Source: a virus
Reading direction: 5' to 3' (one strand)
IMG/VR virus record: IMGVR_UViG_3300004448_000035
Coordinates: 1-29,375 of that record
DNA: 29,375 nt
A program made the position numbers and the translations under genes. Below, in pieces: positions 1 to 29,375 of this stretch; within the stretch, counting starts at the first letter, position 1, and every line of letters begins with the position of its first letter. The notes under the pieces are model-generated. The model was not told where the DNA came from. It saw only the letters and a program-made list of their open reading frames with translations, and made no database searches.

Positions 1-1374
1 TCTACTGGTAATTATGAGATTGATAACTCTTGTAAGTTTGAAGCTGATAATGTTGAAGTAATGACTCATACTTATGATTCAGCACCTACAAGTCAAAAGA
101 AGATGACAATTAGTATGTGGTACAAACGAACTGAAGTTGGTTCAAATATTGGACTCATAGAATTTGGAAATGATGCTTCAGGAGACTACTTTCAAATTCG
201 TTGGGGTAGAGATGTATATGGTTCACTAGAAACTTATGGAATGCGATTTGGCTCAACTAATTTTAGTGTGGGAAATACTTATGGGGCAGTAAGAGATACT
301 GCAGCTTGGTATCACATAGTTGTTGCAATAGATACAACCCAAGGTACTGCGGCAAATAGATTCAAAGTTTATAGAAATGGAGCAGAGCTTGGTTGGTCAA
401 CTGACAACAGAGCTACCATTACACAAAATCAAGATTTAGCTCTTGGTGAAAATGGCAAACGCGTAGTAGTAGGTGAAGGTGCTTATAGATATAATGGATA
501 TATTGCAGAAGTAAATTATGTTGATGGACAACAACTTACATCAACTGACTTTGGTGAGTATGATGATGATAGTGGTATATGGATACCCAAAGCCTATACA
601 GGAACTTATGGTAATAATGGATTTTATTTAGACTACAAAAACTCTGGAAATTTAGGTGAAGATCAAAGTGGCAATAATCACGACTTTACTTTAACAAACA
701 TCTCAGCAGCTGACCAAGCAACTGACACGCCTACTAATAATTTTGCTACCTTGAATCCTTTGATGGCTAACGCAGGACCAGCAAATTATTTACCAATAAC
801 TGAAGGTGGAACTAAGGCTGTAAATACTGCTGCTGCATATAAAATTGCTAACTCAACTTTCGGTGTTACATCAGGCAAATGGTATTGGGAAGTTAAGGCA
901 ACAGATGTAAATGGAGTAACAGCAATAGGTGTAACTATGCCTTTTTACTGGGATGCTGATTACACATTACAAGGATGTATTTATTATGCTCAAGGTCCGC
1001 AAAGATATAATAATGCAAGTGCTAGTAGCTTTGGAGCTACTTACACAGATGGAGATATAATTTCTTTTGCTTTAGATATGGATGCTACTCCACCGACTAT
1101 GACAGTTTATAAAAACAATTCTAGTCAAGGCAATTTAATGGCAGGACTTTCTATTAATGGAACAGGTGGTGCATTTTTACCAGTCAAAGAAGATGGTTAC
1201 TTTCCAAAGGTTGTAGGCTATAACGCAAATACTTTTGAATGTAACTTCGGTGGCTATACATCTTTTTCAATATCAAGTGCAGAAACTGATGAAAACGGTT
1301 ACGGAACATTCGAATACGCACCACCAAGCGGGTACTACGCATTATGTACAAAGAATTTAGAGGAGTTCGGATAA
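1..1374 (+). CDS. Tail fibre/adhesin, LamG-like plus SPRY-like (5' partial)
   Basis: Probable receptor-binding or decoration protein of the tail. The frame is open from base 1, so the gene continues beyond the left edge; the ATG at 61 lies inside a run of coding sequence (the preceding codons give CKFEADNVEV) and is not the true start. The first ~190 residues from that ATG look like a concanavalin A/LamG jelly-roll (MTISMWYKRT, WYHIVVAID, GYIAEVNYVDGQQL). From about residue 225 a linker (NNFATLNPLMA) leads to a SPRY-like domain with SGKWYWEVKAT. The end, GTFEYAPPSGYYALCTKNLEEFG, is a closing module common in marine phage tail proteins. The next gene follows after one base. Family assignment is by recognition of motifs; exact role is inferred. 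Confidence 0.75.
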   Translation, partial: STGNYEIDNSCKFEADNVEVMTHTYDSAPTSQKKMTISMWYKRTEVGSNIGLIEFGNDASGDYFQIRWGRDVYGSLETYGMRFGSTNFSVGNTYGAVRDTAAWYHIVVAIDTTQGTAANRFKVYRNGAELGWSTDNRATITQNQDLALGENGKRVVVGEGAYRYNGYIAEVNYVDGQQLTSTDFGEYDDDSGIWIPKAYTGTYGNNGFYLDYKNSGNLGEDQSGNNHDFTLTNISAADQATDTPTNNFATLNPLMANAGPANYLPITEGGTKAVNTAAAYKIANSTFGVTSGKWYWEVKATDVNGVTAIGVTMPFYWDADYTLQGCIYYAQGPQRYNNASASSFGATYTDGDIISFALDMDATPPTMTVYKNNSSQGNLMAGLSINGTGGAFLPVKEDGYFPKVVGYNANTFECNFGGYTSFSISSAETDENGYGTFEYAPPSGYYALCTKNLEEFG

Positions 1375-1375
1375 T

Positions 1376-2476
1376 ATGGCATACTCAGATATAAAAGACC
1401 CAAGCGCACATTTTCAAACTAAAGCATATACAGGAGCTGGCAATACAAGTTTCCCTGTCAGTAAAACATTTGATGGAAACAGCGATTTAAAACCCGATAT
1501 GATTTGGAGTGCGTGTAGAAGTCATGCACAACATGTATGGATAATGGATTCTTCAAGAACGTTTGCAGGAAACAAAGAAATTCTTTCAAACAGTAATAAT
1601 GTAGAAGGAGACACTGGGGCTGTTAACTCAGGTTCCTATGGTTGGTTAGGTCCTGGTTTAACAAACGGTTTTTCAATTAGTCAGGCAAGTAACTATTGGG
1701 ATGTAAATACTAGAACATATGTGGCTTGGTGTTGGAAATGTAATGATGCTTCAACAACTTCATTTAGTGAAAGCGGTAATAATCCGGGTGGAACAAGACA
1801 GGTAAATACTGATGCAGGCTTCGGTATATATACATATACTGGTACTGGTGCTAACGCAAATTGTTTAATAGCTCACGGATTACCGTCAACACCAAAATGG
1901 GTAATAATAAAACGAAGAGATGCTGCAAATCTAACACTTGCTTGGCACGATGCAATTGGGGTTGATTATAAAATGAATTTAAATAATTTAAATGCCAGGG
2001 ATGCTGATGGAGCATTTTTTAATGGTACCGTACCTGATGCTACAAATATAACTCTTGGAGGTACATCTACTAATACAAATGCAAATAATGGTACATACGT
2101 AATGTATGCTTGGTCAGAAGTACAAGGGTATAGTAAGTTTGGCAAGTATGTTGGAAATAATAATGCAGATGGTCCGTTTGTCTATACAGGTTTTAAACCT
2201 AAATATGTAATACTCAAAGGCATAGCTTTTGGTGAACATTGGGTATGTTTTGATACTGAAAGAGATGAGTATAATGGAGGTCCTTCTCCTTATAAATTTC
2301 TTAACGAAACAGAATTAGAAAGAAATGTTGAAGAAAGAATAGATTTTTTATCTAATGGTTTTAAAATCAGAAGTTCAGGGTCTGCTTGGAATTCAACAAA
2401 TTCAACAGGTATATTATACGTGGCATTTGCAGAAAATCCATTTGTCGCAGGTGGAGTTCCCACAACCGCAAGATAA
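1376..2476 (+). CDS. Repeat-built tail protein (DUF7483-like)
   Basis: Probable tail-tip or fibre protein of 366 residues. The sequence has three copies of one module: KPDMIWSACR / VWIMDSSR / YVAWCWK at about 40-125, TPKWVIIKRRD / LAWHDA / YVMYAWSEVQGYSKFG at about 175-260, and KPKYVILKG / WVCFDTERD / LYVAFAENPF at about 275-360. Each reads as hydrophobic strand, then a strand with W and D, then a closing aromatic strand, which is the pattern I associate with DUF7483-type marine phage proteins. A ribosome site (AGAGGAG at 1359-1365) lies inside the end of the adhesin gene, so the two are translated together. It is the last plus-strand gene before a terminator. Function inferred from position and repeats. 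Confidence 0.65.
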   Translation: MAYSDIKDPSAHFQTKAYTGAGNTSFPVSKTFDGNSDLKPDMIWSACRSHAQHVWIMDSSRTFAGNKEILSNSNNVEGDTGAVNSGSYGWLGPGLTNGFSISQASNYWDVNTRTYVAWCWKCNDASTTSFSESGNNPGGTRQVNTDAGFGIYTYTGTGANANCLIAHGLPSTPKWVIIKRRDAANLTLAWHDAIGVDYKMNLNNLNARDADGAFFNGTVPDATNITLGGTSTNTNANNGTYVMYAWSEVQGYSKFGKYVGNNNADGPFVYTGFKPKYVILKGIAFGEHWVCFDTERDEYNGGPSPYKFLNETELERNVEERIDFLSNGFKIRSSGSAWNSTNSTGILYVAFAENPFVAGGVPTTAR

Positions 2477-2477
2477 T

Positions 2478-2504
2478 AAAAAAGGGGCATATAGCCCCTT
2501 TATT
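2478..2504. terminator. Bidirectional rho-independent terminator
   Basis: Eight-base-pair stem AAAGGGGC (2481-2488) with GCCCCTTT (2494-2501) and a five-base loop ATATA. It is flanked by A-rich sequence on the left and T-rich on the right, so either strand gives a stem followed by a U-run. It lies two bases after the plus-strand tail gene and three bases after the end of the minus-strand gene, so it serves both convergent units. Confidence 0.88.
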
Positions 2505-2506
2505 GT

Positions 2507-2740
2507 TTAACTTTCTTCTGAAGGTTCAGGCGGTGATTCTAAATCTTGTTGTAGCCTAGAAGTATAACCCTCTTTTGCTAAAACTAATCTATCTAAACTT
2601 CTTCTTGTCGTATTAATGTCTTGTTCTAAGGCATTTAACTCAATAACAAAAGCTTTTTGTAAATCAGTCATTTCTGAAATGATATACTTTTTATCGTTTA
2701 GCATCAACACTGGTTCTTCATTTGTAATTTCTGTACTCAT
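2507..2740 (-). CDS. Small coiled-coil protein (DUF6447-like)
   Basis: 77 residues. After a short N-terminus it has LNDKKYIISEMTDLQKAFV, then a heptad-like stretch (ELNALEQDINTTRRSLDRLVLAKEGY) predicted to be one coiled-coil helix, and an acidic proline-rich end (SPPEPSEES). The order of a short strand with N-[DG]-K-x-Y, then a helix ending before LAKEGY, resembles small DUF6447-type proteins of marine phages; that match is from memory and tentative. The start overlaps the RNR beta stop by four bases (ATGA), so it is the last gene of the operon before the terminator. No function can be assigned. Confidence 0.65.
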   Translation of the reverse strand: MSTEITNEEPVLMLNDKKYIISEMTDLQKAFVIELNALEQDINTTRRSLDRLVLAKEGYTSRLQQDLESPPEPSEES

Positions 2741-3696
2741 TTAAATATATCCTGCCAGTTTCCTTGTGTACTTGCTTTCGCATACTCAGTAGCACGGTTT
2801 TCAAAAAAGTTGGTATGCTCAACTGCGTTAACCTGCATATCAATCCAAGGTAAAGGGTTCTCAGTACTATGAAAAATAGCCTTCATTCCCAATCCTAACA
2901 ATCTTCTATCAGCAATATAACGAATATACTCCTTGACTTCTTTTGCAGTAAGATCTGGAATCTCAGCTTTATCAAAACAAATATCAATGAACTTGTCTTC
3001 AAGTTCAACTACTCGTTCCGCAGCACAATAAATCTCGTACTTTAGCTTATCAGTCCATATCTCAGGATTTTCTGCAATGAAAGTTCTGAACAATCTTGAT
3101 ACATTCTCAACATGGAGAGTTTCGTCTCTTATTGACCATGTAACAATCTGTCCCATTCCTTTCATAAGGTTATGTCTAGGGTAGTTCAATAATATAGCAA
3201 AGCTACTGAATAATTGCACCCCCTCTGTAAACCCACTATATACAGCCATTGTTTTTGCTATATTGTGGGGTGTGTCCATACTAAAGTCGGATAGATACTC
3301 ATGTTTCTCTACCATCTCTTGAATGTCCATGAACTCGCTATAAATATCATCATCTTTTCCTAGTGTTTCCAATAGTAAAGAGTATGCATCTTGATGTACT
3401 GCTTCCATTGCTGCAAACGATACCAACATCATTCTGACTTCTGGAGCCTTAAATGTAGGTAAGTAATGCTTTGCATATCCACAACACACATCAACGTCAG
3501 CCTGAGTAAAGAATCTAAATATATTATCTACTAATTGTCTATTCTCAGGTGTTAACTTTTCTTTATAGTCTTTTAAATCATCTTGCAATGGTACTTCTTC
3601 AGGCATCCAATGCATTTGGTTTTGTTTTTTGTACGCTTCATAAGCCCAACCATAATCAAACGGCTTATAAAAGTTTCTTTCGTCTAGTAATCCCAT
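2737..3696 (-). CDS. nrdB: Ribonucleotide reductase class I, beta subunit
   Basis: Makes and holds the radical cofactor that the alpha subunit uses to reduce ribonucleotides. 319 residues of the ferritin-like fold. Expected metal ligands are visible: D67, E98 and H101 (MEAVHQ), E158, and E192 with H195 (RDETLH). D67 is 31 residues before E98, the same spacing as D84 and E115 in the E. coli enzyme. Y105 lies four residues after H101, where the radical tyrosine of tyrosyl-radical class I enzymes sits, so a tyrosyl-radical, metal-dependent enzyme is likely. The gene overlaps the alpha-subunit stop by one base (TAATG) and the next gene by four. Confidence 0.95.
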   Translation of the reverse strand: MGLLDERNFYKPFDYGWAYEAYKKQNQMHWMPEEVPLQDDLKDYKEKLTPENRQLVDNIFRFFTQADVDVCCGYAKHYLPTFKAPEVRMMLVSFAAMEAVHQDAYSLLLETLGKDDDIYSEFMDIQEMVEKHEYLSDFSMDTPHNIAKTMAVYSGFTEGVQLFSSFAILLNYPRHNLMKGMGQIVTWSIRDETLHVENVSRLFRTFIAENPEIWTDKLKYEIYCAAERVVELEDKFIDICFDKAEIPDLTAKEVKEYIRYIADRRLLGLGMKAIFHSTENPLPWIDMQVNAVEHTNFFENRATEYAKASTQGNWQDIFK

Positions 3697-5456
3697 TATC
3701 CCTCACATGCTAAACAATCTTCTTGTTCGAAAATTATTTCTCTTTTTACTTGATTTGATACATTATCTGCTCGGCTAATCGCCTCACTTCTTAGATAATA
3801 TAATGTTTTTAAATTCTTCGCCCATGCCAACATATGCACATTGTGAAGATCACCCTTTGTTACATCAGGAGGGAAAAATAAATTTACACTTTGAGACTGG
3901 CAAACAAATTCTTGTCGTTGTGCAGCGTGTTCCACTACCCAAGATTGATTTATTTCTACAGCAGTCTTAAAGACTTCTTTTTCCGTTTCTGACAAAATTT
4001 CAAGATGTTGTACACTTCCTTTGTTAGAAACTATGTCTCTCCATACAGTTTCTGTGTTAGCATCTTTATCTTCTAGTAACTGTTCCAGATACTTATTCTT
4101 TTGTAGAAATGATCCACTCTTTGTTTTCTGAGTGTATGCATTCGCACGAAAAGGTTCGATACTTGGAGAAGTATTACCGCAAATAATAGAACTACTCGCA
4201 TTTGGAGCAATCGCTAATAAATGAGCATTTCTTACTTCACAAGAATCATCATCTGGACAAGCGCCTCTTTCAACAGCTAGTCTACGAGTTTCATCAAGAG
4301 CATCTTCTTTTATATGCTTAAACATTGTATAGTTTGCGGCACTTGCTCCTAAACTTTCGAAAGGAATTTGATTCTTCTGCAAGTAGGCATGATATCCCAT
4401 TGCTCCCAAACCAATACTTCTTTCTCTCATAGCGCTGTATTTGGCTCTTTCCATTTGCTCAGGCGCGTTATCAATAAAGTATTGTAATACATTATCTAGC
4501 ATGCGTACTAAGTCTGGTATAAATGCTGGGATCTTAGACCATTCGTCATAATACTCCAGATTTACACTAGAAAGACAACATACTGCTGTTCTTTCTTCAT
4601 TAGTTGCAAGAGTAATTTCTGAACAAAGATTACTATGATTTACATAAAGACCTTTCTTCTTTTGAAACTCGGGCAAATCTTGATTTACTGCATCTTCAAA
4701 CATAAGATAGGGTTCACCTGTCTCCATTCTATTCTGTAGTATCTTTACCCATAGTGTTCTTGCGGACACTACTTTTTTAACTTCGTTACTGTGAGGATCA
4801 ATAAGTTCCCAACTATCATCAAAATTTTCTTCTTTAGTTGCACGGTGAATAACTTCCATAAACTTATCATTTATGACAATCCCGTGATGTAAGTTAGTAC
4901 ATTTACGATTAATGTCCCCGCCCGTCGCTTTCCGAATATCTAAAAATTCTTCTATCTCTGGATGGGTAACATGTAAGTAACCTGCATAACTACCTCGTCG
5001 TGTAACTCCTTGTGAAAAAGCAAGCATTTCTGCATCTACTACTTTCATAAACGGAATTGCACCTGTAGACTCTGAGCCTTTCGAGGTTTTTGTTCCTTGT
5101 GAACGCACTGCACTCCATGAGCCGCCAATTCCACCACCAAATGATGAAAGGTAGGCATTCTCAGTATAGTGGTCGGTAATACCTTCTCTACTATCTTCTA
5201 CGTAATTTAGAAAACATGATATTGGCATACCTCGTTCTGTGCCACCATTAGAAAGTACAGGAGTAGAAAACATAAACCATAGATTACTTGCGTAATCGTA
5301 TAGTCTTTGTGCATGATCTTCGTCATCTGCGAAAGCTTTTGCTGCTCGAGCGAAAGCCTGCTGAGGACTAACTTCATCTCCTACTAGGTATCTATCTTCT
5401 AGTGTCTTGTGACTAAACTCTGTTAAGAGTAAGTCTTTACTATAATCTATTTTCAT
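3696..5456 (-). CDS. nrdA: Ribonucleotide reductase class I, alpha subunit (short, no ATP cone)
   Basis: Catalytic subunit that reduces ribonucleotides to deoxyribonucleotides for phage replication. 586 residues, well short of the ~760 of E. coli NrdA. The active-site set is present: the first redox cysteine in ISCFLNYVEDS, the N-x-C-x-E triad in NLCSEITL, the partner cysteine in AVCCLSSVNL, the radical-transfer tyrosine pair in TLYYLRSEA, and a C-terminal CLAC dithiol two residues before the end. The N-terminal ATP-cone domain that gives dATP shut-off is absent: the protein starts almost directly in the ten-helix region. Start chosen at the first ATG, 17 bases inside the flap endonuclease end, after a weak AAGG ribosome site. 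Confidence 0.95.
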   Translation of the reverse strand: MKIDYSKDLLLTEFSHKTLEDRYLVGDEVSPQQAFARAAKAFADDEDHAQRLYDYASNLWFMFSTPVLSNGGTERGMPISCFLNYVEDSREGITDHYTENAYLSSFGGGIGGSWSAVRSQGTKTSKGSESTGAIPFMKVVDAEMLAFSQGVTRRGSYAGYLHVTHPEIEEFLDIRKATGGDINRKCTNLHHGIVINDKFMEVIHRATKEENFDDSWELIDPHSNEVKKVVSARTLWVKILQNRMETGEPYLMFEDAVNQDLPEFQKKKGLYVNHSNLCSEITLATNEERTAVCCLSSVNLEYYDEWSKIPAFIPDLVRMLDNVLQYFIDNAPEQMERAKYSAMRERSIGLGAMGYHAYLQKNQIPFESLGASAANYTMFKHIKEDALDETRRLAVERGACPDDDSCEVRNAHLLAIAPNASSSIICGNTSPSIEPFRANAYTQKTKSGSFLQKNKYLEQLLEDKDANTETVWRDIVSNKGSVQHLEILSETEKEVFKTAVEINQSWVVEHAAQRQEFVCQSQSVNLFFPPDVTKGDLHNVHMLAWAKNLKTLYYLRSEAISRADNVSNQVKREIIFEQEDCLACEG

Positions 5457-6294
5457 TTAAGTGCCTTTTTAAAGTATTATTAATAACTTCTGTGTTTTGT
5501 ACTCCAATTGCTTGTTCTGAGTAAGTAACTAAATCCATAAGCTCAACGTTGGTCAGAAGTTGTTCTGCGTTTTCGTTGAGACTTTGTATAAATTTATATT
5601 TCCCCTCTATAGGACAAGCATTGTAAATATCAAAAACGTCTCCATATTGTTCCATTAGCTGTACTGCGCGTTTTGGACCAATCCCAGGTATTCCTGGCAC
5701 ATTGTCCCCCTTGTCGCCGCACAAGCATTTGAATGTAATATAATCAGGAACATCAAAATCATAATGTTCATCCCAATTATCTAATGTAATTTCTTTTCTA
5801 GTAACTGTACTAAAACGAGAAACACGATCGCTTATAAGTAAATCCCAATCCCTATCGGAAGATACCATCCAACATTCATCTAGCCCGTAGTCATCTAAGT
5901 GCTGTGTGATGTATGCTGCAATATCATCTGCTTCAACTCCCTTGAATTGAAAGACTGGATATTTTTCTTTGAGTAATGTTAAAGTATTACTAAACTCTGC
6001 CATAAACATAGCAAACTCTTTTTCTTCTTGAGGAGTTTGTTCTGCGTACTTTACTTTTCTGTTGGCTTTATATTCTGGGAATATTTCTTTTCTATAGGAA
6101 CTACCGCCATCAGCAGCAATCACTATAGTACCTGCATTGTACGACTTTGCCAAACTTTCTACAGTTCGTACATAATCGTGTTTAAAATCTGTAACGCCTT
6201 GGTGTTTCCACCTAAAAGCTATATTCAGACTATCAACTATCAGCAAGTTCCCAACTGGTGCTGGGTCGCCAAGGCTTGAGAATGTTATCGCCAT
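5440..6294 (-). CDS. 5'-3' exonuclease / flap endonuclease
   Basis: Removes RNA primers and cuts 5' flaps during lagging-strand synthesis, like T4 RNase H and T5 D15. 284 residues. Metal-binding motifs of the family appear in order: LIVDSLN near residue 20, an arch-region basic stretch (EYKANRKVKY), GVEADDIAAY, SSDRDWDLL, and the helix-3-turn-helix DNA clamp GDKGDNVPGIPGIGPKRA. It lies between a PD-(D/E)XK nuclease gene, which it overlaps by 62 bases, and nrdA, overlapped by 17. The only ATG upstream of the first catalytic aspartate is the one used. A GAGGAG ribosome site is about 13 bases before it, a little far. Confidence 0.92.
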   Translation of the reverse strand: MAITFSSLGDPAPVGNLLIVDSLNIAFRWKHQGVTDFKHDYVRTVESLAKSYNAGTIVIAADGGSSYRKEIFPEYKANRKVKYAEQTPQEEKEFAMFMAEFSNTLTLLKEKYPVFQFKGVEADDIAAYITQHLDDYGLDECWMVSSDRDWDLLISDRVSRFSTVTRKEITLDNWDEHYDFDVPDYITFKCLCGDKGDNVPGIPGIGPKRAVQLMEQYGDVFDIYNACPIEGKYKFIQSLNENAEQLLTNVELMDLVTYSEQAIGVQNTEVINNTLKRHLNENRL

Positions 6295-6724
6295 TTGTAA
6301 ATATTATCTCCTCTTTTTCTAGCCAGTGTTCTGCAATTAGTATATATGCACCTAGCCAGGCAATATGCATATAATGCAATGTATTTTTTGGTTTTCTTAC
6401 TGTAGCTGCAAAAAACTTACCATGATTCTCTCTAAATATAAGGAGAGGTTCTTGATTCATTTGTTGTGCTTGCTTACAAAGTTTACTCCACCACTTGAAA
6501 AGATTATTACTTTTCTGTGTGTAGATTTTACTATCAAAACCACAATCTTTGTAGAACTTAACTTCTACTGTAAAAAGATTTATCTTATCTGGCACCATGC
6601 AATCACCTTTGATTTTACCACTGCCAGACCCAGGAGTCTGTATCCATTTCTCGTCAGTAAGTCTATCTAACATAGATAAAACTTGTTGCTCACCGCGGTT
6701 ACCTTTCTGTCTAGGATTAACCAA
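6233..6724 (-). CDS. PD-(D/E)XK nuclease, Holliday-junction-resolvase-like
   Basis: 163 residues. The N-terminal part has KGNRGEQQVLSML (E13), a glycine-rich GSGSGKIKGD turn (catalytic D about 40) and FTVEVKFY with the E-x-K pair (about 54-56), which together form the core of the PD-(D/E)XK fold as in archaeal Hjc and small phage resolvases. A W-rich helix follows (NNLFKWWSKLCKQAQ), then a strand with PLLIFRENHGKFFAA. Position between the gp46-like ATPase (8-base overlap) and the flap endonuclease supports a job in branched-DNA processing. It could also be a RecB-like exonuclease; substrate is inferred. Confidence 0.72.
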   Translation of the reverse strand: MVNPRQKGNRGEQQVLSMLDRLTDEKWIQTPGSGSGKIKGDCMVPDKINLFTVEVKFYKDCGFDSKIYTQKSNNLFKWWSKLCKQAQQMNQEPLLIFRENHGKFFAATVRKPKNTLHYMHIAWLGAYILIAEHWLEKEEIIFTNGDNILKPWRPSTSWELADS

Positions 6725-8534
6725 GTTCGAGCCTACTAATCTTTTCTTCTTTTATAACTTCTATTTTAGCGAGAAGTGGATGCGTCCAACCATGAGATAC
6801 TATATAAGTATTCAAGTTATCTTCTTGTAGTAGAGTTTCTACTAATCTTTCTTTACCTTGCTCATCTAACACATTGGTAACTTCGTCTAGAAATAATACA
6901 TTTAATTGCGACTTAGAAATACTACTCATTAATTTACGAATAGCAAGTAATGTAGATGTATTAACTCTTGCAAGCTCACCTGCACTCAAAGCTAGTATAT
7001 CTACTGTTTTCCCGTTGTCATCTATTTCTACATTAAGTTTGTCGTTAGACACTACAAATTCCAAACTAAATCTACCGTCTGATAAATCTGCAAGGTACTC
7101 ATTTGTTAATTCTTCGAGATCTTTTACTAGATTCTCTATTTTATATGCAAGTAGTCCGTTTGTACTAAATGCTTTTTTCAGTATTTCTACGCTACTGAGG
7201 ACGTCATTTACTTCATCCATATCAAGACTTAAGCTTGATAGTTGCTGAACCATATCATCTGTTTGTTCGCCAATAATTGATAGCTTTGTATTGTGTCTTT
7301 CTATTCTTTCGTTCTCTGCTATTACTTCTTCTACTTGGCTTCTGCGGTTACTTATCCGCGCTCTAAGTTTAGTTATTTTTTCCTGTATACTATTTGTATC
7401 TGGAACTGATGCAGGTAGGGTTTGGTCTATACTTCTAAAGAGAGACTCCCATTCATTTATTTGCAGTTCCATCTGTTTAAGTCTGGCATTATCGTCATTC
7501 GTTGTATCTATTTTTTCATTAAGCCAGTCGAGTTTATCTTGTAACGAAGCACGAGTTTTTCTATGCTCAAACAATTCTTGTTCTATAAATGACTTGTCTA
7601 TGTCTTGTCCACAAGTCGGGCATCCAGCCTCATCTACTTTTAGCAAGTCTTCATACTTCTTAATCATTCTTACTTCTTGATTACCCTGTGATCTCAACTC
7701 TCCAACTTCTTCAATCAAAGTAGCTGTAGGCGTAAATGCATTATTCTCTACATAAGTTTTCGCTAGTCCTAAATCTATGTGTTCTAACTGGCTTTTGAAT
7801 AGATTATTTTGGTTAATCTTTTTTGTGATTTCCGAGATATTTTCAAACTCTATTTGTGAAGAACGCAAAGCTTCTTCATCTTCTTCCGAGTAAAATGGTA
7901 ATTCCAATTTCGAAAGTAGTGATGTATCTTCCAATTTATTATCTGATAACCATTTTTCTATTGTGTCAATTTTGCCTTGCACCATAGAAACGTTCCCACT
8001 CATGGATCGTGATAATTCTTTAAACACTTCAAAGTATTGTACATACTTATCTAGTTGTAAAAGGTCAATCAAGAATCTTTTACGGTTTGTATCAGTGGCA
8101 GTTAAGAACTGCAATGATGCATTTGTATTTTGATACACAATCTGCGAGAATGTTTTAAAGTCAATACCTAATATTTCTTCTAGTGTCTTGTAAGTATTAG
8201 TCGCAGTATGACTAGAGATATCTTCCCCATTCTTATACAGCTTAACTTTTATACTGCCTTTGCGGGCTACGTCAATTTTGTACTCATCTTCTCTAACTGC
8301 AAAAGTCAAAGTTATATCATAGCCCTTACCGACTTCACGATTTGGTATGTCTGCTTTTTTGATTCCTTTAGAATTCTTATTGAATAATACTTCTTCAAGG
8401 ATTAAGGGAATAGAACTTTTACCAGTTCCATTTGTACCGACTAATTGTGTTACTATGCTGTCATCGAGATTTAACTCATTATCTGAACCATAGCTGAAAC
8501 AATTATTCCACTGCAACTTCTTTAGCGTAATCAC
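6717..8534 (-). CDS. Recombination nuclease ATPase subunit (gp46/Rad50/SbcC-like)
   Basis: ATPase partner of the Mre11-like nuclease encoded just upstream; the pair resects DNA ends for recombination-dependent replication. 605 residues. Walker A GTNGTGKSS at 33-41, a long coiled-coil out to a zinc-hook CPTCG in the middle of the chain, a returning coiled-coil, then the ABC signature LSAGELARVN, Walker B NVLFLDEVTNVLD and the switch histidine in YIVSHGW. Length is close to T4 gp46. The coding start lies 32 bases inside the end of the nuclease gene, which suggests translational coupling and balanced amounts of the two subunits. Confidence 0.95.
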   Translation of the reverse strand: MITLKKLQWNNCFSYGSDNELNLDDSIVTQLVGTNGTGKSSIPLILEEVLFNKNSKGIKKADIPNREVGKGYDITLTFAVREDEYKIDVARKGSIKVKLYKNGEDISSHTATNTYKTLEEILGIDFKTFSQIVYQNTNASLQFLTATDTNRKRFLIDLLQLDKYVQYFEVFKELSRSMSGNVSMVQGKIDTIEKWLSDNKLEDTSLLSKLELPFYSEEDEEALRSSQIEFENISEITKKINQNNLFKSQLEHIDLGLAKTYVENNAFTPTATLIEEVGELRSQGNQEVRMIKKYEDLLKVDEAGCPTCGQDIDKSFIEQELFEHRKTRASLQDKLDWLNEKIDTTNDDNARLKQMELQINEWESLFRSIDQTLPASVPDTNSIQEKITKLRARISNRRSQVEEVIAENERIERHNTKLSIIGEQTDDMVQQLSSLSLDMDEVNDVLSSVEILKKAFSTNGLLAYKIENLVKDLEELTNEYLADLSDGRFSLEFVVSNDKLNVEIDDNGKTVDILALSAGELARVNTSTLLAIRKLMSSISKSQLNVLFLDEVTNVLDEQGKERLVETLLQEDNLNTYIVSHGWTHPLLAKIEVIKEEKISRLELG

Positions 8535-9456
8535 TAAACACTCCTAAAATATTTTTAACCTTTATGTTTTCCAACTCTAATATATAACTTAAGTACTCAC
8601 TTAATTCTTCTTCCATTGACATTTCTTTGTCTAATATTAAAGTCGCCTCTGTTTTTCTTCTTATAACTTTTTTATCTAGTAGATCACTATTCTTAATATT
8701 ACTTAAGTCAGCTACGTCGCCCTCAATCTCATAGATTGTATGATCCCATTCTGTTTGAATCATGTCGGCTGGGTCGGTAACTGTTTTACGAATTAACTGT
8801 GGTAAACTAAAAGTATGCCATGTCCACTGCCATTCGTCGTTGTTGTCTATTAATAAATACCCTGTCTCTACATTGTTTCTATGAAAACTTGTAGTCATAG
8901 GTGAGCCAGGATATACTATGTTTCTTTGTGTATTGCTATGTGCATGTAAATCACCTGCAAATACTACTTTGAATTTATCAAAGCGTTTTAAGTCTACTTC
9001 TGGCTGTACATGAGGGGGTATTTCTCCTCGTACATGAGTAAACAATATACTATCTTCTACACCTTCTATGCTCTTAGCTTTGTGTAAGTCTGCATAAGGT
9101 AGTATTGTCCAGTCATCTCTGGAATATGTTTCGTCTATTACTGTTACTAGAGGATTTAATTCAGTAGTAACTTTTTTCAAGTTTGTAAAAAATGTTTTAT
9201 TCTTTCGTGTAGCTTCGTGGTTGCCATCATATATGATAGTCTCAATGCCCACACCTTTTACAAAATCAAAGTATAATGTAAGTTCATCCATGGTAGGGAC
9301 TCGATCAAACAAGTCCCCTCCAATGATGTGCAAATCAACATCTTTTTCAAGATCATAAATTTGGTCAAAGAATAACTTATAGCGTGAGCACGCCCAAGCT
9401 ACTGGTACATTCTTTTGTCCAAGTTTAATATGCCAATCTGCAGTGAATAGAATCAT
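8503..9456 (-). CDS. Recombination nuclease subunit (gp47/Mre11/SbcD-like)
   Basis: Metallophosphoesterase that supplies the nuclease activity of the gp46/gp47 complex. 317 residues. The phosphoesterase motifs occur in order: I, FTADWHIKLGQ (D7, H9); II, IIGGDLFDRVP; III, YDGNHEATRK; then ILFTHVRGE and FAGDLHAHS, the last two carrying metal-binding histidines. The C-terminal ~90 residues are the expected capping and ATPase-contact region. It overlaps the peroxiredoxin stop by four bases (ATGA) and the ATPase gene by 32. Confidence 0.95.
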   Translation of the reverse strand: MILFTADWHIKLGQKNVPVAWACSRYKLFFDQIYDLEKDVDLHIIGGDLFDRVPTMDELTLYFDFVKGVGIETIIYDGNHEATRKNKTFFTNLKKVTTELNPLVTVIDETYSRDDWTILPYADLHKAKSIEGVEDSILFTHVRGEIPPHVQPEVDLKRFDKFKVVFAGDLHAHSNTQRNIVYPGSPMTTSFHRNNVETGYLLIDNNDEWQWTWHTFSLPQLIRKTVTDPADMIQTEWDHTIYEIEGDVADLSNIKNSDLLDKKVIRRKTEATLILDKEMSMEEELSEYLSYILELENIKVKNILGVFSDYAKEVAVE

Positions 9457-9959
9457 GCTACGAACTCATCCCCTTCGTTCCACGAGCAGCCAGTTAAGCC
9501 ACCTGCTTTCAAAGCTTTTAGTGTTCGTAATATTTCTTCTGCATTTCTTCCTGTATCTAATGCATTTATTGATACATGCTGTATAATTCCTTCTGGATCG
9601 ATAATGTAGGTTGCTCTGTATGGTACACCATCTTGTTGACTGACAATTCCTAGCTTACTAGCTAAGTATAGTCCACAGTCTGCCGCAAGTATGTGGTTGA
9701 TATCTCTGATTAAAGAGTTATCTTTTTTCCAAGCAATTTTACAATATTCGTTGTCTCCACTAATACCTATAACATCAGCTTCCCCCATAAGGGTATCCAT
9801 TGCTGCTATCTCTGTAGGGCAAATGAAAGTGAAGTCTTTTGGGTAGAAGTATACAACTGACCATTGGCCAGGTATAAGTACATCTACATCTACAATGTCG
9901 TTCAATTCATTAACACCCTGAAGGTTTAGTGAAGGAAAAGTATTACCTACTGTTTTCAT
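9453..9959 (-). CDS. Typical 2-Cys peroxiredoxin (AhpC/Prx-like)
   Basis: Reduces hydrogen peroxide and organic peroxides using a reactive cysteine. 168 residues. The peroxidatic site is FTFICPTE with C47, preceded by VVYFYPKD; the conserved arginine is in VPYRATYIID; the resolving cysteine is C158 in TGCSWNEGDEF, matching the C-terminal VCPAxWxxGD of AhpC, so this should be a typical 2-Cys enzyme. No reductase partner (AhpF) is encoded here; host thioredoxin or the phage glutaredoxin could reduce it (inference). A strong ribosome site (AGGGGAG) precedes the ATG. It sits between the SSB-like and gp47-like genes, an odd place for a stress enzyme. Confidence 0.93.
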   Translation of the reverse strand: MKTVGNTFPSLNLQGVNELNDIVDVDVLIPGQWSVVYFYPKDFTFICPTEIAAMDTLMGEADVIGISGDNEYCKIAWKKDNSLIRDINHILAADCGLYLASKLGIVSQQDGVPYRATYIIDPEGIIQHVSINALDTGRNAEEILRTLKALKAGGLTGCSWNEGDEFVA

Positions 9960-9969
9960 AAATACTCCC

Positions 9970-10596
9970 CTAAGAAATATCGAATTCGTCAGAGATAGAC
10001 TCGTCAGGAGTATTAGCTGCCCCTTCTCTTAATCTATCTAGTAATTCTTTTTGAGCATCCGCTGTTGGTCGAGTAAGTACTTCGTCCATGGACTTTAGTT
10101 CTGCTACTAATTCTTTTTCAGAATCATCTAGCGGACGTTGTTTACATTTAAGAGCCTGTAATTGGTACTCTACATTGTAAGCCATTGGTCCTGTTTTAAC
10201 TCGTTTGAAATATACATCCCAGCCAGTTTCGATTTCAGTTGGATCACCAAGATCTTCTGCTGCTACCATAATCTGCTCGAGTAGTTTTTTCTTTAAGTTT
10301 AGTACTTTGACTTTTCCGTCATGGATACATTGGATTGCATAAGACCAACCGCATTTAAGTTCTGGATGATATTCTCTAACCCAGTCTTTTTCTACGTTGG
10401 TAAATGCTTCGGTGTTCCTATCGAATGATAGACACTCGAACGGTAAATTTTTACCATTTTCGCCTTTCAACCAGTAAACATAGCGAGGAAGCATATCCCC
10501 TACCATTCTTACTACGTTGTCGCCTTCGACATATTGATAACTGTCGATTTTATTCTTTTGGGCTTCGCCCTTTGTTTGATTAAATTTTATTGCCAT
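9970..10596 (-). CDS. Probable single-stranded DNA-binding protein
   Basis: 208 residues. The N-terminal two thirds is rich in aromatic and basic strands (NVVRMVGDMLPRYVYWLKG, CGWSYAIQCIHDGKVKVLNL, GWDVYFKRV), in keeping with an OB-fold DNA-binding domain, and the chain ends in an acidic tail (TPDESISDEFDIS) of the type by which SSB, T4 gp32 and T7 gp2.5 recruit partners. It lies first among recombination and replication genes, just after a strong promoter. I do not see a gp32-type zinc site, so this would be a divergent member. Alternative: another nucleic-acid-binding replication accessory protein. Confidence 0.62.
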   Translation of the reverse strand: MAIKFNQTKGEAQKNKIDSYQYVEGDNVVRMVGDMLPRYVYWLKGENGKNLPFECLSFDRNTEAFTNVEKDWVREYHPELKCGWSYAIQCIHDGKVKVLNLKKKLLEQIMVAAEDLGDPTEIETGWDVYFKRVKTGPMAYNVEYQLQALKCKQRPLDDSEKELVAELKSMDEVLTRPTADAQKELLDRLREGAANTPDESISDEFDIS

Positions 10597-10997
10597 TTTA
10601 ATTCCTTATTATTATTGATTTCTTCGAACATGAAGTGAATACGATTCTCTTCAACTCTCAGTAATCTGTTGTTTTTAATACTGTCCTCATCCCCTGTGAA
10701 GTGGAGGAGGTCTAATGTGGTATCTTTATTTTTTTGATACTCAAAATAATTGCGTAACGATGCGATACCTGCATACTGCGCAATCTCACTATCTGAGTAT
10801 CTCCTTCTTTGAATGAATAATGCTTCCGGGTTTACTAGGAACGAATCCCCATGAAAACTTTTAGTCCAGAACTTATATATTCTATCATATCTATTCACTG
10901 GTGGTAGCTTATAGGTAAGTATATGGAGTATTGTCAAAATATCTTTGACACTCCCGTTGCTTTCCCTTTTTACTTTTTCCCAATTATAGAATAACAT
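10587..10997 (-). CDS. Hypothetical protein upstream of the SSB-like gene
   Basis: 136 residues, not recognised. It is rich in aromatic and basic residues (NWEKVKRESNG, RYDRIYKFWTKSFHGDSF), has no signal peptide or membrane segment, and ends in LKWQ. A short helical segment SDSEIAQYAGIASLRNYFEYQKN could bind nucleic acid or protein. It overlaps the SSB-like start by ten bases, so it is probably translated with it. The annotated ATG abuts the -10 box of a consensus promoter, so mRNAs from that promoter would begin inside codon 3; translation may depend on read-through from the upstream helicase operon or on a later non-ATG start such as the TTG at codon 21. Confidence 0.6.
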   Translation of the reverse strand: MLFYNWEKVKRESNGSVKDILTILHILTYKLPPVNRYDRIYKFWTKSFHGDSFLVNPEALFIQRRRYSDSEIAQYAGIASLRNYFEYQKNKDTTLDLLHFTGDEDSIKNNRLLRVEENRIHFMFEEINNNKELKWQ

Positions 10998-11026
10998 ATT
11001 ATAACAAACTTTTAACTCCGTGTCAA
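10998..11026 (-). promoter_or_regulatory. Consensus sigma70 promoter before the SSB operon
   Basis: On the minus strand: TTGACA (11026-11021), exactly 17 bases, TATAAT (11003-10998). Upstream is the A-rich AAAAAATATATC shared with the other promoters of the window. The predicted start is near 10991, just downstream of the ATG of the 136-residue gene, so this promoter most likely drives the SSB-like, peroxiredoxin and recombination genes. Confidence 0.88.
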
Positions 11027-11042
11027 GATATATTTTTTCATG

Positions 11043-12320
11043 CTATATATCAAAAACATCATAGCCCTGTCGCATATAATATCCTCGTCTCGCGGCAGCT
11101 TGTTTTCTAGCTGTGCGACCCTCTAAATTTATATCTACAATCCTAGGCTGTGGCTTTCCTTCTCGCATCCTGATAACACGACCAATTAGCTGTGTTAGTA
11201 GGGGTTCATTGTTTACAGGTGTACCAAGTATAAGACAACTTAAGCAGTCTAAACTGATACCCTCACTAAAAATAGACTGTGTTCCAAACAATATATCTTT
11301 ATCTTCGAATAACAACTTTGTCATTTCTGTTCTCTGTTCGTGTGGAATATCTCCAGTTACGCAAATTGCGTTGTCTCCAACAAGTCTTGCACAAGCCTTG
11401 AGAAAATCCACTCTGTCTCCGACTACAAGCACTTTATGCCCTTTAGCCGCGTAGCTAGCAGCGAGTACTGCTACCATGTTTTGGTACTCCCAATCATACG
11501 CGAGTGCGTTAACTCGAGATGCCCAATCAACATTGCCGTCCATGAAACGTATTCCTGAACGAATTATATCCACAAAAGGTACTAAGTAGTTTTCTTTTGG
11601 TGGTTTAAATACTGTAGATGAAAAGTAGTCTCTAAATACGACATGCCTTCCATCTTTTCTTTGTAGCGTTCCAGTTAATCCGATTTTGTATCGTGCACGT
11701 GAAGCGTCTACAATCCGTGTAAAAGTTGGTGAAGATACGTGATGCATCTCATCAAGAATGATTGTACCGAACTCTTTTACGATTTTGTCGATATTTCGGT
11801 ACAAAGTTTGTACATTTCCAACGACAAAGGGGGAATCGATCTCGAATCGTCCCGATCCTATCACACCCGCCTTGACCCCGAATACTTTTTGTACTTCTTT
11901 TTCCCACTGCGAGCGTAACGCTAATGTATGTGTTACAATAAGCGTTTTCTGTTGGAGTTTATTTGCGATTGCTAACGCAGTAAAAGTCTTTCCCCAACTT
12001 ACCCAAGCGTTAATTATACAACTGTCATCGACTTCGTCATATACTGCTTGTTGTGAATCTCGTAAAGTAAACTTAAAATCTAAAGGTTCGACTGGTATGT
12101 CATTCCTCTTATCGACAATTTCATAGTCCTCTGGTATGAGATCCGTTCTCCCTATTGGCATACTAATTAATCCTGCTCGAATTACACCCATATTCTTAAT
12201 GATGATAGGTGGGTCTGTTGGTCTGCGAGGCGGTATACTATAAGTAAGTATCTTATCAACTTCTGCTTGATAGTCATTAGTTACTTCTAGGTATATTCTG
12301 TTGCTTAGTACGGCTTTCAT
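11043..12320 (-). CDS. Superfamily 2 helicase, UvsW-like
   Basis: ATP-dependent DNA helicase; the T4 homologue UvsW unwinds R-loops and branched DNA and turns origin-dependent replication into recombination-dependent replication. 425 residues. Motifs: Q-like LRDSQQAVYDEV, P-loop AWVSWGKTFTALA, Ia TLIVTHTLALRSQW, II ILDEMHHV (DEMH box), III GLTGTLQRKDG, then the C-terminal RecA lobe with GTQSIFSEGISL (V) and QLIGRVIRMREG (VI). The P-loop is unusual: SWGKT replaces the common GxGKT. It is the last gene of the helicase-primase-polymerase unit and is preceded by an 87-base region with an inverted repeat. Confidence 0.9.
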   Translation of the reverse strand: MKAVLSNRIYLEVTNDYQAEVDKILTYSIPPRRPTDPPIIIKNMGVIRAGLISMPIGRTDLIPEDYEIVDKRNDIPVEPLDFKFTLRDSQQAVYDEVDDSCIINAWVSWGKTFTALAIANKLQQKTLIVTHTLALRSQWEKEVQKVFGVKAGVIGSGRFEIDSPFVVGNVQTLYRNIDKIVKEFGTIILDEMHHVSSPTFTRIVDASRARYKIGLTGTLQRKDGRHVVFRDYFSSTVFKPPKENYLVPFVDIIRSGIRFMDGNVDWASRVNALAYDWEYQNMVAVLAASYAAKGHKVLVVGDRVDFLKACARLVGDNAICVTGDIPHEQRTEMTKLLFEDKDILFGTQSIFSEGISLDCLSCLILGTPVNNEPLLTQLIGRVIRMREGKPQPRIVDINLEGRTARKQAAARRGYYMRQGYDVFDI

Positions 12321-12407
12321 TTTTGTATAAAAATTTCGGAAGATAAACGATATAGTTTAGGGGGAGAGTCCATTGTATATGTGATGTTTACCTTCCGAAA
12401 AAGTTGT
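12321..12407 (-). other. Inverted-repeat intergenic region with a possible 18-codon leader frame
   Basis: The only gap of this size inside the helicase-polymerase operon. TTTCGGAAG-A-TAAAC (12334-12348) can pair with GTTTA-C-CTTCCGAAA (12386-12400): 14 pairs with one mismatch around a 37-base loop. On the minus-strand transcript the second arm is followed by UUUUU. A seven-base alternative pairing (12346-12352 with 12409-12415) would compete with it. A frame MDSPPKLYRLSSEIFIQK runs 12373-12317 and ends in an ATGA overlap with the helicase start, but has a weak ribosome site. Structure seen, function unknown; it may be an attenuator, an RNA processing site or a leader peptide. Confidence 0.45.
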
Positions 12408-13031
12408 TTATCGTTGTTGTTGTCCAAAGAAGTCATAAACTAAATCATCCATTACTTCTTGAGGTTCTCTCATTTCTCCATGAATATCCTTTAGTTCTCC
12501 GAACCAGTCAAAGTCATCTGATAGTTCTTCTTCTACAGGTAGATCAAAATGCTCTTTCATTAGAGCTGCTAGCTCGTCTCCATCGAGTTCGTCTACTGTT
12601 TCTATCCCATCTTTAGTAACTACTGCTACTCCTACAAAGTTACGAAACTCATCTTCATAAGTCATTGTAATTTTTACACTGGGGTCAGTCTTTCCTATGT
12701 AGGTAGCCATATTTTCTATTAGTCCAATAGGAGCACTCCAAGCAGAATAACCACTTACATGCATTGCTTCCCATTCTTCAATAGCACACCATTTAGCGCC
12801 CACATTATCTACGTACCACTGGTATGAATCTATAGGGTAGCCGTGGTCATCTACTCCTTTTACTGGGGGCATGAAAGCTAAGTCGTGAATATCTGCTAAT
12901 TCTTCGACTTGTATTTCTGTCCCTTCCCAATTTGTTTGGGTTCTTTTTGTTGTGACAAGCGTCTTTTCGAAAGAGTTTAGTCCTTCGTCAGTGCTGTCTA
13001 TATCTATGTTAAAGTAAACATGATTTGCCAT
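12408..13031 (-). CDS. Ferredoxin-fold protein, YubB/Api92 (DUF1281)-like
   Basis: 207 residues from the ATG at 13031, which follows GGAG by nine bases and overlaps the previous stop by one base (TAATG); a TTG five codons earlier is part of the ribosome site, not the start. The order MANHVYFNIDI, then FMPP, WYVDNVGAKWCA and SAWSAPIGLIENMATYIG resembles Api92/YubB-type ferredoxin-like proteins (where NWGTKWD and TAWSPP recur), found on plasmids and phages without a firm role. The C-terminal ~60 residues are very acidic (VEEELSDDFDWFGEL), perhaps a protein-contact tail. Function unknown. Confidence 0.68.
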   Translation of the reverse strand: MANHVYFNIDIDSTDEGLNSFEKTLVTTKRTQTNWEGTEIQVEELADIHDLAFMPPVKGVDDHGYPIDSYQWYVDNVGAKWCAIEEWEAMHVSGYSAWSAPIGLIENMATYIGKTDPSVKITMTYEDEFRNFVGVAVVTKDGIETVDELDGDELAALMKEHFDLPVEEELSDDFDWFGELKDIHGEMREPQEVMDDLVYDFFGQQQR

Positions 13032-13510
13032 TATATCTTTCTCCAAGTATCTTTTTTCTTTTCAGTACACACTTCATATAAATATGAAGGTTTACCACTT
13101 ATGTATAGTATTCCTGCGTATAATTCTGATCTTGCTGGTGGGCTAGATACCTCAAAAGGAAACGGAATACCGTGAATCCATATAAGAGTAAAGATTTCCT
13201 TTCGTTCTATCTTTCCTATTAGATGGTACTTTAATGTTGCTTTTTTACTTTTTTCGTAAATAAAAAACTTTCCATTTGAGTCAACATAGAACCTTCCTCT
13301 ATGCTTGATTAGTCCTCCAAAGTTTGAGATTTGATACTTCAAATCGTACAAGTTCTTTAAAGGGGTTGAGAGTCTCCTCTCACCAAGGCTATTACCTTGG
13401 GTGTTTTTATCGTCTATTACTGCGCCTTCACACCATAATAATCCATCTCTAGTAATAACTTCATCTGTGTGTACTACATAGATAGGAAAACGAATATCAC
13501 TTAGTTTCAT
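13031..13510 (-). CDS. Hypothetical protein after DNA polymerase
   Basis: 159 residues, not recognised. It looks beta-rich with conserved-looking aromatic strands (FPIYVVHTDEVITRDGLLWCEG, GRFYVDSNGKFFIYEKS, FTLIWIHGIPFPFEV) and a basic C-terminus (EKKKDTWRKI). No signal, membrane segment or known motif. It overlaps the polymerase stop by four bases (ATGA) and the next gene by one, so it is expressed with the replisome; a role as a polymerase accessory is possible but is only inference from position. Confidence 0.65.
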   Translation of the reverse strand: MKLSDIRFPIYVVHTDEVITRDGLLWCEGAVIDDKNTQGNSLGERRLSTPLKNLYDLKYQISNFGGLIKHRGRFYVDSNGKFFIYEKSKKATLKYHLIGKIERKEIFTLIWIHGIPFPFEVSSPPARSELYAGILYISGKPSYLYEVCTEKKKDTWRKI

Positions 13511-15780
13511 CCGTATTTCTTCTCAAACTTTCCAAAGGAATAGTCGTCTCCAATATCAAAATCACATCCAATCGGACAGTTAGGTATTGATATACCTCTA
13601 TCTTCTTGTATGCATGCTCTAAGAATAAATTTATATGTATCTATTACATCTTCGTCTACTTCAGCTAACACGGAATCATGGACAAGAGCAAAGATTCTCA
13701 TCTTGTCTGCATACCCAGCTTCTTGTATTTTATTATGAGCTTGCACAGCTCCAATCAAATTAACATCAGATGCAATAGACTGTACTAGAAAGTTAATTCC
13801 AGATCTTACTTCATGTGATGCAATGCCTTTATCTTCTGAGAATACATTCGGTAATCTTCTCTTTCTACCAAAGTGAGAATAAATGAATCCATTATCTTGA
13901 ATAAATCTTTTGTTATCATCCAACCATTTCTTAAGACCATGAAACTGCTCAAAGTAATCTTTAATAACTTCTGACGCTTGTCTCATACTAAAGTACTCGC
14001 CTGAATCTTTTGTTACTTGTTCACTAATCTTTTTCGGACCTGCTCCATACATTATTCCGAAAGTAACAGCTTTAGCCATTTGCCTTTGTGTACTAAACTT
14101 CTCTGCGACTTCATCAGCCTCACAAGGTAAGTTAAATACTATCTTAGCAATACTACTATGGAAGTTGCCTCCTGTTTCAAAAACACCCATAAGCGCTTTA
14201 TCATTAGCAAGTACTGCCGCGCAATATACTTCTGCTGTTGTTAAATCCATTGCAACTATCTTCTTGCCTGGTGCGGCTTTGATACATCCTTTGACAATCG
14301 GGTTGTCTCTTGGAATCTGTTGCATATTCATTTTACCACTTGATGACAGCCTTCCTGAAGTTGTTCCATGCAGGTTGAAACCTGTACGAAGTCTACTATC
14401 TCTGTCTAGCTGTGGGTAAATCTTGTCAAGATATGTACTCTTAATCTTTACTTTTTGTCGTATGTCGAGTACTAATTGTGGTACTTCATGATGCTCTGCT
14501 AATTCTTTTAACACCTCTGCATCAGTACTATGTGCACCCGTTCCAGTTTTCTTACCTGTAGGTTTTAATCCTAAAAAGTCAAAGAGTAATCCTCTAAGTT
14601 GTAATGTACTGTTAGGATTGAAGTCTTTACCTTGGTTGTGTTCAAACTCTTTAATCGCTGGGTAAGTATATAACTTTTCAACTGCTTCGTCAATTTGTGT
14701 TTGCATTAGTACTGAAGATGTTTGTAGTCTTTCTTTATCAAAAGGTACTCCAATATCTTGTATGTCTGTTAAGAAACGACAGGCAGGTAATAGTATATCT
14801 TTATATACTCCATACAACCTATCATTCTTTACTAGTGCATTTTCAAACTTCTGAAAGAGAAGGAAGGTACACACAGCATCCATAGCTGCATAGTCTTTCA
14901 TAATATCAAATGGAATTAAGTCCCAAGTGAAGCTACCTTTGAGTATACCGTTTCTACGACAATAGTCATCCATCCATTCGTACATTCCTTTTTCATAATC
15001 TCCATAAGGTGTGTACTTAAGTGATAGTTGTTTCAAACCATGTGTGCCAGGATTCTCATCTAACATATAGTGAAGTAGCATAGTATCTTCGAACCTTGGA
15101 AACTTAAATCCAAAGTGATACTCGAAGAAGGCTAAATCAAATTTAGCATTATGAAATACTACTCTCTTTTTGTCAAATAGTTGCTGGAGTAGTCCTTCTG
15201 CTTTTTCATCTATACACTCACAATCTATATATGCTCCATGTTCTTCTTCATAAGATAAACTAATACCAAGCATATAACCATCTCTAGGATATAAACCTGA
15301 AGTCTCTGAATCAAGAGCAATAAAGTCATTATCATGATCTAGTGCATTATCTAAGAATCTATATAGCTCCTGGCTTTCTGTAATACCGTAGCACTTATCT
15401 TCACCAAGCTTTTGTTGTTTTAGTTTTCCTTGTGTGTACTTAATAATATTAGATTGTGATTCTTCCCATGTTTTCTTAGCTTCAGGTTTGAAGGCTAACA
15501 TAGCTGGGTTTATTACTGGTAAGTACTTGTCATCAATACAACGACCACTATACTCTGTTACAGAGTTTTGATTCGTGAAATACTTTAGGCACTCTGAACC
15601 TACTAGTATTATCCAGTCGTAGTCATCTTCATTGATAACTATATCACAGTCTCGTTTTAATACTTTCTTTACTGTTGGATCAGAACATAATTGGAACTGG
15701 TCAAACTGTATTTCATTGTTAAATAATCGCACATAGTCATTACGACTAGGCTTGCTCTCTACTAAGGCTATTTTAGCCAT
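13507..15780 (-). CDS. Family A DNA polymerase with 3'-5' exonuclease
   Basis: Replicative polymerase, 757 residues. Residues ~55-120 resemble a degenerate uracil-DNA-glycosylase-like fold (WIILVGSECLKYF, EYSGR, LPVINPAM, where the usual H-P-S histidine is N). The exonuclease has Exo I FIALDSETSGL, Exo II VVFHNAKFDLAFF and Exo III DYAAMDAVCT. The polymerase has motif A VAMDLTTAEVYCAAVLA, motif B RQMAKAVTFGIMYGAG and motif C FALVHDSVLAEV. Motif A departs from DYSQIELR of Pol I: leucine follows the aspartate and TTAE replaces SQIE. The residue equivalent to E. coli F762 is Phe, so discrimination against dideoxynucleotides is expected. It overlaps the primase stop by eight bases. Confidence 0.95.
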   Translation of the reverse strand: MAKIALVESKPSRNDYVRLFNNEIQFDQFQLCSDPTVKKVLKRDCDIVINEDDYDWIILVGSECLKYFTNQNSVTEYSGRCIDDKYLPVINPAMLAFKPEAKKTWEESQSNIIKYTQGKLKQQKLGEDKCYGITESQELYRFLDNALDHDNDFIALDSETSGLYPRDGYMLGISLSYEEEHGAYIDCECIDEKAEGLLQQLFDKKRVVFHNAKFDLAFFEYHFGFKFPRFEDTMLLHYMLDENPGTHGLKQLSLKYTPYGDYEKGMYEWMDDYCRRNGILKGSFTWDLIPFDIMKDYAAMDAVCTFLLFQKFENALVKNDRLYGVYKDILLPACRFLTDIQDIGVPFDKERLQTSSVLMQTQIDEAVEKLYTYPAIKEFEHNQGKDFNPNSTLQLRGLLFDFLGLKPTGKKTGTGAHSTDAEVLKELAEHHEVPQLVLDIRQKVKIKSTYLDKIYPQLDRDSRLRTGFNLHGTTSGRLSSSGKMNMQQIPRDNPIVKGCIKAAPGKKIVAMDLTTAEVYCAAVLANDKALMGVFETGGNFHSSIAKIVFNLPCEADEVAEKFSTQRQMAKAVTFGIMYGAGPKKISEQVTKDSGEYFSMRQASEVIKDYFEQFHGLKKWLDDNKRFIQDNGFIYSHFGRKRRLPNVFSEDKGIASHEVRSGINFLVQSIASDVNLIGAVQAHNKIQEAGYADKMRIFALVHDSVLAEVDEDVIDTYKFILRACIQEDRGISIPNCPIGCDFDIGDDYSFGKFEKKYG

Positions 15781-16612
15781 ATAATGTCTCCTTTAAATCT
15801 TTTACTTTTTCTTTTGTTAGTGCGCCCGCATCCTCTAGTTGTATCGGTAGCTTTATATTTTTTGAGAGTAGTCCTGCAATCTCACACATCTCTACGATAC
15901 TTACTGCGGCTTCTTGTCCTGCCGCATCGGGATCAAATAATATGTCGATTCCTTCTACTCCTTGCATCTTTAATAATTTTAGTTTTTCTATATCAATGTT
16001 TCGTGTACCAAAACAACACAGACTATTTGTTAGTCCTTTGTCATGTAGGTTCAGAGCATCAAATATACCCTCTACTAATATTACTCTCCCTTTAATGGGG
16101 CGGACTCGAGCAGGAAATAAGGGCAATACTGCCTTTGGGGGATGTATTATATACTTTGGAACATCAGTGGGGGACTGTGTTCTGCAATTAAATGCTGATA
16201 TTTTTCCTGTCAAGTCCTTGATTGGAAAAGAAATTCTGCCTGTAAATGGTTTGTCTGGATGCACAAAGGCATCAAACAATTTATATGTCTCAGGGGAAAT
16301 CTGTCTCCAGTTCCCTACATATGGCATAAAATTCTTTGGCATCTTCAATCCTACGGAAGATGCTCTTTTTTCTTCTATCTTTCTTCTAGCCTGTTCTCTG
16401 CGAATATCTAACGGATTAGATGGCGCATCGTAATAGTTAAATATATTACCTTTGAAGCCACAAGAAAAACAGTTGTAAACCCCTGTTATCCTGTCAATTC
16501 TCATACTTGGGTTGCCGTCGTCATGCTCAGGATTTAAACATGCAACTACGCAGTCTGCTGGAGACAACTTATAATCTATTTTTCGTTCTTGTAATAGTTC
16601 TTCTACTGTCAT
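15773..16612 (-). CDS. DNA primase (CHC2 zinc finger plus TOPRIM)
   Basis: Synthesises RNA primers for the lagging strand. 279 residues. The N-terminal zinc finger has C25, H30, C48 and C51 (ACLNPEHDD then YNCFSCGFKG). After a basic linker comes a strand-rich catalytic core, with TOPRIM metal-binding motifs VEGIFDALN and ILFDPDAAGQEAA. It lacks a helicase domain, unlike T7 gp4; a separate DnaB-type helicase lies upstream in the same operon. The start ATG follows the stop of a 30-residue membrane peptide by one base and overlaps the polymerase by eight bases at its end. Confidence 0.92.
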   Translation of the reverse strand: MTVEELLQERKIDYKLSPADCVVACLNPEHDDGNPSMRIDRITGVYNCFSCGFKGNIFNYYDAPSNPLDIRREQARRKIEEKRASSVGLKMPKNFMPYVGNWRQISPETYKLFDAFVHPDKPFTGRISFPIKDLTGKISAFNCRTQSPTDVPKYIIHPPKAVLPLFPARVRPIKGRVILVEGIFDALNLHDKGLTNSLCCFGTRNIDIEKLKLLKMQGVEGIDILFDPDAAGQEAAVSIVEMCEIAGLLSKNIKLPIQLEDAGALTKEKVKDLKETLYG

Positions 16613-16613
16613 T

Positions 16614-16706
16614 CTATCTGCCCAGCAATAAAGCTAACCCGATTGCTAATACAGAAAGAGGTATTAATAATACTATTGCGTATAATAAATGTTCTAATAT
16701 TTTCAT
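16614..16706 (-). CDS. 30-residue single-pass membrane peptide
   Basis: Reads MKILEHLLYAIVLLIPLSVL then AIGLALLLGR: one hydrophobic helix of about 20 residues with a short charged head and a terminal Arg. The ATG overlaps the ParB-like stop by four bases (ATGA) and the TAG is followed after one base by the primase ATG, so it fills the only space between two real genes, good evidence that it is a gene. Function unknown; membrane anchor or inner-membrane effector are possibilities. Confidence 0.72.
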   Translation of the reverse strand: MKILEHLLYAIVLLIPLSVLAIGLALLLGR

Positions 16707-17209
16707 AGTTTTTTATGCTTCCAACCTTTCAGTTGGTCTCCAAGTTCTTCGAAGTCTGTCATAGCTTTTCCACTTGGATCTTCTTTGTGTTCGTAGTATT
16801 TACTCTTCCAAGCAAGTTCTACCATTTGAAACCATATTGCTATGGCTTTATTTCTAAATTCTTTATCTCCCCATAAATAAAACATATTCCACCATTCTTT
16901 TTGAAAACGGAATACTTCTACTTTCATTGTCTTAAACATCCAGCCATCTTTATGTGTCTTAACTATTTCTTGCATTGCTCTCAGTCTTTGACTTCCTGCA
17001 ATCGGATAATAACTGGGCATGGTTAGTATTGGGGACTGTATGCCATGCAATATCAAACTTTCCATAAGGGGTTCATTTACTGGTACTTTGTGAATATTAT
17101 CACGCACCGTTGGTTGATTCAATAAAAACTTTATTGATCTAGTTTCCCTATCGAAAGGTGGCAGAGCTATTAACTCTGCCGTTTCTTTACTAATTCTATC
17201 TGCCGCCAT
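16703..17209 (-). CDS. ParB/Srx-fold N-terminal-like protein
   Basis: 168 residues. The middle part, VNEPLMESLILHGIQSPILT followed by YYPIAGSQRLRAMQEI, fits the ParB N-terminal (ParB/sulfiredoxin) core, where a substrate or nucleotide is held by the G-x-x-R-x-x-A segment. There is no helix-turn-helix DNA-binding domain after it, so it is not a partition protein; family members act as nucleases, CTP/ATP-dependent switches or enzymes. The C-terminal half is basic and tryptophan-rich (KEWWNMFYLWGDKEF, GWKHKKL). It lies between DUF7220-like and primase genes in the replication operon, suggesting a replication-linked role (inference). Confidence 0.68.
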   Translation of the reverse strand: MAADRISKETAELIALPPFDRETRSIKFLLNQPTVRDNIHKVPVNEPLMESLILHGIQSPILTMPSYYPIAGSQRLRAMQEIVKTHKDGWMFKTMKVEVFRFQKEWWNMFYLWGDKEFRNKAIAIWFQMVELAWKSKYYEHKEDPSGKAMTDFEELGDQLKGWKHKKL

Positions 17210-17456
17210 TTCTTACTTTTCTCCATAAGCCATGTCTGCGTCTCTTTTCAATTTCCATACGAATCATATATGTTCTTATTAATGCTACTACTGTAAATAT
17301 AAAAGTAGTAGTTAGAGATATAAGAAAAGCACTTGTCCATTCCCATCTCTCTATCATTAGCCATAACATAAATGTTTGTAAAGGAAAATTAATTATTAGA
17401 GCAGCACCTACTTGTACTAAAGATTCCTGTAGTGCTGCTTTCTCTGTTTTAGTCAT
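17196..17456 (-). CDS. Two-pass membrane protein, DUF7220-like
   Basis: 86 residues with two predicted membrane helices, about 14-36 (QVGAALIINFPLQTFMLWLM) and 43-63 (FLISLTTTFIFTVVALIRT), followed by a strongly basic end (RMEIEKRRRHGLWRKVRNGG). The pattern of two helices then an R-x-Y motif (RTYMIR) before a basic tail matches the small DUF7220 family of phage and plasmid proteins. It overlaps the preceding 54-residue gene by eight bases and the ParB-like gene by 14. Its presence in a replication operon hints at tethering of the replisome to the membrane; this is speculation. Confidence 0.7.
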   Translation of the reverse strand: MTKTEKAALQESLVQVGAALIINFPLQTFMLWLMIERWEWTSAFLISLTTTFIFTVVALIRTYMIRMEIEKRRRHGLWRKVRNGGR

Positions 17457-17613
17457 AATTCATTTCATCCCATAATTTGTTTTCGTGTTCTGTCTCGTAT
17501 ATTGTACGAAACTCCTCGATTGTTGGTTCTGCAATTCTTAGATTGCCCTGTTTTAGTTCTCTTACATATCTAGTGTATGCTATGAGTAACTGATTTTCTG
17601 TGTATAATATCAT
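17449..17613 (-). CDS. Hypothetical 54-residue protein after helicase
   Basis: Reads from MILYTENQLLIAYTRYVREL to DEMNYD. It starts in an ATGA overlap with the helicase stop and runs into the DUF7220-like start with eight bases of overlap, so it exactly fills the space. Mostly helical, acidic C-terminal half (EPTIEEFRTIYETEHENK), no membrane segment. Not recognised; a small helicase-associated or host-targeting factor is possible. Confidence 0.72.
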   Translation of the reverse strand: MILYTENQLLIAYTRYVRELKQGNLRIAEPTIEEFRTIYETEHENKLWDEMNYD

Positions 17614-18965
17614 ATATCGTCTACGTTTTCTCCTGTTGCCATATTGTTAGCTATTGCTTCTTTCTCTTTAGGATTCATAGCAGACTGTGGACCAATCTTT
17701 AAGGTCTCCCAGTCTACTGTACTAGTAAAACTTTCCATTCTATTACTTCTCATTTTAACACAATTAAAAGTCATACAATTATCTTGTTGTTCCCATGTCT
17801 CTAAAGAGTAAGCAGCATCCGCCGCATCAAGAATACCTTTTGCAAACCTAGCTTCACCACTCGCATCTGTTTGATACGGAGCAAATACCATAGTTTCATA
17901 CTCTTGTGCATATAATTTCATTTTCTTACTTACTTCTATCTGTTCTGTCCAATCATATTGTCCACCACTACGGCTTGGAGCATTATGTCGTTTAACTTGG
18001 TTTAGATAGTCTACTATTACTACGCCTACATCTAATTGATTTACTTTTTTATCTAACTCGGATTGAATCTTGGATAAAGTAAGCGACGGGTCATATATTA
18101 CATCTAACTGTCTTTCTTTGTGTAGGTCTAACTTGGTTAATTTCTTATGAAATTCATCAAAGTCATGTGTCTTTTTAAATTCTGGTAGTAGTTCATGTCC
18201 GCCATCGAAACGACCTGCCCACCATCCACCGACCATATTCCATTCCTCACTAGAAAGCATTTTGTTTCTAAGTCGGCTAAAGGGGATCTTGGTGGATATG
18301 GCACATATTCTCTGTAGAATTGATCTACTGTCCATTTCTATTGTAAAATAGATAGCGCTACGACCTGAGTCGTATACATTTGCTGCGAGGTTACAACAGG
18401 TAAGTGATTTACCTGAGCCTCTTCGTCCGCCTACTAACACTAAGTCTTTAGGCGAGAACAAAATTTGTGAGTCATACTCACTATTGAGTCCTAAGGGTAA
18501 GTACCTCGATAGTTCCTTGTCATCTTCAAATAAGGAAATACTTTGCATACTTTCTTCGGGAGCTTTGACATCTACCTTGTCACTTACCCTTAAAACTATT
18601 TCTTGTAGTTGTTCTATGTTTTCTTCTGCTGTTGCCATTGCAACGGTGTTATCAATATATGCATCCAGTTGGTCTAGTATTTCTACTTGTGCATATTCAT
18701 TCTTTAGATAGTCTAGTAAAAGCCACGCGTCTACCTCGACATCTACTGACTCGATTGCGAATATTTTTTCTTGGAGTTGTCGATCTCGCACTTCATAACG
18801 GAGATCTTCGAATTGTGGAAGGTCTTGATAATTATCTATGTGTTTATCAAGAATACGGAAAATTGACTGGTACTCGCCAGGTAGGTAATGTTCTTTTAGC
18901 TTAGCCCATGTGTCTAAGTCTTTCTGAACTATAATCTGTTTTAATAACGCTGACGCAATATTCAA
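17610..18965 (-). CDS. Replicative DNA helicase, DnaB/gp41-like
   Basis: Unwinds DNA ahead of the polymerase and works with the separate primase. 451 residues from a TTG start at 18965 with GGGAG six bases before it; the longer frame back to an ATG at 19016 would begin inside a terminator hairpin and add an unlikely cysteine/phenylalanine-rich leader. The N-terminal ~150 residues are helical (primase/loader-contact domain). The RecA-like motor has Walker A VGGRRGSGKSLTC, IYFTIEMDSRSILQRI, Walker B VGVVIVDYLNQVKR, and FAPYQTDASGEARFAKGI with the sensor Q and arginine-finger region. An ATGA overlap joins it to the next gene. Confidence 0.93.
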   Translation of the reverse strand: MNIASALLKQIIVQKDLDTWAKLKEHYLPGEYQSIFRILDKHIDNYQDLPQFEDLRYEVRDRQLQEKIFAIESVDVEVDAWLLLDYLKNEYAQVEILDQLDAYIDNTVAMATAEENIEQLQEIVLRVSDKVDVKAPEESMQSISLFEDDKELSRYLPLGLNSEYDSQILFSPKDLVLVGGRRGSGKSLTCCNLAANVYDSGRSAIYFTIEMDSRSILQRICAISTKIPFSRLRNKMLSSEEWNMVGGWWAGRFDGGHELLPEFKKTHDFDEFHKKLTKLDLHKERQLDVIYDPSLTLSKIQSELDKKVNQLDVGVVIVDYLNQVKRHNAPSRSGGQYDWTEQIEVSKKMKLYAQEYETMVFAPYQTDASGEARFAKGILDAADAAYSLETWEQQDNCMTFNCVKMRSNRMESFTSTVDWETLKIGPQSAMNPKEKEAIANNMATGENVDDI

Positions 18966-18986
18966 TGACCTCTCCCAAAGTAATAT

Positions 18987-19014
18987 AAAAAATAGGCAGG
19001 GGCGAACCCCTGCC
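18987..19014 (-). terminator. Strong rho-independent terminator with UUCG loop
   Basis: On the minus strand GGCAGGGG-TTCG-CCCCTGCC (19014-18995) followed by TATTTTTT. The eight-pair GC-rich stem with a UUCG tetraloop is a near-ideal terminator. It lies 24 bases after the tandem HTH gene and 22 before the helicase start, so helicase expression needs read-through or a promoter I do not recognise. Confidence 0.95.
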
Positions 19015-19038
19015 ATAAACTAATCTAAGTTTTTAGAA

Positions 19039-19755
19039 TTAACTAATGTCTTTTTTAGCCGCGCCGTTGTAGTCTGAACATTGTAGACCACGTCTTGTTA
19101 GCATAGTTTTTACACCTCTAACAGTTTTGCCAATCTCATCAGCAATAGCTTCAACAGTCATTCCTTCAACATCAATGTCTGCAAGAACATCTGCTTTAGA
19201 TGAACCTTTAGTTTCTTTTTGTTTTGGGATAGCGTTGATTTCGCCACTTCTTAAAAGAGAAAGAGCTTTTCCTCTGATTGAGTTAACAGATTTGTCTAAT
19301 GCTGCAGCGATTTCTTCTACGAATGATCCGCCGTTCACCATTTCAACAAAGGTTACTTCTTCTGAAGGAGTATAAGTTCTAACTGTTTCAACTTTAGGAG
19401 CAGGCTTAACGTGGGAAGTTAATTCCATTGATAAGATTTTTCCTTGGATTGATTTAGCTGAGAAGTGTCCGCCTTCAAAGTTTGATGCAATTTCTGCATA
19501 TGTGTAGTCGCCTGAGTTATCAGAAACGAATGCACTTAAAGTTGCTTCTTGATCTTCGCTAAAAGATTTTGATGCGGATGCTGAAGCTAGTTCAACATCG
19601 AATCCCATCTTTCTCAATTTGCTAGATACTGAACGAGTTGATGTTTCTAATTCATCAGCTGCGTTAGCAACAGTAGCTTGAGTGATTGGGCTTTCAGAAC
19701 CAACAAAGTCTGTTAGTTGTTGAGTTCTTTCGTCTGTCCATTTTGGTAATGCCAT
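19039..19755 (-). CDS. Tandem HTH-repeat DNA-binding protein
   Basis: 238 residues made of about four copies of a small three-helix unit: 6-57 (WTDERTQQLTDFV to VSSKLRKMGFDV), 65-118 (FSEDQEATLSAFV to IQGKILSMEL), 128-178 (YTPSEEVTFVEMV to IRGKALSLL) and a shortened fourth at 189-237 (MTVEAIADEIGKTVRGVKTML). Each begins with an aromatic-[TS]-x-[ED] helix and ends with S-[VI]-x-x-K-[LIA], as in SANT/Myb or homeodomain-like HTH units. Serine/alanine-rich and proline-rich linkers separate them. A good ribosome site (GAGGAA) precedes it, a strong terminator follows. Probably an abundant DNA-binding protein; regulator or DNA-organising protein are both possible. Confidence 0.8.
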   Translation of the reverse strand: MALPKWTDERTQQLTDFVGSESPITQATVANAADELETSTRSVSSKLRKMGFDVELASASASKSFSEDQEATLSAFVSDNSGDYTYAEIASNFEGGHFSAKSIQGKILSMELTSHVKPAPKVETVRTYTPSEEVTFVEMVNGGSFVEEIAAALDKSVNSIRGKALSLLRSGEINAIPKQKETKGSSKADVLADIDVEGMTVEAIADEIGKTVRGVKTMLTRRGLQCSDYNGAAKKDIS

Positions 19756-19758
19756 TTT

Positions 19759-20520
19759 TTATTCCTCTATAATGTGTTTTAGGTTATTAAATATTTTTAT
19801 CCCTAGTTCTTCTGCCTTCTTAGTTTTCGAACTTGCAATTCCACTTTCGTTAAGTAAGATAGTTACATCTTTCGTTAAGCTATCTTTTACAATAAAGCCG
19901 TATTTTTCCAATACTTGCTTAGCGGCTGCTTTAGTTGGGTAAGATTTTAACTTACCACTAATACAAACTGTTCCCTTTGTGTCGCTATGACTGACTTCTA
20001 CTTGTTTATCACAAGTAAAAGAAAATGGGAGGTTATTGTAACCCTTCGTGAAGAACGTGTTCTCCAACCAAGTTACAAGGTTCGACGCCGCTTTCGGACC
20101 CAGACCTGCTTCTATACATATCTCTGGGGTTATCTCATATATTGATGAGATGTATTTCGCTAATTTATTAGTAGCACTTGAGCCAATCAGCGGTATCGAA
20201 AAAGCTGGTAATAGAGTTAGAAGGTTGACACTCTTTGAATTTTGAATTTCTGTGTGTAGTTTCGTACCTAGTTTCTCTGAATCCAGTAATGATGATATTT
20301 CAACTTGGGATAAGCAATAAATATCTTCATAATCACAAAGACCAAGTCTATCTATAGTAGATGGACCAAGCCCTTTAATCTTTAGGGTTTTTGCAAAGTG
20401 TTCTAAACGCTTTGCTGATTTAGCAGAGCAAGTAGTACTAAGACAGAATAACTGATCGTTCACAAATTCCAATTCGCTGTTGCAAGCTGGACAATTTGTT
20501 GGCGGTACTATCTCTCTCAA
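19759..20520 (-). CDS. NAD+-dependent DNA ligase, C-terminal half (Zn finger, HhH, BRCT)
   Basis: 253 residues. It has the LigA zinc finger (CPACNSELEF and FCLSTTC), helix-hairpin-helix repeats (IKGLGPSTIDRLG, LIGSSATNKLA, GLGPKAASNL) and a C-terminal BRCT domain (GTVCISGKLKSYPTKAAAKQ to KTKKAEELGIKIF). It has no adenylation domain; that lies in a separate gene 2.7 kb upstream. Start set at the TTG at 20520, 11 bases after AGGAG: a longer frame back to 20577 would start inside the -35 box of the promoter that serves this gene. The product should bind the other half to form a complete DNA-clamping ligase, as in phage T5's two-gene ligase. Confidence 0.88.
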   Translation of the reverse strand: MREIVPPTNCPACNSELEFVNDQLFCLSTTCSAKSAKRLEHFAKTLKIKGLGPSTIDRLGLCDYEDIYCLSQVEISSLLDSEKLGTKLHTEIQNSKSVNLLTLLPAFSIPLIGSSATNKLAKYISSIYEITPEICIEAGLGPKAASNLVTWLENTFFTKGYNNLPFSFTCDKQVEVSHSDTKGTVCISGKLKSYPTKAAAKQVLEKYGFIVKDSLTKDVTILLNESGIASSKTKKAEELGIKIFNNLKHIIEE

Positions 20521-20548
20521 TGTTTCTCTTTCTCCTAAATATGATACT

Positions 20549-20577
20549 ATTATATCAAACGAGTGACCATTTGTCAA
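20549..20577 (-). promoter_or_regulatory. Consensus sigma70 promoter before ligase C-half
   Basis: TTGACA (20577-20572), 17 bases, TATAAT (20554-20549) on the minus strand, with the A-rich AAAAAATAACTC upstream. The predicted start near 20542 leaves a 21-base leader holding TAGGAGA before the TTG at 20520. The promoter overlaps the last codons of the GIY-YIG-like gene. Confidence 0.93.
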
Positions 20578-20942
20578 GAGTTATTTTTTGGAAAGTCTGA
20601 TAAAATAAGGGATGAAATTTTGAAGCACTCCGTATGCCCACCAAACTTTTGTTTGGGTTTATAACTATCGTGTTTAAACTTCTCGTGTAGCTGCTGCTCG
20701 TATTTCCAACAGTTGTAGATGGTGTCGTGGTAGGTTCGTTGAATACGCAACTCATAACCTTTGAAGCCACGGCTTCTTTTTATAACATGCCGCCAGTCTT
20801 TGCCGCCAGCAATTCCTACCTTGATGCACTCGCGCTCAAAGGTCTGTGTATTAACTAATATAACTCCGTAAAGAACACCTTCTCTTAGTTGTTCTTCGGG
20901 TCTATTATTAAAATAAGTTTGATTGTATACTCCTTTACTCAT
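20574..20942 (-). CDS. GIY-YIG-like protein (T5orf172/MUG113 type)
   Basis: 122 residues. LYGVILVN followed by IKVGIAGGKDWRHVIKRSRGF fits the strand pair and arginine of the GIY-YIG fold in its T5orf172/Mug113 version, and the later E-x-x-LHEKF plus GGHTECF matches the family's helix with a metal-binding Glu and its closing TE-x-F signature. The first tyrosine of the classical GIY is kept in LYG but YIG is replaced by VGI. It may be a homing or structure-specific nuclease, or an inactive DNA-binding relative. Last gene of the ligase-headed operon; overlaps the preceding gene by eight bases. Confidence 0.65.
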   Translation of the reverse strand: MSKGVYNQTYFNNRPEEQLREGVLYGVILVNTQTFERECIKVGIAGGKDWRHVIKRSRGFKGYELRIQRTYHDTIYNCWKYEQQLHEKFKHDSYKPKQKFGGHTECFKISSLILSDFPKNNS

Positions 20943-21153
20943 TAGTCCACTTCAGTCCGTTTTCTAATGCGAAGAGACACCCTTGATAAAATTCTCTGTC
21001 ATCTTCTTCTATGAAGTGCCATTTGTATTCTACTTTGCTCATATGTTTATATACTTTCTTAGGGTTTGTAAGATGCATTTGTTTATTCATCATCATCTCT
21101 AGCTTGTCAAAGTGTGTTACAATATCATTTTTGTATGCTTCTAGTTTAGTCAT
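20935..21153 (-). CDS. Hypothetical 72-residue protein
   Basis: Not recognised. Helical, charged, methionine-rich near the start (EMMMNKQMHL), with an acidic turn EEDDREFYQGCLFALENGL near the end. No membrane segment. It begins one base after the stop of the 55-residue membrane gene and overlaps the GIY-YIG-like gene by eight bases. The pattern of a helical pair with KLEMMM...YKWHFIEEDDREF could be a small protein-binding factor. Confidence 0.65.
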   Translation of the reverse strand: MTKLEAYKNDIVTHFDKLEMMMNKQMHLTNPKKVYKHMSKVEYKWHFIEEDDREFYQGCLFALENGLKWTNE

Positions 21154-21154
21154 T

Positions 21155-21322
21155 TTACCAGTTATGTACTACATTTGCCATAATAAATACAGCACAGAGA
21201 AGATTCGTAAGTACAATAATAAATCTTATTAGACCTATTGCATTTTCGTTTCTTCTATTATAGCCATCTTCTTCGTCAAACGAGCCGAGAGCGTGTTTTA
21301 ATATAACCCAAGCTCTTGTCAT
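21155..21322 (-). CDS. 55-residue single-pass membrane protein
   Basis: Reads MTRAWVILKHALGSFDEEDG, then a charged stretch with NRRNENAIG, and one hydrophobic helix (LIRFIIVLTNLLCAVFIMA) before a short NVVHNW end. Starts in an ATGA overlap with the 25-residue gene and stops one base before the next ATG, so it fills its space exactly. Unknown function; topology would place the 30-residue acidic/basic head on one side of the inner membrane. Confidence 0.72.
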   Translation of the reverse strand: MTRAWVILKHALGSFDEEDGYNRRNENAIGLIRFIIVLTNLLCAVFIMANVVHNW

Positions 21323-21396
21323 TGCTCCACCCACTTTTTCAAAGCAAATATAAATACAACTAAAGAAAGTATTACCCAGAACGGATCTACACTCAT
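21319..21396 (-). CDS. 25-residue membrane peptide
   Basis: MSVDPFWVILSLVVFIFALK then KWVEQ: one hydrophobic helix. The ATG overlaps the preceding stop by four bases and has GGAGG six bases before it, and its own stop overlaps the next ATG by four. The strong ribosome site and two coupled junctions support real translation in spite of its size. Function unknown. Confidence 0.7.
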   Translation of the reverse strand: MSVDPFWVILSLVVFIFALKKWVEQ

Positions 21397-21620
21397 TGTA
21401 TACCTCCGTTTAGTCCTAAATCAATAAAATAAAATGCAACCATCATACTTATTACTGTGAATATCTGAAAGAAAGAACCAGCAATTACTGCTCCCATTAC
21501 ATTCTTTACTGTCTCATGGTAGTCTGATGATTCGTTTTGCCACTGCTCAATTTCTTCAGGCGTAGCATCTCTCGATTGAAAGTTCAACTGGGGTTGACTT
21601 GGGAATTTTTCGTTTTTCAT
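21393..21620 (-). CDS. 75-residue membrane protein
   Basis: A polar N-terminal half (FPSQPQLNFQSRDATPEEIE) leads to a hydrophobic stretch at about 42-68 (MGAVIAGSFFQIFTVISMMV then AFYFIDLGL), which could be one long or two short membrane helices. Overlaps both neighbours by four bases (ATGA). Not recognised. It belongs to the run of small membrane genes in the ligase-headed operon. Confidence 0.7.
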   Translation of the reverse strand: MKNEKFPSQPQLNFQSRDATPEEIEQWQNESSDYHETVKNVMGAVIAGSFFQIFTVISMMVAFYFIDLGLNGGIQ

Positions 21621-21868
21621 TCTGTTTGTGGTTTTCCTTGTTTTGCCATCAACTCTCTATGAGTTGGATAGTCTTTCATTATTTCTCGTGTTGCTAGAAA
21701 GTCTTCTCTAGCTTTTTCTGTGTGTGTTCGTTCATCTTCTAGTTCCCAGTTAAGACCTGCTCTCTCTTTCTTCTTTCCGAATATCTTATCCCAGTTATCT
21801 TTAAACTGTTTACTATAAGAGCCGTCTCTTGCTGTTGAACCTTTTCCGCCGTGCCATTTCTTTGTCAT
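21617..21868 (-). CDS. Small basic conserved phage protein
   Basis: 83 residues from the ATG at 21868, which overlaps the stop of the preceding 55-residue gene by four bases; a TTG six codons earlier has no better support. The N-terminal motif MTKKWHGGKGSTARDGSYSK then NWDKIFGKKK is a pattern I recognise from small uncharacterised proteins in many tailed phages (K-G-S-x-x-R ... NWD-x-IFGK). The rest is charged helix (ELEDERTHTEKAREDF). No catalytic motif is visible; function unknown. Confidence 0.75.
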   Translation of the reverse strand: MTKKWHGGKGSTARDGSYSKQFKDNWDKIFGKKKERAGLNWELEDERTHTEKAREDFLATREIMKDYPTHRELMAKQGKPQTE

Positions 21869-22032
21869 TTCTGTTCTCGTAGCCAATCTCTATACATTAA
21901 AGGTTCGGCATCTTTAGTTAACTTCAGGTATTCCTGATATAACTGTTTATTATCTTTTGACTTCGTCATAGCAGTAACCCAGCCATCTGAGTTATCCTGC
22001 CATCTTTTTGAATTTGTTATTTTGCTTCCCAT
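21865..22032 (-). CDS. Hypothetical 55-residue protein
   Basis: Reads MGSKITNSKRWQDNSDGWVT through to YRDWLREQK. It starts 16 bases inside the end of the Cys-rich gene and ends in an ATGA overlap with the next gene. An internal ATG (codon 22) is a weaker alternative. Hydrophilic, helical in the second half (NKQLYQEYLKLTKDAEPLMY). Not recognised. Confidence 0.65.
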   Translation of the reverse strand: MGSKITNSKRWQDNSDGWVTAMTKSKDNKQLYQEYLKLTKDAEPLMYRDWLREQK

Positions 22033-22199
22033 TTGTTGCAGGTTTCTTCAGACAAAACTAAGTTTGCCCCTGCTTCATCGACTCTGCACCAACCTTCTGA
22101 TAACTTAGATGTTATATCATGTAGAGGTTGATAATATTTACACTCGCCACAGTTCAATGGGGGTAGCGGGTCTAGTCGTTTACGTTTTATTGTTTTCAA
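22017..22199 (-). CDS. Cys-rich small protein, four-cysteine metal site
   Basis: 60 residues with a basic head (KTIKRKRLDP) and four cysteines: CGECKYYQ, then SEGWCRVD and EETCNKWEAK. The spacing C-x2-C ... C ... C-x2-W-E resembles small metal-binding (zinc or possibly Fe-S) proteins often seen in phages and plasmids. No ATG is available; the frame begins with a TTG at 22199, 20 bases inside the previous gene, after a GGGAATAAAG stretch, so the start is uncertain. In a genome that also carries IscU, an Fe-S site is worth considering. Confidence 0.62.
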   Translation of the reverse strand: MKTIKRKRLDPLPPLNCGECKYYQPLHDITSKLSEGWCRVDEAGANLVLSEETCNKWEAK

Positions 22200-22482
22200 A
22201 TTTCTTTATTCCCATTACATAATTCTCTGCAGCTTTTTCTGCGTACTCCTCATTATGTTCTTCATATTTTTCACTAGCAACAAGAGTTTCTACTCCATCA
22301 ACTGTCTCATAGTAATCGCAACCGAATATATACTTATCATATAAGAATACTTCTGATCTTCTAATCTTGTTTATGTAGGTGTGTAAGTCTACTCGACCTA
22401 CCTTTAGAAGTGTATCCTCTAAAGTACATTCGCAATCAGCTCTTGCTTTCCCACATAATTCACATTCTATTGCTAAATACAT
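22180..22482 (-). CDS. Zinc-ribbon-headed small protein
   Basis: 100 residues. The N-terminus ECELCGKARADCECTLED packs four cysteines, enough for one zinc. A middle part (VDLHTYINKIRRSEVFLYDKYIFG) and an acidic helical end (YEEHNEEYAEKAAENYV) follow. Overlaps the previous gene by ten bases and the next by 20. Not recognised; a nucleic-acid- or protein-binding adaptor is plausible from the zinc site. Confidence 0.65.
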   Translation of the reverse strand: MYLAIECELCGKARADCECTLEDTLLKVGRVDLHTYINKIRRSEVFLYDKYIFGCDYYETVDGVETLVASEKYEEHNEEYAEKAAENYVMGIKKFENNKT

Positions 22483-22691
22483 TCTTCTACTCTCTCTATT
22501 GTGTTAATTTCTATATCAAGTGATTTATTATTATCTACATCCCATACTACTATTTTGTTGCCGTCTATCTGTTTCTTGATATGTTTAGGTAGTGTACAAC
22601 ATACGCTGTAAGTATTACTACTCGTAAGGGATTTATAAGTTATTAACTTATTTTTCCATGATAATTCTTTGTGTAGTTCTGCGAAGGACAT
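22473..22691 (-). CDS. Hypothetical 72-residue protein
   Basis: MSFAELHKELSWKNKLITYK start. The ATG at 22691 overlaps the previous stop by one base (TAATG); a GTG five codons upstream was rejected as less likely. Beta-rich (NTYSVCCTLPKHIKKQIDGN, KIVVWDVDNNKSLDIEINTI), consistent with a small barrel such as an SH3-like fold, but I do not recognise it. Confidence 0.62.
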   Translation of the reverse strand: MSFAELHKELSWKNKLITYKSLTSSNTYSVCCTLPKHIKKQIDGNKIVVWDVDNNKSLDIEINTIERVEECI

Positions 22692-22891
22692 TATTTTATG
22701 TTCCACTCCTCATTACCATTCTGTGTATTAAACTTTCTCACTAGAAACTTGAAGTTACTAACTACATAAGTAGCGTAATCATCATCTGCAACAAAAGAAC
22801 TCTTGTTCTCGTCAAGATAATCCACATACATTCTGCTTATAAATCCTCTGAATAAAGGACTAAATATTTCTGTAAATGCTTCCTGTCTCAT
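22691..22891 (-). CDS. Hypothetical 66-residue protein
   Basis: Not recognised. Starts in an ATGA overlap with the glutaredoxin stop. Aromatic-rich and amphipathic (FTEIFSPLFRGFISRMYVDY), then DDDYATYVVSNFKFLVRKF. No membrane helix of full length, no cysteines. Co-translated with glutaredoxin by position. Confidence 0.62.
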   Translation of the reverse strand: MRQEAFTEIFSPLFRGFISRMYVDYLDENKSSFVADDDYATYVVSNFKFLVRKFNTQNGNEEWNIK

Positions 22892-23115
22892 AGCTTTGCA
22901 ACTAATGCTGCATAGTCATCATACCCACCAACATAGTTGCCACTGACATTAATCTGTGGAAAAGAGCGAGCTGTTGGGAACTCCTCTGCAATGAATTGCA
23001 TATCAAAGTCTACACCAAGTTGTTTGTATTCTACTTCGTGTCCTTCTCTTTCTGCTAGTGCTTTTGCTTTATCACAATACGCACAGTTTGTTTTACCGAA
23101 TATCTCTACTACCAT
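22888..23115 (-). CDS. Glutaredoxin
   Basis: 75 residues, full-length small glutaredoxin. Dithiol active site CAYC at 11-14, a cis-proline motif SFPQI (P53) and a glycine pair plus acidic turn GNYVGGYDD for glutathione contact. In T4 and many marine phages such proteins give electrons to the phage ribonucleotide reductase, which this genome also encodes; it could also serve the peroxiredoxin or Fe-S handling (inference). A clear AGAGGA ribosome site precedes the ATG, and it overlaps the next gene by four bases. Confidence 0.95.
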   Translation of the reverse strand: MVVEIFGKTNCAYCDKAKALAEREGHEVEYKQLGVDFDMQFIAEEFPTARSFPQINVSGNYVGGYDDYAALVAKL

Positions 23116-23116
23116 T

Positions 23117-23218
23117 TTATCCTCTTTTATTAATGACTAGCTGAGTTAGTGTATAAGGAATCATACTTACTAATGACCACAGAGGCCAGAAGATTAAGTT
23201 TGCAACTAATATACTCAT
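23117..23218 (-). CDS. 33-residue membrane peptide
   Basis: MSILVANLIFWPLWSLVSMI then PYTLTQLVINKRG: one hydrophobic helix with a basic C-terminus. The ATG overlaps the ligase N-half stop by four bases (ATGA), and the stop is one base before the glutaredoxin ATG. Fills its space exactly; function unknown. Confidence 0.72.
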   Translation of the reverse strand: MSILVANLIFWPLWSLVSMIPYTLTQLVINKRG

Positions 23219-24168
23219 ACTCTTGCTACGATTTGGGGAATAATTTCCCCTGCTCTAATTACTTCAACATCACATCCAATCTCTAAACCGAGTTGTTCGA
23301 TAATAGCTATGTTATGTAAGGTTGCTCTACTGACTGTTGCGCCGTCTATATTGACAGGCTCTAAGATTCCTACTGGGGAAACATTTCCTGATTTACCTAC
23401 TTGCCATACTACATCCAATAGTTTTGTAACTACTCCTGCTTGTTTGACTTTGTGAGCAAATGCACCTCGAGGGTGATGTCCAGTATACCCTAGGGTTTCG
23501 AAAGCGTTATTATTAATAACACGCCATACTTGTCCGTCTTGGGGAAACTCTGTGTAATCTGAATCAATTATTGTTTTGAAGCCACATCCACCAAGAAACT
23601 TCATGTCGAACATAAAGTCATCTGAAGGATAAGGTTGGACGCCATACGCAATGAAAGTTAAATCTCTTTTCTGAAATTCGTCTGAGTCATGTAGACTTAG
23701 CGCACCCGCTGCATAGTTACGACTATTCTTAATCGTGGCAGGGGCTACTACTTCTCCAGTAACTTGTAAGATTTCTATACCCATGGCGGGTAAAAGGTTG
23801 ATAGGCACTATATGCCTAATGTTGTCGGTAATGTCAAGACCTTTCTTGCCATCGCCTCGTGTTAAGGCAAGTGATAACCTACCTTGGATGTATTGTAAAC
23901 TGACGGCAGCACCGTCTAACTTAGGGGAAACTACTACTGGTTGCTTTTTATAGTCTGGTCCAGCTTCGTCATCATATACTTTCTGTAAAGAATACATAGG
24001 ATAGTAATGAGACCAGCGAGCGCTTTTCTCGTCAACTTGCATACCAACTACTTGGTCTAAAGTACTGAGTTGATCTTCGAGTCTGTCGTATATCTCATCA
24101 GACATAATAGGCATACCATTGTAGTATGCTACTTTTGCTTTATTTATTATTTCTTCTAAATTTTTCAT
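23215..24168 (-). CDS. ligA: NAD+-dependent DNA ligase, N-terminal half (adenylation, OB fold)
   Basis: 317 residues that end just after the OB-fold, about half of a LigA (~670 residues). Domain Ia has AYYNGMPIMSDEIYDRLEDQ; the AMP-accepting lysine is in VSPKLDGAAVS, followed by RGDGKKGLDITDNIR and LQVTGEVVAP; the OB fold has DVVWQVGKSGNVSPVG, EPVNIDGATVSRATLHN and VIRAGEIIPQIVARV. Zinc finger, HhH and BRCT domains are in a separate gene at 19759-20520. The organisation matches the two-gene ligase of phage T5. The upstream promoter puts the mRNA start on this ATG, so it is probably translated without a leader. Confidence 0.92.
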   Translation of the reverse strand: MKNLEEIINKAKVAYYNGMPIMSDEIYDRLEDQLSTLDQVVGMQVDEKSARWSHYYPMYSLQKVYDDEAGPDYKKQPVVVSPKLDGAAVSLQYIQGRLSLALTRGDGKKGLDITDNIRHIVPINLLPAMGIEILQVTGEVVAPATIKNSRNYAAGALSLHDSDEFQKRDLTFIAYGVQPYPSDDFMFDMKFLGGCGFKTIIDSDYTEFPQDGQVWRVINNNAFETLGYTGHHPRGAFAHKVKQAGVVTKLLDVVWQVGKSGNVSPVGILEPVNIDGATVSRATLHNIAIIEQLGLEIGCDVEVIRAGEIIPQIVARV

Positions 24169-24174
24169 AAGTAT

Positions 24175-24203
24175 ATTATACTAAATTTATAAGGTCATGT
24201 CAA
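24175..24203 (-). promoter_or_regulatory. Consensus sigma70 promoter before ligase N-half
   Basis: TTGACA (24203-24198), 17 bases, TATAAT (24180-24175), with AAAATACTTC upstream. Six bases separate the -10 box from the ATG, so the predicted start falls at 24168, the A of the start codon. No ribosome site can fit; a leaderless mRNA is predicted. The promoter drives the long operon of small genes to 20574. Confidence 0.93.
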
Positions 24204-24211
24204 GAAGTATT

Positions 24212-24508
24212 TTATGGTAGGTATATCTCATCTAGCAGTTCTCTGAATTCGGTTTCGATAATACTTTTACTCTCTGCTAAGGAAAGGATTTCTACTAGTC
24301 CTTGGAACAGATTCCTACTGTTATCAAAATCAATAGGCATACTGATACCTTGGTTCGAAGGTTTCCACTCTTCTTCAAAGTCTAAATAATATTTACGCAT
24401 TGATAGGTATTCTATTCCTCTAAAGGTAGATACTGTTAAACGCACTTGTTCATGCTCAGTTTCTTGAACTACTTTTTCATATACATTGGGTGCAGAGAAA
24501 TCAATCAT
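24212..24508 (-). CDS. PC4-like single-strand DNA-binding / transcription cofactor
   Basis: 98 residues. RLTVSTFRGIEYLSMRKYYL then EWKPSNQGISMPIDFDNSRN and LVEIL reproduces the PC4 signature (strand, [YF]-[LV]-x-[IM]-R-x-[YWF], then P-[ST]-x-x-G-[IV]-[ST], then a helix). PC4 proteins bind single-stranded DNA as dimers and can stimulate transcription or repair; bacterial and phage members (including YdbC type) are known. The gene overlaps the SH3-like gene by eight bases and ends just before the next promoter. Confidence 0.78.
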   Translation of the reverse strand: MIDFSAPNVYEKVVQETEHEQVRLTVSTFRGIEYLSMRKYYLDFEEEWKPSNQGISMPIDFDNSRNLFQGLVEILSLAESKSIIETEFRELLDEIYLP

Positions 24509-24764
24509 TTTTGATTACTCTGTTGAGAGGTACAACACTCGTTACATTTTCAGGAACCAGTATTCTGTAGGAATCTGTGTCCCAACAAAATAACAATACT
24601 GTATGATTTCCTTCCTTTGCTCTGTTTCTTTTCTGACGAATGTATTCTGTAGAAAAGTCAGCAGTGCAAACATTATATTTTAGTTTCCTAGAGTTTTGAC
24701 TTCTGTAAGTTATTACAGCGTCCCCTGCTTCGTCCAATTTAGCTTTAAGCTCCTCTTTTTTCAT
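24501..24764 (-). CDS. SH3-like beta-barrel protein
   Basis: 87 residues from the ATG at 24764, which has GGAGG five bases before it; the TTG four codons upstream is inside that ribosome site. Order of strands AVITYRSQNSRKLKYNVCTA, then a linker IRQKRNRAKEGNH, then TVLLFCWDTDSYRILVPENV and SVVPLN resembles a family of small phage proteins annotated as SH3 beta-barrel fold. Followed directly by the PC4-like gene. Role unknown; the fold suggests nucleic-acid or protein binding. Confidence 0.65.
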   Translation of the reverse strand: MKKEELKAKLDEAGDAVITYRSQNSRKLKYNVCTADFSTEYIRQKRNRAKEGNHTVLLFCWDTDSYRILVPENVTSVVPLNRVIKND

Positions 24765-24780
24765 TGATTCCTCCAATTTA

Positions 24781-24809
24781 ATCTAACAAAAATTCTTTTG
24801 TATTGTCAA
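24781..24809 (-). promoter_or_regulatory. Possible sigma70 promoter with weak -10
   Basis: TTGACA (24809-24804), 17 bases, TTAGAT (24786-24781). The -10 box matches only three of six and the A-rich upstream element of the other promoters is missing. It lies between a terminator and the SH3-like gene, where a promoter is needed. Start would be near 24774, leaving about ten bases before the ATG with GGAGG in place. Confidence 0.5.
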
Positions 24810-24835
24810 ATGTTGAGGTCTCAGATAAAGAATGC

Positions 24836-24865
24836 AAAAAACCAAGACATTTTGCAATGTCTTGG
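24836..24865 (-). terminator. Rho-independent terminator
   Basis: On the minus strand CCAAGACATT-GCAA-AATGTCTTGG then TTTTTT: a perfect ten-pair stem with a four-base loop and six U. It is 15 bases after the HTH gene and closes its one-gene unit. Confidence 0.95.
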
Positions 24866-24879
24866 CTAAATTTTATTTA

Positions 24880-25332
24880 CTAACTGTTTAGTGCTTCTAC
24901 AACTGTTTTGAAATAGACTGCGGCTTTACCTGTAAGTTTGCTGATAATAGCGTGATCTACTGTTTGTCCTGCGTCTTGTAAAGCTGTTGTAAGGCTTTCT
25001 TGAGCATCAGCTACTGATACTCGTCCACCACCTGTTGATCCGCCACTTGTGCTTCTCGCTGCTGGTGTTTTGCGTACGTATACGCCTGCTTTAGTAAGTA
25101 TCATTCGAACGCCATTAGGTGACTCACCTAACTCGTCTGCAATATCTTTTACTACTTCCATTGATGTTTCAGGTGTAGGTTCTTGTTCCTGATACATTTC
25201 AACTGCCTGTGCTTTTGTCTCGTCTGTCCAAGCCATTCTTTTTCTCCTATGTGGTTTGTGGACCCATTCGCCATGTGCTATCGGCATCCAACCAGTTCTT
25301 TCTAGTTGTGCCAAATAGAATCTGTCGCTCAT
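24880..25332 (-). CDS. HTH DNA-binding protein, paralogue of the tandem HTH protein
   Basis: 150 residues from the ATG at 25332, or 118 from an internal ATG at 25236 that has a better ribosome site (AGGAGAAAAAGA). MAWTDETKAQAVEMYQEQ followed by VVKDIADELGESPNGVRMIL and TKAGVYVRKTPAARS is one HTH unit that matches repeat 1 (WTDE) and repeat 4 (VEAIADEIGKTVRGVKTMLTRR) of the protein at 19039-19755. Then comes a GGSTGGG linker and a helical C-terminal domain ending FKTVVEALNS. The N-terminal 32 residues are basic (HKPHRRKR). The gene has its own strong promoter and terminator, so it is probably an abundant or early product; regulator is the likely role. Confidence 0.78.
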   Translation of the reverse strand: MSDRFYLAQLERTGWMPIAHGEWVHKPHRRKRMAWTDETKAQAVEMYQEQEPTPETSMEVVKDIADELGESPNGVRMILTKAGVYVRKTPAARSTSGGSTGGGRVSVADAQESLTTALQDAGQTVDHAIISKLTGKAAVYFKTVVEALNS

Positions 25333-25358
25333 GTATGTCCTGTTTTAAATATAACTAT

Positions 25359-25387
25359 ATTATATCGAATTTGAAACCAACTGTCAA
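25359..25387 (-). promoter_or_regulatory. Consensus sigma70 promoter before the HTH gene
   Basis: TTGACA (25387-25382), 17 bases, TATAAT (25364-25359), preceded by AAAAATACTTC. Predicted start near 25352 gives a 20-base leader with AGGA before the ATG at 25332. Confidence 0.93.
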
Positions 25388-25417
25388 GAAGTATTTTTCG
25401 TTATCTATCGGCAAATG

Positions 25418-25618
25418 CTATCTTGAAAAATGCTTTTGTATGGTTTCTATCTTTTCTTCTGCATTTGCAATTTTCTCTACTTCGGTTTCGATAGCTTCAA
25501 CTATACCTGCATGCTCTCCGATACCTGCTGAATTTTTAATGTACACTTGCACATTTGCTTTTGCAACTTCTACTTCTCCCTGTAATCTAGCGATCAAGGC
25601 TTTCAGTAAGTAACTCAT
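25418..25618 (-). CDS. Conserved small helical phage protein
   Basis: 66 residues. MSYLLKALIARLQGEVEVAK, then YIKNSAGIGEHAGIVEAIE and a helix to the end. The order LLK-x-x-IARLQ ... Y-x-x-N-[SP]-x-GIG[ED]H ... V-[AE]-x-IE is a pattern I recall from small uncharacterised proteins of marine phages. Two amphipathic helices around a G-x-G-x-H turn; no known function. ATGA overlap with the membrane peptide gene before it; last gene of its unit. Confidence 0.7.
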   Translation of the reverse strand: MSYLLKALIARLQGEVEVAKANVQVYIKNSAGIGEHAGIVEAIETEVEKIANAEEKIETIQKHFSR

Positions 25619-25746
25619 AGTACTCCTCGGTTCTTTAATTCGTTAATAATAAACTCTACAGTTACATACCCTAATCCACCCCATATTGCTAGGTTGATTA
25701 AGATGTGCGCTATAGTAGTCGGTAGTGTGAATATAAATTCAATCAT
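25615..25746 (-). CDS. 43-residue membrane peptide next to iscU
   Basis: MIEFIFTLPTTIAHILINLA then IWGGLGYVTVEFIINELKNR GVL: one hydrophobic helix of about 25 residues and a charged end. It overlaps the iscU stop and the following start by four bases each (ATGA at both ends), and has no room to be anything else. Function unknown. Confidence 0.72.
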   Translation of the reverse strand: MIEFIFTLPTTIAHILINLAIWGGLGYVTVEFIINELKNRGVL

Positions 25747-26144
25747 TTTGTTTTGCTCTCCCAATCTTCGATTGCTGATTTAATACTTCCTTCTGCTAAT
25801 ACAGAGCAATGTAATTTTATTGGCGGCAGATTAAGTGCTGCTGCTATGTCTCTGTCTTTAATTAGCTTAGCTTCTTCTATTGTTTTCCCTGTTAGCATAT
25901 CTACAAATAAAGATGAGGAGGCTATCGCACTACCACATCCATACGTTTTGAACTTGACACTCTTAATCGTGTCAGACAAGGGGTCTATCCTTAGTTGAAG
26001 TTTCATTACATCACCACACGCAGGTGCACCTGTCATGCCTGTTGCTACATCTGGGTCTTTAGGATTAAATCTCCCTACTGAATATTCTGCTGGGTTATTT
26101 AAAACTCCTTCAAATCTATCAATTACTTCTTTACTGTATGCCAT
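25743..26144 (-). CDS. iscU: Iron-sulfur cluster scaffold protein IscU
   Basis: 133 residues, full length and very like bacterial IscU. Cluster ligands C43 (GAPACGD), C70 (TYGCGSAIASSS) and C113 (KLHCSVLAE), with the assisting D45 and H112, are all present, as is the LPPIK segment (106-110) that the HscA chaperone recognises in E. coli. It builds [2Fe-2S] clusters on itself and passes them on. No IscS, IscA, HscA or ferredoxin gene is in the window, so it would have to use the host machinery. Overlaps its neighbours by one base (TAATG) and four bases (ATGA). Confidence 0.96.
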   Translation of the reverse strand: MAYSKEVIDRFEGVLNNPAEYSVGRFNPKDPDVATGMTGAPACGDVMKLQLRIDPLSDTIKSVKFKTYGCGSAIASSSLFVDMLTGKTIEEAKLIKDRDIAAALNLPPIKLHCSVLAEGSIKSAIEDWESKTK

Positions 26145-26404
26145 TATTTTATTTTCTCTGCTCCTCTTATAAATCCTAATGTAAATTCTTCTAGTCTATT
26201 AGGTATTAATAAAGGTATTACCATGAATGGTAAAAATATTGTGAATATTACTGTTACTACTATTGTTGATAGGATAGGTCTTGTTACAAGTATGTTATTT
26301 CTATCTACTAAAGTGATTATTTTGTATGAGGGACGCCATATTTTCCACATGGCTAAGCCTACGCCTACTATCCAAAATGCTAATATGATTTCTACAATGC
26401 TCAA
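26144..26404 (-). CDS. Two-pass membrane protein upstream of iscU
   Basis: 86 residues with a TTG start: TTG overlaps the previous TGA by four bases and AGGAG is eight bases upstream. Membrane helices at about 3-20 (IVEIILAFWIVGVGLAMW) and 44-68 (ILSTIVVTVIFTIFLPFMVI). A basic loop with one RPSY lies between them and a helical end (EFTLGFIRGAEKIK) follows. Not recognised. Joined to iscU by a TAATG overlap. Confidence 0.72.
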   Translation of the reverse strand: MSIVEIILAFWIVGVGLAMWKIWRPSYKIITLVDRNNILVTRPILSTIVVTVIFTIFLPFMVIPLLIPNRLEEFTLGFIRGAEKIK

Positions 26405-27063
26405 AGATATTCTCCTAAGTGTCTTAAACTTCCTAAGTCATATGCTAGACGGAAAGAGTTCTTTCCTGCGTTTCTAACTAACCCAAAGTAGGGCGATTCA
26501 CACTCTGCCATTTCTATTTCAATAATATGGTAGCCTTTACTTCCATACTTTTCTTCGTAATTTGTTGCATGAGTTGTACACTCCTTCTGAATAATTGCTG
26601 GGCAATTACCCTTTACAGACCATACTCTTTCTCCTGTTTTAAACTCCTCAGATATACACTGGTCTGGAAGTAGTGCATTCCTAATCCCTTGATAGTCAGT
26701 ATCTGGTAGTTTTTGTGGTATACCCATTCTTTCTATTACTGCCTTAATAAAAGCTGGGGAACGATATAGCTGTTTAGCAATGTCAGATACGTTATCGCCA
26801 TCTAAGTAATACTTTACTATTGACTTCTTCTCTGCTTCTGTTACGCCCTTACCTTTATTTTGTGCTTTTCGTATTGCTCGAAACTCTATTGTTTCTTTAT
26901 GGTCTGCAATAATTTTACTTAAGCGTGTTGTGTTGTATGCTATATGTAGTATTCCACACGCTTCTTTTTTAGTAATAGGTTTTTCTGCCGCTAGTAACTC
27001 TATTACTTTGTTAATGTTTGCTTCTGATAGTTGTTCTTCTTTCTTCTTTCTTATGCCTGCCAT
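26401..27063 (-). CDS. Double-HTH DNA-binding protein
   Basis: 220 residues. A basic head (MAGIRKKKEE) is followed by two helix-turn-helix units: ITKKEACGILHIAYNTTRLS at about 30-50 and NVSDIAKQLYRSPAFIKAVI at about 92-112. The C-terminal ~90 residues look beta-rich (GERVWSVKGNCPAIIQKE, KGYHIIEIEMAECESPYFGL) and may be a small barrel. This architecture suggests a sequence-specific DNA-binding regulator; I do not recognise the exact family. It overlaps the DUF3310 gene by 13 bases and the membrane gene by four. Confidence 0.68.
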   Translation of the reverse strand: MAGIRKKKEEQLSEANINKVIELLAAEKPITKKEACGILHIAYNTTRLSKIIADHKETIEFRAIRKAQNKGKGVTEAEKKSIVKYYLDGDNVSDIAKQLYRSPAFIKAVIERMGIPQKLPDTDYQGIRNALLPDQCISEEFKTGERVWSVKGNCPAIIQKECTTHATNYEEKYGSKGYHIIEIEMAECESPYFGLVRNAGKNSFRLAYDLGSLRHLGEYL

Positions 27064-27365
27064 TTTCTACTTCCTTGTGCTTCGTCATCAATGAAAGCTC
27101 TTTCTCTTTCTTCTTGTATACTTCCTAAAAGTATGATTGCATAATGAAGAACTTTATATAAGTCTTTGTCGTTTCTACCATCTTTCTTTCCGAATCGTTG
27201 TGCATATTTGATTATGTTGCCTATACAAAAGCCTTCGCCTTGGTCTGCATCAAATATGAATTCTGTAGATTGTATTTTACCCATACTATAGTGCTGGTCA
27301 TAAGTAGCATCTATATAATTTTGTAGATGAGCTATTATCACATCTTCATTAAATTTATAATTCAT
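27051..27365 (-). CDS. DUF3310-like protein
   Basis: 104 residues. The stretch GFCIGNIIKYAQRFGKKDG followed by NDKDLYKVLHYAIILL is the signature of DUF3310 (GN-x-[IV]-KY-x-x-R ... K-D-L-x-K-x-x-x-Y), a helical family common in phages and sometimes labelled nucleotide-kinase-like without proof. Overlaps the preceding gene by four bases. Its role in nucleotide metabolism is an annotation habit, not something the sequence proves. Confidence 0.75.
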   Translation of the reverse strand: MNYKFNEDVIIAHLQNYIDATYDQHYSMGKIQSTEFIFDADQGEGFCIGNIIKYAQRFGKKDGRNDKDLYKVLHYAIILLGSIQEERERAFIDDEAQGSRKWQA

Positions 27366-27958
27366 GTTCTAGTTATCCTCTTTTCGTAATCAGCATAATC
27401 TTCGTTCCACCAATGCGGCTTGTCTCTGTATTTCCAGCTAGCGAAGGTTGCCTTGTCTAAATGGTAATAATCACGATAGCTTTGTATCGGATTATCGTAA
27501 TCTCTAAGATCTTCTGGCATAGCCAAACCGAACTTAGTAAAACCTACTCTCTCTAAATGTATTGGGTCTGGTAGTTTGTTTACTACTTGTTCTATAGATT
27601 TATGGAACTTGCCATAACGATAGTGGTACTCATCATTTAATGCGTTAGCATAACAATGAACCCACTCATGGTTGTCCAATGACTCTCTTGCCCAGATAGT
27701 GCAAGGATGATTATACATCATTGGGAGGTAGGGGTAGGGACGTTCCTCAAGTGGTAAATGCTTAATTTCGGCTTTAACCTTGTTGAGAACTTCACGCTCG
27801 TCTGCATCCAATGCACGAGGAACATACCCTAGATATTCGTCTATCCAAATTGTTGTGCAAAGAATCTGGGCAGCTTCGAGTGGCATCTTAACAATATGCT
27901 TGTCAACATGATACTCTGCTGCCTTATCGAGATCCTCGTCTAAGTAAAATAGATTCAT
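27362..27958 (-). CDS. Pyr_excise-like phage protein
   Basis: 198 residues. MNLFYLDEDLDKAAEYHVDK HIVKM, then a middle YNHPCTIWARESLDNHEWVH and DEYHYRYGKFHKSI, then PDPIHLERVGFTKF. This order matches a phage family often grouped with Pyr_excise (pyrimidine-dimer DNA glycosylase) domains, where the conserved histidines and NHPC-x-IW box recur. No experimental activity is known to me for this branch. It follows the zinc peptide with four bases between them and a GGAAG ribosome site overlapping that gene's end. Confidence 0.65.
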   Translation of the reverse strand: MNLFYLDEDLDKAAEYHVDKHIVKMPLEAAQILCTTIWIDEYLGYVPRALDADEREVLNKVKAEIKHLPLEERPYPYLPMMYNHPCTIWARESLDNHEWVHCYANALNDEYHYRYGKFHKSIEQVVNKLPDPIHLERVGFTKFGLAMPEDLRDYDNPIQSYRDYYHLDKATFASWKYRDKPHWWNEDYADYEKRITRT

Positions 27959-27962
27959 CTAC

Positions 27963-28076
27963 TTACTTCCAGCACTTATATACGCCACAAAGATTATCTG
28001 CATTGTCTGTGTTTCCACACATTTTACAGGGTTTCTTGATTGGCTTGATTTTTTTAATGTCTTTAAACTTTTTCAT
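27963..28076 (-). CDS. 37-residue zinc-ribbon peptide
   Basis: MKKFKDIKKIKPIKKPCKMC then GNTDNADNLCGVYKCWK. A lysine-rich head is followed by four cysteines (CKMC ... C-x4-C), enough for one zinc. It is the first gene of its unit: a promoter ends seven bases before the ATG, so the mRNA would start one base before it. Likely nucleic-acid or protein binding from the charge and zinc site; unproven. Confidence 0.75.
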   Translation of the reverse strand: MKKFKDIKKIKPIKKPCKMCGNTDNADNLCGVYKCWK

Positions 28077-28083
28077 AACTTAT

Positions 28084-28112
28084 ATTATACTAAAGTTAGA
28101 GGAATAAGTCAA
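28084..28112 (-). promoter_or_regulatory. Near-consensus sigma70 promoter before the accessory operon
   Basis: TTGACT (28112-28107; five of six), 17 bases, TATAAT (28089-28084), with AAAATAGTTC upstream. Predicted start at 28077, one base before the ATG of the zinc peptide. Drives genes down to 25418. Confidence 0.9.
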
Positions 28113-28115
28113 GAA

Positions 28116-28496
28116 CTATTTTCCGTTTCCATTAATCTTATCTTTAGCTGTACCTGCGTATAGTCCGAACCATGCCGCACCTGCTCCTACAACTATCGAA
28201 ATAAGACCTGACTGCTCTAATGTCGGTACTTCTAAGTCCATAAACCAGAAAGTACAATAGTATAATAAATACATATACACTGACAAGAACATTCTAGGGA
28301 AAATACGCCACGAGTCTACCATACTTGATAGCCATATCCATCTTTGCCATGGATTATCTGGCTCTTTGTCATTCTCTAGTTCCATAATCTTAGCTTTTAA
28401 TTCACCGATTTCTGATACCATTGACATAAACTTATTAAGGTCTATCTCAACTTCATTTCGGCTCATATCACCTTGGAATTGGTCTTGATTTGCCAT
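28116..28496 (-). CDS. Membrane protein, holin-like candidate
   Basis: 126 residues. An acidic coiled-coil head (about 15-48) is followed by a W-rich segment and two membrane helices, about 64-87 (RIFPRMFLSVYMYLLYYCTF) and 96-116 (GLISIVVGAGAAWFGLYAG). The RIFPR ... VVGAGAAWFGLY pattern is one I recall from many marine phages, unannotated or labelled holin. Adjacent to a second small membrane protein and a spanin-like lipoprotein, so a lysis role is the best guess. No lysin gene is visible in the window. Confidence 0.65.
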   Translation of the reverse strand: MANQDQFQGDMSRNEVEIDLNKFMSMVSEIGELKAKIMELENDKEPDNPWQRWIWLSSMVDSWRIFPRMFLSVYMYLLYYCTFWFMDLEVPTLEQSGLISIVVGAGAAWFGLYAGTAKDKINGNGK

Positions 28497-28685
28497 TTAG
28501 CTCTCCTTCGCGTCCTGCTTGGCTTTACCTACATTGATTGCAAACCAATCAAGAACTTTATATAGTTTCCCGACTAACTTGTCATCTTTAGGTGTATCCG
28601 TACACGCTGCTATGATTGAAGCAAACATGACTAACCATGGTATAACTTGAATCCATCCTATAATCCACTGTAAGAATTCTAACAT
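28497..28685 (-). CDS. Small membrane protein of the possible lysis group
   Basis: 62 residues: one hydrophobic segment at about 5-27 (LQWIIGWIQVIPWLVMFASI), then ACTDTPKDDKLVGKLYKVLD WFAINVGKAK. The PTPKDD-like turn and KLYKVLD end recur in small phage membrane proteins. AGGAG precedes the ATG, and its stop abuts the start of the holin-like gene. Possible holin or antiholin. Confidence 0.65.
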   Translation of the reverse strand: MLEFLQWIIGWIQVIPWLVMFASIIAACTDTPKDDKLVGKLYKVLDWFAINVGKAKQDAKES

Positions 28686-28717
28686 TCTTATCTCCTAACC
28701 CTCTTACGAGGCTACCC

Positions 28718-28897
28718 CTATTTATTAGAGATTTTCTTTTTTAACTCTCGAATTTCTTCTTCGAGTTCAATACACCATTCTTCAAGGTCTTCGAATCTGC
28801 CTTGAACAACAGGGTTCTTATCAAAGAATTTAGAAGCTTTCATCATTATCCTATATTCTTTGACAAGAGTTAACCAGTTGCGAAACTTATCTAACAT
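28718..28897 (-). CDS. 59-residue coiled-coil protein
   Basis: MLDKFRNWLTLVKEYRIMMK then a heptad-like end (FEDLEEWCIELEEEIRELKK KISNK). The ATG overlaps the lipoprotein stop by one base (TAATG). Almost wholly helical with an acidic-then-basic C-terminal coiled coil. No signal or membrane segment. Not recognised; position suggests a link to the lysis group. Confidence 0.7.
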   Translation of the reverse strand: MLDKFRNWLTLVKEYRIMMKASKFFDKNPVVQGRFEDLEEWCIELEEEIRELKKKISNK

Positions 28898-29286
28898 TAC
28901 TTATCGGTGTTTAACGGCTCAGTTGTTACTTTTCTGTAGTATACTACTACATCTTTTAATTCAGTGATATATCTTTGTAACTCTTTCATGTTCAATGACA
29001 TTACTTCATAGTCTGGTACTGTCATTGCTAAAAATACTAACTCTCCTTCTTGTACTCTAATCTTTTCGAGTTGATCTTCCCAGTTGTCTGGGTTTACAAC
29101 TATCCATTGAGGAGCTGAAAGGTCTATTTCTCTAGGCATGACTGGTTGAACAATCTTCCTCTCCATAGGCTTAGCTGTTACTTCAATAGCTCTAGTTGAT
29201 AGTAGGCTGCAACTGGAGACCATCATCAAGATCGTCAACGGTAGCACTAAGTTTCTCAATATTTTCAAATGCGTGTTTTGTTCCAT
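28897..29286 (-). CDS. Lipoprotein, o-spanin-like
   Basis: 129 residues with a lipoprotein signal: a positively charged start, a hydrophobic core (LRNLVLPLTILMMVSSC) and a lipobox cysteine at C26. The mature part is short strands and helix (REIDLSAPQWIVVNPDNWED, PDYEVMSLNMKELQRYITEL) ending in a tail that could reach across the periplasm. Marine phages often carry such a lipoprotein near lysis genes as an Rz1-like outer-membrane spanin. Its first 95 bases are read in another frame by the gene that enters from the right edge, as Rz and Rz1 often overlap. Confidence 0.7.
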   Translation of the reverse strand: MEQNTHLKILRNLVLPLTILMMVSSCSLLSTRAIEVTAKPMERKIVQPVMPREIDLSAPQWIVVNPDNWEDQLEKIRVQEGELVFLAMTVPDYEVMSLNMKELQRYITELKDVVVYYRKVTTEPLNTDK

Positions 29287-29374
29287 TATTTATTTTCCTT
29301 TCCATTTCTACTGGGTCTTCCAGTATTTTTGCTGTTAATTTATAGTTCTTTATAAAATCACTATATCTATTTAA
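29192..29374 (-). CDS. C-terminal part of an overlapping gene (possible i-spanin, 5' partial)
   Basis: An open frame enters from the right edge and gives 60 residues (LNRYSDFIKNYKLTAKILED to GLQLQPTIN) before a TAG at 29192. It is helical and charged, and the last 30 codons overlap the lipoprotein gene in another frame. The upstream part lies outside the window, so a membrane anchor cannot be checked; the i-spanin reading rests on the overlap only. The next gene's ribosome site (AAGGA) lies inside this frame. Confidence 0.6.
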   Translation of the reverse strand, partial: LNRYSDFIKNYKLTAKILEDPVEMERKINNGTKHAFENIEKLSATVDDLDDGLQLQPTIN

Positions 29375-29375
29375 T

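Follow-up and report, generated by a model that had tools for sequence, protein, structure and literature searches.

The question raised by this locus is what kind of protein is encoded on the minus strand between a ligase gene and a replicative helicase gene, and what it might do for the virus. An earlier note described it as a chain of four tandem helix-turn-helix (HTH) units with a strong terminator of its own and knew of no characterised equivalent. The window, meaning the whole stretch of DNA that was analysed, is a separate 29 kb virus record of 29,375 nucleotides. The features discussed below are collected in Table 1.

Table 1. Features of the D5 locus, in window positions; residue numbers are those of the D5 protein.
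Feature	Position	Strand	Description
Sigma-70 promoter TTGACA-17-TATAAT	20549..20577	-	Predicted, with TG extension; 12/12 match; directly before ligB
ligB	19759..20520	-	NAD-dependent DNA ligase, C-terminal half with BRCT; phrog_3498, E 3.4e-61
D5 orthologue ORF	19039..19755	-	238 amino acids, intact, ATG start
HTH unit 1	19603..19740	-	Residues ~6-51; helices 8-18, 26-35, 40-49; recognition helix 40-49, TRSVSSKLRK
HTH unit 2	19423..19566	-	Residues ~64-111; helices 67-79, 86-96, 100-109; recognition helix 100-109, AKSIQGKILS
HTH unit 3	19246..19377	-	Residues ~127-170; helices 130-141, 146-153, 157-169; recognition helix 157-169, VNSIRGKALSLLR
HTH unit 4	19087..19176	-	Residues ~194-223; main helices 201-208, 212-222; sigma-70 region 4-like; no aromatic-T-x-E start
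Intrinsic terminator hairpin	18995..19014	-	GGCAGGGG-UUCG-CCCCUGCC and U-rich tail; between D5 and helicase
DnaB-like replicative helicase	17610..18965	-	Downstream of terminator; phrog_19, E 1.8e-50

Identity of the gene and its neighbourhood

The protein belongs to a family that is already known. The profile phrog_323 ('transcriptional regulator, D5-like') matches it with E 1.1e-42 over nearly its full length (residues 2-235 against profile positions 4-258 of 319). Its gene lies between ligB and a DnaB-like helicase, and its four HTH units are fixed in number, as in PHROG 323. The order ligB-D5-terminator-helicase-primase-polymerase is that of T5, and the gene order is shared with phages phi 3, Achelous, 234P1 and Sugarland as well. 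The profile match and the synteny establish orthology with T5 D5, so that an equivalent does exist, and on this evidence the gene is identified as D5 of an uncultured T5-like (Demerecviridae-type) phage. Both the family and the place of the gene are the expected ones, and any new description may be limited to the fixed layout of four modules.

Searches with tblastn rendered 900 phage records matching the window protein, 895 of them with a query coverage of at least 80%, chiefly T5-like phages of Vibrio, Salmonella, Escherichia and Klebsiella. T5 D5 itself (ORF109 of AY587007; T5.118; PHROG 323) is 255 amino acids long, which is the same length class, and is 48% identical over residues 37-231. 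The two share the four units in the alignment, the ligB-D5-helicase order, a promoter before ligB, a hairpin behind D5 and a strong codon bias in D5. The window protein (25.5 kDa, net charge -8) differs from T5 D5 in having a shorter C-terminal tail, in lacking the short insertions of T5 unit 1 and in being more acidic (pI 5.0 compared with 6.3); the terminator sequence also differs. The Vibrio phages 234P1, Achelous and phi 3 (Demerecviridae) share the synteny and have D5 proteins 40-49% identical to that of the window. No closer named relatives were found, and IMG/VR contigs encode D5 proteins up to 82-100% identical. When viral structure models were searched with Foldseek, the top match was a Vibrio phage D5 (E 2.6e-24). 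In the record of Aeromonas phage AhSzq-1 (L086, 1992-2729) D5 is annotated as two ORFs owing to an in-frame stop; the helicase and primase annotations are also short, and sequence errors in that record are likely.

The surroundings are T5-like as well, with a split NAD-dependent ligase, D5, a DnaB-like helicase, a primase and a DNA polymerase, followed beyond the polymerase by a helicase, SbcC/SbcD-like subunits, a RusA-like resolvase, an exonuclease and ribonucleotide reductase. Scanning the window for Rfam families and for tRNAs gave no hits. The ligase halves, ligA (23215-24168) and ligB, lie about 2.7 kb apart, against a separation of about 0.2 kb in the genomes of T5 and Sugarland. The interval between them (20574-23215) holds an ORF for a T5orf172/GIY-YIG-like endonuclease (20574-20942) and small ORFs, some of which apparently encode membrane proteins; its content is possibly a homing-type insertion. 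Two ORFs between helicase and primase (17196-17456 and 16703-17209) gave only weak matches, DUF7220 just above the cut-off and a ParB-like match at E 0.01. A NifU-like Fe-S cluster assembly protein is encoded in the early region at 25743-26144 (phrog_8429, E 1e-24).

The four helix-turn-helix units

Homologues were gathered from IMG/VR, 30 of them were aligned, and AlphaFold2 was run with this alignment. The resulting model has a mean pLDDT of 86.6 and a pTM of 0.36, meaning that the local folds are confident and their relative placement uncertain; the low pTM fits beads on flexible linkers. Three units of three helices each (residues 8-49, 67-109 and 130-169) are followed by a fourth with two main helices (201-222) and a C-terminal helix. 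Comparison of the unit profiles with hhalign gave scores of 22.0 (units 1-2), 23.6 (1-3), 31.0 (1-4), 38.3 (2-3), 17.7 (2-4) and 25.9 (3-4), unit 3 thus pairing best with unit 2. All six pairings outscored each of their 40 column-shuffled controls, and reversed profiles scored 7-12. The claim of four units is therefore better than chance, and with the AlphaFold2 model it is borne out.

The repeat motifs proposed earlier, an aromatic-T-x-E start and an S-x-x-K-[LIA] end, stand in part. An aromatic residue followed by S or T with a nearby E opens units 1-3 (W6-T-D-E, F65-S-E-D, Y128-T-P-S-E). The end motif of the same three units is S-x-x-x-K-[LIA], with one residue more (S42..K46, S102..K106, S159..K163). 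Unit 4 has neither and amounts to a minimal HTH.

Conservation is concentrated in the recognition helices, where 19 of the 44 positions are invariant, compared with 14 of the other 194 (33 invariant residues in all; Fisher p 4e-8). The alignment is invariant at R41, K46, L47 and R48 in unit 1 and at Q104, G105, K106 and L108 in unit 2. Every unit repeats the same distribution of charge, with a mean of +2.0 to +3.7 in the recognition helices and -1.5 to -3.4 in helices 1 and 2. The conservation and the helix charge support putative DNA contacts by all four units.

Variation in repeat number among relatives had been suggested as something to look for, and none was found: no unit is gained or lost in the 30 aligned homologues. 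The length of D5 is 238-255 amino acids in all 125 sequences collected, except for one record broken by a stop. The equivalent lysines K106 (unit 2) and K163 (unit 3) are 57 residues apart in every one of the 30 sequences, and the distances between units 1 and 2 and between units 3 and 4 vary slightly.

Solved structures add little. A sequence search with the single window protein gave no match, a search with the D5 profile gave only weak HTH-type matches (the top one an engrailed homeodomain design, E 0.0017), and Foldseek matched the model to no PDB entry at E<=0.001. This last result is expected because the HTHs are short and on flexible linkers.

Transcription unit and codon bias

The hairpin behind D5 is a real and strong terminator by prediction, with a perfect 8-bp stem (GGCAGGGG/CCCCTGCC), the tail TATTTTTT, a dG of -17.5 and a z of -2.96. 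A terminator-like hairpin of different sequence is found at the same place in most relatives, and in Sugarland a terminator is annotated there. The earlier note had drawn attention to the UUCG loop. The extra-stable form of this loop is C(UUCG)G, but here the closing pair is G-C. A special role for the loop was rejected, since other loops occupy the same place in most relatives.

The isolated expression of D5 that was proposed along with the terminator does not hold. D5 begins 3 bases past the stop of the preceding ORF, with the ribosome-binding site AGAGGAATAAAAA-ATG, and the predicted promoter lies about 820 bp upstream, in front of ligB, whose start is likely the TTG at 20520 behind AGGAGAAAG. 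This promoter is conserved: in nearly all relatives one that matches at 10-12 of 12 positions precedes D5 by about 760-940 bp, and the T5 record has two annotated early promoters before ligB. Because the positions of promoter and terminator recur in relatives, T5 and Sugarland, the hairpin is predicted to close a two-gene unit, with ligB first and D5 second, driven by the promoter before ligB. The helicase start is likely the TTG at 18965 (behind GGGAGAGG), since with the listed ATG at 19016 the reading frame would run across the hairpin. In the T5 record the annotated helicase start (ATG, L082 6665) also falls inside the hairpin, and there too a TTG farther downstream is the start suggested when the gene is aligned with those of phi 3 and Sugarland.

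The codon bias of D5 is the strongest in the window. Its effective number of codons (ENC) is 35.4, the lowest of the 21 genes compared, and none of 2000 simulations based on codon use in the remaining window genes reached this value. A similarly strong bias is seen in T5 (ENC 31.2), phi 3, Achelous, 234P1 and Sugarland (0-2 of 500 simulations). The bias in the window and in these five relatives, together with the promoter, gives indirect support to the suggestion of high expression. This agrees with the abundance published for a T5-like phage, in that D5 is one of the proteins that exceeded 100 spectral counts when particle preparations of phiR2-01 were analysed (PMC8624392).

Predicted function and alternative explanations

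The coating or organising of DNA, one of the roles first suggested for the chain, is the leading predicted function of D5. The protein is probably an early, abundant coat of double-stranded DNA with low specificity, likely cooperative, which aids the shift to replication and late expression. Work from 1979 reportedly found gpD5 of T5 to be an abundant, cooperative dsDNA-binding protein affecting DNA replication and late gene expression, both of which reportedly require it to proceed normally. For the window protein, we infer DNA binding, abundance and the effect on replication and late transcription from T5 D5. Lying second in the ligB-D5 unit, D5 would be produced early and abundantly under a strong promoter. 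Its four units, each with acidic helices 1 and 2 and a basic recognition helix, would lay it along double-stranded phage DNA on flexible linkers. The binding would have low sequence specificity and would probably be cooperative, and the coating would turn the programme from early expression toward replication and late expression. The acidity of the window protein is a main weakness of this explanation, being unusual for a general DNA coat, though T5 D5 is slightly acidic too.

T5 D5 was reported in a 2026 preprint to trigger retron-Kva2; the purified protein remodels the retron in mass photometry, and binding of its HTHs to msDNA was modelled (PMC13405049). The four mutated positions of T5 D5 correspond to S44, F65, V140 and G223 in the window protein.

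The fixed four-unit layout could fit a specific long operator equally. D5 would then be a sequence-specific regulator whose four HTHs jointly read such an operator at early or late promoters. The invariant residues of the recognition helices are in line with this, so is the constant spacing between units 2 and 3, which would be expected of a protein whose placement along DNA matters, and many records annotate D5 as a transcription factor. High abundance is unusual for an operator-specific factor, however, and the modelling of T5 D5 on the stem-loop of retron msDNA (PMC13405049) suggests loose specificity. This explanation appears unlikely, yet it deserves consideration.

Within the coating hypothesis, a more specific arrangement is conceivable but speculative, and we consider it rather doubtful. 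D5 would be a four-bead coat whose register is fixed, and the acidic helices of one unit would contact the basic recognition helix in an adjacent molecule. The resulting cooperative filament, a phage 'nucleoid', would mark DNA for late transcription and be sensed by retrons.

Two further explanations are quite improbable. The first takes D5 for an RNA-polymerase-associated factor, with unit 4 contacting the -35 region or the polymerase and the other units acting as tethers to DNA. Unit 4 of the window protein does match the Pfam model Sigma70_r4_2 (E 1.7e-8, above the curated cut-off), and the model is listed for 30 of 30 homologues. The match spans the HTH only (27 residues), however, and in some homologues it falls on unit 1, which indicates that it marks a generic HTH. 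The resemblance to the sigma-70 region 4 HTH (PF08281) is confined to unit 4, and D5 has no other sigma regions. Region 2 is lacking, and sigma-70 NCBIfam models are far below their cut-off. D5 as a sigma-70 factor with regions 4 and 2 was considered separately, and only the region 4-like HTH was found.

The second, about as improbable, is that D5 is packaged in the virion and travels with the DNA to act at once on entry. It is a major particle-associated protein in phiR2-01 (PMC8624392), and a single putative DNA-binding protein, given without a name, could still be detected when T5-like Bas33 was blocked after first-step transfer. On the other hand, an abundant DNA-binder co-purifies easily and the gene has an early-type promoter. 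In addition, an earlier proteomic study, as cited in PMC8624392, did not detect D5 in T5 virions.

It is highly improbable that D5 is a prokaryotic Myb/SANT array with a relationship to the Myb proteins of eukaryotes, the affinity first suspected. The aromatic-[ST] starts of units 1-3 point that way, as do the weak Pfam Myb scores that several homologues show on unit 2 (best E 7e-4). However, no D5 checked has a Myb score that reaches the Pfam cut-off, the window protein has none listed, no PDB fold matched at E<=0.001, and unit 4 lacks the start motif and scores as sigma-70 region 4. A true positive looks different. Multi-HTH proteins elsewhere in phages, such as gp98 of Bacillus phage KLEB27-3 and phrog_3855, have tandem HTHs weakly similar to D5 units 2-4, but gp98, unlike D5, has true Myb-type scores (E 5e-12) and a basic pI of 9.7, and its gene has different neighbours. 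The Myb-type repeats of gp98 (L084, 2563-3312) are well above the Pfam cut-off, and no relatives of it were found in the IMG/VR scan.

For the window alone, the outcome is an ordinary one, a known gene in a known place. The interest of the locus is modest and comes from its four-unit architecture and from the connection with retron sensing that has been reported. As a regulator, T5 D5 has long been known but is under-studied, and it has newly been reported as a retron trigger. The features of D5 described here are found across cultured and uncultured T5-like phages, and the four-unit layout, the fixed spacing between units 2 and 3, the ligB-D5 unit and the codon bias are testable handles on DNA coating and defence sensing.
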